Both the position numbers and the translations under genes were made by a program. The notes under the pieces were generated by a model. It was not told the DNA's origin. It saw only the letters and a list, made by a program, of their open reading frames with translations, and made no database searches. This document shows positions 1 through 64,000 of a stretch of DNA of 64,000 nt, piece after piece. This DNA comes from Harmothoe impar. Taxonomy: Eukaryota > Annelida > Polychaeta > Phyllodocida > Polynoidae. The first letter of the stretch is position 1. Every line of letters starts with the position of its first letter. The stretch is taken from contig OX381704.1 in NCBI GenBank assembly GCA_947462335.1, positions 45,016,942-45,080,941 on the forward strand, written 5' to 3'.

Positions 1-1610
1 GAGATAGACTTTGTGCAGGTAGCAATTAGCTCTGAAATCTGATATTGTGGCCTACAAAAAAATCAAAAAAAACATTTCTTTCATACTGACAGAATGGTGT
101 AATATCTGCTTCTGTTCTAGAAATTATTCGTTTCCTGTTAGTGTCACATAGTGACATACCCTCCAGTCCGCCAAACATTACAAGTGTCTGTTCCCCGTGG
201 TTTATATTTTATACCTATAGTAATATCCAGATGACTGCAAAATACCAGAGGTACTACTCATCTAAGAAAATACCCAATTTTATGAACTCCAGCAGGTGCG
301 CGTCTACTAGGGGAACTTGCTATTAAGCCAGTTTACAGCACTTCAAAGATTTATACAGGTGAATAATAAGATAGGTTTCCTTGCTGAAATACGATTCTTT
401 CATTTTCTATTGAAGAGTTTTGCAATTTGTTGACTAATACATTCATTTTATAGGTAAAACCATTAACAATATCGATATTCTCCAGAGGGATGGGATGATT
501 ATCACAGTCCAACCCCCCAATGACCCCTGAACCCATACAACGCCCAACATGTTAGTACCATTAATTAGATGTCATTGATAACGGTGTCCAGTGCCCTGTA
601 AGCTGTTATGATCAGTCATGGCTGGGGGTGAAGAGGGGGTCCATATGGTGGGCATCACACAATGCTCACAGTGCAAACAGACCGGCGCGGGCTAATTGCA
701 GAGGTCACCATACAGGTCACGACCTTTGACCCCCGCGTCATTCAGGTGATTTGGCGGGCTGCCAGGGGCGGCCTGTTAGGGCGGCGGTAATGATAGGCAC
801 CCGGGGGGATTCAGCGGTAAGAGTCACTCCTCCGACTCCTTACCTAGACCAGTGACCACTCTAGCCTCTCAGGCTAGACCGTAGCTGGAACAGATTAGTG
901 TAGATTCATATAACAAAATGTGCGGCTCCTCGCTTGAGTGGTATATTGATGTCTACATCACCTGAGTTGAATAAACTATAACCTTTCCTATTGTAACCAT
1001 TCGCTGACAAGATTATTCCACAAGGTTATGACCTACGTTCATTTGTTGTCACGATGCAGTAATGCAGTGCTGGCGAGTTATTTTATGATCAAGGTGTCGA
1101 AAGTGAAAGGGTGGGCATGTCAACTGGAAAAGGCGTCATTTCTTTAACAGGAGAGAGAGGGTCAGGTAAATCTTTGTGGTTTTTCAACTGTAAAGTAACC
1201 CCCTAAGAACATAGGGTCAGTTTATGTAATATCATGGACCAGGTTCGACCTCTTAGTGAGTCAGTCCCCACCATAACTGGCACCTGTTCAGTAGACTGTC
1301 AGACCAGTAAGGCTACGCTACGAAATTGTGTTTCAGCTCCCTCTACCAAGGGCAACACGAATTCCAATGTATTTAGAGTCGGAGCACTGTGTCACAGTGC
1401 ACTACATGTACCATTGATTCCTGAGTATAACTCTTATCTCATGTATAACCTGTACCCACACTTGAAAGAATGCTATAACCCGCACATGGGATCTGAAAAT
1501 TGCCATTTTCATACTGTGTTTTACCCGCACATAAACCATGATACATATGATTGTATAACCCGCACTACAGGCTGGGTTTGCGATAACCCATGCAGGGATT
1601 TACAGTAGTA
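1..1610. other. Non-coding stretch without recognisable gene
   Basis: No convincing coding exon is visible on either strand; the longest frames are short and of odd composition. It contains a group of nuclear-receptor half-sites at 702-733 and a fragment of the CATGATGCA-type palindromic repeat near 1051-1090. Short CCCGCAC-containing words recur around 1475-1590 without forming a clear tandem array. Confidence 0.5.
702..733. promoter_or_regulatory. Cluster of AGGTCA-type nuclear-receptor half-sites
   Basis: Two perfect AGGTCA half-sites (702-707 and 714-719, six bases apart) are followed at 720-732 by CGACCT-T-TGACCC. Read on the minus strand this is a near-perfect DR1 (GGGTCA-A-AGGTCG). 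DR1 sites are bound by NR2-class receptors. The motif is seen directly; binding is inferred. Confidence 0.35.
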
Positions 1611-1770
1611 AGGGGGCGCCCATAAAGTATGTACGCACACTTTCTCCAGAAATTGATCCCCCCCACCCCCTAAAGTTCTTGTACGCATTAAAATAAAGGG
1701 TTTATTTACGCACAGATTTTTTTAGAAAATAGACCCCTCCCCTTTGTGCATACTTTATGGAAGCCCCCCA
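1611..1770. mobile_element. Short MITE with CATAAAGTATG-type inverted ends
   Basis: The left end reads GGGGGCGCCCATAAAGTATG and the right end TGCATACTTTATGGAAGCCC, an imperfect inverted repeat about 160 bp apart. There is no coding capacity, and the interior is C-rich and A/T-rich in turn. I read it as a non-autonomous TIR element. Confidence 0.6.
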
Positions 1771-3966
1771 CACCTCTCATCATACAAATTCTTCCTACCC
1801 GGTATATTCACAAGGCGGATGAAAAAGAAATCCTGCCTCTACCTCAGATTTTTTCCGACCATGTTACATAAAACACACCTTTATTTCTGGCCTCAGCAGG
1901 GTGAGTAGTAAGAGGTGTTTTGTACTGATTGGCCTCAGGTACAGGTGTCACCTTAGGTCACTGATAGACTCCTGTACCTACACAGACACATCATACCTCA
2001 CATCAACACGACTTAGTCACCTTTGTTGACTTCTGTCAGCCTTTGTGTTGACTGGTATGCTTTATCTACATGTATATTATCAGTCCCGTATACAACTACA
2101 CAATGGTTGACTAGTCGATACTTTATCATGTCATTTCAGGTTCTGAAACCTATATTCGCCTTTCTAGTAATTCTAGCACTCTCAGTATGTCCTGTAATAG
2201 AACAGGAAAGAGTCAAGGCATGTGGGAGGTCCTGATAGTAAAATATGTACCTCCAAAAAAGATTAAAGATTTTCAAAAAAAAAAAGCAGCTTGGTTGTTG
2301 CCGGTACCGAGTGGTAGGGAGCTAATCTAGTAGTTCTTAGGAATGTATCCGGGACTACGGTACTACTAGTACATGTCATTAGCCCGGGACATCATACCAT
2401 AGTCTGCAAAGGCAGCACTAAAGGTGGCATTTCTCCTCCCTTAAGCACCTCCCCCTCCCTCCCCTGGCTCGTTCATTCAGAGACCCGCCACTGACCTGTG
2501 TCCAAGGTCAGGACACGACCTTTAAAGGTCAGCGGGGTTCACAGCAAGGGGGTGGGGGGAGGAGGGCTGACCATTCAATAGTGATCAGCTACACCAATAT
2601 ATCAACAGGCTATGGTAAGCAACACAAGGTTCTTTTACATTAATCAAATCTTACTATTATAGTTTATAGAATAGAATATGGAGGGATATTGGACATGCAA
2701 TAGGATCTTCAATGGTGCTACGGTGTCTCTCATCAAGGTACAGCACTGACATCCGAGCACCTACTATCATATGCCAAATCAATTAAGAAGTTGTCAAAGT
2801 AGCCATTATGATTAAACAGTAAATTTCCAGGTATCAGCCTTACCTATAGAAGTGCGTTAGTGACAGGGTTAGCTGGAGGTAGTTCGGATTTATGGGAATA
2901 ATGAGGTTTAGAGGACCTAAAGCTGCTATACCAACAGGAGTGAAGTTTTTATTTTCTCAAGGGAAACTGTTGGATTAGGGTATTAAGCCTTGTTGGTTGT
3001 GTGTTGTGAGATATACATGTATTATTAAAGTCATATACAAGGGAGGGGGTGACCCTACAGATACTGGTCATTGGAGAGTTGGGGGGGGGGGGCACTAGGA
3101 ATATCTTAATACCTTTCATTATTCACTAGTAAGTGTCACTTGACTAGGGGCTCTTAATCCCCTATTCAAACCCATTCTACACTCACCACATTTTGAGTTC
3201 ATACTACATGTAAATGTGTGCGGCTTTGTCCATACATGGTATATGGAGATTTCTATGTATGGTTCGGTAATGGGGAGACCTCCATGGTCCATACTACACA
3301 CCTGAGGGATGCCGCCCACATTCCTCCACCTTAAGGCTGAGTGCCTCCCCACCACAGACGCTGGTCCTGCACAGGTAGCAGTGACATCAGCCCCGGGGTC
3401 AAGGACAGGTCAGAGGCTGCAGCGGCTGTGTGAAGTCAGCCACCTCACCTTTCATTGACTGCTGGTCAGATGGTCTGGTCACTTGGAACATGACAGAGCT
3501 CTAAGTGCTGCTCCATAGGACTGCCTCTCTACAGGACTCTGCACACAGGCCATGCCACCTGATCCGGGGGCAGTGAAGTAGGGCATTATTCGCAGTGCTA
3601 TAGGTGAGAGTCCACCTGACATATATTTTGGAGTAACTTGCTACCTGACAGTGAGTGGACGCACCTGGCTACCATAGGTGATGCCACAACTGACATTCTC
3701 TAAGGAGCTAGTCTATAGGTGACAAGCAGGTAAGCTGTGGATGAATCAGGAAAACTTGGGCGCAAGGGGGGGGGGGCAGTTAACACGCCTGTCACTCCTC
3801 GTTCGTTTTTGCTGTGGTCAGATGCGGCGATGTTGAGCTGTCTTATTTCAAGTGTTCAAGACCCCGTGTACCCCTCAACAGTACGACCCCTGGCATCAGT
3901 AACTCTCCATCTACCTCCATAGTAAGACACATCAGCCCCCCCCCCCCACCCCCACCCCTTCCCATC
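1771..3966. other. Non-coding stretch with no recognised gene
   Basis: Nothing looks like an exon. There are G or C homopolymers (around 3083 and 3770) and at 2503-2537 a set of AGGTCA-like half-sites that includes the inverted arrangement GACCTTTAAAGGTC. The small open frames here are explained by G/C-rich composition. Confidence 0.45.
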
Positions 3967-4076
3967 AGTAAGACCCCCCCTACCCCACCCGGTCAATAAG
4001 ACCCCATCTACTACCGATAAGTAACTAAGACCCGATATACCCCCAATCTGTAAGACCCCATCTACCCCCCAGTGTT
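3967..4076. repeat. Outlying degenerate units of the 26-bp minisatellite
   Basis: Several diverged copies of the AAGACCCCATCTACC unit occur here. They are separated from the main array at 4613-5038 by about 540 bp of unrelated sequence, which suggests the array was split by an insertion or has partly decayed. Confidence 0.6.
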
Positions 4077-4612
4077 GCCGAAATGACATCGGCACATCGG
4101 CTTTTGCTGATATAGAATCGTAATGGCCGATGTGAGGCTAGTTTCCAAATGATCTTAAAATTATTTTCATGAAGTTTAAGAAAAATGACAACTTTTTCAC
4201 TAGTGATTTTAATCGATTTTGTGTTTAATCAATGATTAATCCATATTTTTAACCGGCCATAATTTTATTTACCCAGAATGCCATGTCACAATATAAATAT
4301 TTTTATTTTTCAAAATTCGGTATTTAAAAAAGTAGCTCGGGACCCCCCCTATTTTCTCTTCAGATATTTGTTCCAAATGATCTAAGGTACCTCTGGAAAC
4401 ACATTTGGGGAATTCTAAACTCTTTGAGTCAATGCTATCGACCTACCTTAACAAGACATGTGTTACTGCATACTCTAGTGACTGCCTTGCACACGAGTGT
4501 TATGTAGAGCCTACGTCCATACTTCACTGTGGACTTCTAGTTGCACACCTTCCTATGATACCCTATATAGCCATGTCACTCACCAAGCTGAGGTCTTGTT
4601 AAAACCTGTGGT

Positions 4613-5038
4613 AAGACCCCATCTACCCCCCATTCAGTAAGACCCCATCTACCTCCTATTCAGTAAGACCCCATATACCCCCATTCAGTAAGACCCCATC
4701 TACCCCCTATTCAGTAAGACCCCATCTACCCCCTATTCAGTAAGACCCCATCTACCCCCTATTATGTAAGACCCCATCTACCCCCTATTATGTAAGACCC
4801 CATTTACCTACCTCCTATTCAGTAAGACCCCATCTACCTCCTATTCAGTAAGACCCCATCTACCCCCTATTCAGTATTAAAGACCCCGTCTGTCCCCCAT
4901 TCAGTAAGACCCCATCTACCTCCTATTCAGTAAGACCCCATCTACCCTCCATTCAGTAAGACCCCATCTACCCTCCATTCAGTAAGACCCCATCTACCCT
5001 CCATTCAGTAAGACCCCATCTACCCCCCACCAGTAAGA
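4613..5038. repeat. 26-bp minisatellite, about 16 copies
   Basis: The core AAGACCCCATCTACCCCC followed by TATTCAGT or CATTCAGT repeats about 16 times with a period of 26 bp. Single units of 25, 29 or 30 bp occur. Variants cluster by neighbourhood (two adjacent TATTATGT units, three adjacent CCCTCC units), as expected from local unit duplication. The period is not a multiple of three, and the array is not coding. Confidence 0.9.
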
Positions 5039-6923
5039 CATTAATACAGGAGGTTTCAGAGATAGCTATTAATACTAAAGATGGAAAGTAAGCTGAAGCT
5101 ATGTGATATTGACGGACCACGGTGTGATAAGATAGCCGTATGGGAGTTATTATGTTCGGTGTGTACCGTTAGAAATACAGGATGCCTGCTGTATCGAGTT
5201 GAACTTAAACTGAAAGGTCAGACGCGGGTGGGAGGGAGGCGCAGGCAACTGATAGCCGCATACTGTCAGTAGGAGGGTAGGGGGGGGGGGCATGGTTATG
5301 TAGGGACAGGAGACTACAGGTGTAGTCCTCACCTATGTATTATAATAATGGAAATCGGAGTCATCATGGAAAAGAGAGGAGTCGATTTTACTTACAGTGT
5401 CCTGTACAACGATTACAGGTAATACGTGATATTCTTTATCCTCATACGTATGGTATTTTCAAAGTAGTAGTGTCGTAGATTTAGCTATTATTTCAAATTG
5501 CTGAACGTTTATACCCTACATACCTATATAATTGTATTCTTAATGAGTTCACGGATTTGTCTTTTAAATTGTAGTTTTTGTCTACTGCCTTTGGGGTGAG
5601 AGAGGTGACAGATACCTCAGAGCAGGGTTTCTTGCCTTGTTTACTCCTTATGTCAAAGAGTCGCATTAATTTCACTCGCAGCAGTATTGAAGTTCCCAAA
5701 TATACATAAAATATAGAAACAGAATAGGTCAGGTAGGAGAGCTCAGAGGAGACAGTCTATGTTCTTAGTTGTTCACGACGATCACGTACCTTTTGTGGAA
5801 GGAGAGTGGTCTAAATATGAGTTAACTGTAGTATAATGTCATGACCTGTGGACCCTTCATTTTAATATCATGGCGCTAAAGGTCAGAATGGTCATGTTTC
5901 CCTATAACCTATATTACAGCTAGCTTCTGGTGCTGTACAGTCCCCGCACCGCCATTGCTACATTGTACCGGTTCACAATCCACATATTCACAAACCATGT
6001 GGGAAGTCCATACATGTTAGACATGTTAGGGCCTAGAAAAAAATTGTGTTCTGGTATCCCCACCGACCCTATGTTGTGGGTCCGACCCTATTTTTTTAAA
6101 GACCTTTATTTAATTTTGAGAAATTTTATGACATTTTTGCCGATACTACTAAAATGACTATTTTTACTTTAAAAAAGATATGTTAAAAAATAAATAGACC
6201 TACTGACTCTTTTATTTTATATTACGTAGTAGGACTCACTAATTACCACTGTATCACCATTGCCGGCCCATGTTAAACCTCGGTAAGGTATGGCGGTTGT
6301 GTAATTATTAATTATGTACCGATTAATGCCACCACTGCCAGACATGACTAATAATGTAACTGAATTCCTCACTGGGTGGTGGGCATCCTTATCAGCTTTA
6401 GTAGCTGGCGGTCTGAGACACGGCGAGAAGAATGCTGTGACGGTGGCACCAGCACCTCCCCCCTCCCACCCCACGACCTTGCCCCAACCCAGCGCCGACG
6501 GCACTGCAGCAGTAGGCAGATCGGCAAAGGTCACCAAGCTACCGATCAACTTTCATAATAAGTCAAAACCCTCCTCTCGCCGATTCTCGCGCACAACGAG
6601 AGTTGATCACGTGACATTACAGGTGGCCAAATGTCAAGGTTGAGTCGTGTCCGAGTAGACGCGGGGCCTTTGTCATATGCCACTCCCCCTCTCAGCCCAG
6701 AGGCCGAACCTTTACAAACGATGCAATTAGATTGGTACCTAAAATGTCATGTTATATATTGCTTGTTTGTGGAGGTTTCACAAACGCTGCTGTTGGTCGG
6801 CGGCGCCAATTTGAGGCGGTGCCCCCCCCCTCCCTTGTCCACTGCTGTATGTGTACTACTGTCTGTGCCTCAAGCACCCCTCGTTTGTCCCATCACTCCA
6901 GTGTAGCTGCCCTAACCAGGCAT

Positions 6924-6945
6924 GGGGGGGGGGGGGGGGGGGGGG
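6924..6945 (+). repeat. Poly-G run of 22 bases
   Basis: An uninterrupted G22 tract, the longest of many G or C homopolymers in the first 20 kb. It has G-quadruplex potential. Exact length in homopolymers is often uncertain in assemblies. Confidence 0.85.
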
Positions 6946-8003
6946 TAGAAACAGGGCCAGGAAATGAAAGGTATGATTTTCATGGCACAGAAATTGGTAT
7001 TACCTACTGGTACTCCTATAATTGATAAATGTACGTGCCTACAGTTGGAAGCAATATGTTCATTTAGTAACAAGTCCAATACTGATAGCACCATTTTCCT
7101 GAAACCTCCATTGACTTTGTATACACACGGATGCAGAGACAGCATGGCACTGCATTGGTGCATCATGCGGATCCTTGGGGAGTGGATCCACCCTGTGTAG
7201 GGTCAGCTTGGTTAAAAAAAGAAAAGAGGTGCAAAGTGCATTAAAACACCATGATGCCCTAAAATGTTTAACCCTCGCGCTAACACAGAAGGTATGCTGA
7301 TGAATCCAGGCAGTAGTGCATATAAATGGGCATGACACCTAAATGTTGTATCGGGCTGACAGAAGTAAAAACCGTAACTGTAGTATAGTAAAGGGATTTA
7401 TATTCAACCGAGACAGACAAATAGAGACATGGATTCTATTCTGCTGTCATTTCCTGGTATTCGGGAAACAGGTAACCACCACGTAGCAGGCCAACACAAC
7501 ATATATGCACTGACTCCATTCTATCATGATACTTAAATTACCGAGTGCTAAAGTGATATTTAGAAAAATAAAGTAAAATAAAATAAAATAATGTGATGTC
7601 CTTGTGTGGCTGCTGTTAACCTGCAGTATGGATGTAGACCCATGCAGCAAGACACGGGAGACATTTGAAAGAATTTATTGTGCATTTTGCTGAAACACTA
7701 TTAATTGTATGACCTCACAGCAGTGATCTTCAATGCTGTCCCCATTTGAGTAACTGTGTCCCATGAGTGGCCTGGAAGTGTGGCTGCGCGGCCTGCATTG
7801 GTACAGTAGACATGTTAAGGTAGCAGCCTCCTGGAAGGTCCCTGTCTCGCCGCACACAGCTATAAGCCGCTGTGTGCAGGTGTATTGTGGGAGAAGGCCG
7901 CCACTACCTGTAAAGGCAAGGTCAGGTCAACGCCTGGAGGTCAGGTGGGGGCGGGGCCTGCACCTGTCAATCACCCGTCACGTGCTGCTCGGGGCGGGGG
8001 TCA

Positions 8004-8031
8004 CCCCCCCCCCCCCCCCACACACACACAC
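8004..8031. repeat. C16 run followed by (AC)6
   Basis: A 16-base C run passes directly into a short AC dinucleotide repeat. It lies about 150 bp upstream of a GT repeat, so the two dinucleotide tracts are inverted relative to each other. Confidence 0.8.
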
Positions 8032-8177
8032 GGGGCTGATAGCATCTCGGCCGCTACCATGGCAACGTCCAGATTCCCGACGATCAGGCCGTGCAGGCAG
8101 GCAGGAGGGTGGGGTAGCTCTCCTTGTCGCCCGCCCGGGACGGTTTGAAAAATGGTTTGAGGTTTTATGTTTGTCGA

Positions 8178-8202
8178 GTGTGTGTGTGTGTGTGTGTGTG
8201 TG
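8178..8202 (+). repeat. (GT)n microsatellite
   Basis: About 12 GT units, followed by G-rich sequence. Confidence 0.9.
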
Positions 8203-8461
8203 ATGGGGGAAGGGGGTTGGGGCGACGTCCCGACGCCATGGCACTGCCGTCACTCCCGGGCGGAGGCAGGACTCAGGAGGGAGGGTGGAGCGCCATTTTG
8301 TTCAACTCTAGTCCTAGTAGTCTTACCCCCGTCACATGTGTTGTCAAATAAAGGTCGTGGCTTTTGACACGAGCCCTCACATCACAGGCCTTGCAGCAGA
8401 GCTCCAGTGTAGTACAGTGTAGCATCAAATAAGTGTTTAGCATTAACACACAATTCTATCT

Positions 8462-8657
8462 AAGGGAGTGTTCATTTATTAATTACAGGGGGGGGGCGGT
8501 GAGATTTCGCGCGGAGGGGCGAAAAATTTTTACGCCCCCCCTCGAGAGCGCGTGTAACGTTTTGCGCCCCCCTCGGCGAAGGCGCCGAAAATTTTTCGCC
8601 CCCCCCCCCCAAACCCACCACCCCCCCCCCCTGTAAATAATAAATGAACACTCCCTA
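8462..8657. mobile_element. MITE of the AGGGAGTGTTCAT family, copy 1
   Basis: The ends are AAGGGAGTGTTCATTTATTA and TAATAAATGAACACTCCCT, near-perfect inverted repeats. Next to each end is a long G run (left) or C run (right). The interior repeats the word GAAAAATTTTT between GCG/CGCCCC blocks. No coding capacity. Copies 2-4 of the family lie at 15,751, 50,507 and 63,740-63,902. Confidence 0.8.
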
Positions 8658-11600
8658 AACCAGAGTGATAGTCTACTGTAAATAATTCCTACTTCCTCTT
8701 CCAAGTAAATTGCTCTTTGTAAACCTATGTTCGTTAGGCCTCTAGCCCTAGAGGCCGTAAGAGGAGTTGTCCATTACAGGGATAGCAGCTCAGATTTACT
8801 CACAAGATAGGCATCTCAGGTGGCGCCAGTGGGGAGGGAATGGAAGTATAATCTGGCTGGCAACTAGTGCTTTGATATCACTTGTTTAACATGTTGGACT
8901 TGTATACAAAAATAAGGAATTATTAAACATAGACCTACCATCTAAACTAAGACCCCTCACAATAGACATGTAGCAGTATAGTCCTGGACTAGTATCAAGT
9001 ATGTGCCTTTATAAAGTTTATACACGTGTGTGATGGGTCATGTTTCCATCCCAACTCTCACTGAGAGTCTCAGCACTGACCCGATGTACATGTCAAGGTG
9101 GATGTGTGTAGAAGGGGGGGGGGGGCACTGGTTATAAAACAAGGCTTTAGTGAAGGGTTTAAAGTCAATCTGCGGCCCTATGGCGGCAGACAGGCAGTGA
9201 GGCAGCCGGCCGTCAGCTCGCTACACGGCCGAATGTCCCCGATATGTGGAGTGAGTGTAAGTAGTATAGGGTGGGGCCTATGGGACAGGCGCTGTGTCCT
9301 CCTGCCCCATACACACATAGACTGGTCCAAGCCCACACTTGTCGCATTCAATGTACCCTCTGCCCTTGACATTTACTATAAGTCTATTAGTGGCCAGTCT
9401 TATTAAATATGTCACCATAAACGAATGTAGACGGTTGATATTTACACCAAAAATTTATCTTAAAAAATGATATCAAGATAATTAATTTGGTCGTACGAAG
9501 TTCATTTAAGTACCAAATCATGTGTCCACATTTTGGTCTAAAGGGCAATTAAGAAATATTGAAGTGGTTGAATTGTGATGCCACGGGCAGCCAGACTATA
9601 CCAGCCAACCCCTACACGGGCTGGGAAGGCCAGGTCCACAAGTAGGCTGCCCGGCCACATGCACTGACATGCCTACCTCTCTTTGCTGAACCCATGTGTC
9701 ATTTGAGGTTGATGAAGCTGGGTTTGCATTAGTTCATCGGGGACTGGAGTGCGTCTATCCTACGGGTGCTACCCTGTGTGGGGTTAGGGTGGGACTAGAG
9801 GGGGTATTATGAGTAGAACCCCGGGTGGGACTTGTGCTGGGAATGGGAATGAGTGCCTTGTAGCTGAAAAACGACCTGAAGGGATCACGTTAGAGAGGTA
9901 TACTTGGAATTGGGCAGAGGTCTAGGTCGACACACGGGCCGTTTGACGTAATGCGTCTGTTAACACCAGGGAGTCAAGCGCAGACTTGGTGTAGACTTGC
10001 TGATCCGGATACTGCATTATGATAACAAAGGGATGTATGGTAAAACCTTGTGTAGACACCGCACCACATTGGCCTACTCAGATAAATCCAATATGCTACA
10101 CCTGGGGCCTGATATAGGCCACATTATTACTGTATCAAACTTCTAAAAACCCTTCTATTAGCCGCTTCCCACCTTTAGAAGAATCTTATAAGACGCACTG
10201 GAGTTCGTCTGGTTCAAGCCGTCTACACAAGGGTTTACGGTAGTGCATTGATTTAAAGCACTATACTGTTCTTAAATGGTTAATAACAGCGAGAGTTTAC
10301 ACCATGCAGAGACACTTCACAGCCTATAGCGAGGAGCTCTATTGGCCGAATAACCAATATTGTCATGGAAGAGGCCTGCATTATGAATGTCTCTAGTCAT
10401 GCACTCTGCTCTGTCCTTTTTAATATGGCAGGGGTCCGTGGATAAGCGTGCTAGTACATTTGTAGTGTCAACTAGGTCAGGCAGATTAAAATATGACTGA
10501 GAGTGATTATTGTGGATGTGTGTGTATGTTGGTTGGGGGGGGGGGGGTGGTGGTGCCGCAGGACTGAATGCTGTCCATAGTCCCTGTGGTGGCCCTATCA
10601 GGTGAGAGGGATCGGGTAACAACAGACCACCCCCTCCCTCCCTGCATACATGCATAGCCAGGTGAGAACCCCCCCCCCCTTTACCCCCACACAACTGCCA
10701 ACACGGCCTCTTCTGACAGCCCCCCTCCCCCCTTTACCCATGCGCCGCGCGACCTTGTTTCATATTTCATATTTTCATTTCCAGGCGGCCTTAGAGGACC
10801 CCGGTCCATGTGAGTAGCGGGCACAGTCAGCACTACACTACCCCACCCCCTCCCAAGTGTGGCTGTCCCCTCTATAACTCAACAGGGATTTAAACGTGAA
10901 AAGTCCCCAGTATCCATAGTAACACAATCCATATCTCTGCTGTGTGTGCAAATCAAATGTGTCGCACAACAGGGGCGACCCCGGCAGCGGCGGGTCAGGA
11001 CAGGGATCCTAGGGTCTGCCGAGTGGGGGGGGGGGGGGGGGTTATAGCAGGGGTAGGCATACTGTACACTGGACGCCTGTGGCATTGTCATTTAGTGGCA
11101 ACTGCTGGGCTGCAGTGGTACATGTATAGTACATTACCACCGGTAGCTGTTGGTGTGAGCAGGGACAGCATTGCTAGTACGACCACCCTTGTTGCAGCAA
11201 AATGATTGTTGGTTAGTTAATCTATTAAACGGACTGTCAAAGCATATTTATATGCTAATTTTCATAACTGTTCCAGCCAGAACCTGGCTGATCCCATGTA
11301 TGTCGGGACTATCAAGGAATGGACTAACAATGGTGAATTCCTGACTTGCAATATAATGATTTTAAGCACATGATGGCATATCGGCATGACCCACTAGGCA
11401 TTGTATTTCTCCATGTGCAGTTACCAGAGTCTTACTATGTGGCCCAGGTACCCAGAGTAGGGTATGTAGGTGGGCTGGGTTCATCGTGTGTGTGTGGTGG
11501 GGGGGGGGGGGACCTGGAGCAGCCTCCATCCCGGTTCCCATGGTAACCGGTCAGAACGTGCCATTATGCGGATCAGCACTGTATGCGTTGAACTTCAATG

Positions 11601-12676
11601 AACTTAAACTGCCGTATAAAAAAAAAGGGGCTGGGGGAGAGAAGTGAAAAGAAATAAAAGAAGCAGGGTCCCGCCTCCCCCTAGACAGACACACTTAATC
11701 AATTACACTTGAGCATTGTGTGTGGTGAGTGAGAGGTTGGAGGCTGGGGCGGGGTATGGTGACGAAAAATGAACACAGCATTTTAAGGGATCATACTGCC
11801 CTTGAAGGGTTCGTTTTAGAAGTAGGAATTACATATGCACAACCCAATGGTGTACAATAGATAGTTCACATACAGTTACACTTTATATAAAAATAATACC
11901 TGTTACAAGTCCTCATCGGAAAATTGTTCTTTAATGCGGTTCAGACCGCTCTATTTTTGCCATCAATTATTGTTCAACCACAAAAAAAACAGCAGGGAAA
12001 GTGAAGCGCCAGGCCAACCCCAGTACTGTTCATTAAAAGTATGTTCAATTGCCAATCATAGAATTGCTGCTTCATAACACACGTAATTAAAGTGATAAAA
12101 CCTAGTCGTGTTTGTTTTTGTGGTACACAATTTTGCTATTGAAATGAGAATTTTGCTGTTGAAATCAAATGGATCGCATACTCCTATTATACTTTCAACC
12201 AGCAGACATTAAATCTCTTGAAACTTACAGTTGGGCCACGTACCCGCAGGTAATTGGTGGCTACACCCCTATCTTCTTATCTAAGTAATCCCTTCCTTTC
12301 ACACCTGGAAGAAAGGGACTGGTCAGAAATTCACCCATAATGCACAACTCTGGGGTCGGGGGCCTAACCATAATGTATTGCTCTGAGTCAAGATAGCGGC
12401 CCCCATAGCCTAATGCACTAGTGCCGTATAGGGTGCGACTGAAGGGACATGGGTGAAGTGGGAGGGGGGGTAAGGGTTCCCCAGGTGAAGCTGTCATAAT
12501 AATCCCATCCAGGGTACCACCCCCCCCCCCCCATCTCCCTACACACAGACAGTACACTGGATCCTCTACTGCAGTATTTGCCCTCTCTAATTAGCTGCAG
12601 GTCAAATTCAACGCAGTGCCAATAAATGGGCGCGGACGGGGCGGGGGGCGGAGTGAATGAATCTGAAATTCGACTT
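8658..12676. other. Non-coding stretch without recognised gene
   Basis: I see no exon supported by protein similarity on either strand. The stretch holds several G/C runs (around 9115, 10,537, 11,025, 11,502 and 12,520) and a near-palindromic X-box at 11,531-11,550. The rest is unremarkable. Confidence 0.4.
11531..11550. promoter_or_regulatory. RFX X-box-like near-palindrome
   Basis: CCGGTTCCCATGGTAACCGG pairs with itself at 18 of 20 positions and contains GTTCCCATGGTAAC, one base from the RFX consensus GTTNCCATGGNAAC. No gene start is recognised nearby. Confidence 0.4.
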
Positions 12677-12835
12677 TTTAAGGACGGCATAATTAATTCA
12701 CTAATGCAAAATGCATCTCCTGCACTGTATCATGCCAATCGTTGGGGTTTGTACCAACTCTTTTGGGGTCAGCATGATGCGTGAATTTCAGTACTGGCGA
12801 GGTACCCATCAGTGCTGAATTCAGACATGGCGGCA
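12677..12835. repeat. CATGATGCA palindromic repeat, degenerate copy
   Basis: It begins with TTTTTAAGGACGGCAT. It contains CAGCATGATGCGTGAATTTC, then CAGTACTGGCGAG and the inverted GTGCTGAATTCA. The pattern is an imperfect palindrome shared with copies at 14.2, 16.1, 24.2, 27.7, 31.5 and 63.9 kb. Confidence 0.6.
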
Positions 12836-13589
12836 ACAAAATTGCATAGTTTATCAAAGCAAGTAAATAATGTACTGCCCTTCAAAGGATTTACCACATG
12901 AATGTCGGATAGCTTGTCATACCCGTGCATTTAATCCTGCCCCCAATGCTGCAGTCCATGGCCACGGAGTGCCACTACATTGTACAATGTACACGTAGGC
13001 AGATCCCTGTCTACATAATGTAGGGTGTATTACATGCATCATGGAGATAGAGTCCCGACTATTAAACCTTAATATCCACTCCAAGTTGTAACCTAGAATA
13101 GACTCCAGAATATCGACCAGAGCTGTTTCGCTCCCATTTCCCATTACCGGTACTGACCCTAGCCCTAAGTGTTAAACTAGAGACTACAAGGAGCCATAAA
13201 GTACTGATGTCAGGCTCAAACCTCACGCAGTTAGATTGTACCAAAGATGGGGGTGGGGGTAGGGGGCTGCTCATGGTAGCCTTGTTTCCATTGGGGAGCA
13301 CGTGCGAGCAACTCGGGGAACATTGAGGGAATGTACCCAGAAGACATGAGTGAACAAGGAGCCTTGTCAGGAAATGAGCAGGAAGCTGTCCCTGTGTGTG
13401 TCTGGGGGGGGGGGGGGGGGGGTGGTTACCCTATGACATGTTAGACTGTCTCTCTGTAGCAAGTATCATCATAGTAAGTGGCGCATGCCATGTCGGTCAT
13501 GTTCTTAACCTCTCATGCCAACAGGCGCTTTAAGGGTAGCACATAATAGCACCAAGTCTTATTGTTGATGTGATGCAAGACAGGAGCCG

Positions 13590-13645
13590 TGTCAAGTGAC
13601 TTGCCAAGGCTGCATTCGTGCATCATGCTGACCATGCCAGGTTGA
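13590..13645. repeat. CATGATGCA palindromic repeat, half copy
   Basis: GGCTGCATTCGTGCATCATG matches the right arm of the repeat; the left arm is weak. Sequence on both sides (13,440-13,560 and 14,080-14,160) shares the words AGTGGCGCATGCCATG and AGTAGCACATGCCATG, which looks like a local duplication. Confidence 0.5.
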
Positions 13646-14204
13646 TACATTCCTCTGGAAATCCTCGGGGTATGAGTCCTTAGTTAAACCATTAGGCCCG
13701 ATCAGAGAAACCTGAAAAATATCAAAGATCTCAGAAAAATACCCCAAACCGATCTCTTGAAAGTGCATCTGTACGCTATGTGTCTACATCGATTTGTCTA
13801 TCTTTCTGACGGCTATGAATGCCTGACCATCTCATTATTCTACCAACTTCATCTGATGATTATTCTGGACATATTGCGATTATATATGCAAAAGCTACCC
13901 AAGTGTGTACATGCCTTGACAAATTGTACCAGAGTAATGATTTTTTTTTGTCTCGTATTAACAAATGTTATGCCACATCTCGAACGTGTAATTTGTTAAA
14001 TAAACGAGTCTTGCGAGGGCTCATTGAAACAAAAAAATTACGATAGACAGTTGGTGTTGGCAGCCTGGCAGCTAACGGCGTAGTAAGTAGCACATGCCAT
14101 GTTCTGGTCTAACCTACATCTCGTGTCTATTAGGTGTCCCTAATTAACCCTGTATAGGTGCTGGAGGAGGTGCCTTTGTGCGGCAGGTTCTTGCTGACAC
14201 CGAC

Positions 14205-14325
14205 TCATTAATAACCCTTTGAGGACAGCATGATGCTTCAAAGCTTCCCGTTTGTCCTCATAGTACATCAACGCAGTGCCGGCGAAGAGTGCTGTATTGA
14301 TGCATCATGCAAATCATGTCGGTAT
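14205..14325. repeat. CATGATGCA palindromic repeat
   Basis: The copy starts ACCCTTTGAGGACAGCATGA and ends TGTATTGATGCATCATGCAA. The centre reads CAGTGCCGGCGAAGAGTGCTG, the usual inverted CAGCACTGGCGAG core of the family. Confidence 0.65.
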
Positions 14326-14547
14326 GATACCTAAATGCATCAACGAGTTGCTCCTAAGTGCAGCATTCATGCTGCCAACAGAAGCACCTTGCTGTTCTTA
14401 ATCCCCCAGCGCCCCTATATGTAGGGCTGAGTACCTGTGCCGACTGCACTCTGACGGTTACTGGAGGGGCAGCAAGAGTGTCGCCTTTAAAGGGTTAGTC
14501 CGGTGGAGAGCAGCGCTCATTAACACTTGTCTGTGTAGTGTGTGTGT

Positions 14548-14572
14548 GGGGGGGGGGGAGGGGGGGGGGGGG
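14548..14572 (+). repeat. G-rich homopolymer block
   Basis: Nearly pure G, interrupted by a single A, following GTGTGTGTG. It is one of the G tracts typical of the left half of the window. Confidence 0.7.
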
Positions 14573-14918
14573 GTGCTACCTGTTCGCCTGTGTAACACAT
14601 CAGCAGGTCCTCCCACCTGTAGGGCGCTTACACAGGACCCCTGCGGGCAAGACTGGTATTAAACCACTGGTGTGCGCACTAGGCTACATACTTAGCAATG
14701 TTATTAATGCTGTATTGCATACCGGTATATATGTATTCAAAAAATATATTGGCCCTAATTGAATTCCATTCTCTGTTGAAAAATATAACCAGGGATATAA
14801 TATTGACTAAATTACACGTGTGTTTAGTTAGTACGGCATATTGTGATAATTATATGGAGACTGGAGCACACAATGTCCTGAGGAGCACATCGAGCAGTGC
14901 CCAGTGTTAATACTGAAG

Positions 14919-14939
14919 TGGAGGAGGAGGAGGAGGAGG
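14919..14939 (+). repeat. (GGA)n microsatellite
   Basis: Seven GGA/GAG units in a G+C-rich, CpG-containing stretch (14,890-15,180). I could not support a gene in it. Confidence 0.85.
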
Positions 14940-15750
14940 CGTGTGCAGGTCTAGCCAGCACCCAGTAGCAGGAGTACAGGTGAGCTGGTGGGAGGGGGCG
15001 GGGGAGGGGGTACAAGGTCACCCTGGCCGTGGACGTCGTCGGGGTGAGGTCGGGTCATGGCGGACTCCTTTCATCGGGCCGCAGTAACGGCGTCTGTATA
15101 CAGGTGTAGCAGGTATACCATGTGCGCTGCCATCTTGACCCCCGATCTTGTCCCCTGAGATGTTGCTTGTGCCTGTAATCTGCCATCTCAGTATCGCGGG
15201 TACCGAGAGTGTGGTATACTAATCTTACAAGCAACGATTTTAGTCCCCCTTTGTGCCGCAGCCACTGGCGGTGTGGCGCTGCAGTCAGTTATGCCCCTAT
15301 AGCTGTGATGGTTAGGTGAGGTGGGATAGGTGCTGGGCACGACAGGGTAGCCGCTACCACACACAGCGATGACAGGCGGACTGCCCCTCCCCCTCCACCT
15401 GCCCCTCCACACTGAGACATCTACCTCCTCCTCCTTAATCTGTGCACCCCCCCCCCCCCCCCCCATCCTATCAGTCCCCCCTCCCACATCCAGCATTCTG
15501 CGCTGTTGCCGTATTCATGTATACAGGTGTACACATGTATGTGACCTGTAATACAGACGTCAATAGTATTGTCTCTGTGTCTGGGGTACAGAGGCAACAG
15601 GCGTTTAGCAGGCATCTTTATACACAATCCCAATTCACAAATATCATATAATTGTATATATACAAGTGTACAAGTGTTTTACAATTATACATGTACATGG
15701 GTGATGTATTCTCTTACCATTGGTGTTTTACGAGATTATTCACCAGCTAT

Positions 15751-16022
15751 AAGGGAGTGGTCATTTTTTAACAACAGGGGGGTTGGTGGATTTGTGGGGG
15801 GGGGGGGGCAAAAAAATGTGGGCCCCTCTTAAGCGAAAAAGCCAGCGCGTTACTATAGCTCAAAGGGGTCGGCCGCACTCAATTTCAACTTGCCTGAGGG
15901 GGGGGGGGGGGGACCAAAAAGATTTTGACCTCTCCCGTGGGGGGGACCAAAAATCTTTTTCGACCTGCTCGCGCGAAAATACACCCCCCCCCCCCCTGTT
16001 CTTAAAAAATGACCACTCCCTA
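15751..16022. mobile_element. MITE of the AGGGAGTGTTCAT family, copy 2
   Basis: The ends are AAGGGAGTGGTCATTTTTTA and TAAAAAATGACCACTCCCT, an almost perfect inverted repeat carrying matching changes in both arms (GGTCAT against ATGACC). G runs and C runs sit just inside the ends. The interior has CAAAAAGATTTTGACCTC and CAAAAATCTTTTTCGACC, the counterpart of the GAAAAATTTTT units of copy 1. Confidence 0.8.
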
Positions 16023-16079
16023 AGTCACGAAATAGTCATCTTTAATCAGCCTTTGTGGTTGACCCCAAGTCCCTTTAAG

Positions 16080-16290
16080 GACTCATTTGTCGGCATGATG
16101 CACCAGCAACCGCTTTGGTGCATCAGGGAATGTGGACCCTTTGACTTTGGGAGTGTATCGATACCTTAGGGTTAGGATCAATATGATGCATGAGTGCAGC
16201 ACTGACGAGACACTTTCTGGTGCTGCATTTATGCAGCATGCCAACAAAGTGGCCTAGACCTATAGGTTACAGTATAATGCTGCCCTTAAA
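16080..16290. repeat. CATGATGCA palindromic repeat, two adjacent copies
   Basis: CGGCATGATGCACCAGCAAC near 16,090 begins a first partial copy. A second runs from ATATGATGCATGAGTGCAGC (about 16,180) through CACTGACGAG to the inverted GTGCTGCATTTATGCAGCAT. Both are followed by CCCTTAAAGGTTTAA-like sequence. Confidence 0.6.
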
Positions 16291-16377
16291 GGTTTAAACA
16301 GAGGCTTAAAGGCGGGATGCTGAGTACATGTATACAGATGGAGTGATCCTTGATTGCTGTGAGGGCCCCAGTGGCAG

Positions 16378-16495
16378 GCGGGAGGTAGGGGGCAGTAGTG
16401 TACAGTAGTTACTGCCCCAGCAGCAGCAGGAGGCAGGGGGCAGTAGTTACTGTCCCAGCAGCAGCATGAGGCAAGGGGCAGTAGTTACTGTTAGA
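16378..16495 (+). repeat. 39-bp tandem repeat, three units
   Basis: The words GGGGCAGTAGT and TAGTTACTG recur about every 39 bp, separated by CCCAGCAGCAGCA. The third unit carries AGCATGAGGCAA instead of AGCAGGAGGCAG. Confidence 0.75.
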
Positions 16496-17223
16496 CGGCT
16501 GTGTACCTCCTCTAGTCACCCAGACCTCCAAGGGCAGGCGGCGGGGAGTGAGGAGATAACGGGACTATGAGGAGATTGGGCCTGCAGCCCGCTCCCCTAT
16601 TGATGGTCCGTTTAGGCTGATCCGCCACTTGGATCAGGTCCCTTCTCACTGATTACACCATCATGCAGCAGTCTGCCCTCTGCCCTCCTCCTGTCTCCTC
16701 CCGCCTCCCCGCCTCAACCTCAGGGCACCAAGAGGCAAGGGTCCTAGCCACAGCCAACTCGATATACAGGATAGGCAACGTCCACAAGTTCAATGACCTT
16801 TTTCAAGACCCCTACCCCCTTGCACTAGGTATATTGCAGTGTTGGCGGCATTACGTAGATACATCAGCTTTTTTCCAAAATAGAAACGTTTTGGCCGACG
16901 TAGGGCCTCTGGACACCGACCATTACGGCTGGTCATGCATTTTTAATTACTACTAGGAGTCAGGTTAGGGCCATCTTTATCTGGTCTTCATAAACATTTT
17001 GCGTTCAATTTTGTAATCTGTCCATCTGTCATTTAAGATTGGATTTCCTACAAAATGTCAAAGTACATTTAGCCTTGCCTTAGTAACTCATTTTACGGTT
17101 AGGGAAATGGCAAGATGTAAGACTAACCCCTCGCCGGTGACATTATGGGTGAGCCTCCCGGACACTGACATTCATGTTAGTCACTTTATTACTTAGCAAA
17201 AGCAGGATCCGATTGCACTTGGG

Positions 17224-17480
17224 TTGAAGATACAAGATGGCTGTCGGACCCCTCTAGTCCCTACCATGAGGCGGCAGCAGGACGTGGGGGCGTGGTACTC
17301 ACTGCGTCTCCCTCCTGCTGCTGCCGCCGCGCGCCTCTCGCCGCCTGGTGGTGACCTCTGGACGCCAAAGGTCACGCCCGGGGCGCCCCGGTCACGTGAC
17401 CCTCGCCTATTACCGTAATGCGACGGGTGACCTTGGCCGAGGGGTCGTGGGTGTGGTGGGGGGGGGGGGGGGTGGGGGGT
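17224..17480. promoter_or_regulatory. CpG-rich block, promoter candidate for the NR2C gene
   Basis: CpG is unusually dense here for the window, with CCGCCGCGCGCC and GGGGCGCCCCGG blocks. It contains a palindromic E-box (17,390-17,401) and AGGTCA/TGACCT half-sites at about 17,352 and 17,369. It lies about 2.7 kb upstream of the first coding exon of the nuclear receptor, in line with a promoter or non-coding first exon. No transcript evidence is available, so assignment to that gene is an inference. Confidence 0.4.
17390..17401. promoter_or_regulatory. Palindromic E-box GGTCACGTGACC
   Basis: A perfect 12-bp palindrome with a CACGTG core. It contains GTCACGTGAC, the consensus (CLEAR-type) bound by MiT/TFE and USF bHLH-ZIP factors. 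It sits in the CpG-rich block and is the clearest transcription-factor palindrome there. Confidence 0.45.
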
Positions 17481-20192
17481 GCTGGCAGGGAGGGCGGCAG
17501 GCAATGGCAAAGGACAGCAGCAGTGAGTGGAGGGCCGTGTGTACTGCAGGCAGTTAGAGAGGTGCTTATTGTATCAATGTATGGGAAAACTGCCGATTGA
17601 AAGGTTCAACCTGGGTTTATGATGGTGGAAAGGGCGTGAGGTGAAGGGAGAACAACTTGGGAATAATGGCGCGGGGGGAGGGGGCGGGGCAATCTGATTT
17701 CTTCAAGGATGGGAGGGGGGGGGGGGGCAGACCGAGAGGCAAACATGTCAATTTTCACACTTTTGTAGGAATTCCTACTTTTCACCTGATATTGGAGTAC
17801 ATTAATTTGCAACAGAGAATTAATCCCAAGAGAGGTCAGAAAATTCTGAAATAGAAGCTGCTTTGTAAAAAGGTGAAGGGAAGAGAATGAGAACAGGTGT
17901 ACAAGTCCATTCAGTTGGAGAAAGAGGGGATTATTTGAATTTGAAGAAGTCTAGGATAAAGGTGATACTTAGTACATGTATGAGGATCGAGAGAAATATC
18001 AGATGCATGGACAGATAGTTTGATTTGATACGCTGGGGGGAGGGGTGGAGTGGACGACATGGACCCGGGACATAGAGCACATCCAGATATGGATGAGGAT
18101 GAGGGAGCACCAAGGAAACCTGAAATGGAGCAATAGGAAATCAAATGGTAGAGGCAGTAGGGGAAAGGCAGTGGCCAGCCTAAGGCAGTGGGCAGGCAGG
18201 GGTGCACCTGCAGTAAGGTTGGTATCGGCGACAGCAGCAGCGGCAGTGCAGCACAGGAGGCCGAGTGGTGGGGGTTAGAGGGCAGCAAGGTCGGCGGCCG
18301 GCAGTAGACTGGGGGCAAGTGGCGGGGTGGGACAGGTCGGTCATCAGTCAGCCACAGGTCGTTAGGACAGTCACGGCCTCTGCTGCCTTGTCCTCCGTCA
18401 TCTAGGCACCACCAGGACCAGCACTCACTCTGCTGCTACTGCTGCTGGGGGCACCAGATCTCTGATTCTGCTGTAGGATAACACCCCTACCGAGACCCCT
18501 CCACTTGTCAGGGGTTAACAGTTTTGATGTCGCGCCCATACTTTGTACACCTCCCTCCTACAAAAAGGTGCGAAAGGAATTTTAATACTTAGCAATCTAC
18601 TAGATAAATGATTATGATTGGTCTAGGGAACTCCTGCCTGCCCTTTTTTACGCTTAGAGAATACCAAAATTCCCATGAGCTTGGAGGAACTAAACCGTTA
18701 ACTACCATACTTTTATAAACATGTCTCGGGCGAACATTGTGTCAAATGTTGTGCAATTTTATGACTAAGAGGTTGAAGGCCTGCAAATATTTATGGTGGA
18801 TTTATCCCTGGCATTTAGATAATCAGTAAGTCTGACAATGGGCACATACAAATATTTGGGCATATTGCTTCAGATTTCCCAGAATATAGGCTTTTTTTTT
18901 ATGCGAGCAATATCGGAGAGCTTACTTTCCAGGAAGAAGTAGGCCTGTGGAGATTGCCTGTAGGCCTGGTTTGTTTGCGGCCGCCAACGCTGCTAACCGC
19001 TGCCTTGTCTATTCTTACTTAACGCTGACCTTACGGATGTCACTGACCTTTACCTCACTAGGTCCGTATTTAGACCAGGGAGGGAGTTTAAAGTCTACTC
19101 CAACAGGATCCCCTCCTACTTCCTAGCCATACACACTCAGCCACTCAGGCTACTGAGGAGAGCCAACACACACAGATAACAGTACCACTATGTTCAGTGA
19201 TGGGGATAGGGTAGGTAGAATGCTCATATTGGTCATAAATTGTCAAAAGATATATTCATTTACCATGATTGGACACAGGCTAATACTAATTTGATGCCGA
19301 AAGGTCTTCACTTTAGATACATTTACATACGATGTGCATACTTACATTCTTCCGTGGGAGATTATAGCACCTAGTTTGTACTATTACTCAGCTCATGGCA
19401 AATGTAGTTTGCTTTGCCAAAATGTGGGGATTCTTCATCTTTTATGGTAGAAAAACATTGTGATGCTAGCGACAGACTAAAAGCTTGGGCGAATAAATAA
19501 ATGCCTGATCTTTGCATGGGAATACCCCTCCCCCAACATCTGTATTCATCCTTTGCATTGTGATCATTTGCAATCTTCACATTGACATGGAAACTTAGAA
19601 GATTATATATATATATAGATGTTTCCATACATGTCAGTCCTGCTTGTAGTCTACTGGTCGCTTTCACTGAGAAAAGAGCCTGATTTCCCCCCCCCCTCCC
19701 CCTTTCATAAAAGAAATATCTGTACATGTATTAACACGTAAAGGAACTGCACTTTTTGTACATATTTGTACATGGCCAGGCGGATAAAAGTAGCTCTGTG
19801 CGCTTAACCAGAAATGTTAAATGTCAGTGATGATTGCGCGGTCAGCCATCGATAAGGATAGTTATACCTGAAGAGACGATGCACTGAGTCTATGATACCC
19901 TCTGTCATGTCACAATCTCTAACATGGACCCTTTTTATTTGTGGACGAGGGCCACCTTGGGCTGAAAAATATACAGGAATTTCAAGATGTCCATAATTAG
20001 GCAACAACAGCCACGACTGACCTTGTCGTGAACACTACGACAAAGTGAAGACACTTGTCAGATACCACACCAACCCGACACACGACTAATGAGACCTTTA
20101 CTTGTACCCCATAGGCAGCAGCAGCAGCAGCGGGGAGCATGGTGCCACTGTGAGGACCCAGCCATAGGAGCAGGAGGGCGCCCAATGCGTGC
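17481..20192. other. Upstream region of the nuclear receptor gene
   Basis: No coding exon is recognised. The stretch starts with G runs (17,460-17,480, 17,718) and purine-rich DNA, then becomes ordinary. An in-frame TGA at 20,151-20,153 precedes the first ATG of the receptor, so at least the last 40 bases are 5' untranslated. Any further 5' non-coding exon cannot be located by eye. Confidence 0.4.
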
Positions 20193-20489
20193 ATGGCCTC
20201 AGTCGGGGACGACCTGTCACAGACGGGCCACAACTCGCCCCACATCGTCTCCATAGGTGGCAGTACCGCCTCGAGTGACGTCATCGCGGTAGAGCGTTCC
20301 AGCCCGGAGGTGTTCCACGTGCTGAGTGGTGGGGGTGCAGGAGGAGGGCACCACGTGGTGAGCAGTGCCGAGACCAGCATGGCCCTCTCCGGGCTCAGCT
20401 CGGCCTCCTCAGGTGGCGGCAATGTACAGACCATCACAATATCAGCCGGTAACCTCACCTTCCCCGTCACCCTGGGCGGCCAGGCCATG
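20193..20489 (+). CDS. NR2C exon 1 (residues 1-99)
   Basis: Starts at ATG 20193 in GTGCATGGCC and ends CCATG|GTGAGT in phase 0. It encodes a Ser/Gly-rich segment with GGGAGGG and SSGGG runs and the segment [20 protein letters not shown], the probable activation-domain region. Confidence 0.85.
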
Positions 20490-23400
20490 GTGAGTAGGCA
20501 CTACTTCCCGGAGGGAATTAAATTACATATATAATATATAATTTCCTAGAAAAAATTAACCTACATAATTTCCCCCCGTTTTTCCTGGTTTACAGGCTGT
20601 TCCAAAGGCACGATTACCTATAGAGCAGCTCCAGGGGCTTCCAATTCAACATTTTATATTAGTTTTTGTGGTTGGGATTCCTAATGCAATTTGATATCTT
20701 GAAGAAATTAATTCATCTATGTGTTTTATTTGTTCCACTATAGCAACAAATGGCATCGCCACAGATCGTTATGGCAGGAATGGCAAACCCGGAGTTGACG
20801 AGTCGTTTAAAAGACAACATGGCGTCTTCACAAACATTGGGCATCATAGACGTGGCAGCCAAGTTGAAGGTACCGGTAATTATACAGCACGTTGTATATT
20901 CATATCTATCTGTACACTATACTTATACAGAAATTTACTTCCTATATGGTCACTTCCAGTTTTAGCTAATGTCTGTTTATCGGCAATGTATGAAGGGAAC
21001 AAGCAGAGGGGCAATGCAGTAAAAGGAAGGAAATAAGCAGTGACACCATACCGGACCATACAGAAACACGGATTCCTAAGCCGTTTCCCGCTCCAAGGTT
21101 TTCACCGAAAAAGGCAGCACGTAAAAAGATCAAAGGAGGATGGTCTGAAAATGTTTGACCGCACAATAGGGACGGGTCAGAAAAAGTCGGGAAGCTTATG
21201 GGCAAACCCGCCAATAAATTAATGGCCACTCCGCTAAGTAACTGAAGAGATTGGAAAGTGAACCGATTAATGACATGATACATAAGGATAGGAGAAGCTG
21301 CACAGAGAATCTGCACTTAAGTAATGGGACGGTGTTATTTCTGCGGGGGATACTGTAGTTACAATGTATATGATATAACTCAACAGTGGAGAATACTTCG
21401 ACCATAGCCAGATCCATCTGTTAGCCACATATTCTCAATAAAACGGTCTGCTGTCATGGAAGGGTTATTTTTTAAACTGAAATCAATCCACCTCTTTTCT
21501 CCTCAGGAGCTGCAACAGCAACATGTGGAGGTGGGCAAGCAGCTGCTGACGGACCGCTTTGAACCCTGCGTCGTGTGTGGGGACCGCGCCTCAGGTACGC
21601 CACATTCTACTTGATGTAAATGATATCAAACCATAGACCTCTTGATGAGAGACCATGCTTTTATGAAGATCGTCTCTGTAATAGTTACAACAAGACAAAG
21701 ACAGTAAATGCTATTCATTAAACATAAAATTCTCTATGACTATTCTGGTTGTGTGTCGCAGGTCGTCATTACGGTGTGATCAGCTGTGAGGGCTGTAAAG
21801 GCTTCTTTAAACGGAGTATACGTAAACAGTTGGGTTACGCGTGTCGCGGCAGCAAGGACTGTCCCATCACCAAACACTACAGGAACCGTTGCCAGTTCTG
21901 TCGGCTGCAAAAGTGCCTGGCCATGGGCATGCGGTCAGAATGTGAGTACTCGATGAATTGTATTTTATATATTCTCATTCAAGCCAAACTTAAATACATG
22001 TACCACTTAAATATGATTTGTCGCTATATGCATGGCAGATGACTTTGTAATGGCCATTGAGAAAGAGAATCGATAGTTGTTCAGGCAAAGAAACGTCTAA
22101 TACATGGATACCCAGGTAACATAAGTACATGGGTCAATATTGGCATTTTGATATTGGCCCAACGCTGGTTTGACCGCTGGCCCAGTAATGGCCCATGCTC
22201 AGGGAAAGGGATATTGATTTCATGTTGGCCTAATGGGGGGTCAACATTACAATCTTTTTACATTATTCCAATGGTAGAAATTAAACATCGGAGCAACCTT
22301 GTAATATATGTGTCACCCCAACATATAATTTTCAATATAGGACCACTGCATCAATCGCTAATATTGAACAATACTATTTTTTTATGTGTATAATTGAATG
22401 TGCAAGCATACTTAAGACATGACTGTCAAGTATCATCAGTTTAGAAAAAGCCATTTCTGTCTTTTTAATCCATCTTGATCTCTATCCCAAAATGGTTCGA
22501 CATCATACAAACTGTATTACTAGCATTTAGGACTTACAGACTCCATTACCCACACACAAGGTGTCTTCAAGTTACTTTCAACAATTTCCCACTGGTGTCA
22601 TGCAGTAAATGGCACTTTTAGATATTAAATTTCATCCATGAACTTCCTCTGACCTTTAAACATGTAGAGCACATTGGGGATCACATTTGTAACCCAATAT
22701 GACAGCAAAGTAGGAGCCATCCTGTAAGAAATTCTTTGGGCAACATTGAATCCCCCTGGTGTAGATCACAGCCAATATTGGGCAAGTGTAGTTAGAATTT
22801 ATGTTGGTCCAAGATCAGAAATAATTTGATGGCCCTGAAATGTTCCAACACTGTGCCAACACAGGGTCAATATCAGCAATATCAAGCATGGACCAGAATT
22901 GGGCAAGTGGTCAACCCAGCAATGGCCCATTATCGGAATTGCCAAGAGTGGGCCATCATTGTAATTTGTATGTTGAACCAATGTATGCATACCTACAATG
23001 GGCCAAGGTCGATATTACAGTTGTGATGGAGTCGATCATTGCAAACATTGTCCCAATATACCCTTGCTACCTGGGTACTTGTTACAAGGCACTATTCACC
23101 ATTTAAATGAATTATACAATTATACATCTTTTTGCAGTTTGTGTTGACGCTATGCATGGCAATCATAAGTTCATATGCATGAAATCTTCCATTTAGTCCA
23201 TCTTGATACATGTATTTATGTTATGAATCAAGTATGTTTTATGATATCTTAACTGTGCCAGTCAAGTGTTTCTATGTGAATCCCGAGAAGTGTTTTGTTT
23301 CTTCCCAAACATGCTTCATTATTACATGCCATTGTTATTGAATCTGCATTGTTTAATCGACACTTGTTTGAGTCCGGCTGCATGTGGGCTGGTCCCGGCG

Positions 23401-26400
23401 GTCCGCGTACTGTCTAACACTGCTTCAAGGCAAGAACAGCATTAGTCACATGACCTGCTCTCCTCCAATCAGCTGCGTTGCTTTCTCATCACTACCTTAC
23501 CCTGCTTCCTATAGCTTGTCTATAGCGGCCCATTTTTTAAGATGATTTATATTCTTCTTCTAAAATAAAAATGGGAAATGATTTTTTTGTAGAAATTTAT
23601 TCTTATGCAGTTGAGTTTGATTTCATCCTTGCTTCGTAGTGTCTGCAGAAGAAAAAGTAGTTTTGACGTTTTGAAAAGAGAATTCTGGGTGATCTATTGG
23701 CAAACATTGGTCTATACCTTATCTCATACTGAAAGAAAGAAATGATGATAACATGGATAGATGATATTTCACTCCAAAAAATTATACAACACCAAAAATC
23801 GTAGTATAGTATACAAATATCAAGTATTGAGCTCTGAAATTACAAAAAAAAAAAAAAAAAGTTTATGAGAAAGCAATGTGTGGTTAGAGGGGGGCGGAGA
23901 GATCCCTTACCGCGGGGTCCTGTCTCAGTGGCGTGCCGACCTTGCCTTGCAGCAGTGCAGCAGGAACGGAGGCCGCCGGAGCCAACCGACAAGCGCTCCC
24001 TTAGCGTCGCCACTTCCACCCAGAAGATCTACATCCGCAAGGACCTAGCTAGTCCCTCGGCTGCCATCCCGACCTTCTCCTCCAGGGTCAGTGAGGTAGG
24101 TCACACCCGCCTTGTTGGCAAAGGGGATCAGTGTAGTTGGCAGTGGGGGTTTAACCCTTTAAGGACGGCATGATATCTCAAGGTCCATGGTCATTTGATA
24201 CATATCGTGTAGTAATGGTAGATTGATGCATTAGCATGATGCATTAATGCAGCACTGGGGAGTTTCTCGTCAGGGCTGCTTCAATGCATCATGACGACCA
24301 TAAGCATAGTACATTAAGTCCGAGTGATGCACGGTGTCCTTGCAATCTTTGTCGCCATGCATCCCTGAAAACAGAAATAAATAAAGATTTAGCCCCTGAC
24401 AACAGAAAGAAATAGCAATTTATGATGCACAAGTAAAGATTTATTTATCCGTTTGTAAAAGTACTGTATACGAATGTTCAATGATACACGATTCTAGTAT
24501 ATGGTCAGTTGTGGCCTAGAATTGGTTCAAGTCTGTCAAATTGAGAACAATTACGTTTTGGTTTCCTTGTATATTTTTAATTGAAACCACCTGACAAGTA
24601 TTTCCGAAAAGTAGAATTAAAAGTAGACTGTTTTTCACATGATTGAAATTACATTCCCTCGAAAAAGAAAGAACATTGAATTATGCAGCGAAGCACAAAG
24701 GAAGATCCCATATCGCTGTTCAGATGTTTACAATGTGATAAAAAGTAAAATGACATAGCCGGTAACGGTGAAGTAGACTGGAGGGCTGATTGGTGTGTTG
24801 GTTGTGACAGGTGGACGGCAACAGCGGTAAGGGGGAGAGTCTGCTGGCCAACATGCAGGAGCGCCTCATCCAGACGGAGCACGGCACCATCGTCCTCAGC
24901 ACCGTGCAGTCAGGCACACAGAACACAGGTACCACATCTCAACCTCATGTGCTCTTACAGAGTTTTCATAACTTATGCATGAAATAAGACCAAATTAAAG
25001 CAACATACCATTTCTCTGCCTCAATAGATGGAGCAATGCTCTTTGCATATGTATGGTGCACATGTAAATAGATGGCCATGGTTTGCTTCCTGGTGCCAGT
25101 GCCTTCTTACTTTCCCAGGAGAGTAGTGGACCTTGGCGATTATCAGAAAACTTTAAAATCCACTGGGAAGAAGATTAAAGTTCTGCACCCTTGATGTTAG
25201 ATGATAAATGACTACTCCAGGGCTACGTAGAAGATAACTTTACAAAAGTTGAATTTGATTGCATATTCATAGATGGAGGCCCTTTAAAAACATGGAGTTT
25301 ATGTCGTGATTGTCTGGGAAATTTTGGTATAAAGTCAGGGAATTCAAAACTACCTTGTTGGTGGCATCCCTGTAATACACTGAGAAGACATGGTGAAATA
25401 AATTTGATAGGTAAATTTGATAGATTATGAATAGTTGTGCCGTAGCTGTGATAATTCAACACATTTTTCAAATAAATTCGTGCACTGTATTAACTGACAC
25501 CCCCATTTCCCTCACAGACCTAAGTACACTGGCTAACGTGGTGACGACACTAGCCACGATGGGCAAGAACCCGAGCAAACCCGAGTCTCCCGGTCAGCCG
25601 GCCACCTCCAACGGTGACACCAACAACGGAGACACGGTAGCCAGGGCTTTTGATACTTTGGCAAAGGCTGTGCAACCTCAAGGCAACTCAACCGAAACAC
25701 AAGTACGCATTGCTTCTTGACGTTGCACAGAACATGTCGCATTTTTCTCTCACTTTTATATTTCTTATCTTTTATATTTCTATATTATACTGCGGTTGGC
25801 GACAAACAGCATATAAAGTATTTGTTCAATCATACTATTCCTATATACCAGTATTGTGGGAAATGTAAGAACCCTTGCCTTAGTAAACGTTTGAAGGCAG
25901 GATTTCCACCTTAATTTGCTCTCATAGATATGTATGTTCCCGCTTGTGAGACCTTTGGGCATAACCTACCAAATACAACTAACTAACCCTTGTGAGGTAC
26001 CCCAGTATATTCTTTACTTCACTGGGTGCTGTGGATAAGCTCTGGCAAGCGTTATCACTCTGGGTACCAGTCCAACCTGACCCTATCACGGACTGAATAA
26101 ATGAAGAGCTCTGATTTGTCCAATGCTCATCCACTTGCCCCTGTATATATACTGTGGTACTCTTAGGTAGCTACTCTCCACTAGGCCGTATTCGCTGATG
26201 GAATTGATAAATTCAATGTTGCTTATACTTGTCGAGCGTAATCTTCATAAATGTGTGGTCGATATTGATGTAGATTTAATGTTGTACTGGCTAGAAACGA
26301 GTACATACGTCTTAAGCTAAATATAATCATCAGAAATTCCACAAATACATTTCATAGTTGTTCCTTTTCCTATACGTGGGTTAATAATGCTACGTGAATT

Positions 26401-28973
26401 TAACCTTGTTGTTTCTCCCTTTGCTCTTTTTCAAATAGAATGAATCTGAAAACAGCCTCGACCAATCAGGAATGAGCGTAGATTCACAAGATAGTTCCCT
26501 GGTGTTAGATTTTGACGGTATGTAATCACTTTCTCATTGAAATTAATTTGGAAATTTAAGGTGGGGAAAGGCAATTGCGATCTCTCTTTAGTGAACCACG
26601 TCTGAGATATCAAAGACCCTGGTTTGTCTGGACCTGTGTATTCCATGGTACAATACCATGTATTTCATCTTAGGGCCAGGCAAATTAAAGAACACTTGCT
26701 ATCCATCAAAAGAGTAGGAGACATGCCCCGGTAGTGGTTTTGTCCATCATCTTACAGATGCAGGCGTCCATCGCATAGATCGATCATTTATAGTTCTGAT
26801 TACTGCTATATTGGACAAGCAGGATTCTAAGTACCAGTATCTGTATAAAATCTGTATAAAATCTTTAACCCTGTGAAAGTCTGGTTCGCCGAAAAAGGCC
26901 CAACGCACATTAAACAACCCATACAATCAGTCAATCAACATATAAATTAAAAGTCAAATATAAAAGTGTCTCATCATTCAGCGTTTAAACATGGCTCTAT
27001 CCCTGTTTTCAGGCCCGTTGTTGACGGACGCCAACTTTGCTTTCCAACTGACGACCCCGTCCCCGATGCCGGCCTACCTAAACGTCCACTACATCTGTGA
27101 GACGGCCTCCCGTCTCCTCTTTCTGTCCATGCACTGGGCACGTGCCATATCAGCCTTCCATGTACTTAGGTGAGTATAAACCTCCCCTCATCAAGGTGGC
27201 GAGATTCGCAGAGGCCTTATATTGCTACATTGTGGGTTCAATGGGCAGTTCTGGTAAATTGGGGATAACTCTCACTCTCTCTTGTCTGATGCTGCTAGTT
27301 ACAAAGTATTACTACAGATCACACCAAAATCTCATGCTATGTCTTATTTAGTGGGGAAGGAATATAACCTCTGTAAATGTTCATCTATAGATGGGATATT
27401 TGGTATGGTTAATAAATACAGAAAAGCTGATTGTGAAAAACTGCTATGTTAAACGCCTTGTGTGTTGCAGTCAAGACACACAGACAACAGTGGTGCGGTT
27501 ATGTTGGAGTGAATTGTTTGCGCTGGGCCTGGCGCAGTGCTCCCAGACCATGAACCTGCCCACCATCCTGGCCGCCATCGTCAACCACCTGCAGAGCACC
27601 ATGCAGGGAGAGAACGGCGAAGGTGAGCAGACCTTTTTGTATCAACATGGGATTAGCGGGTTTCGTTGTACCCATTTAGGGCATCATAATGCCTTAATGC
27701 ATCGTCCAATTGGATGTCATGATGCACGAATGCAGCCCCGGGGAGTAACCCGCCAGTGCTGCATTCAAGCATCATGCACACCCTAAGGGGTTGCGACACT
27801 CCCCAAGGGTTGGCATGATGCACCAATGCATCACCACTTCCGGGCCTGCATTGCAGCATCATGACGACAAGTGTCATCTTTTAGTGACATGGCGTCCTTC
27901 ACCATGACTATTTCAATGACACTGTACAGGACTAGTGTTAAACGAGCCATTACAGGACGCGTTTCTTTTGCTATTAATTTAAATTATTAAACATTATAAT
28001 TTGAACATTTTGGCCAAAGTGACCATCGTTGAGGTCCAGGTTACCTTTCCTTGAGTTTCTTGTAATAGAATATCTCCACATCCTATCTTTGTTAGGTGGT
28101 GATTTTTATTGCCTCGCAGACAAAGTTCCGAGTGAACGTGTTAAACTTGTGACAGAGACGATCATGAAGCTTCAGGAGTATGTGACGAGTATGCAGAAAC
28201 TGCAGGTGGACCCTACTGAGTACGCCTACCTCAAGGTGCTCACCCTCTTCAGTCCAGGTCAGTTGAATTAACGTTTTGTGAAAACTTTCTGTTGTCTATT
28301 GATTTAAATGATTTCATGCCATGGTATAGGAGTTTCGTAACTTGCGCTTGCTAAGTAAATATTTTCACTTCTTTAGATATTCAGTTTGGATAAGAAGTAA
28401 ATATACGCCTAATCATTTTGAGGAATTCCTACTCCTCTGCTGGAAGTTATGTATATAAATCATAATAATTACATGTAGATCATAATTACAAGATGTCCTA
28501 CGTGTTGTCGACGACAACTAATATAAACCTGTAAAATCAATGCAATAATATAAGACTTTGAAGATTCATCGCCGGTAAATTGTTGAAATAACATGATCTG
28601 AGAGTGTCTGTTCAGCGAGTATATAAACTCCCCTTGTTCTCCGACAGACCACCCGACTGTGCGACCCCAGCGGCAGATTGAGCGTCTCCAGGAACTAGCT
28701 CAGCACGAACTACAGGAGTACGAGATCCGCAACTACCCAGAGCAGACGGACCGCTTAGCGAAACTACTTCTCCGCCTCCCGGCCCTCCGCCTACTCAGTC
28801 CCGCCGTCATGGAGGAACTCTTCTTTGCTGGACTAATCGGGAATGTTCAGATCGACTCGATCATACCATACATTCTGCGCATGGAGACTGCGGAGTATAA
28901 CTCGCAGATGGGGAACGCTGCTCAGAACATACTGACTGAAGGTGGGCAGAGCCCTGTAGTAATCACCGAGTAG
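20193..28973 (+). CDS. NR2C-type (TR2/TR4) orphan nuclear receptor, 12 coding exons
   Basis: Nuclear transcription factor of the NR2C family, which binds AGGTCA direct repeats, classically DR1, as homo- or heterodimers. Exons: 20193-20489, 20744-20869, 21507-21594, 21762-21941, 23953-24095, 24811-24928, 25518-25702, 26439-26517, 27013-27169, 27471-27622, 28120-28257 and 28648-28973. All introns are GT-AG and all phases agree, giving about 662 residues, slightly longer than vertebrate TR2/TR4 (around 600). The two-finger DNA-binding domain spans about residues 162-227, with P-box CEGCKG. The NR2C-specific hinge continues with [11 protein letters not shown] and the IYIRKDL motif. The ligand-binding domain (about 406-655) has [20 protein letters not shown], the LAAIVNHLQ stretch, and ends in [13 protein letters not shown]. 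The N-terminal 100 residues are rich in Gly and Ser and are not obviously conserved. Start ATG 20193 is the first Met after an in-frame stop. Identification is firm; TR2 versus TR4 is not meaningful outside vertebrates. Confidence 0.95.
20744..20869 (+). CDS. NR2C exon 2 (residues 100-141)
   Basis: Acceptor CACTATAG|CAACAA, donor TTGAAG|GTACCG, phase 0 at both ends (42 codons). It encodes QQMASPQ and [10 protein letters not shown], the linker before the DNA-binding domain. As its length is a multiple of three and both ends are phase 0, it could be skipped without a frameshift. Confidence 0.85.
21507..21594 (+). CDS. NR2C exon 3 (first zinc-finger knuckle)
   Basis: Acceptor TCCTCAG|GAGCTG, donor GCCTCAG|GTACGC, phase 0 to 1. 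It ends with CVVCGDRAS, the first cysteine pair of zinc finger 1. The Ser-Gly split here is the usual intron position in the DBD of NR2 genes. Confidence 0.93.
21762..21941 (+). CDS. NR2C exon 4 (zinc fingers, P-box and D-box)
   Basis: Acceptor TGTCGCAG|GTCGTC, donor TCAGAAT|GTGAGT, phase 1 to 1. It encodes [20 protein letters not shown] and the second finger through CRGSKDC to [16 protein letters not shown]. All zinc-binding cysteines of the second half of finger 1 and of finger 2 are present. Confidence 0.97.
22109..23077. mobile_element. TIR element in the intron after the DBD exon
   Basis: The left end is TACCCAGGTAACATAAG and the right end CTTGCTACCTGGGTA, an inverted repeat with TA on both outer sides (a possible TA target duplication). 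The ends are rich in TTGGCCCA-type words in both orientations. No transposase frame is visible, so it is non-autonomous. Its tip (CCCAGGTAGCAAG) resembles the tip of the element at 48,851-50,373 (CCCTAGTAGCAAG). Confidence 0.7.
23845..23862 (+). repeat. Poly-A run in intron 4
   Basis: About 17 consecutive A bases shortly before exon 5. It may be the tail of an old retroposed sequence, but nothing recognisable precedes it. Confidence 0.6.
23953..24095 (+). CDS. NR2C exon 5 (hinge, KIYIRKDL motif)
   Basis: Acceptor CCTTGCAG|CAGTGC, donor GTGAG|GTAGGT, phase 1 to 0. It encodes [16 protein letters not shown] and [11 protein letters not shown], the characteristic NR2C hinge. The acceptor was chosen because it restores the conserved S-V-Q that follows the DBD in this family. 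Confidence 0.92.
24150..24320. repeat. CATGATGCA palindromic repeat in intron 5
   Basis: It begins CCCTTTAAGGACGGCATGAT. The core is GCATGATGCATTAATGCAGC, then ACTGGGGAG, an inverted GGGCTGCTTCAATGCATCAT, and GACGACCA. This is one of the clearer copies of the family. Confidence 0.7.
24811..24928 (+). CDS. NR2C exon 6 (hinge)
   Basis: Acceptor TTGTGACAG|GTGGAC, donor AACACAG|GTACCA, phase 0 to 1. It encodes [20 protein letters not shown], matching the region of TR4 that carries the LIREDGTVLLA-type sequence. Confidence 0.85.
25518..25702 (+). CDS. NR2C exon 7 (TLANVVT / [10 protein letters not shown] region)
   Basis: Acceptor CCTCACAG|ACCTAA, donor ACACAA|GTACGC, phase 1 to 0. It encodes [18 protein letters not shown] and [12 protein letters not shown], both recognisable in vertebrate TR4. 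A Gly/Asn/Asp-rich spacer (NGDTNNGD) lies between them. Confidence 0.92.
26439..26517 (+). CDS. NR2C exon 8 (short acidic linker)
   Basis: Acceptor TCAAATAG|AATGAA, donor TTTGACG|GTATGT, phase 0 to 1, 79 bases. It encodes a Ser/Asp-rich segment ([14 protein letters not shown]) before the ligand-binding domain. It is supported by phase agreement and splice sites more than by similarity. Confidence 0.8.
27013..27169 (+). CDS. NR2C exon 9 (start of ligand-binding domain)
   Basis: Acceptor CTGTTTTCAG|GCCCGT, donor TACTTAG|GTGAGT, phase 1 to 2. It encodes [20 protein letters not shown] and [20 protein letters not shown], nearly identical in pattern to vertebrate TR4. Confidence 0.95.
27471..27622 (+). 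CDS. NR2C exon 10 (LBD core)
   Basis: Acceptor GTGTTGCAG|TCAAGA, donor GGCGAAG|GTGAGC, phase 2 to 1. It encodes [20 protein letters not shown] and [14 protein letters not shown], the LBD signature of the family. Confidence 0.95.
27640..27890. repeat. CATGATGCA palindromic repeats in intron 10, two or three copies
   Basis: One copy runs from about 27,676 (GGGCATCATAATGCCTTAAT) through CATGATGCACGAATGCAGC to GTGCTGCATTCAAGCATCAT. A second starts at about 27,812 (GGCATGATGCACCAATGCAT) and ends CATTGCAGCATCATGACGAC. They are separated by an ACCCTAAGGGGTT stretch. Confidence 0.7.
28120..28257 (+). CDS. NR2C exon 11 (LBD)
   Basis: Acceptor TGCCTCGCAG|ACAAAG, donor AGTCCAG|GTCAGT, phase 1 to 1. 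It encodes [20 protein letters not shown] and [13 protein letters not shown], matching the YEYAYLKAIVLFSPDH region of TR4. Confidence 0.95.
28648..28973 (+). CDS. NR2C terminal coding exon
   Basis: Acceptor CTCCGACAG|ACCACC. It encodes [53 protein letters not shown] and the end of the [24 protein letters not shown] up to stop TAG 28971-28973. The C-terminal tail is slightly longer than in vertebrate proteins. Confidence 0.95.
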
Positions 28974-30149
28974 TGCCCGAAGTTGGACCATTATTGGAGT
29001 ATTGTTATGTCTAGATAATTATTATCATGGTTATAACCATCCAGCAAGCAGCTAGGAATCTCTACTTTGTGCTGTGCCATTGGAGGAAGGAGCAATGTGG
29101 TGGTTCATAACTACGGAGCGGTCCTCATGGCTGGAGGATGAATCAGGACGGCATAGCAGGAAAGTGTTCACTACCGACTGTCAATGTCCGCTCATTTCTC
29201 ATTGCCCTGTTCTGACAGCCCGTCGTTGTATCAAGTCTCTAGTAGAGTTTGCTCCTGTGGACCATGGCAGCGACATAAAGAAGGATTCATCTTTCTTTTC
29301 GGCTCATTCACAATTAACCCGCGTCGTAATAGCGGAGTTGATATACGTCCCAATGCACAGGTATTTTTCCATCTCGCTATGCCAGATAATTGTATCAGGA
29401 ATGTTATTTGTCAACAGAAAGTGACGTCTTAAATAGGCCGAACGTTTTATACTCGACCAGAATGTGTATTCAATCAACTCGTTTGCCCCATTTTAAATAA
29501 TATAGGTATTGTTAATGCAATTTGTATTCGTTCTGTGCCGGAGTCGTAGAGAGATCTGAATGATATTTTTTCCGCTTAATAATAATGTTAATAATAGTAA
29601 TGTGCAGTTATGCTCGTTGGCACAGTGTATGTATAAATGAGGGAACTTCATGGAGTAGATCTGCAGATCTGATACGTAGCCTTATAATACGTAGAGCTCT
29701 GAGTACAGGCAACTGGGCGATACTACAAGAAATAGCACCAAAATTAGGTGAAAATATGACAGGGAAAGTAGATGTGTATAGAATGAGAGAAATAGCTGCA
29801 ATGAACTGTATAATAATAATGTTGGTGTCATATAGCGCAATATAAATCTTCAAAAATTGGGGAACTGAAGCTTTTGGACCCCATGTGTATATAGATAGTG
29901 TATAATTTTACGTTAAATTAGCAAATGGAAAACTGCCAAATAATGTGTACACAGTTAGAAACGTTAACATACCAGAACTTAAAGGGCATTTTATTTGTAC
30001 ATAGACCTACGCTTGTTAAATGTTCTTTCCTTTTCTTGCCACCCAAACATTTTGTTATTGTATCAGACAACTAGCTACCATATTATTGTGAAGCTTCATT
30101 TGAAGCTTCATATTGTATATCTGAAAATAAGTACGGTCCATGATTGTCA

Positions 30150-30162
30150 GTTGCCTAGCAAC
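30150..30162. promoter_or_regulatory. Perfect RFX X-box
   Basis: GTTGCCTAGCAAC is a perfect inverted repeat of the RFX half-site. A second one lies 46 bp downstream. Confidence 0.5.
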
Positions 30163-30195
30163 CTGGGAATTTGATTTGCAGTATCAACAAAAAAG

Positions 30196-30208
30196 GTTGC
30201 CAAGCAAC
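30196..30208. promoter_or_regulatory. Perfect RFX X-box, second of a pair
   Basis: GTTGCCAAGCAAC matches the same consensus as the site at 30,150-30,162. The pair is about 1.2 kb beyond the receptor stop codon. Confidence 0.5.
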
Positions 30209-31454
30209 AGTAGTTACGATATTTGGATGAGAGATTACCTCCTAGTTTTAATACAGTTTATTCATATCAGGGTAGAAATGTGAAAGTCCCTTTAGAGTAT
30301 ATCTGGTCCCGACACTTACGAATGACTTGCATTTCTCAAACACTCAGTCCCAGTTGTCATTACGCGAGAACGGGTTACAATTATTATGTTGTGATTTTTT
30401 TTCACTCAATACATATACCAATATATGTTATTAGCCTGCAGTATATGACCATATCGGTCAACAGTCGTATTTTATCTTTCACGCATTTTCATCACAACAT
30501 AAAATTAAAGAGAATAGTTTAGCTATGTTTATATTAGCTTGGATATCAAGCTGGACAAGAGAGCTACCAAGGTTAGCATACATCTGAACCTATTGTATGT
30601 ATAATGTAACGGTTGGTGTAAGTAATTGACCAGAGGATGCCATCAGGATTTCCTCTCGGGAACACTATGCTCAGGTATCTTGGACATTAATAGACTCATG
30701 GTTTTAGCGTTGAACGTTTTGACTACTTCGGGGAAAGTCTGCAAATCTTCCTTAAGAAAATGTAGACGTAGTATGCAAGGCATTAATCGAGAGCTGTATC
30801 CAAGTGTTGACTCCTTTGGGCTGGAACTCTAAATCACTCTTTCATGTATGTAAGCCAAAGTAAATTGACAAAGTCCATGTTTGATTTCACCTTCTATCAG
30901 CGAATCGTCCAAATTTTGTCCTTTGTATGCCAGTGGCTTTCTGAGTGTGGTCCCAACCTATAACGTATATTTAAATCTATAACAATTACTGATAGATATA
31001 TTTACCGCCATGGTATTACATTTAAAGTGGTACTATCATCACCATCGCTTGCATCGTTAGTTACAACATTACAGGAAAAGCTGTGTACGAACTCTGGCTT
31101 TGGACCTCTTATGTCTAAATCAAGATACATTCAGAGAGGCCACTTTCCTTTCATCAAATGTAATTCTCCTGAAATTATCTACTCTTTAAATTAAAGAAAA
31201 GGCATTTCACATAATATACAAGTTGCGAAGAAATACCCAAGACTCCAAAAGTACATACAAACCTAAGATTTCATATCAAATCGATTCTCTCTAATCACAA
31301 GCTGCGAATATTTCATAATCTTTACCGGGCATTTTTTATCTGTACCCTAAGAGCGGTGTTGTAGGTTAATTCTTCCAAGGCCAGCATTCTCATTTATTAC
31401 ACTAAGCCCTTTTGTTGCGCTTATGCTGAATTTACTAAATGTAGCCACTACCGG

Positions 31455-31600
31455 AATTGATACGCTCCCGAAGGGTCTGTATGATACACCAATGCAGCGC
31501 CGAGAGTTACTCACCAGTGCTGCGCTGGTGCATCATGATGGCAAATGGGTATGAAGAGAGGATCTTAGGACAAACGAGCATGGCGTCTTGAGACATCGCA
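31455..31600. repeat. CATGATGCA palindromic repeat
   Basis: GTATGATACACCAATGCAGC, then GCCGAGAGTTACTCACCAG and the inverted TGCTGCGCTGGTGCATCATG. The centre AGTTACTC is seen in several copies. Confidence 0.65.
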
Positions 31601-31743
31601 TAGTCCTTAAATGGTTAGCTAGAGGTGAGAGTTGACGATCTGTAGCACTGGGTGGTGGGGTTGGCCGTGAGCCACATCCATTCAGGATGTAAATTACCTG
31701 TTCCAAGCTCCCAGACACAAACAGCCGTGTTGGCACTGTGCCA

Positions 31744-31786
31744 AGGTCAGAGGTCAAGGGTAACGGGGTCACAGGGTCAGAGTTCA
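31744..31786 (+). promoter_or_regulatory. Nuclear-receptor response cluster with perfect DR1
   Basis: AGGTCA-G-AGGTCA (31,744-31,756) is a perfect DR1. It is followed by GGGTCA (31,766), GGGTCA (31,774) and AGTTCA (31,781), the last two again spaced by one base. That makes five half-sites on one strand within 43 bp. NR2C receptors bind DR1 sites; the gene for one ends 2.8 kb upstream. Confidence 0.55.
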
Positions 31787-31856
31787 ATCAGGGGTCCCCC
31801 ACGCCCCAGCCTCATGCTGCATGTAACCACCCTCTAACAATGTGGACACAGGTAGT

Positions 31857-32716
31857 TGGTAAAATAAGTAAATCTTTATTAAAATCAACTCCAGATTAAA
31901 GTAACTCTCCCGGCAATGTAGACAACATGCATACAACATGTATATTTATAGATATCCACTCGAATGGGTTCAATACCTACACTATTCAGACAGTACTAAA
32001 TGTGGATCAGGTCCTGTTCGATATTCATGAATATTATTCAGCAGAGCCTGCCATGGTAAATAACCCATTTATATGTGTGTTTTAATATAATTAACAAGTG
32101 ACGAAGTCGGTGGTTGTTGCTCCTCAGGCTCAGGTTCTCTTCATGATGGCAGCCCCTCCCTGTCTAGGACCCTCTATTAGGAAGCCCTACTCTAGCAGTA
32201 TACATGTAGTAGCCTTTCCTTACTATGAGGGAGATAGTAACCTTTGTTTCTTAAAGTGGCCTTAACTTGTCCCTTATAGTCAGAGTGAACCGTTTATATG
32301 CAGATTGTGATCTTTACACATGGTGTATTGATTAACATTAACAAAAAGTCATAGGGTGAAACGTTACCGCTGAGATGGTCTGGAAATATGGTCTAAATCT
32401 CATAGGGGAACCCATTCTTCCATTTTCAAAATTCGATTTAATCATGTTATTTTGTGAACGCGATTAGATTTCCCACTAAAGTTTCAAAAACGATGCCCTC
32501 AACATGGTTGATAATAACCTGAACATTTTTGACATATTTTGCTGGGATTCCAATCATGAATTTAGAAAAATTAACCTGAAATTATTAGAGACAATTTCCA
32601 ACGTTTGAATGGAACAAGAGGGAGTGGTATGTGTGAAATGTGCAGGTTGTGAAGTAACACGAGTCTGATTTAGACGCTGTATGTTATTGACCAACCAGGA
32701 TACACCCTGGCTACAG
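31857..32716. other. Non-coding stretch, nothing recognised
   Basis: A/T-rich sequence without a supportable exon or repeat family. Confidence 0.4.
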
Positions 32717-32742
32717 AGGTCATGACCTCTGACCTGAGGTCA
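32717..32742. promoter_or_regulatory. Four perfect AGGTCA half-sites in 26 bp
   Basis: In order: AGGTCA (32,717), TGACCT (32,723), TGACCT (32,730) and AGGTCA (32,737). The first two form the zero-spaced palindrome AGGTCATGACCT. The second and third form a perfect DR1 on the minus strand. The third and fourth form an everted pair with one spacer base. Confidence 0.55.
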
Positions 32743-33529
32743 CATGACATGAGTGAGAGGTAACAGTGGAGTACAGGTCAGCTCCGGGGAAAGATCCTGA
32801 TGTAAGATAACATACTCATAGAGCTAATTATAACAACTTATAATATGGACTTACCATATGACATGATAACATAGTAAGCAGAAACTTGTATTATTTCATG
32901 CGGTTTACTTGTGCTACTCAGCAGGGATTATTATTATGTACGTGTATCCTAGACTCCTACACATTGTCAGTGCAGTGTGTTTGTATGTTCAACTTGTTTT
33001 TATCGTCCACATTATAAGGTTCATGTTGAAGTGTGTGAGGTTGTACTGGTTGCCTATTGTAATGCCCTGGTCTGTATTTTCGGTTCACTTACCTTTCACA
33101 TTTGGTATCATACATTTACATGTATCCATATGAATTACATTTCTATCATGCCCGATTTATATTTTTATCTTAGATAGCCAGTTTATGAATGTAAGAACAT
33201 TAAAACATATGCTCATTCTGTCTCCAAACTAATATGCAGATCCCAAAAAAGAAGGACATATGAACGGAATATGGTACTGTACTTACCCCTTTGGAGTGTT
33301 CGTAATGTCTGCTACATGACAACTCTGTTATTTCCCCAGGAGGCTATTATTAACCACTCAAACCATTTTATATAAGTACCCTACAACAATATGTAATAAC
33401 CTATCAAAGCTACATAGATTCAGGTTGACCTCGCCTTCAGTGTAGAATTAGATATACATAAATACCTTATATTGTGCCTGTTTACGGCTGTTACTGAACT
33501 AGTACAGAGTAGTATTTATTGTCTTATAT

Positions 33530-33751
33530 GTTGTGGGTGGGCGCTTCGTCCCACTCCCACGCGGGTATTGTTACCATAGTTACTACAATTCAAAATGGCG
33601 GCATCAAATGCCAGCCTAGCTGTCTCATGATTTCGTCCATAGAAGGCTGCGGTCCATTATAAATGGGCCCCGGGTCACTGCGTGGTTAGGAGTACAAGTC
33701 AAATTCAGCTGTTAAATTTTAAAACTCTTCATTTTGAATATAAAGTCCTTC
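33530..33751 (+). promoter_or_regulatory. Possible core promoter / 5' UTR
   Basis: A stretch with CGCTTCGTCCC and CCACGCGGG, then an X-box-like GTTACCATAGTTAC at about 33,571 and a YY1-like AAAATGGCGGC at 33,591. The first ATG (in AAAATGGCGG) opens a short frame that ends quickly. The arrangement resembles a TSS region upstream of the small frame at 33,752. Confidence 0.3.
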
Positions 33752-33889
33752 ATGGCGACCACCAGGGAAGCAGTGAAGATGTCTATGGCGAACGCCTACG
33801 CACACTTTAGTACCAGGCTCCATTCGGCCGGTCTGAGCTTGTCATACGAGTCTATACGAGTCGGGAAGGCCACGGGTACTAGGAGTTAG
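33752..33889 (+). CDS. Possible first coding exon of an unidentified gene
   Basis: ATG in TTCATGGCGACC opens 45 codons (start MATTREAVKMSMANAYAHFS, then TRLHSAGLSLSYESIRVGKA) ending at TAG 33,887. A potential donor, CACGG|GTACTA, lies at 33,875. The amphipathic Arg/Ser/Ala-rich N-terminus would suit a mitochondrial presequence. I do not recognise the protein and found no following exon in the window, so it may be a first exon whose gene is disrupted or continues elsewhere, or a chance frame. Confidence 0.25.
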   Translation: MATTREAVKMSMANAYAHFSTRLHSAGLSLSYESIRVGKATGTRS

Positions 33890-35497
33890 ATTTAGTTTAA
33901 GACATTTTAGAACTGTATGATTGGTAGCAATGATGGGGAGGGAACAGTGATGTGGTGTTAATTTGTGTTGGCTGGCTTTGTTGCCATTTTTAAACTTAAT
34001 ATTTAATAATGTCTCAGTTTGTTTCTTTCATGTCCTTGTCTTATTTCATCTGCATGGTCAAAGATTATTTCTGACCCACATTAACCAATTTTCCCACCCA
34101 CCCAGCCCGAATTCTTTTCTACAAGTTTGTGACAGCTGGAGACAAGGTGCCATTCATATATTACATGTCCACTGTCCATAGTGTGTTCCTGAAACCCCAT
34201 CCCCACACATGTTTCAGTCCTACAGTAATGAGTGAGAGCGAGTTAACTATGTCATCAGGGTAACATCGTATAGGCAGTCCCAAGCCCTCTTTTGTATTTG
34301 TGACATCACTAATAACAGTACTTACTATGATGACGTCATATTGGACGCTAAACACAGCGTTCTTATGGTGTGCTTGCTGTTTATACATATATATGTACAT
34401 AAGTATAGTTATCCCAATTTTATTTCAATCAAATAAATGGGTTGGTGGCTTTGCTTCTATAGGGGGAACTATAGATGTGATTATGTTCATGATTGCGGCT
34501 TGAGGCCTGCATTGTGCCGAGTCAGAGTTGGCACAAATCTAGGAAAGGGACTTTGTCATTTTGTTCGCTGGAACATCAGTGTATGATGATGTATTTTGAA
34601 TCTATTGTGTCATGTGTAATGCTTTTGCTTTTGTACATGTCAATCAGTGAATTAAATTCATGATGAAATATAACAAGAAAACCACTTTTTGTTGAATTAC
34701 TTGGAAAAGTTTTGGATGAATGTCGGTTGTGGCTCTAACCTAGTAGCTCGATCTGGTGAGATGTATAAATGACTATATTAATCGATTTTTATAGTCATTT
34801 ATACACATCACCACCCCCTAGATACAGTTACGGACAGGCTGATAATGCCATAACAACAGGCAATTTGCCATACCCTTAGAAACTTTATACAACGTGACAT
34901 AATTAGTCCTCGAGGACAACCTATGTACTGCTTTTACGAAAATCTGAGCTGGATTTGAGCAAGACATGCCTGAGGCTCATTTGTAACACGCCAAGATAAA
35001 TTTAAATATTTTCAAATTCATAAATACATGTATAGCTTCTGTCTGTCGGAAGTCACTGAACAGCGCTTTGGCCGGGGGATTCAGGACATATTCCCATGTA
35101 TAAAGCCCTACATGGGCTATGAAGAGAACTCCATCCCATATTGGGAAGTCATTGAGCTTAATGATTTTTCATCCTCATACAAAATCTGCTATTTGGGGAG
35201 GGGGGGGGGGATCTCCAGTGTTATCCTGGTGCCCTCCACGAAATTATAATCAAATGTTGCCTTACCCTAGTAAGTCACATTTAATTTCACAATTCTATAT
35301 ATGGCCAGGTTGTTGGATGACAAAAAAATGTATGTTTAATAGTTAAGGAGTCAACTGGAGTTTTTTTTTTTTTTACAAAACAGTTGCCTAACAACAAGTG
35401 TATTTAGGGGACTTTTGCATGACAACGTCGGCAATTTAAATAGTACATGTGGAACATTATGTATTTGAGAAAGTCGGGATTATATCATAATGATATA
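33890..35497. other. Non-coding stretch with a short hairpin
   Basis: No gene is recognised. It contains the 34,755-34,812 hairpin and an X-box-like GTTGCCTAACAAC at 35,383-35,395. Confidence 0.4.
34755..34812. repeat. Hairpin with about 22-bp arms
   Basis: GGTGAGATGTATAAATGACT continues to AT, then a 14-base spacer, then ATAGTCATTTATACACATCA and CC. The arms are complementary except at two neighbouring positions. Confidence 0.75.
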
Positions 35498-35596
35498 CAG
35501 TCTTTGCGAAAACTTTTTCATCCCACAGGACATCCGGTCCTGCAAATTTTCAATGTTGCAGGACCGGCTACATCTTTGAAGGACCGGATAGCCACA

Positions 35597-36005
35597 TACC
35601 GTATTTCCCCGTGTATAAGCCTGGGCAAAAGGTGACTTAGTGTTGTATAAGCCGGGCCCCGAGTATAAGCCCGGGGGTGAAATATAAACTCAATAAAAAT
35701 CATATTTCAGGCCATAAGTCCACTTCTACTTGGATTATTCACATAATTCTTTCGGCTATATGACCTCTATTTACTCTAGTTATGTCCCTAGTCATTTTAA
35801 AGTGAAATAAATCTTAAATTGTTAAGAAAATTATTGGAAATGTTGCATTAAATGTGTCGGAAAAGTAGGTAATTCTGAAAATTGTAAGAAGGTTTCATGG
35901 TGTTTCTACAGCTAAAGGAATATAAGCCTGCCCCGTGTATAAGCCTGGTCAGTTTACCACTTAGTACTTGTATAAGCCCGGGCTAATACACGGGGAAATA
36001 CGGTA
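35597..36005. mobile_element. MITE with ACCGTATTTCCCCGTGTATAAG ends, copy 1
   Basis: The left end TACCGTATTTCCCCGTGTAT is matched in reverse by ACACGGGGAAATACGGTA at the right end. TATAAGCC words recur next to both ends. It is nested in the 35,498-38,100 element. A second copy lies at 41,212-41,708. Confidence 0.75.
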
Positions 36006-36659
36006 TCTGACTATTTATCCATTTTGAGTACAAAAGATTATTGCACACTAAAAATTCATTATAATTACTGGACATCGATTCTCTGTCTCTTTGTAGCTCT
36101 ATAGTGATCGATGCCCAGTTTTATACTTCAGACCAGTGGCTCATTTTGGCTGTTTTTCGCCTCACAGATTGCTCCTAGCGCAAAATCCTGACTAGGTGTC
36201 AATATATTCTCTATGCCAATGTGTAATATGAGGGTAGAAAACAGTGGAACCTCAGTTAGAAAAATTCCTACTGAACAGTTTTTGAGAAAATTAGGGTTTT
36301 GTTGCCCTTTTTTGCTGTTTTTAGTACATTTCCTACATAACCCGTGAACGCCAGCATTTCTCAATTTTCAGGTATTTAGAATTAGAATTTGACATTTTTT
36401 TATTCGCAGTAGGATTCCTGAATACCGAGCCATTCTAGAAAAGCTATTCTTTGGAAAAAATACTTAGTATTTCTTGATGATTTTCGTTGCACAAATTTAG
36501 GTTGTAATATAAAAACTGCATTGTCATCCAATCGAAGTGTTTATGCACTGTTGAGGGTCACCCCCTCCCACCCTCTTCACTGTGCATTGAAGGAGAACAG
36601 GCAGGGGAGGTACACGTGTCTGTATATAGCTGTTGACCTGGGTGCTGGGTGCAATTTTA

Positions 36660-37715
36660 ATTTATGGGGTGCCAACTGTTCATGAAAGAAAATTCAAATA
36701 GATTTTTTTTTTTTTAGTATCAGATTAATGCAACTACAAGTCGTGACAGCACTTAAAGCATTCTATTTGCATTAATATGAATGGTGGCCACCTTATGGGG
36801 TGCCAAATATTCATGAAAGAAAAATTGATAAGAATTTGTTTTTTATTAGCATTAAATTGATGCAACTACAATTCGAGATTGCATTTCAAGCATCGGGGCA
36901 TTCAATGAATGGTAGTCATCTTAAATATATGGGGTGCCAACTGTTCATAAATAAAAAAAAGAATAGAATTAGTTTTTTTATCAGTATCAGATTAATGCAA
37001 CTACAATTTGTGATTGCACTTAAAGCATTGTGGCATACAATGACTGGTAGTCACCTTGAATGTATGGGGTGCCAACTGTTCATGAAAGAAAAAAAAGAAA
37101 GTTTTTTTTTTAAGAATCAAATTAATGCAACAGCAACTCAAGATTGCATTTAAGCATTATGGCATTGAATGATTGGTGGCCATCTTGAACCTATGGGGTG
37201 CCAACTCTTCATGAAAAAAACAACTAAATTGGATGTTTTTAACAGTTTAAAATTAATGCAACTACATTTCAAGATTGCATTTAAAGCATTGTGGCATTCA
37301 ATGAATGGTGGCCATCCTAAACCTATGGGGTACCAACTGTGTTTGAAAAAGGTATCAAATAGAAATGTTCTTATATAGATATCAAATTAATGCAACTACA
37401 ATTCTTCATTGCACTGAAAGCATTGTGGCATTTAGTAAATGGTAGCCATCTTGAATGGGTTGAATGAAGGAAAAATCAAATAGGATTTGTTTTTTTGATA
37501 GTATCAAATTAATGCAACTACAAGTCAAGATTGCATTTCAAGCATTGGGACATTCAATAAGTGATAGCCATCTTGAATCTATGGGATGCCAACTGTTCAT
37601 GAAAGAAAAATAGAATAGATTTTTTTTTATTAGTATCAAACTACTGCAACTGCAATTCGAGATTACATTGAAAGCATGGTGGCATTCAATCAATGGTTGC
37701 AATCTTAAATTTCGA
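36660..37715 (+). repeat. 131-bp satellite, eight units
   Basis: Each unit has TATGGGGTGCCAACTGTTCA, a GAAAGAAAAA stretch, a run of T, ATTAATGCAACTACAATT, GATTGCATTTAAAGCATTG and TGGTGGCCATCTTGAA. The GGGGTGCCAA word starts at about 36,666, 36,797, 36,931, 37,066, 37,195 and 37,327, degenerate at 37,456, and again at 37,583, so unit length varies from 127 to 135 bp. Several units keep open frames only because the unit has few stop codons; I do not regard them as coding. Confidence 0.85.
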
Positions 37716-38299
37716 AATGAACATACACACAGACATATAGGCATGAACATGGTGTTCTCCTTCATATAGATATTCATGGATTTCTACTTCTAATAAATAT
37801 AGCTTTCTGTTACATGGATGTCGATGTCCAGTTTTAGATATATATATCCATATAGTGCATTGGAGTGCTATAATGTTGGACTGCTGTATATTTATAATTA
37901 TTTATGGCCAAATCAGGATAGATACACAATACACAGTATATTGACAAACACAATCATTTTAGCATGAGAAAAGAATTCTTTTAGTTCAGAAAAGCCTAAC
38001 ATGCAACTGGACATTTGGTCCTGCTACACTTGTGAATCTGCTGGACCGGTGGCATTTTAGGAGGACATTGCCACTGTCCTGCATGTTTTCGCAAAGACTG
38101 ATAGTGGAGCAACTGTATTTCCGTGGGAATTGGTAGTTTATCAATTTTCAGCACCTGCATCCCCAAAATAAACTATAAGGAATTTTCTGGTGAGATGTAT
38201 TTTCTGTATTCCTAATAAAAAAAACGTGTTTTTTTTTTACAAAATTGTAAAAAAAAAAAAAAGTTCTTTTTTTTATTCCTCCAAACTTATTTAGATAGC

Positions 38300-38362
38300 C
38301 GGTCATAGACGGCACCCGGTCATAGACGGCACCCCGTCATAGACGGCACCCCGTCATAGACA
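38300..38362 (+). repeat. 18-bp tandem repeat, about 3.5 units
   Basis: The word GGTCATAGACGGCACCC repeats with an 18-base period (GGTCATAGACGGCACCC, then CGTCATAGACGGCACCC twice, then CGTCATAGAC). Confidence 0.75.
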
Positions 38363-39070
38363 AACACATTGGCCCAAGTTTGTGAGACACAGCCCTATCA
38401 TCACCACAGAAATGTCTCAGGCTTCTCACAGGTTGGCAGCCCTGCTTTTTATACATAGATCCCACTTGAAAAAGTATCCTTACAATTAAATTCCTAAGGG
38501 ATCTATAGTTAATGTTACAGTTGCCCCCACACGAAAATGATTACGTTTACACCCCTGCGCGCCCCTGTACTCCACTCACCAGCTACTGCAACAGGCCTGT
38601 AATACACTACTAGTACTAGTATTTGGAATGTTTAAAAGGTCCCTGCAGTAGTCGTGGTGCTGGCGTAAGGGGAGGTGCAGTCATTGATTGACATACAGAT
38701 CCAACTACCTGTGCGTTCTCCATCAGTAGTCTAGGGGTGCCAAATGACCCGAGGGAGGAGTGGGAGACCCGGGACCACTTGTAGGATGGGAGACCCTAGT
38801 CAAGGGCCTAGAGAAAGGAGTGATCCTGGAAGAAGAGTAGTAGACCCTATAGGAAGCAATGGGAGGTCTTGACAGCAGGTTAGGGGGCCTTGTATAACGG
38901 AAAGCAGATGCTAGAACAGGTTAGAAGGGTCTTAGAACCTGAAGGTGATTCAACAATGAAAGGTAATCCTGGGAACCGTGGAAAAACAGTTGATGACATT
39001 GGAAAAGAGAAATTGTTGGCAGAGGACCATGGACCAAATCTCTTTTTTGAACATCTGGCTCTTCTGTGCT

Positions 39071-39083
39071 TGACCTCTGACCT
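39071..39083 (-). promoter_or_regulatory. Perfect DR1 element
   Basis: TGACCT-C-TGACCT, which on the minus strand is AGGTCA-G-AGGTCA. The spacer base is the same as in the DR1 sites at 31,744 and 32,723. Confidence 0.45.
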
Positions 39084-39128
39084 TCATATGATAGTGTAGA
39101 TCAGCATGTAAACAAATTATAACTATAC

Positions 39129-39431
39129 TGAATCTGGGACCTGCTGGCGAGGCTCCCAACTGTGAGGTCATTATGGTCCACATTGATAATATAAATTAAG
39201 ATATAGACACCACCTACCCTAAGTGTCATTTACAGGCACTATCAATAAACTTTGTATCCTCTTGGTTACCAAATTTACTTCCCATTTTACGAACACACAC
39301 CTTGAAGATACCGCCAGCTCCACCCCACTTTTTATTGCCCTGTTCATTCCTCTAAGACATTGGGTATCCAGTCCAGCTGTGAGCTCATTAGGCAAGCCCT
39401 TTGTCGGCCTCGCCAGCAGGTCCCAGATTCA
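39129..39431. repeat. Inverted repeat with 25-bp perfect arms
   Basis: Arms at 39,129-39,153 (TGAATCTGGGACCTGCTGGC and on) and 39,407-39,431 are exact reverse complements, 253 bp apart. The right arm ends just before the retrotransposon relic begins. No known element is recognised between them. Confidence 0.7.
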
Positions 39432-39439
39432 ACATTTCA

Positions 39440-40600
39440 TTGCCCCCTTTAAAGCTTGAAAGGGTATCTGTCTTTAACTATCTAGGAATCATGTTGAATG
39501 ATAAATTGGATTTTAGCAGCCATGAGGATAAAGTATATAATAATATATTAGGTAAGCTGCATCAATTTGGAAATATACATACATATTTGGACATCCCTGA
39601 TGCACTTACTATTTATAAAACTATGATCCTCCCTTTGATGGACTACATGGATATTATATGGGACAAGCATACTGTAGCCTTCTCCCGTAGGTTTCAACTG
39701 TTACAAAATAGAGCATTGAGAATTGTATATAAAGTAAGACTTGGTCCAAACCCTCTGTATAACACAGATCAGCTCCATGAAATAAGCAACTGTAAGTCTC
39801 TTAGAGACAGGAGGAATATGCATCTATTATTTTTTGCCTTTACTTTGCAATACAAACCTAATATCGTAGACCAAAGGTTTGCAAACACACGATATAACAC
39901 GGGATTACGATACATTCAGAGATTTACAAGAAATCCTGTAATTTATAATTGCCTCTTTGAGAGGGCAATACGCCATTGGAACAAACTCAAACCCGACATT
40001 ATCAAACTGCCCTCGTTAAAACTTTTCAAACTCAAAATAAAGAAAACTCATCCCCAGTGCTATATGATAAACCCTGGCATACAATATTAGGTGGTAAACA
40101 CCACCTACCCCCCCCCCTTTTTTTTTATATATCCATCTCTTATCTTATTTTTATTTTTATGTATACATCCTATATGAAATATATGTGAGTTCCAATGGCG
40201 AGACAGCCCTCCCAATTGTATGACCCATGTCTTGTATGTCACTTATAAAGTGTAGGATATATTTGGTTACCTCTGGCGACAAACCCGCTGAGAGTAGTAC
40301 TTTTAAGATGACCTAGTTTTAAGATATCAGATGACACCACAAAAACCCCTACCCCCCCCCCCCTTACCCCCCTCCCAACCCCTATATGGTATGAAAATAG
40401 GAAATATATAATAAGACATAGATGATTTTAACACAGATTTTGTATTGTCATTACACATAATTTGATGAATCTAGTTAGTCAGGCATTAGAGAAGGACCGG
40501 ATGGAGGATTGGCGTACCGCTGTAATCCAGATATCGGCTGTATACTATTTAGCATACTATGCTGTATAATACCTTAATAAAAATCTATAAAAAGAAAAAG
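39440..40600 (+). mobile_element. 5'-truncated non-LTR retrotransposon relic (LINE-C)
   Basis: An open frame to the stop at 40,088-40,090 encodes the C-terminal part of a reverse transcriptase ORF2: VFNYLGIMLNDKLDF (the conserved YLG motif after the palm), YKTMILPLMDYMDIIW, LQNRALRIVYKV and a final AIRHWNKL. The endonuclease and catalytic RT palm are missing, typical of 5' truncation. AATAAA at 40,576 and an A-rich tail to about 40,600 mark the 3' end. It is of a different family from LINE-A and LINE-B, by its different C-terminal sequence. Confidence 0.85.
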
Positions 40601-41000
40601 CTGGCATACTGCCTCAGATATATAGAACGTTCACTGTCTGCATATTTATAAAGGGTCTCCTTAGTGCATTGCACTGGTAAGATCTCAATCAAATTTGTGG
40701 CTTTTAACTGTGCTAAATTCAAAGATAAAGATCAGAAAAAATAGAAAAAGAAAAAAAAAGAAAAAAAAAGAAAGTAGTATAGCAGCTTTAAATCAACCAA
40801 CCACCCCCTCCTCCCCCCCCTGCACTGAAAATCCATAGATTGAAAGGGTTAGTCAGTACAGACTATCCTAGGTTCGTCATATGTGTGTTAGTCACAATGG
40901 CAAAGTTATATTGAAAAATGACTAAGGGGTCAGTCAGTAGTGGCTAACCTAGGTTCATCATTGCTATGTTGTATTTGTATACCACTAGTTGGGGCCATCT

Positions 41001-41056
41001 GTAAGTTATTAATATCAGGTTGGTCAGTACTTACCAACCTGACATTAATAACTTAC
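41001..41056. repeat. Hairpin with 23-bp arms
   Basis: GTAAGTTATTAATATCAGGT (plus TGG) and its reverse complement at 41,034-41,056 differ at one position, with a 10-base loop. The flanks also contain inverted words (GGCTAACCTAGGTTCATCAT on the left, ACCTAGGTTAGCC on the right), so the hairpin may be the centre of a larger fold-back repeat at about 40,840-41,110. Confidence 0.75.
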
Positions 41057-41211
41057 CTAGGTTAGCCAAAACAATGACTAACTAAGTTAGGCACTAGTGA
41101 CTGAGAGATCGATCGTATAGGGAGCCTAGGAATATCAGTGTGCATCCACCTGTCTTTGTGCTGAATAATGATGACTCTCTTATACATTACCAAGTCACCG
41201 TACAGAATATG

Positions 41212-41708
41212 TACCGTATTTCGCCGTTTATAAGCCGGGCCCCGAATATAAGCCTGCCCCGTTTATAAGCCGGGTCAAAAGTGGTTCTAGGTCTTATATA
41301 AGCCGGGGTCCGAATATAAGCCTGGTCATTGAAGGCAACTTGAATACAATTCCTTTAGGAGGGCATAACTCCACTTATAATCGGAATATTTTTACAATTC
41401 ATTTATATAAATGAAGCCAGCGTACCATCCCTTGAGCTGTGAACACTTTAGGGAAGGGCAATGTGTAAATTTGTCATGATATCATAAAAAATTACCAGAA
41501 AAAAATGTAAATATAATGAATATATACGAGAAATTTAGACAAACTGCCAGAGTGGGTCTTTGAATTAAAGAAATATAGGAGATGAAACGAATATAAGCCT
41601 GCCTCGAATATAAGCCTGCCTCGAATATAAGCCTGCCCTGTTTATAAGCAGGGTCCATTTACCATTTGAAATCAATATAAGCCCGGGCTTATAAATGGGG
41701 AAATACAG
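41212..41708. mobile_element. MITE with ACCGTATTT...TATAAGCC ends, copy 2
   Basis: It starts TACCGTATTTCGCCGTTTAT and ends TTATAAATGGGGAAATACAG. It shares TAAGCCGGGCCCCGAATATA with the nested copy at 35,597-36,005 and carries extra GAATATAAGCCTGCCTC units near the right end. Confidence 0.75.
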
Positions 41709-42335
41709 TTTTATGTATGTCTCCTCTTTAACCGTTTAAGGGATGCACAATGCCTTGAAGACCACATCCGGAGGTTTTTAATTAGCAATTTCGCTATTGT
41801 AAACAGGTACCTACGTATGTTAACTGACTTCCTATTTAACAGTAACTCCTGTAGAGCTATATTTATTTATCTATTACTTGGTTTAGTTGGGGCCACTCCA
41901 TGAGACCTTATATCTGAAATATCAGTGATTGTGCTGTCCCCAGTGAGAAGCACATGAACTACAGTACCCAATACCCAATGTGACGTCATATTGGGTGACA
42001 ACCAACCCAATGGGGGAACACTCCCTACATGTTCTGTAGTAACTGCATGTATGGGTTAACATCTTTGCTTTATATGGGTGATTGGTGCCAATTGAGGGTG
42101 AGGATGGGGATCAAAACACAGCTGTACTCAGTATGCATACATGCTCTAGGATTCCATTTTATGGTATTCCCTTAGCCCAGTGTGTGGATCAGCCGGAATT
42201 ATGACACAAGGCTAAGACAAGCGGCGAAGGCGCGGGACGGATTATCGGTAATTTTAAAAGTACCTTTTGACGTAGAGACTTGGAAACCCAGCAGTGAACC
42301 TTCGTAAAGGCTCCAACCTTCTTCCTACAGCACAG

Positions 42336-43070
42336 ATGACCACCGAACAAGGCAGGATAACGAGAAATTCGGAAAATAAACAACCACACGTCCAATTGCC
42401 AGACCGGAAGCGACCGCGTAGCCATTCTAAAATGGCGGCCACTGGCACAGATGTCAACAAACAAGCTGACGCACCGCAACCTTTTTTACCCCAGCTATCC
42501 AGTAAGTCGACACCAAATGAAATAATTGCCAAAATAAATGAATTAGACTCAAGGCAAACCGCTCAGGAAGGATTAACATCAAGGTCGCTTGATTTAATCA
42601 ACGCCATAGAAAAAAGAGTGGCGACAAACGAGGGTCAGCTAGGGGAAGCCAAAATCACCTTCGACGATATTGCCACCAAGCTAAGCCAAATCAACATTAA
42701 AACTGATAATATGGGCGCCGCAATAAAGGTGAATTCTGATGACATTGAAGTCTTGAGCGCATCAAATGCAAAACTTCAAGGTGAGAGTGATATTAGCACT
42801 GATAAACTACAAAGACTGGATATCAAAGAGAGACGTAAAGTGCTAATTATTGAAGGAATACCGGAGGACAGGCCTAAAAGCCTCAGGGATATGATTGACC
42901 AGCTACTTAGTGATCTCAAAATGCCCTATGATAACAGTATAGTCGAGTCAGCATATAGAAGAGGTCGCAAGGCAACTCCCCCCCCCCCCCCCGTGGTGGT
43001 GGAGGGGCAGCGTTCAATGGTGGAAACAGAGCACAGACTTTTAAGCCCAGAGCCTGGCAAATTGTGTTAG
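42336..43070 (+). CDS. LINE-A ORF1, N-terminal part (coiled coil and RRM-like)
   Basis: From ATG 42,336, or the later ATG 42,432 in AAAATGGCGGCC that lines up with the LINE-B start. The protein has a Lys/Arg-rich leader, a heptad-like helical segment (IIAKINELDS through VLSASNAKLQ) suggesting a trimeric coiled coil, and the RRM-like start RKVLIIEGIPED. Just after the word RRGRKATPPPP a 15-base C run (42,978-42,992) shifts the frame, and this reading ends at TAG 43,068. By comparison with LINE-B the true ORF continues in the next frame. Role: RNA-binding chaperone of the retrotransposition particle, by analogy with ORF1 proteins of other LINEs. Confidence 0.8.
   Translation: MTTEQGRITRNSENKQPHVQLPDRKRPRSHSKMAATGTDVNKQADAPQPFLPQLSSKSTPNEIIAKINELDSRQTAQEGLTSRSLDLINAIEKRVATNEGQLGEAKITFDDIATKLSQINIKTDNMGAAIKVNSDDIEVLSASNAKLQGESDISTDKLQRLDIKERRKVLIIEGIPEDRPKSLRDMIDQLLSDLKMPYDNSIVESAYRRGRKATPPPPPVVVEGQRSMVETEHRLLSPEPGKLC
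42780..42781 (+). promoter_or_regulatory. Strong 5' splice-site consensus inside LINE-A ORF1
   Basis: CTTCAAG|GTGAGAGT lies in codon phase 1. It could join to the acceptor at 44,336/44,337 (TGTCACAG|G, also phase 1) to fuse the ORF1 N-terminus to ORF2 in frame. This is an inference from motif and phase only. Confidence 0.3.
42978..42992 (+). repeat. C15 run that breaks LINE-A ORF1
   Basis: Fifteen consecutive C bases in the coding region (Pro codons). The number of C bases puts downstream coding sequence out of frame. It may be a real slippage mutation or a sequencing/assembly length error. Confidence 0.75.
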
Positions 43071-43945
43071 TCTTTAGTTCTGCCCACTATAAGTCCATGA
43101 TTTTCACACATATCCAGAACCTAAAGGGACTGGACGAGTGGAAGGGTATCCATTTATCAGACGACATTTCCAATGAAGACAAACTGATTCAAAAGGACCT
43201 GCGAGCACTGCAAGCCTTAGCCAAGTCGAAGAACATAGAGGCTACAGTAAGAGGGACATCCATTATAGTGGCTGGACAGCAGTTCAAGCACACAGAAATC
43301 GGACAGATCCCCTTTGACCTATCGCTGGAACAAGCGAAAATGGTCCCCACCCCTGACGGTTTGGCGTTCCAGAGCAGCCACGCCCCCTTCAGTAACCTCT
43401 TCAAAACAGAAATAAAATTCGAGGGCCAAACCTTCGATTCTACAGAGAGGGCGTTCTGCTCTAAAATGTGTATAATATCAAATCAAATGAGTGTCCATAG
43501 AAGGGTGATGACCGTAAGAACCCCCATGGACGCTATGTTCGCTGCTAAATTGTGTAAAAAAAACCAGGAATGGTTTGACATGGAAGAGGATGTGATGTCC
43601 AGGCTTCAAGAGATCAAGTACTCCAACCCCACCCTCCTCCAACAGCTCATTGATACCAAGGGTAAGCAGTTGTACGAGGCTACTTTAGACACTACATACG
43701 GCTGTGGGTACCACCTTGGTCAGACTGATATGATCAAGATTGAAAACATAACGCAGGGCAACAGACTTGGCGAAATCCTCATGGCGCTGAGGTATAGGCA
43801 CACCAACGAGCCTCCACTACCGACCAAAGAAGAGGCAAGACGTCTTCTACGAGAACGCCAACAAGCCCAGCAGCCTGACACCCCAGACGTGAATCCAGAT
43901 CCAGCCACAGTTCAACAACCTGAAGAGATCCAACCTGATACATAA
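43064..43945 (+). CDS. LINE-A ORF1, C-terminal part with NADAR domain
   Basis: Reads on in a new frame after the C15 run; the start given is only where this frame is clear of the other one, and no own initiation site is proposed. It carries the end of the RRM-like region (NLKGLDEWKGIHLSDDISNE) and then a NADAR/YbiA (DUF1768) domain at about residues 95-245. Visible landmarks are TPDGLAFQSSHAPFSNLF, FDSTERAF with the conserved Glu at residue 128, LYEATLDTTYGCGYHLGQ and GNRLGEILMALRY. The tryptophan usual in the WG motif is Tyr here. The tail is Gln/Pro-rich and short, without the acidic tract of LINE-B. NADAR proteins act on N-glycosidic bonds or ADP-ribosylated guanine; the role in a LINE is unknown. 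Confidence 0.82.
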   Translation: MLVFSSAHYKSMIFTHIQNLKGLDEWKGIHLSDDISNEDKLIQKDLRALQALAKSKNIEATVRGTSIIVAGQQFKHTEIGQIPFDLSLEQAKMVPTPDGLAFQSSHAPFSNLFKTEIKFEGQTFDSTERAFCSKMCIISNQMSVHRRVMTVRTPMDAMFAAKLCKKNQEWFDMEEDVMSRLQEIKYSNPTLLQQLIDTKGKQLYEATLDTTYGCGYHLGQTDMIKIENITQGNRLGEILMALRYRHTNEPPLPTKEEARRLLRERQQAQQPDTPDVNPDPATVQQPEEIQPDT

Positions 43946-44296
43946 ATGAACACTTACATATATTATACAAAATGTTCATATACCGGTATAATGTAAAGTG
44001 TGTAATTTAAAACAGAATGTATAATTTAAAGTACCGGTAACTTTACTTCACACCCAAGTACCTCTACCTGTATACATTCATTTATTCTTTTTAATGTTTT
44101 AGTACCGGTAATTCTTGTCCTCAGTCTCAAAGTGTAATCTTCAGTCAAAGACTAAACATGGAATATTATGGTGGAGGCGGCATAAAGGCCTATGTCTCAA
44201 ACATAATAAGTAGTATATTTGTACTTACCTCGATAAACAAAGGATTTTGTTTAGTAACACCAGTGTATATCTATGTACCTACTCACATAGGGTTAT

Positions 44297-47176
44297 GTGG
44301 AGTCCATAATTTACCACTGCACATTTATTGTCACAGGTAGTATGAGGGAACTAGGGGTAGCCAAAGGACTAAGATTTTTACACTTAAACGCAAGAAGTTT
44401 AAAAGCTAATTATGCTTCAATTTGTACAGAAATAGTCCAAGCTAATCTAGAGGTCCTAAGTTTTTCAGAGTCGTGGTTGAAATGCGAAGACGACGAATGT
44501 GATTTTCAGTTTATGGGATATACCCGGTACCGGTTAGACAGACAGGTCCTTAAACCCAATGGCGAAATTAAGACTGGTGGTGGTGTATGTATTTATATTA
44601 AACACTATGTTACTCATGATTATAATTTCCTCCAGGATTTATGTGTGTCTGATGAACAGATGGAAATTCAAAACATTCTGATATGTAAGCCTATGATGAA
44701 GCAAATTTTGTTAGTTAATGTGTACCGTCCGCCTGATGGTGATAAACAAACATTCATTAATAATTTTGTCAAGCTCATGTCCAATGTAGAAGGCAGAGAT
44801 GACTATGAGGTTATCGTAATGGGTGATTTCAACTTTAATGTAAAGGAGGACGATGACCTTGTATCCCAGTTGTTAAATAAATTAAAACTACTCGGCTTAT
44901 CACAAGAAATAGATGAATCAACTAGAAAAAATGCCACCTTAGATCTAATATTCACAAACCTAAGGAGAAATTATTTAAAAACAGGAATACTAAATATCTA
45001 CATTTCGGACCATTTTCCTATTTACCTAATAAGAAAAAAAATACATTTCAAAATAGAAACAACCGAGATACAAGGTCGATCTTATATAAGGATGACTGAT
45101 GCACTCTTCAAACAAGAACTTGATGTGTATAATTGGGACTGGTTTAATGAATCAAATGATGTAGAAATTTGTTGGTCTATTTTACGTGATGCTATTATTT
45201 ATATTTTAGATAAACATTGTCCTCTACGCAAATTCACTGTTCCCAAGCATAGAGACCCATGGATGACGCAGGACACATATGAGTTTATAAGGGATAAAAA
45301 TCTCAAAGCCTCTATAGCGAGACAATCTGGTCTCGACATTGATTGGGAAATTGCCGACAAGGCAAAAAATGCTTCCAACAAAAAAGTAGACCGTATGAGA
45401 AAGTCCTATTTTAAGGATTTATTGGTTGAATATGAAAAGGACCACAAGAAATTTTGGAGAATATTAAATAGTTTAATCCCCGGTCAGCAAAATAAAAGGA
45501 AAAATATTTCGTTAGTTGACCAAAATACAGGTACTCAAATACCTGACGAGGGGACCGCAGACTTTATTAACCAATATTTCACCCAGATTGGTCCTGAGCT
45601 TGCTAAAGACTTACATGTACCTTGGCAGCAGTATGATGATAGATCGGTTAACCACATTGAACCTTTTAGTACCAATATTCTCGAAATTTCCAAATTAGCT
45701 CATGAAATAAATGTGAATAAGTCGTCTGCCATAGAAAATATTTCCTCTAAGATTTTGAAAATGGCTTTCATACACATGCCTGATAAACTAGTTAAAATAT
45801 TTAACCTTTCGTTCTCTCAAAACAAGGTACCCTCCTCTTGGAAAATCTCAAAAGTCACCCCTATACCAAAATCTGGAAATTTGAAGTCAGTTAACAACTA
45901 CAGACCAATTTCTTTATTACCCTTGCCCTGTAAACTCCTAGAAAAGGTTGTTCATAATAGAATATATGGTTTCCTTACTCGTGAGAAAATTCTTACTGAA
46001 GTTCAAGGAGGTTTCAGGGCTGGACATAGCACAATAGTCACGGTAGCCAAATTTACTGATGATATTAAAAGAGAATTAAATATTGCCAATAATACAATAG
46101 CTGCTTTTATAGATTTAAGGAAAGCCTTTGACACCGTAGACCACTCTGTTTTGCTTTTAAAAATTGACCATTATGGTATAAGATCTGACAACTACCACTG
46201 GTTCGAGAATTATCTGGAAGGAAGGTTTCAGACGGTCTTTGCTAACAACATGCTTTCTAGTAGGGCTGAGGTGGTCTGCGGTGTCCCCCAAGGATCAATT
46301 TTGGGTCCATTATTATTTTTGTTATATGTAAATGATGTCGTAAAATGTGTAAAAAATTGTAAATTAAAATTGTATGCTGACGATACTGTGATTTACATAG
46401 CTCATCATGATTTTGACCAGGCACAGCTCCTTCTCCAGCAAGATTTAGATTGTTATTTAACCTGGTGCCAGCAAAATAAACTGTCTGTTAACATTACTAA
46501 AACCAAATTAATGATTTTTGCTGCAAGCAAGCGCAAGCTAAATTCTCTTGATGTAAATTTAACTCTAGATAATGAGAAGCTGCAGGTAGTGCCTAGTTAT
46601 AAATACCTCGGTGTGATATTAGATCCCCTCTTGAACTATAACCTTCATTTAAAATATGTTACCAAGACTGTCGCATATAAGACATATAAACTTTGCCTCC
46701 TAAGACCCTTTTTTGACAAAAAAATTGCTATTCAGATTTTTAAAACGACAATTGTCCCTTACTTTGATTATGCGGATATCCTTTTCCTGACAACAGCAGA
46801 AGCCTATTTAAAACCACTCCAGTATGCCCAAAATCACTGTTTGAAAATTTGTTTAAAATACCCGCACCTAACTGATACCGAAATGGTCCATAGAGACGTA
46901 AAGGTTAATATGTTAAGCGATAGAAGACATGCTCACCTTTTGAATTATATGTATGTACGAGCCCATTGCTCAAAATATAGTGACACTAGAATAAGACCTA
47001 CTAGAGCTTTTACAGCACCTATGTGTAGGGTGATCCATGCAAATGGTCTAGCTTATGAAAACAGTGTCTTTGGGGCAACGAGCTGGAATGGCTTGACCAC
47101 CTTACGTAGAAGTGCAGAGACAGTAGAAATATTCAAAAGGGAAACTGAGCTTTGGCTAGTCTCTCAATTGCCGTGA
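44297..47176 (+). CDS. LINE-A ORF2: APE endonuclease and reverse transcriptase, 959 codons
   Basis: The protein nicks target DNA and copies the element RNA (target-primed reverse transcription). The first ATG of the frame is 44,297, but similarity to LINE-B begins only at about 44,337, so ATG 44,342 (MRELG) is the more likely start. Endonuclease motifs: HLNARSL, FSESWL (catalytic Glu, about residue 58), VYRPPDG, MGDFNFN (about 176) and SDHFPI (about 238). RT motifs: NYRPISLLPLPCKLLEKV, AAFIDLRKAFDTVDHS, GVPQGSILGPLLFLLYVND, YADDTV (about 693) and YKYLGVILD. All catalytic residues are present and the frame is uninterrupted, so the copy may be young. No RNase H domain is seen. A splice-acceptor-like TGTCACAG lies directly before the region of similarity. 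Confidence 0.95.
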   Translation: MESIIYHCTFIVTGSMRELGVAKGLRFLHLNARSLKANYASICTEIVQANLEVLSFSESWLKCEDDECDFQFMGYTRYRLDRQVLKPNGEIKTGGGVCIYIKHYVTHDYNFLQDLCVSDEQMEIQNILICKPMMKQILLVNVYRPPDGDKQTFINNFVKLMSNVEGRDDYEVIVMGDFNFNVKEDDDLVSQLLNKLKLLGLSQEIDESTRKNATLDLIFTNLRRNYLKTGILNIYISDHFPIYLIRKKIHFKIETTEIQGRSYIRMTDALFKQELDVYNWDWFNESNDVEICWSILRDAIIYILDKHCPLRKFTVPKHRDPWMTQDTYEFIRDKNLKASIARQSGLDIDWEIADKAKNASNKKVDRMRKSYFKDLLVEYEKDHKKFWRILNSLIPGQQNKRKNISLVDQNTGTQIPDEGTADFINQYFTQIGPELAKDLHVPWQQYDDRSVNHIEPFSTNILEISKLAHEINVNKSSAIENISSKILKMAFIHMPDKLVKIFNLSFSQNKVPSSWKISKVTPIPKSGNLKSVNNYRPISLLPLPCKLLEKVVHNRIYGFLTREKILTEVQGGFRAGHSTIVTVAKFTDDIKRELNIANNTIAAFIDLRKAFDTVDHSVLLLKIDHYGIRSDNYHWFENYLEGRFQTVFANNMLSSRAEVVCGVPQGSILGPLLFLLYVNDVVKCVKNCKLKLYADDTVIYIAHHDFDQAQLLLQQDLDCYLTWCQQNKLSVNITKTKLMIFAASKRKLNSLDVNLTLDNEKLQVVPSYKYLGVILDPLLNYNLHLKYVTKTVAYKTYKLCLLRPFFDKKIAIQIFKTTIVPYFDYADILFLTTAEAYLKPLQYAQNHCLKICLKYPHLTDTEMVHRDVKVNMLSDRRHAHLLNYMYVRAHCSKYSDTRIRPTRAFTAPMCRVIHANGLAYENSVFGATSWNGLTTLRRSAETVEIFKRETELWLVSQLP

Positions 47177-48850
47177 GGTGGTTGTGGCCCTACTAGTTCG
47201 TTAGTCAGAAATTTTTTTCTCCGCCCCCCCCTTAAAATCTACCTAATAAATGCCAGAGACGTAACCTCACCTATACTCCATCTCTCCTCTGATCTATACA
47301 ATTTTCCTATATTAACAGTCATATAAATAAATATATACTCGACACTACTTTCTTGTAATACCCTTCTCCTTTATTTATTAATTCCTCATATACATTCTTT
47401 TTTTGTGTCGGTACCCGATCATTCGATTTATTACTAGGTTTATCCCGAAGTATCAACCCTTAACACTGTAACTACAGTGGGGATGAAGGATAATACCAGT
47501 CTTTATGCTGTTAAAACATTTATTATCTTATGATACACAAATGCATAATCGCTGTCGAGCCATGTGAAGGACTTATAGAGGTTATTATATGTTAAACTAC
47601 CGGTAGGATCCTATGGGGGCATTTGCCTGGGTGGGATCCTACCGGTACTGACCTTACTATACTGTCTATGCCAACATCCAAGGAAATATGATTATGTACG
47701 ACGCACATGGATTATAGCAAATAAAGATATTTCAAACCAAAAAATAATCATCAAATCTCACTAGGTAGTCCAGTTCTGCCATGACAGGGGGCGGGGGGGG
47801 GGGGAATCAATTCAGTGTTTTTTCTTGTGATGTGCATAAGTTCTTGTTACTGCTTCACAGTTGACCGACATCCAGACTATATCTATTCGAGCTGGGAAAG
47901 TTAGGTAAAACACCTGAGGAATGTCTCCAAAGTTATTTACCCCATGGAAAGTTGAGACCAGAAACACCATTTCTCTATGTAAGGCACCTCTGATAATCTC
48001 AACTCACTCTCATGAGATGACAGAAAAATACCATTTGGAGAATGAACACACAATGATGAATGTCCAAACTAAAGATGCATCTATAGACTTGGCAATTGTG
48101 TAATGGTCATTTGTCTAGTGAATCATGATCCAAACTTCTTATCTCCATCAGGTAAAGGGGGATGGAGACATAAATCACAGGGATATAGAGGAAAACAAAC
48201 TTAGCTTAAGAATGAATGAGATAACTGCAGTTGCAAAATAAAATATGTGGCCAGTATTCCATGACCAATTTTACTAAGGTGACAACCCACCCACTAGTTA
48301 CCCATACCAACAACCTAAATATGTGTAGAGGCAAGGGAAAAGGATACTCCAAGGAAAAAGACAACTTTAAAATTGACGTCATAAGCTTTCCAGTGATATA
48401 TTACGCTTGAAGATATCAATTCTAGTTTTTGAAGAATGGTTTCATGAATATGTGTGGGCATTGCCCTATCAAAATGCCCAATAAGCTCCAAGTCTCATAT
48501 TTTCCCAGATATCCCTATCTAATTAGCATAATGATGATAATGAGAAAATTTCATACATTTTCATTCTTTTAGTCATAAAATTTGATCTAGGAATGGTAAT
48601 TTTATTCTGTTTTGACCATAGTGACCCCCATGAATCATTCTGTCAAGGTCTATCTTTAATTTTTCTATTTGGAATGAAAATCATGTTTCCATGGCAACAC
48701 ATAACAATAACCATTTAGGCCTTAAAACGTTTTTATATTCCAAATATAGAGGCTTTTCACCAGAAATGGAATGTTTTGTGTATTCCCATTTTTTCTACAG
48801 AAAAAAGTACTCTGGAGCAATTTTTACCCTTTTTCTTTAATCTAAGGCCA
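47177..48850. other. LINE-A 3' UTR and following non-coding sequence
   Basis: To about 47,745 this is LINE-A 3' UTR. After it come a G run at about 47,787 and A/T-rich sequence without a gene. A perfect X-box, GTTTCCATGGCAAC, lies at 48,685-48,698. Confidence 0.5.
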
Positions 48851-50373
48851 TACCCTAGTAGCAAGCACACTGTGGCCCGGACGGGGCCAGACTATGTTTG
48901 CAAGTGTGGCCCGGAGTGGGATAATCGACGGGCTCCCGTCGGTTTAGGGCACTGGGCTTTGGTCTGGCCCAGTGCGGGTTGCCCATGTTGGGCACAGATC
49001 AGGTTTTAGACGGGCTGAAAGTGGGTTCAGATCAGTTTTTGGATGGGTTGAAAGTGGGCTCAGATCAGTTTTTGGACGGGCTAGCTAATTTGGTGCCACA
49101 GCACCGCCTGATAACTATGGGTTTTTAGAATCTATTCAATCATTCCCAATGATTTCTTGTATTTGTTGAACCAGATATCCTAGGTCCTGCTAATCAACCC
49201 AAGGCATAATCATAGTCTTCCTACCCAATAATGGAAGTATCAAGCAGGCCTATTATCATCAGGTTTGAGCCACATGCAGCATGCACGCACGGGTTAGCTC
49301 TCCCAAGTGACAGGACAGACGTTCAGAGCGTTATCTTAATAAGACTTTTAAGACAGTCTGAATAGTCTTAACTTTAGTAGAGGCCGCTTATGTCATTAAA
49401 AATAAATAATATTTTGAAAGTATTACTATTACGACTAGTATGTAATGGGGGGCTCTGCCCCCCAACCCCCGTTTCTTTTTCTTCTTTTTCTTCTTTTTCT
49501 TCTATTAGAGACATCCTGAGTTCCTCTGAGCTGGTTGCTGGCTTGAAATGATTTATTTTTAATGATAAGAGCGGCCCTGGGTAAGACACTGAATTAAGAC
49601 TTTAAGATGTCTTATTAAGATAACGCTCTGAACGTCTGTCCTCTCACTTGGGAGAGCTATCCAGTTTTTGCATGCAGCATAGACAACTGTCTAGGGTGTA
49701 CATTGGCCTTCAAACCCATAGTTCATACCCACATGGAGCATATGAGACTGTGTTAAGCAAATTGTAATGCCAAAGAAATAGTGTCTACAATGGATAGCTG
49801 CTTGGAGAACCTTCTTTTCATCATTTAAATATATATAGTCTACCTTATTTCCAAACTGTGAGAACATCTGTTTATTGTTTCCTATTCTACAGCACTTTAA
49901 CCTTTTCTTGTATTATTGGATGAAATCAATTTCATCGGTCTTTGTTGGAAAACTCTATATTTTGTTTAGTAGTGACATCTGGTGCAACTGATCAGAACCA
50001 GTAGATCAGTTTGCCCTGTCCAAACCCAACCTCAGTCCACATCAGACAGCCCGCTTTGAAACTGATATGAGCCTAAAATGGGGAGCTCGATCGGGGCCAC
50101 ACTTAAGCCCAGCCATCTGCCCAAGGTGAAACCAAAACGGGCAGCCCACTTTGAAACTGATCTGAGCCCAAATCAGGAAGTCCACTTTGAAACTGATCTG
50201 AGCCCAAAACAGGAAGCCCGATTGGGGCCACACTTCAGCCCAGCCATCTGGCCAACATGAAACCAAAACGGGCAGCCCACTTTGAAACTGATCTGAGCCC
50301 AAGTCTGGCAACCCACTTTGAAACTGATCTGAGCCCAAAGCGAATTGGCCCTGTGCGGGCTCGCTACTAGGGT
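48851..50373. mobile_element. 1.5-kb TIR element with subterminal inverted repeats
   Basis: The left end is TACCCTAGTAGCAAGC and the right end GCTCGCTACTAGGGTA, with TA at both outer edges. Inside, the left arm has repeats of GGGCTCAGATCAGTTTTTGG (48,970-49,085). The right arm has their reverse complements, GAAACTGATCTGAGCCCAAA, repeated several times at 50,050-50,340. A second inverted-repeat element (49,296-49,658) is nested inside. No transposase is recognised, so it is non-autonomous. The tip resembles that of the element at 22,109. Confidence 0.75.
49296..49658. mobile_element. Nested 363-bp element with about 50-bp inverted repeats
   Basis: The left arm begins AGCTCTCCCAAGTGACAGGA and continues through GACGTTCAGAGCGTTATCTT. 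The right arm is its reverse complement ending GGAGAGCT, with about one mismatch in 50 bases. The interior has a GGGGGGCTCTGCCCCCC hairpin and CTTCTTTTT repeats. It lies inside the 48,851-50,373 element. Confidence 0.75.
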
Positions 50374-50506
50374 AGTGGCGCCCCCCTGGTGGCAAAAATC
50401 GGAACTAATCCCTCACGGAGTATCCTTTCTGCTTGGCTGCTCACATATTTTACATCCAGGTCATTATACCTTCACTGTGCCCAATAAAAGACAGTCATCT
50501 ACAATA

Positions 50507-50810
50507 AAGGAGTGTACATTTTTTAGTTACAGGGGGTGTGTAAAAAATCCAGACCTTTCCAGTGAGAGGCATAAAAGATTCTGACCCGTCTTGGGGGAGG
50601 GGGGCATAAAAAAAGTATGCTCCTTTTTAGCAAGAACTCCTAGGTGCTACTATAGTTTGGGTAGGGCGGACATTTTGAGATGCCTTCAGCAAGGGGGGGG
50701 GCTGCAAAATATTCCACACACTCTTTAATGGGGATGGGCATAAAATAATTCCGCGCCTCCATGCAAGATTTCACCACCCTCCACCATTATTAATCAATGA
50801 ACACTCCCTA
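50507..50810. mobile_element. MITE of the AGGGAGTGTTCAT family, copy 3
   Basis: The left end AAAGGAGTGTACATTTTTTA and the right end ATCAATGAACACTCCCT match the family, with more divergence than copies 1 and 2. Inside are G-rich blocks with GCATAAAAGATTCTGACC and GGCATAAAATAATTCCGC. LINE-B begins immediately downstream. Confidence 0.65.
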
Positions 50811-51009
50811 TTTTCAAAATCTGAAGTATGAGTTGGGGCAATGGCGGCACAGGGCTAGACGCGGGGGAGACGGGCGAGGGATATTTTCAACAATTCTGAC
50901 GTGAAAACTTGAAGCCAGCGACTACGACTCGCGACAGAGTTGGGCATAAGGTCCATATACAACTACTGACGCAGAATTATTGAAGAATTATCGCCATTTT
51001 GGCCACATT

Positions 51010-52731
51010 ATGGCGAGTGGAAAAAAGAAGGACGACTTGCTGCCGGCTGGCTCGGACATGGACGAGGTCATAAGGGCTGTCAATGCCCTGGGAAGGCGAA
51101 TGACAACGCAGGAAAAAGCCTCAAAAGGTATGTTGGACTCCATAGACACGATTAAAACTACCCTGGGGACGATCCAACAAGGAGCCACAGAAGCCACATC
51201 TGCCATGGAAGCCATTAGAACGTCACTGCAAACCAACACGAACGACATAGCAGGTCTGTCAAAGGCCGCAAACGCGAATGTGACAGCGCTTGACAGAATG
51301 GCGGAGACAGCCATGGCGCAAACTAGAATGCTCACCCGACACAGCGACAGGTTTGAAAAACAAGACAGAGACGCCCAGAGGAGGACTTTAATTATTGAGG
51401 GTCTGAAAGAAATGGTTCCAGATGATTTGATGGTAGTCATAGGAAACCTCTTCAAGGATATCTGTGTTAATTTTGGGACTGAAAAGGTTCTAAGTGTCGA
51501 GCGTACAGGCCCCATATTCAGGCAGCGGCAACCCCGAGCGCCGGGAAACCGACAGGGTGTAAACAACAACAACAATGGCCGCCAGCAGAAAAAACGCCAC
51601 CGTCCGGTAAAGCTGGTCCTGATAGATGACTCCACCAAGCCTGAGATTATGAAGTCGCTCAAACATCTGAAACCCTTGGACGATTGGTTTAACGTGTCTA
51701 TAGGAGACGAGCTGTCAGAGCAGGAGCACAGGGAGTACATGGATCTTCGCTCAATGTTTTTCTTGGCGCGTGATAACAACCTCAATGCCCAACTAAGACA
51801 GCGTATGGTCATCATAGAGAAGAAGCAGTACTACCACTCCCAGCTGAATGCTATGCCCCAGCCCTACCTGACGATGGAAAACGCCACCACAGCAAAAACC
51901 CCCGACGGTATCATGTTCAGATCGGCTCACAACCGTCTGTCCAACCTATTTCCAGTAGACATTCAGGTGGGAGACACAATATTCAATTCAGTAGAACAAG
52001 CCTTTCAGTATGAAAGAGCACGGGAATGTGGATATTATAAAGTGGCGACTACAATTCTGAGTCTTGATGACCCCTTCCAGATCATGGAGCAAGGAAAAAA
52101 GGTCAAAGACACACAAAACTGGGCTAAAAAAGCTGAGTCTAGTCTACTGAAATATAACAGGATCAAGTTTGGCCAGCAGAACCTGATGAGAGATCACCTG
52201 AAGTTCGCCAAAGGTCATCTGTATGAAGCCTCTTTCCACCCTGTGTGGGGGTGTCAACTCCACCTGGGACTGGCTCAGTACTGTGTACAAGGTGAAACCC
52301 CGGGTGCCAACCTATTTGGCAAGATGCTGGAAAAACTCCGTGAAGAGCTCATCCAGGAAGATGACTCTGAAGATGATGAAGAGGGTGATGACGATGACGA
52401 TGGCAAAGATGGTGATGACGATGGTGATGACGATGAAAATCCCACAGAAGGAGAACAGGGTCAAGAAAGCATCAGTGAAGATGAGACAGTAGCAGAAGTG
52501 GTTGAGAGTGAACATGAGGACAATGTCCCAGCACAAGCTGATCCTACACCACAGACCCCTGCGACACCTCCTCCAGCAGTAGCAGATCCACAGCCCCTAC
52601 CTCAACGTGATAAACCAACCAAGACGCGTCCTAACACCAAGGCTCCCAACAAGAAAAAGACTGTCACTACCGACGAGAACCAGCGAGCACTCAGAGATAG
52701 AATCCAGAGATCCCCTGTCACTAACGTATGA
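51010..52731 (+). CDS. LINE-B ORF1: coiled coil, RRM-like domain, NADAR domain, acidic/basic tail
   Basis: 573 residues from ATG 51,010 (ATTATGGCGAGTGG). The N-terminal helix-rich region (about 15-115) has a coiled-coil pattern. An RRM-like domain starts at RRTLIIEGL (about residue 128), with an Asn/Gln-rich loop and HRPVKLVLIDDSTKPEIMKS. The NADAR (YbiA/DUF1768) domain spans about residues 294-445: TPDGIMFRSAHNRLSNLF, FNSVEQAFQYERA with conserved Glu 329, LYEASFHPVWGCQLHLGLA with the WG motif at Trp 413, and LFGKMLEKLRE. The tail is strongly acidic (runs of Asp/Glu about 450-510), then Pro-rich and Lys/Arg-rich. Known NADAR enzymes cleave N-glycosidic bonds (YbiA) or remove ADP-ribose from guanine (DarG1 type). 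The coiled coil plus RRM suggests the usual ORF1 RNA-binding trimer; what NADAR adds is unknown. A phase-1 donor (TCAAAAG|GTATGT) lies at 51,127. Confidence 0.88.
   Translation: MASGKKKDDLLPAGSDMDEVIRAVNALGRRMTTQEKASKGMLDSIDTIKTTLGTIQQGATEATSAMEAIRTSLQTNTNDIAGLSKAANANVTALDRMAETAMAQTRMLTRHSDRFEKQDRDAQRRTLIIEGLKEMVPDDLMVVIGNLFKDICVNFGTEKVLSVERTGPIFRQRQPRAPGNRQGVNNNNNGRQQKKRHRPVKLVLIDDSTKPEIMKSLKHLKPLDDWFNVSIGDELSEQEHREYMDLRSMFFLARDNNLNAQLRQRMVIIEKKQYYHSQLNAMPQPYLTMENATTAKTPDGIMFRSAHNRLSNLFPVDIQVGDTIFNSVEQAFQYERARECGYYKVATTILSLDDPFQIMEQGKKVKDTQNWAKKAESSLLKYNRIKFGQQNLMRDHLKFAKGHLYEASFHPVWGCQLHLGLAQYCVQGETPGANLFGKMLEKLREELIQEDDSEDDEEGDDDDDGKDGDDDGDDDENPTEGEQGQESISEDETVAEVVESEHEDNVPAQADPTPQTPATPPPAVADPQPLPQRDKPTKTRPNTKAPNKKKTVTTDENQRALRDRIQRSPVTNV
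51127..51128 (+). promoter_or_regulatory. Strong 5' splice-site consensus inside LINE-B ORF1
   Basis: TCAAAAG|GTATGT lies in codon phase 1 (Gly codon split after its first base). The acceptor before ORF2 (CTACCACAG|GC, 53,678/53,679) is also phase 1, so splicing would join the ORF1 N-terminus to ORF2 in frame. Confidence 0.3.
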
Positions 52732-53065
52732 CGACATGTAGCAGGCTGATTTGGTATGAAATTACCCTGAACAGTGCATTTTTTACATGAATTTACCCAC
52801 TTCGATTCTAATATAGCAACATACATATACAACTGACTGTCATCACGATACTAGGTCTAACTTATTTATTTTTATAAACTGTTTTTTCACAACTACCTCA
52901 ATATGTAAACTTGAACCTTATTGTACTTACCTGTATTCAAACTGGATCTTATCATTCAATAGATGGGTTACCATTTGGTAAGAAAGTGTGGTATGTGTGT
53001 GTATGTGTGTGTAAAAATACTGCGATCTATGTACTTACCGGTACACACAAAAGGCATCTCAGTTT

Positions 53066-53345
53066 TTAAATAGTTTGTCACTACCCGGTATAAAAAAAAA
53101 AAAAAAAATAAAATGTATTATGCGTGTGCTTTAAACTCTTTAATCAGTGTGCCTACAGGTGCTCGTAATAATGTCTCTTGTCTCTTGTATTTACATTCGA
53201 AGGCAACTTAATTATTAAATAGATTGTCACCACCCGGTACAAAACGTGTATTATGCGTGTGCTCTAAACTTTATAATTGGTGTGCCTACCGGTACTCGTA
53301 ATAATGTCTCTTGCATTTATATTTTTCTACAATTTCTCAATAGAG
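53066..53345 (+). repeat. 149-bp tandem repeat in the LINE-B inter-ORF spacer
   Basis: TTAAATAGTTTGTCACTACC at 53,066 and TTAAATAGATTGTCACCACC at 53,215 begin two units that share CGTAATAATGTCTCTTG. A third, degenerate unit follows (CTACCGGTACTCA near 53,400). The first unit contains a poly-A run. Confidence 0.7.
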
Positions 53346-53678
53346 TCTGTTAACACGTGTATTAAATGTATGCTACACACACTGCCATAAACTAAGTCTA
53401 CCGGTACTCAACATCTTTATATTATTATGTATAAGTATTAAGTAAAGTATCAAAGCGTGACAATCTGGTGTTATTACAATGTGGAGATATCCCTCTGAGC
53501 ATTCTTCTCTTAGTTTATGCCCAGAATCATCACACATGGGAAGCCACAAGTGCAGTAATCCTATGTGGGGGGGAGGGGGGGAGGGGGGGTATTATTTTTT
53601 TGACGTTTTGTCATTTTTTTTCTTTTTTTCAATCGGTCTATACATGTTTTGTGATGCTGATATAAATCTCTACCACAG

Positions 53679-56524
53679 GCGCGGTACCTAACTTTAAAAA
53701 AGGCTTCTCGCTCGTGCATTTAAATGCGCGCAGTATAAGAAATAAAACAACTGGTATTAGAAATGAATTAATGCAAAGTGATATTGACATTGTTTTATTT
53801 TCTGAAACCTGGCTTAATGACTCTGATCTTGATGGAATATATACATATCCTAGATATAATCTTTATAGGTATGATAGAATTAGTCTATATAGGGGTGGTG
53901 GATTATGCGCGTATGTTGATGAGAATATTGCGTGTTCAGTAGATAAGTATAGTCACTTAAATAGGTCTAATGATGATATTGAAATTCAATGGTTATTGTC
54001 AGTAAAGGGAAAATCAAAAAAAGCTCTAGTATGTAACATTTATAGACCGCCCAGTGGTTCATTAGTCGCCTTCTGTGATACTATAAAAGCACTTTTATTA
54101 CAGGTAGATGAGCTCGATAATATGGATGTTTTCTTGATAGGAGATTTCAATGTAAATGCTCTGGTAAATAATAATGATAAGACGCTACTCATTGAGACTA
54201 TGTCCTTGTTTAATCTAACACAACTTATACACGAGATAACAACTACCTCAGGCACAAATACCTGTATTGATTTACTTTTTACAAACTGTGATGAAATAGT
54301 ATCCGCTGGTCCTCTAAATATTCATTTAAGTGATCATTTGCCTATACATGTAATTAGGAAACATCAGCATGTGAAATCTGGTACCCGGTCTTTTACTGGA
54401 CGCTCATATCGAAATTTTGATAAAAACTTGTATCACCAGAGCTTAGAAAATTGTGATTGGAGATTTTTTGATAATTGTGATAATCCTGATGATGCCTGGG
54501 AAGTATACGAGAACATGCTTAAACGCATGTTGGACGTTCAATGTCCGGTTAAAACCTTTAAGGTCAAGGATAAATCTGATCCTTGGATCACACATTACTT
54601 GATTGAGCGTATAACAGATAAAAATAATTTGTTGTCAGATGCTAGAAAGTCCACATCCATTTTAGACTGGCACAGAGCTCGTGACTTGAAAAACACAGTC
54701 AATAATGAAATTGAGGCAGCAAGAGATAAATTCTATAATGATTTAAGTGCTGAATTTATAAATGATTCAAAACGATTTTGGGCTATTTTAAAAGAAATTT
54801 TACCTTGTAATAAAAATAGTTCCAAGACGATAAATCTAGTAGACGATAACGATACAACTGTTTCTCTTGAAAATACTGCCACTTTTATAAATGAGTTTTT
54901 TGCGGGTATAGGCCCTAAACTAGCTGAAAAACATAACTCAGATTGGAATTTCCAAGGCACGGCATGTGATAACACTTTGGCTGATTTTGAATTTTCCGAC
55001 GAAGAAATTATTGACTGTGTAAGCAACTTAGATGTTAGCAAATCGTCTGCTATCCCCTACCTAGCAACATCGGTATTCAGGGATGCTGTGTTAGCAAATC
55101 CCACGAGGTTTATAAAGATTATTAATTTGTGCTTGTCAACAGGTAAAATACCTGATTCATGGAAAATAGCCACGGTCACACCCCTACCTAAGGGAGGTGA
55201 CCAAACCAAGGTCACTAATTATAGGCCAATAAGCCAGCTACCTGTACCTGGGAAATTGCTAGAAAGACTGTTACATAATCATTTGTCTCTTCATTTATCG
55301 ACTAATAATATTTTGACCACACGACAAGGCGGTTATCAAAAAAACAAATCCACTTTAGATTCAGTCAGCACTTTTGTAGATGACGTATTAATAAATAGAA
55401 ACAAAGGTAATTTTTCAATAGCAGCTTTTATAGATATTAAGAAAGCTTTTGACTCAGTAAATCACTTAATCCTTTTAAAAAAATTAGAAAAATATGGAAT
55501 AAAAAATAAAAATTTAAAATTATTAAAAAATTATTTGACAAATAGATTTCAAAGCACGGTAGCCAATAACGTCACCTCTCCTAAAGCAGCCTTGTCGTGT
55601 GGTGTCCCACAAGGGTCTATTTTAGGCCCTTTATTTTTCTTGTTGTTTATAAATGACTGTATTTTGCCGGATGACGCTCATAAAACACTTTTATATGCGG
55701 ATGACTCGGTCCTATACGCTTCAGGTAAAAACATGGCACAGCTGGTGGATATAATAACCCTAGCTCTAGACAAATTTAGTAGATGGTCCTCAGCCAATAA
55801 ACTCACAATTAATGAGTCAAAAACAAAAATCATGACTATTGCTTCAAATAAAATGTTGAAAAAATTGCAAAAGCCACGTATAAAATTGGGGGACACCCTA
55901 TTAAAAAATGTCAACTCGTACAAATATTTAGGGGTACTTCTAGATGAAGAAATGAGCTTTAAATTTCATCTAAAGAATTTAATTAAGAACACTCGGTTCA
56001 AGTCTCTATTGCTCCATAAGGTAAAAAAGCGCATGACAAAAAATGCTCGCCTGAGAGTATACAAGGCTCACGTGACTCCTGTTATTGACTATGCTGACAT
56101 ATTATATGACCAAGCAAATGTGGATTTATTAAGTGAATTACAGCGTGTGCAAAATAAATGTTTAAAGACCTGTATGGACATGCACATATTAACATCCACA
56201 GAAAAGGCCCATTCTTTAGCTGAAATGCCTATGTTAAGTGTAAGGAGGAAATATCATGCCGAGTTGTATGGCTATAAAAGAGCCCAGAAGGCACATTTCA
56301 GGGCTCCAATAAGGAGAGTAACTAGATCTGCTGATGCTCCTATGTTATATTACAGTACTATAAAATGTGCGGCATATGAGGGGTCACCCCAGGTAGTATG
56401 TGCTCGAGCCTGGAATGCCCTAGATACGGATTTGAGGAATCAAGAAAATCCTGAGAAATTTAAATCGCAAGCAAAGCAACGAATGTTAAGCACCATTCCG
56501 CCAAAGCATGTGTATGACCTCTAA
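53679..56524 (+). CDS. LINE-B ORF2: APE endonuclease and reverse transcriptase
   Basis: The frame is open from 53,666. The first conserved motif, VHLNARSI, is at about 53,714, and no ATG precedes it in the open part of the frame. Translation therefore needs a non-AUG start, reinitiation or splicing from the ORF1 exon; I place the start at the acceptor-like CTACCACAG|GC. Endonuclease motifs: FSETWL, IYRPPSG, IGDFNVN (about residue 143 counted from 53,714) and SDHLPIH (about 206). RT motifs: NYRPISQLPVPGKLLERLL, AAFIDIKKAFDSVNH, GVPQGSILGPLFFLLFIND, YADDSV (about 661) and YKYLGVLLD. All catalytic residues are present. The C-terminus ends with a RAWNALDTDLRN segment, like LINE-A. Confidence 0.93.
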
Positions 56525-57082
56525 GTATTTTTTTCTTAATGAAATACAACTCTGTATTAGGATTTATCAATACTAAGTGACGCCAAATTGCCTCATACAA
56601 GATTGTTTATTGCATTAATATTGATCGCTGTGTATACATGGTAGGGACGTAACAACAGCTTGCTGATGTTCCTACCATTCTTTTTTCACTCGTATAGCTG
56701 ATACTCCTATCCATTGTTATCCGCATAAAAATGGAAATATTATTATAAACATTTACCACAAGGAGAGTTCTGTAACTACCGACGAAGAAAACTTGAGTGA
56801 AATAAAGATAATTTGTTCTAAAAAAATGTGTTAGACTGCCATCCCCACTTTACTCCCACATCTTCTTGTACAGACTGAGCATGGCATATACATATGGACC
56901 CTCTGCTTGGTAAGTCAATATAGTAGCACTTTGAGAAGTAAGCATACAATGGTATCTATGCACTGGATAATCTGGACGTGTAGTACTGCAAAGAACCCTT
57001 CAAGGAAAACGAGGTGACATATTTCCGGAATAACCAAGAACCAAAAGAAGGCTGTTGATTTAATACTTGGAATACTCTCAAT

Positions 57083-58078
57083 ATGAAGAGAGTTAAAAAG
57101 CTGTGTAGTACTGCGGACCTTTCTATTTCTGGTTATCTCTCTGGTACAATATCGGGATTGGCGTTTGCTTTGAGTGCAGCCTGTGTTCAAAGGCTTGGTG
57201 ATGTTGTGCCACCCTTCCAACTAAATGCTGCACGATACTTTGCACAAGTTATGATGTCTTTTTGTGTAGCATTATGCACCAAGAAGACATTTAGGATAAA
57301 TCCAATCCAAGTGCCATGGGTGGTGTTGCTAGCTGTATTAAGTGTTTTAGATAATACTTTCTACTTTACTGCAGCTCAGTTTCTGCCTCTGGGAAACTTG
57401 ACCATTACCTACGTAACCTTACTCTACACAGGGACTGTTCTTTTAGCAAGGTTACTCCTGGACAGGGCTATCCATTTGGTACAGGTTGCATTATTTGTGG
57501 TTATACTGATAGGACAAGCCATGATACTTCAACCATGCTCTCCCTTCAACACACAAGGGAATACGACAACAAACACCATATCGCAAACATACAAAGTTGG
57601 TGACATTCACTCTGCAATTGGCTATGCTTTAGTGATTGGATCTGCAACAATGGCAACCTTAAAAGCCTTCATATACAGGATCCAACTGAAGGAGGTTCCG
57701 ACTACGGTTTTGGCACTGTGGGTTGGGCTACTGGGGCTTGTAATGTCACTCCTCGTCATGGTGTACACAGAAAGGCCAGTTTTACTCACCTCAGGACTGC
57801 AGTTTCTTCTTCTAGCAGGTCATGCTATATTAGCTTCTACAAGTAGTATTCTGGTCTCACACACACAACAAGTATTGAGCCCAATTGTCTATGGCATCCT
57901 AATGAACATACAGGAAGTGTTTGGTTTCATTCTTCAGTATTCACTTCCACACTTTCTACTTCCAGGACATAGGAATGTCTTAGAGGGTGTAGGAGCTGTC
58001 ATAGTTATGTTGGGCATCTTTGTGTATGTCTTCATAGATTTCAAAATCAAAAGTGTCATGTCATTAGACAATATGTAA
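57083..58078 (+). CDS. SLC35G/EamA-type membrane transporter, single exon
   Basis: 331 residues, without introns. The protein is a drug/metabolite-transporter-superfamily member with about ten predicted membrane segments in two EamA halves. The first runs from GYLSGTISGLAFALSAACVQ to about residue 145 (VALFVVILIGQAMIL); the second starts at SAIGYALVIGSATMATLKAF and ends FGFILQYSLPHFL...AVIVMLGIFVYVFIDF. The sequence resembles SLC35G1-like solute carriers of animals; substrate is unknown. ATG 57,083 is the first Met, and the frame uses ordinary codons. It begins 257 bp after the end of LINE-B. A single-exon gene beside LINEs could be an old retrocopy, but the frame is intact, and genes of this family are often intron-poor. 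Confidence 0.85.
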   Translation: MKRVKKLCSTADLSISGYLSGTISGLAFALSAACVQRLGDVVPPFQLNAARYFAQVMMSFCVALCTKKTFRINPIQVPWVVLLAVLSVLDNTFYFTAAQFLPLGNLTITYVTLLYTGTVLLARLLLDRAIHLVQVALFVVILIGQAMILQPCSPFNTQGNTTTNTISQTYKVGDIHSAIGYALVIGSATMATLKAFIYRIQLKEVPTTVLALWVGLLGLVMSLLVMVYTERPVLLTSGLQFLLLAGHAILASTSSILVSHTQQVLSPIVYGILMNIQEVFGFILQYSLPHFLLPGHRNVLEGVGAVIVMLGIFVYVFIDFKIKSVMSLDNM

Positions 58079-58268
58079 CAGGCAAGAGTCCATTGAGTCT
58101 GAACCCTTTTTCAGAAATTGATTTCAAATTATCATAAATTGAATTGTGCATCTTTACAAATAGCAGAGAAAATAATATGCATGCACGGGAAGTCCTACAC
58201 CTGCCCCTCACATACTATAAACACAGCTTACTGGTAAATGTTGGTACTTTCGCTTAACATGGACATGA

Positions 58269-58418
58269 CCCAGTAAACAAATAACGTTATACACCCTTTT
58301 TTTAACGTTATATAACGTTATATGTCAACGTTTTTCTAAGGCTCCTTAGTATGACATAACATTATGTACATTTTAAAACGTTATTTTGACGTAAAATAAC
58401 TTTTTTTTGTTAGCTGGG
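58269..58418. mobile_element. 150-bp MITE rich in AACGTT
   Basis: The left end CCCAGTAAACAAATAACGTT and the right end AACTTTTTTTTGTTAGCTGGG are imperfect inverted repeats. Between them AACGTTAT, AACGTT and ACGTTATTTTGACGT words repeat. No coding capacity. Confidence 0.6.
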
Positions 58419-58810
58419 GATTGTTTGACAATATCACTCAGATCAGATAATTTGACGCATATACCAACAAAGCTGTTTCTCAAAGGCTCCACTAGTTGAA
58501 CCATGGGTGAATCACGACAAAACTTTGTTCTAACACCCCTGCTGTAGAAGGCCAGTAGATACTGGACGAACTGGCCCCTGACGGCACAGCATAATATATC
58601 GTACATGTTTTGTGTGTATTCTATCTGGGACAGCTGGGGACCATAGTAAGTATTAGTGAGAGACTTGAAAGTTAAGAATAAGCTGCACCCATTCTAAGAT
58701 GCCGATACTGATCCCAATGTTATATATTATGATGAATTATTTAACAAACTTACAATAAACATTTAAGCCTAAATTTAACAAAAACACATGATTAATATAG
58801 AGACGAAGTA

Positions 58811-59531
58811 ATGAATGAGATATTTTCAAGAGGGGAAGGTAAAAAACGTAGAACATATAAGTTATTCAAATCAGAATTTAGGCTTGAACACTATCTGTTT
58901 TGCATCCCTAATCAAAAGCATAGGATTGCACTCTCACGGTATAGACTCAGCTCACATAACCTAGGTATTGAGACAGGAAGGCACTGTAGACCTCCAAAGC
59001 AGAATATGTTTACACTGTTCTAGTGGTGCTATAGATGATGAGATACATCTTCTGACAGCATTTGACTTTCATAGTGTATCAAGAGAACTTTTTATGATGA
59101 TTATAAGTGATACGATACATAACTACCAAGAAATGTCAAACCTAGATAAATTTATCTCAGTTATGAAAACTAGTGATGTCGTTGTTATAAAGGCACTTGC
59201 CAAGTTTGTATACACTGCATTTACGCAAAGACAGCAGGTTTAATTTAAAGTAAAAATGTATGTATATACTATTTTGTGTAACTGCATAAGGGAGTATTCT
59301 CAGAACCAACATGTGGGTATGTATATCATGTCTGTGTATTCTAGTATGTGTGACTATGAATGTGTGTATACATGTGTGAGTGGGTGTTCTGTATACTTTA
59401 TAATTGTATATTAACTTGTGTTAAAACTAGTAGATATATCTAGATATGTAGTACTTAGCTGTAGAGTAGAAGCATATGCTGAATGTATGACACATAGGTC
59501 AGTAATGACCTCCTTTGTTGCCAATAAAAGA

Positions 59532-59582
<51 letters not shown>
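58811..59582 (+). pseudogene. LINE-D relic: frameshifted ORF2 C-terminus with TTA tail
   Basis: Two overlapping frames (58,811-59,023 and 58,968-59,243) together resemble the C-terminal region of APE-type LINE ORF2: LSRYRLSSHNLGIETGRH in the first, then RICLHCSSGAIDDEIHLL (degenerate Cys-Cys-His knuckle) in the second. A single frameshift near 59,000 separates them. AATAAA at 59,523 and a (TTA)16 tail end the copy, the usual 3' terminus of this LINE type. The 5' part, including endonuclease and RT, is missing. Confidence 0.75.
59535..59582 (+). repeat. (TTA)16 microsatellite at a LINE 3' end
   Basis: An uninterrupted TTA repeat immediately after CCAATAAAAGATTG. It is best explained as the 3' terminal repeat of the LINE-D relic. 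Confidence 0.85.
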
Positions 59583-59584
<2 letters not shown>

Positions 59585-60289
59585 TCATTTTTTCTCCCAA
59601 CATCAATTTTGAGGAGTTTTTCATAACAAAGAAGATGGTGTCAGAATTAAAAGTGTGTTTTGCCATATCGAAAATATGATTGTGTTTCCATGGCATCCAA
59701 ATTACTCAAAAGAAGCATTTTTTGTGGATCTGGGTTGCCATGGTTACCAAAAGGAAACATTTCCTGATAACCTTGCTGTGTAGAAAAAAGAATTGACCCA
59801 TGAGTATATCTGCCAGATGCTTTTTAGTTTATATCGATCGTAACCCTCAATCCTGAAATATTGCCATATAGAATGTGCCATACCACTTTTCTGCTACATA
59901 ACCTACTTAAGCCTGTAAGTAGGCTTATTAAAGTTTATCACCACTTACATTGTCATTATTACCAACGACCTATGGAGGTCATAGTTAATACTAAAGGGAC
60001 ACTCAGTTAAGAAAATCAGAGATTGTACTACTGAGCTGTTTTAATCAAGTGCTAATTAATCTACCTGGATATAATGGTTTCGGTAGTATTGAAAACTCGT
60101 CAGAATAAAGAGTTTGCCCTACTATGGCGGACAACAACAATCTGAGATGTTCGTACCAATTATCAATGTGACAATAAGTGATCCCATCTCAATGATATGC
60201 ATAGTTCCAGGCACCATTTTCAGTTCATCCCAGCATGATGTACATTCAGTCTTAAAAACTGGTTGCTCTTCATAATATCTCTTTTCTTA
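59583..60289. other. Non-coding stretch
   Basis: No gene is recognised. An X-box-like GTTGCCATGGTTAC lies at 59,735-59,748. Confidence 0.45.
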
Positions 60290-61203
60290 CACTGTAAAAA
60301 AAATTCCGTTAAAATAACGGAGATTCACTGGCACCACTGGGTGCCGGACTTTCACCGTTATTTTTACGGTCACCGTTTTTTCCTAAGTCACTGTTATTTT
60401 TACGGAACTGTCCCTGTTATTTTTAAACAAGAAATCTCCGTGGTAAAATTTTTTAACAGTGATTCTCAGTACCGTTAAAAAAACGGTGATTCACTGCCAC
60501 CACTGGGTGCCGGGTTTTCACAGTTATTTTCACGGTCACCGTTTTTTCCCAAAGTCACCGTCATTTCTACGGAACTGTGAATCACCGTTATTTTAACAGA
60601 ATACAAAACATCACTGTATTCTGATTCAGTGCCTAAACAATAATTGAAATGGTATTTTGTGTAATTTAACTGATTTGTCCCAGTGTTATTCAGTTCATTT
60701 ATCCCCCTATACCTAACTCCATGCTCAATATGGTTCCAAACCCAATTTGGTACCAATCAGCAATATCATCTTAGTGTCAAGACTTCAGACCTAATCATTA
60801 GGAATTGGTCTATGAAAGCCTTTTAGAATGCTTCATGACACTTTGTGCTACCAGTCCATGAGCAGAAGTCACTCTAGGATGGCTACAGAGCAAACCTTAC
60901 AGCTGTATCTGTATATATTTTTCTTATCACCACAAAAATGGTGTTCCTAGCATCTAGAAAAATCTCTTTATGAACCAAACTGCCACCTGGTGTGATAAAA
61001 CTGAAATCAATTAAACACAGCTTCACCGTAAAATGAACTGTGTCTCACTGTAAAAATAAACGGTGTTTCACTGTACTGGATTACGGATATTCAAAGTAAA
61101 ACTGATTGATTTTACATTGCCTCACCGTAATCATATGTTATGATGAATCACCGTAAAATTTTACACTGATTCTCTGTATATTCAACGGAATATTTTTACA
61201 GTG
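60290..61203. mobile_element. 914-bp TIR element with CACTGTAAAAA tips and possible TA duplication
   Basis: The left tip CACTGTAAAAAAAATTCCGT and the right tip ACGGAATATTTTTACAGTG are inverted repeats, with TA flanking both. The left third contains a tandem duplication of about 180 bp (TAACGGAGATTCACTGGCAC at about 60,315 and AACGGTGATTCACTGCCACC at about 60,483), full of CACCGTT/AACGGTG words. No transposase is present. TA duplication would suit a Tc1/mariner-like mobiliser, but two bases are weak evidence. Confidence 0.75.
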
Positions 61204-61685
61204 TACAAGCCTGCATAATCAATATTTCAACAGGTGACTTTCTGTGGATGGGCCAACATAAGAACCACCGACAGATAATTTTTGATTTTGCAGTGTGTAT
61301 TTATTCATAGAATGATTTTTCAAAATACAACAATCAAAAATACACGTGAACTTCATGGCGTTGTACATCCAAATTTTTCACAGTGTTTGCGGGTCTAGTG
61401 CCCTATCATTTGAGATGATATTCTATATACTAGATAAGCATCATGGGCACACTCAGGGTGCCAGCAGTATGGTTATAAAGCAATAAACATATTAGTACAA
61501 GTGAGAACACATAGTTGATTATTTATGCAGAAGCTTAATTTGGCTTCATTTTCCTTGAAACACACTATACAGACATATTATTCCTCTCTCAGGAGGATTG
61601 AACACATTCAGGCACATGGAGGCCTTGTTATGGCCGGGCTAAAACCTGGTACAGCAATACAGGCATACTAGAATGGAACCCTCCA
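61204..61685. other. Non-coding stretch
   Basis: No gene or repeat is recognised. Confidence 0.4.
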
Positions 61686-62120
61686 AACAGAACTTGGGAA
61701 TTGAACGTTCGTAACTGGGTAGAATCCGGGTAGGTCACAATGACACAAGAAAGGCACGGGAATCGAACGTTCGCAACTGGGTAGAATCCGGGTAGGTCAC
61801 AATGACACAAGAAAGGCATGAGATATTCCCAAGAATAGTGAACATATCCAGAACTTGGGAATTAAACGTTCGCAACTGGGTAGAATTCTACCCAGTTGCG
61901 AACGTTCAATTCCCATGCCTTTCTTGTGTCATTGTGACCTACCCGGATTCTACCTAGTTGCGAAAGTTCAATTCCCAAGTTCTGATTGTAATGAGGACAT
62001 TCCCAAGTTCTGATTGTAATGAGGACATTCACAATTCTTGGGAATATCTCGTGCCTTTCTTGTGTCATTGTGACCTACCCGGATTCTACCCAGTTGCGAA
62101 CGTTCAATTCCCAAGTTCTG
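61686..62120. repeat. 61-bp unit arranged in direct and inverted copies
   Basis: The unit contains GAACGTTCGCAACTGGGTAG, then AATCCGGGTAGGTCACAATG and ACACAAGAAAGGCA. Two forward copies start near 61,696 and 61,758, and a partial one at 61,857. Reverse copies run from 61,886 and from about 62,050. Between the reverse copies AAGTTCTGATTGTAATGAGG is duplicated. The centre at 61,857-61,914 is a 58-bp palindrome around GAATTC with a single mismatched pair. Confidence 0.85.
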
Positions 62121-63739
62121 TTTGATATATTTATAAATAACGTGGAATTCCACAGAATATGACACAGTCAAAAGATGTTCACATATTCTCGTGCCAGATA
62201 CGTGCACAATTCTCGCAGGGATCCCGAGTTGTGACTCAGGAATCGCACGAGTTCTGCCCAAGATCTTGTTTGCAGGGAATATACGTTTGAGGCTTATATG
62301 ACTGCATGTATTGGGTTACTCTTTCAACATTACTCATTCAGCAGTTATTAATGACAGGCAGTGTTTTGTATAATGGAGCTTAGTAGTGCTGGTTGGCTGG
62401 GAGATACATAATTGGGATGCCGGGGTCAGTTAATCAAGACCTGCCACCAGGGCGCCTGGCTTCACTTTTCAGCCTTATATATTTCAAAGCGTCGGTTTTG
62501 AAAGCATCTTTCTCTGCAGTTTGCCTGCAGCTAGCTCTACAGCTCGGTACAATGGACATTTTCTGTAACTCAGCTTCACATCTGGCTGAAATAGGAGCTC
62601 TAGTGTATTAGCAGACCTATTTAACCGACCATTAGTTACATTCGGCTTAATGACAAGACCAACATTTTCAGCACTCAAAACCTCTGAATATAGGTAGCTG
62701 TGTACCAACATCATTAGTTGGATGTAGAACCTTACGTCATTGTAATCTATCTTACAATCCTTATGAAGACCCGCGACCGGTTGTTTCATGTTGGTTTTTA
62801 GACAGGTCCTAAGGCCCCGATTTTGGACACGCTGGAGCTTTTGTTGTAGGTTAGTGGTTAGGCCGTTTTAATGATTTAGGTGTTGTTGACTCATGGCTAC
62901 CAACCATATATAGGTCATTTTGTGCCGGTTCAGCGAGTTTCAAGACGTTTTTGTGGTATGTTAAAACTAGTGTTTAGGTCAAACATTGACCTATACCAAT
63001 TATTCAAGTATTCCAGGGGGAAGACAATCAAAAGAAGAGTCGTGACTCTCTTTGGACAGAATACGTAATAGATTGAAACTGCAGGCGCGGATTCAGGGGG
63101 CGGGGGGCAGACCCGGGTTATGCCTCCCTATTTTTCTTTATACCACAGCGGGCACGGAGAACAAAGCATTTCACACCTCTTGTATACTGCATGAAGCTAG
63201 TGGTATAAAGTAGTTGTCTAGTTGTAGTTAGGCCTTGTACCAATCTGTAGGGCTATTCAGTGAAGGGAGCCTATAACAGTGTATAAGGCTCCTTCATTGT
63301 ATTTCTTAAGGGGGGGGCCTTTTTTTTTAGGGGTATTCCTAAAAATGTCGCGAATTTAGTACGTTGAAATGTCGCGAATTTTGGTAACAGCCTGTGTTAT
63401 ATTTTACCAAATTATGTCAATATTTTCAAAATTTTCTAAAATTTTCCTCAAACTCCCAGCAAATTTCTCACTGCATCACTTTTGACACTCAGAATAGCCC
63501 ACCGTTTTGTCAGTCTTCAAAAAAGTGCCGGCCTCATGTAAGCACTGAGGGTATGGGAGCTTCCAATTTATAAGCTGAGGTTTGACTATTATCACTCACT
63601 AGCGAGTATCATGAGACGTTTACACTAAAACACCTTACGAATGGATGTATTTGTTGCAAGGTAGTAAATTGTAGGTAAAAAAGTGCCCAGGATTAAATGC
63701 ATACAATTAGTAGACACCAACATCGTTTTTGTAATAAAG
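62121..63739. other. Non-coding stretch
   Basis: No gene is supported. GGCGCGGATTCAGGGGGCGG at about 63,085 looks like the tip of a dispersed element whose other end I cannot find. Around 63,340-63,380 the word AATGTCGCGAATTT occurs twice. Confidence 0.4.
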
Positions 63740-63902
63740 TTGAAAATGATCCAGGGTGAGGGGGGGGCGCTTTTTTTTCAACCTATTCCGAGGGGGGGGC
63801 CTTTTTTTTTCAACCTATTCCGAGGGGGGGGCCAATTATTTTTGACGTATTCGATTTGCCAAACGCTCACCCCCCCCTGCCATAAATAATGAACACTCCC
63901 TT
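63740..63902. mobile_element. MITE of the AGGGAGTGTTCAT family, copy 4 (right part)
   Basis: The right end ATAAATAATGAACACTCCCT is preceded by a C run, as in copies 1 and 2. Inside, GAGGGGGGG, a T run and CAACCTATTCC repeat two to three times with a period of about 33 bp. The left terminus is not visible, so the copy is truncated or rearranged. Confidence 0.6.
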
Positions 63903-64000
63903 AGTGACGGCATAATGCAGCAACCTACGCTGCATGGTTTCATCCACCATACAGCTCGCATCATGGCAACCATGCATGAATTCATGTATCATACTGACCA
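63903..64000. repeat. CATGATGCA palindromic repeat, cut by the window end
   Basis: TGACGGCATAATGCAGCAAC, then CCATACAGCTCGCATCATGG and ATGCATGAATTCATG. A member of the dispersed family, incomplete at the window edge. Confidence 0.5.

Follow-up and report, generated by a model that had tools for sequence, protein, structure and literature searches.

NADAR domains in the ORF1 proteins of related LINE retrotransposons of the annelid Harmothoe impar

The window analysed here is a stretch of 64,000 nucleotides from Harmothoe impar (assembly GCA_947462335.1, contig OX381704.1, positions 45,016,942 to 45,080,941 of the forward strand). It contains two LINEs, LINE-A and LINE-B. In the latter, an earlier note made from the sequence alone had recognised an intact element with an uninterrupted ORF1 and, at about residues 294–445 of the protein, a NADAR domain preceded by a coiled coil and an RRM-like domain. 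Our analysis bore out each of these points: ORF1 is open, an open ORF2 frame with endonuclease and reverse transcriptase lies downstream, and LINE-B has the following layout.

50837..56826, + strand: LINE-B, full-length element of about 5.99 kb, delimited by ends common to independent copies
51010..52731, + strand: ORF1, open frame of 573 aa, with coiled coil, RRM, CTD, NADAR and acidic tail (AlphaFold2 and Foldseek)
51058..51381, + strand: ORF1 coiled coil, residues 17–124, a near-continuous helix (AlphaFold2, modest confidence)
51385..51852, + strand: RRM-like and CTD-like domains of the L1 ORF1p type, residues 126–281 (Foldseek)
51937..52350, + strand: NADAR domain, residues 310–447 (PF08719)
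52360..52728, + strand: acidic, low-complexity tail, residues 451–573 (dN/dS 0.186; pLDDT mostly below 50)
52732..53665, + strand: spacer of about 0.9 kb between ORF1 and ORF2 (ORF listing)
53666..56524, + strand: ORF2 frame, APE-type endonuclease and reverse transcriptase (Pfam); the first listed start is GTG at 53714

LINE-B is an APE-type non-LTR retrotransposon, as seen from the reverse transcriptase and endonuclease in ORF2 and from the ends shared among copies. In Pfam, ORF2 matched RVT_1 with E=1.1e-35 and Exo_endo_phos with E=5.7e-5 and 23.4 bits, slightly below the cut-off of 24.5. The element begins with GGCAATGGCGGCACAGGGCTAG and ends with AATTTGTTCTAAAAAAA. We observed the identical 5′ end amid different flanks at four other loci (L009, L011, L012, L018) and the same or nearly the same 3′ end at seven (L009, L010, L011, L013, L014, L016, L020), as would be expected of independent insertions. 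No clear target-site duplication was seen around the window copy.

The spacer has no + strand frame of 100 aa or more in the ORF listing, and a 67-base stretch within it (window 53114–53313) recurs 133 bases further on (90%). A short tandem array with a 131-base period and smaller ones (50031–50373) lies directly upstream of LINE-B, and a single-frame gene for an EamA-type transporter (57083–58078; PF00892, E=1.6e-13) directly after it. As for ribozymes and known RNAs, the region 50700–57000 gave two Rfam matches, both sub-threshold and both within the acidic-tail coding region, and these were rejected. For the 5′ stretches of LINE-B and LINE-A, folding was no stronger than for shuffled sequences.

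The NADAR profile PF08719 matched residues 310–447 of the ORF1 protein (E=1.1e-15), scoring 58.8 bits where 35.1 are required. The profile of the riboflavin-intermediate N-glycosidase, TIGR02464, reached E=1.6e-16 and 60.9 bits, below its equivalog cut-off of 73.7, so that the domain is a NADAR and yet the name of a riboflavin enzyme is unwarranted. A phmmer search of the PDB with the single ORF1 sequence returned no NADAR at E up to 1. Run at E up to 0.1, a profile of 21 relatives retrieved 8bau (E=1.5e-14) and E. coli YbiA, 2b3w (E=3.2e-5), with no further chain. All 25 members of alignment A1 match PF08719 (E up to 0.1), which rules out a chance similarity. A structure model, which the earlier note had proposed as a check, gave NADAR/YbiA structures and no unrelated fold: the Foldseek search of the ORF1 model at E≤0.001 found human LINE-1 ORF1p and two NADAR/YbiA structures, and the YbiA fold of the domain is thus supported by models and Foldseek alike. 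Together, Pfam, the relatives' profile against the PDB and Foldseek rule out both chance similarity and an unrelated fold. It should be kept in mind that the model is poor or of low confidence at about residues 402–433, E406 included, so the active-site geometry is tentative.

The RRM/CTD region was matched by Foldseek to the trimer of human LINE-1 ORF1p (2ykp/2yko; best E 8.1e-5, probability 1.00, for 2ykp), while Pfam gave no family above cut-off for the coiled coil, RRM and CTD part. According to these models, LINE-B ORF1 is predicted to be a type II (L1-type) ORF1 protein with a C-terminal NADAR. It shares with type II proteins (PMC4120745; 2ykp/2yko) the coiled coil, RRM and CTD in the same order, and differs from them in its additional NADAR and acidic tail; PMC4120745, on LINE ORF1 types, does not mention NADAR. 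Among 5.8 billion proteins we found six relatives in all (P0002–P0007), every one from ENA contigs. In viral contigs searched with profile A2, 150 stretches fitted the pattern and none was confirmed as a relative.

The 8BAU protein, a NADAR of Phytophthora nicotianae var. parasitica for which hydrolysis of guanine-ADP-ribose has been demonstrated, bonds the distal ribose through E43 and E125 and coordinates the phosphate through K50; the counterparts in the E. coli C7 NADAR are E88, D171 and K95 (PMC11543638). Profile alignment takes E43, K50 and E125 to E329, R336 and E406 of LINE-B, given that, by our own reading of the alignment, positions 45, 52 and 127 of the 8bau chain are these residues at an offset of two.

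51994..51996, + strand: E329, equivalent to E43 of 8BAU (E88 in C7), in 34/34 copies
52015..52017, + strand: R336, aligned with K50 of 8BAU (K95 in C7), which coordinates phosphate
52225..52227, + strand: E406, equivalent to E125 of 8BAU, the YbiA-family Glu, in 34/34 copies

The earlier note had proposed a mutant of Glu-329, and by its alignment with E43 this residue is an active-site Glu. In the 34 open ORF1 copies described below, E329, K386, E406, W413 and H418 are each invariant, and position 336 is Lys in 24 copies and Arg in 10. The 25 sequences of A1 give a similar picture: E329 in all of them, Lys (20) or Arg (5) at position 336, and E406 in 24, the sole exception being the ENA relative P0006 with Ala. 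E406 also provides the Glu in the last strand, rather than Asp or His, that distinguishes the YbiA subfamily. Both Glu residues are invariant in 13 NADARs drawn from all groups sampled. As regards the Lys, K95 of C7 is reported to be important for efficient hydrolysis, and the K95R protein retained hydrolysis in vitro and failed in cell rescue (PMC11543638).

A motif H-L-G at residues 418–420 (window 52261–52269) is present in 16/16 sequences of alignment A6 of LINE-A and LINE-B NADARs. It sets these apart from 8BAU and YbiA, and as a whole it is missing from four other LINE loci (L059–L062) and a stand-alone gene (L063), all described below. In comparison with 8BAU, the LINE-A and LINE-B NADARs are also one residue shorter before the W-G pair and do not have the Asp found there (RHDAIWG). 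Both 8BAU and E. coli YbiA (2B3W), unlike LINE-B, are stand-alone proteins.

When the genome (1.51 Gb, 736 contigs) was searched with LINE-B ORF1 (P0001), at least 78 match rows were obtained, 70 of the 78 without internal stop. For 20 of these rows we took loci of 10 kb, and in 20/20 an ORF2 match, whole or in pieces, lies downstream on the same strand. The ORF1 protein of one locus, L009, is identical to that of the window copy. This suggests recent LINE-B activity. By ORF1 identity to the window copy, two subfamilies can be told apart, at about 70–100% and about 40–48%.

For the selection test we used 34 of the 41 loci with ORF1 (the window, L009–L028 and L029–L048), 25 of them belonging to the second subfamily and 9 lying close to the window copy; L009, being identical to the window copy, and L018–L023, in which ORF1 is broken or partial, were left out. 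Values of dN/dS (Nei-Gojobori, codon bootstrap) were calculated over seven non-overlapping pairs with dS of 0.05–1. The NADAR gave 0.046 (0.030–0.066), near the RRM/CTD (0.031) and far below the tail (0.186), with the coiled coil at 0.070; in these independent pairs the domain has 161.5 synonymous against 31.5 non-synonymous differences. In wider sets, where dS is mostly saturated, the tail has the highest dN/dS throughout and the NADAR medians (0.022–0.058) lie above or below the RRM/CTD. Thus, the NADAR of LINE-B is under strong purifying selection. It is worth stressing that such selection is as compatible with catalysis as it is with binding.

The domain turned out to be more widespread than the earlier note had it, as the neighbouring LINE-A carries one too.

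42294..43945, + strand: LINE-A ORF1, in two frames (42294–43070 and 43064–43945) around a run of C; NADAR at 43376–43795
44297..47176, + strand: LINE-A ORF2, open, with APE and RT (RVT_1 E=9.3e-38; Exo_endo_phos_2 and Exo_endo_phos above cut-off)

The LINE-A NADAR matches PF08719 with E=1.7e-13 and 51.6 bits. The two elements are 28% identical across CTD and NADAR of ORF1 and 37% identical in ORF2. The C-terminal half of LINE-A ORF1 has at least 134 match rows in the genome, ten of which were fetched as matched pieces. In the resulting 11 sequences of the LINE-A clade (LINE-A and 10/10 relatives) both Glu and H-L-G are retained, and the place of the Lys is taken by Met (7) or Leu (4). With the Lys lost from LINE-A and all ten relatives, hydrolase activity is not assured in every clade, and the loss speaks against a single enzyme conserved throughout.

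In a search of the genome with PF08719 itself, 150 of 3484 first-look candidates were scored. All 150 lie above the cut-off without internal stops, in open frames of 128 to 1331 aa, and the lowest of them (88.4 bits) scores above both LINE-A (51.6) and LINE-B (58.8) of the window. Rows of the three genome searches (LINE-B ORF1, LINE-A C-terminal half, PF08719) may overlap, no formal de-duplication having been applied. From 146 of these rows we chose four loci, L059–L062, for their differing frame length (431, 1153, 1331 and 824 aa). In each there is a NADAR (4/4, E 1.6e-25 to 4.4e-31) with E, K and E at the three active-site places (4/4), and a partial ORF2 akin to the ORF2s of the two window elements follows on the same strand. 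NADAR-bearing ORF1s are therefore present in six related LINE groups, that is LINE-A, LINE-B and the four sampled loci, and ORF2 identity between the groups is about 24–38%.

Two further observations concern single loci. In L061, a separate frame after the NADAR ORF1 (2367–2999) begins with GDSRxxGL, presumably the start of an SGNH-esterase-like protein, and has no Pfam match. On contig C1 (124085523–124087027), two NADAR matches, obtained in the LINE-A and PF08719 searches, lie about 300 bases apart on one strand, as either tandem domains or a nested insertion.

The four best rows of the PF08719 search (150–178 bits) look like ordinary genes by score. Three are clustered on contig C21 (30057793–30084570) and one is single on C19 (3415138–3415587), and they are probably host genes. 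The single one, L063, encodes a stand-alone NADAR of 174 aa in one frame, so that a free-standing NADAR gene probably belongs to the host itself. In a tree of 13 NADARs the branches are long and 7 of the 10 inner ones are left open. One split, supported at 99/99, puts LINE-A and LINE-B with their relatives and two ENA rows on one side, and the stand-alone gene with the four other LINE loci on the other. The shape of the tree is equally compatible with one or with several acquisitions of the domain.

The reverse transcriptases of these LINEs carry the motifs GVPQGSILGPL and YADD/YLG, which we take to be of the Jockey/CR1 group and not of L1/Tx1; the clade is named here provisionally, from these motifs and not from named LINE references. 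Tx1 belongs to the L1 group. The earlier note knew of no described LINE ORF1 with a NADAR, and this calls for a correction: several Tx1 LINEs of the Pacific oyster (Crassostrea gigas) are reported to have an ORF1 that seems to hold a YbiA-family NADAR (PMC12477816). As a bare fact, a NADAR in a LINE ORF1 is therefore already in print. The oyster elements resemble ours in having such a domain in the ORF1 of an animal LINE and differ in being labelled Tx1, where the RT motifs here speak for the Jockey/CR1 group; the two were compared by description only. The same source suggests a role of the retrotransposon NADAR in processing RNA intermediates and describes a Gypsy lineage of Ectocarpus with an N-terminal NADAR in Pol, likewise a retrotransposon with a YbiA-family NADAR, but an LTR element whose domain has almost exclusively bacterial blastp relatives (PMC12477816). 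That paper was the only one we found on NADAR and transposable elements; most subscription papers and all preprints lay outside the scope of the search, and other descriptions are possible.

Selfish elements in which a NADAR is joined to proteins that handle nucleic acid also include nidoviruses and other RNA viruses (PMC9503650; BFVD matches), where the domain lies within replicase polyproteins and not in the RNA-coating protein of a retrotransposon. An enzyme domain in LINE ORF1 has been described before, namely the esterase of type IV ORF1 proteins, which is unrelated to NADAR (PMC4120745). What is new here is the L1-type architecture of ORF1 predicted by structure comparison, the mapping of the active site and the selection test, together with the occurrence of NADAR in six related LINE groups with Jockey/CR1-type RT motifs and their split in the active-site Lys.

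What might the domain do for the element? The ORF1p of L1 coats LINE RNA in cis. Our leading reading, held tentatively and at a little less than an even chance, is that ORF1p delivers a hydrolase of guanosine-ADP-ribose to the RNA, cDNA or target strand of the element as a counter-defence. With its coiled coil, RRM and CTD, ORF1p would bind the RNA of its own element in cis, and the NADAR would strip the guanosines of this RNA of their ADP-ribose or, alternatively, act on cDNA or the target strand during target-primed reverse transcription. Freed of the mark, the RNA could be translated and copied even where the host ADP-ribosylates nucleic acid that is foreign or damaged, and the element would act as a counter-defence in the manner of a macrodomain- or NADAR-bearing RNA virus or of the antitoxin half of DarTG1. 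Proteins of the pierisin type exist in clams. Pierisin-1 of the cabbage butterfly is a guanine-specific transferase (PMC11125620, PMC11833690). Guanosine-ADP-ribose in RNA was reversed by every NADAR tested but by none of the macrodomain and ARH-like enzymes tested (PMC11833690), and NADARs act on this adduct in both DNA and RNA (PMC11543638, PMC11833690). The NADARs tested in the respective studies were inactive on phosphate-end (PMC11833690) and on uracil ADP-ribose (PMC13036486). For the NADARs of eukaryotic RNA viruses, host macromolecular ADP-ribosylation is favoured as the target (PMC9503650).

The earlier note had likewise suggested that the element reverses ADP-ribosylation. This idea stands in part: the conserved active site, the strength of purifying selection and the activity reported for NADARs are consistent with it, and one related clade without the Lys speaks against it. 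Catalysis is inferred here from conserved residues, and counter-defence in turn from catalysis. The LINE-A clade, having lost the Lys, may not hydrolyse ADP-ribosyl-guanine, and the window copy itself has Arg at this place, which by analogy with the failed cell rescue of C7 K95R might weaken the hydrolase reading.

The same two features would fit a NADAR kept as a binding module, for ADP-ribose, the ends of poly-ADP-ribose, a nucleotide or RNP assembly, with no need of hydrolysis; the ORF1p particle might for instance be drawn to PARP-marked nicked chromatin, the start site of target-primed reverse transcription, and a LINE would presumably profit from binding target DNA that is nicked and PARP-active. 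LINE-A and its ten relatives keep both Glu and H-L-G in spite of the lost Lys, as if an altered role were selected. We nevertheless regard pure binding as unlikely, given that both Glu are invariant in 34 LINE-B copies and 13 NADARs, seemingly beyond what binding would need, with the qualification that P0006 has Ala for the second. Quite unlikely, in our estimate, is an active N-glycosidase with another substrate, be it a small (e.g. cyclic) ADP-ribose signal, a nucleotide that is damaged or modified, or an RNA adduct other than on guanine. NADAR action on riboflavin-pathway intermediates, and the low-molecular-weight ADP-ribose targets argued for phage NADARs (both PMC9503650), would be in line with it, as would the H-L-G that is confined to one side of our sample and the changed Lys of LINE-A, which could mean a changed substrate. 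However, fusion to an RNA-binding protein would point to nucleic acid rather than to a soluble substrate, the source just cited sets phage NADARs apart from those of eukaryotic RNA viruses, and the inactivity on phosphate-end and uracil ADP-ribose mentioned above would speak against it too.

We give almost no credence to the idea of a hitchhiker NADAR, acquired by capture of a gene from host or virus, useless to the element and intact merely through youth. LINEs do capture sequence, and nothing further was found in its favour. Against it are the dN/dS of the domain, with its large excess of synonymous differences, and the presence of NADAR in six LINE groups with ORF2s so divergent. The selection test rules it out unless the choice of open frames explains the result, and such an artefact is unlikely because the tail evolves faster within the same frames.

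A bolder extension of the counter-defence reading, which we consider somewhat doubtful, is that the whole LINE superclade has long had a nucleic-acid de-ADP-ribosylase in its ORF1p because the germ line restricts retrotransposons by guanine ADP-ribosylation of RNA or cDNA. In such an animal equivalent of DarTG1-type defence, ORF1p would play the antitoxin, and the LINE-A clade would since have shifted to another target. Nucleic-acid ADP-ribosylation is not known as an anti-retrotransposon defence in animals. The roles of NADARs across eukaryotes, animals included, have been called unclear (PMC11125620). With the NADAR, LINE ORF1 gains a further enzyme module next to the esterase already described, and the difference in the active-site Lys between LINE-A and LINE-B amounts to a natural experiment. 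The retention of a NADAR by a selfish element, under purifying selection and in several related groups, hints indirectly that an ADP-ribose mark on nucleic acid matters to it.
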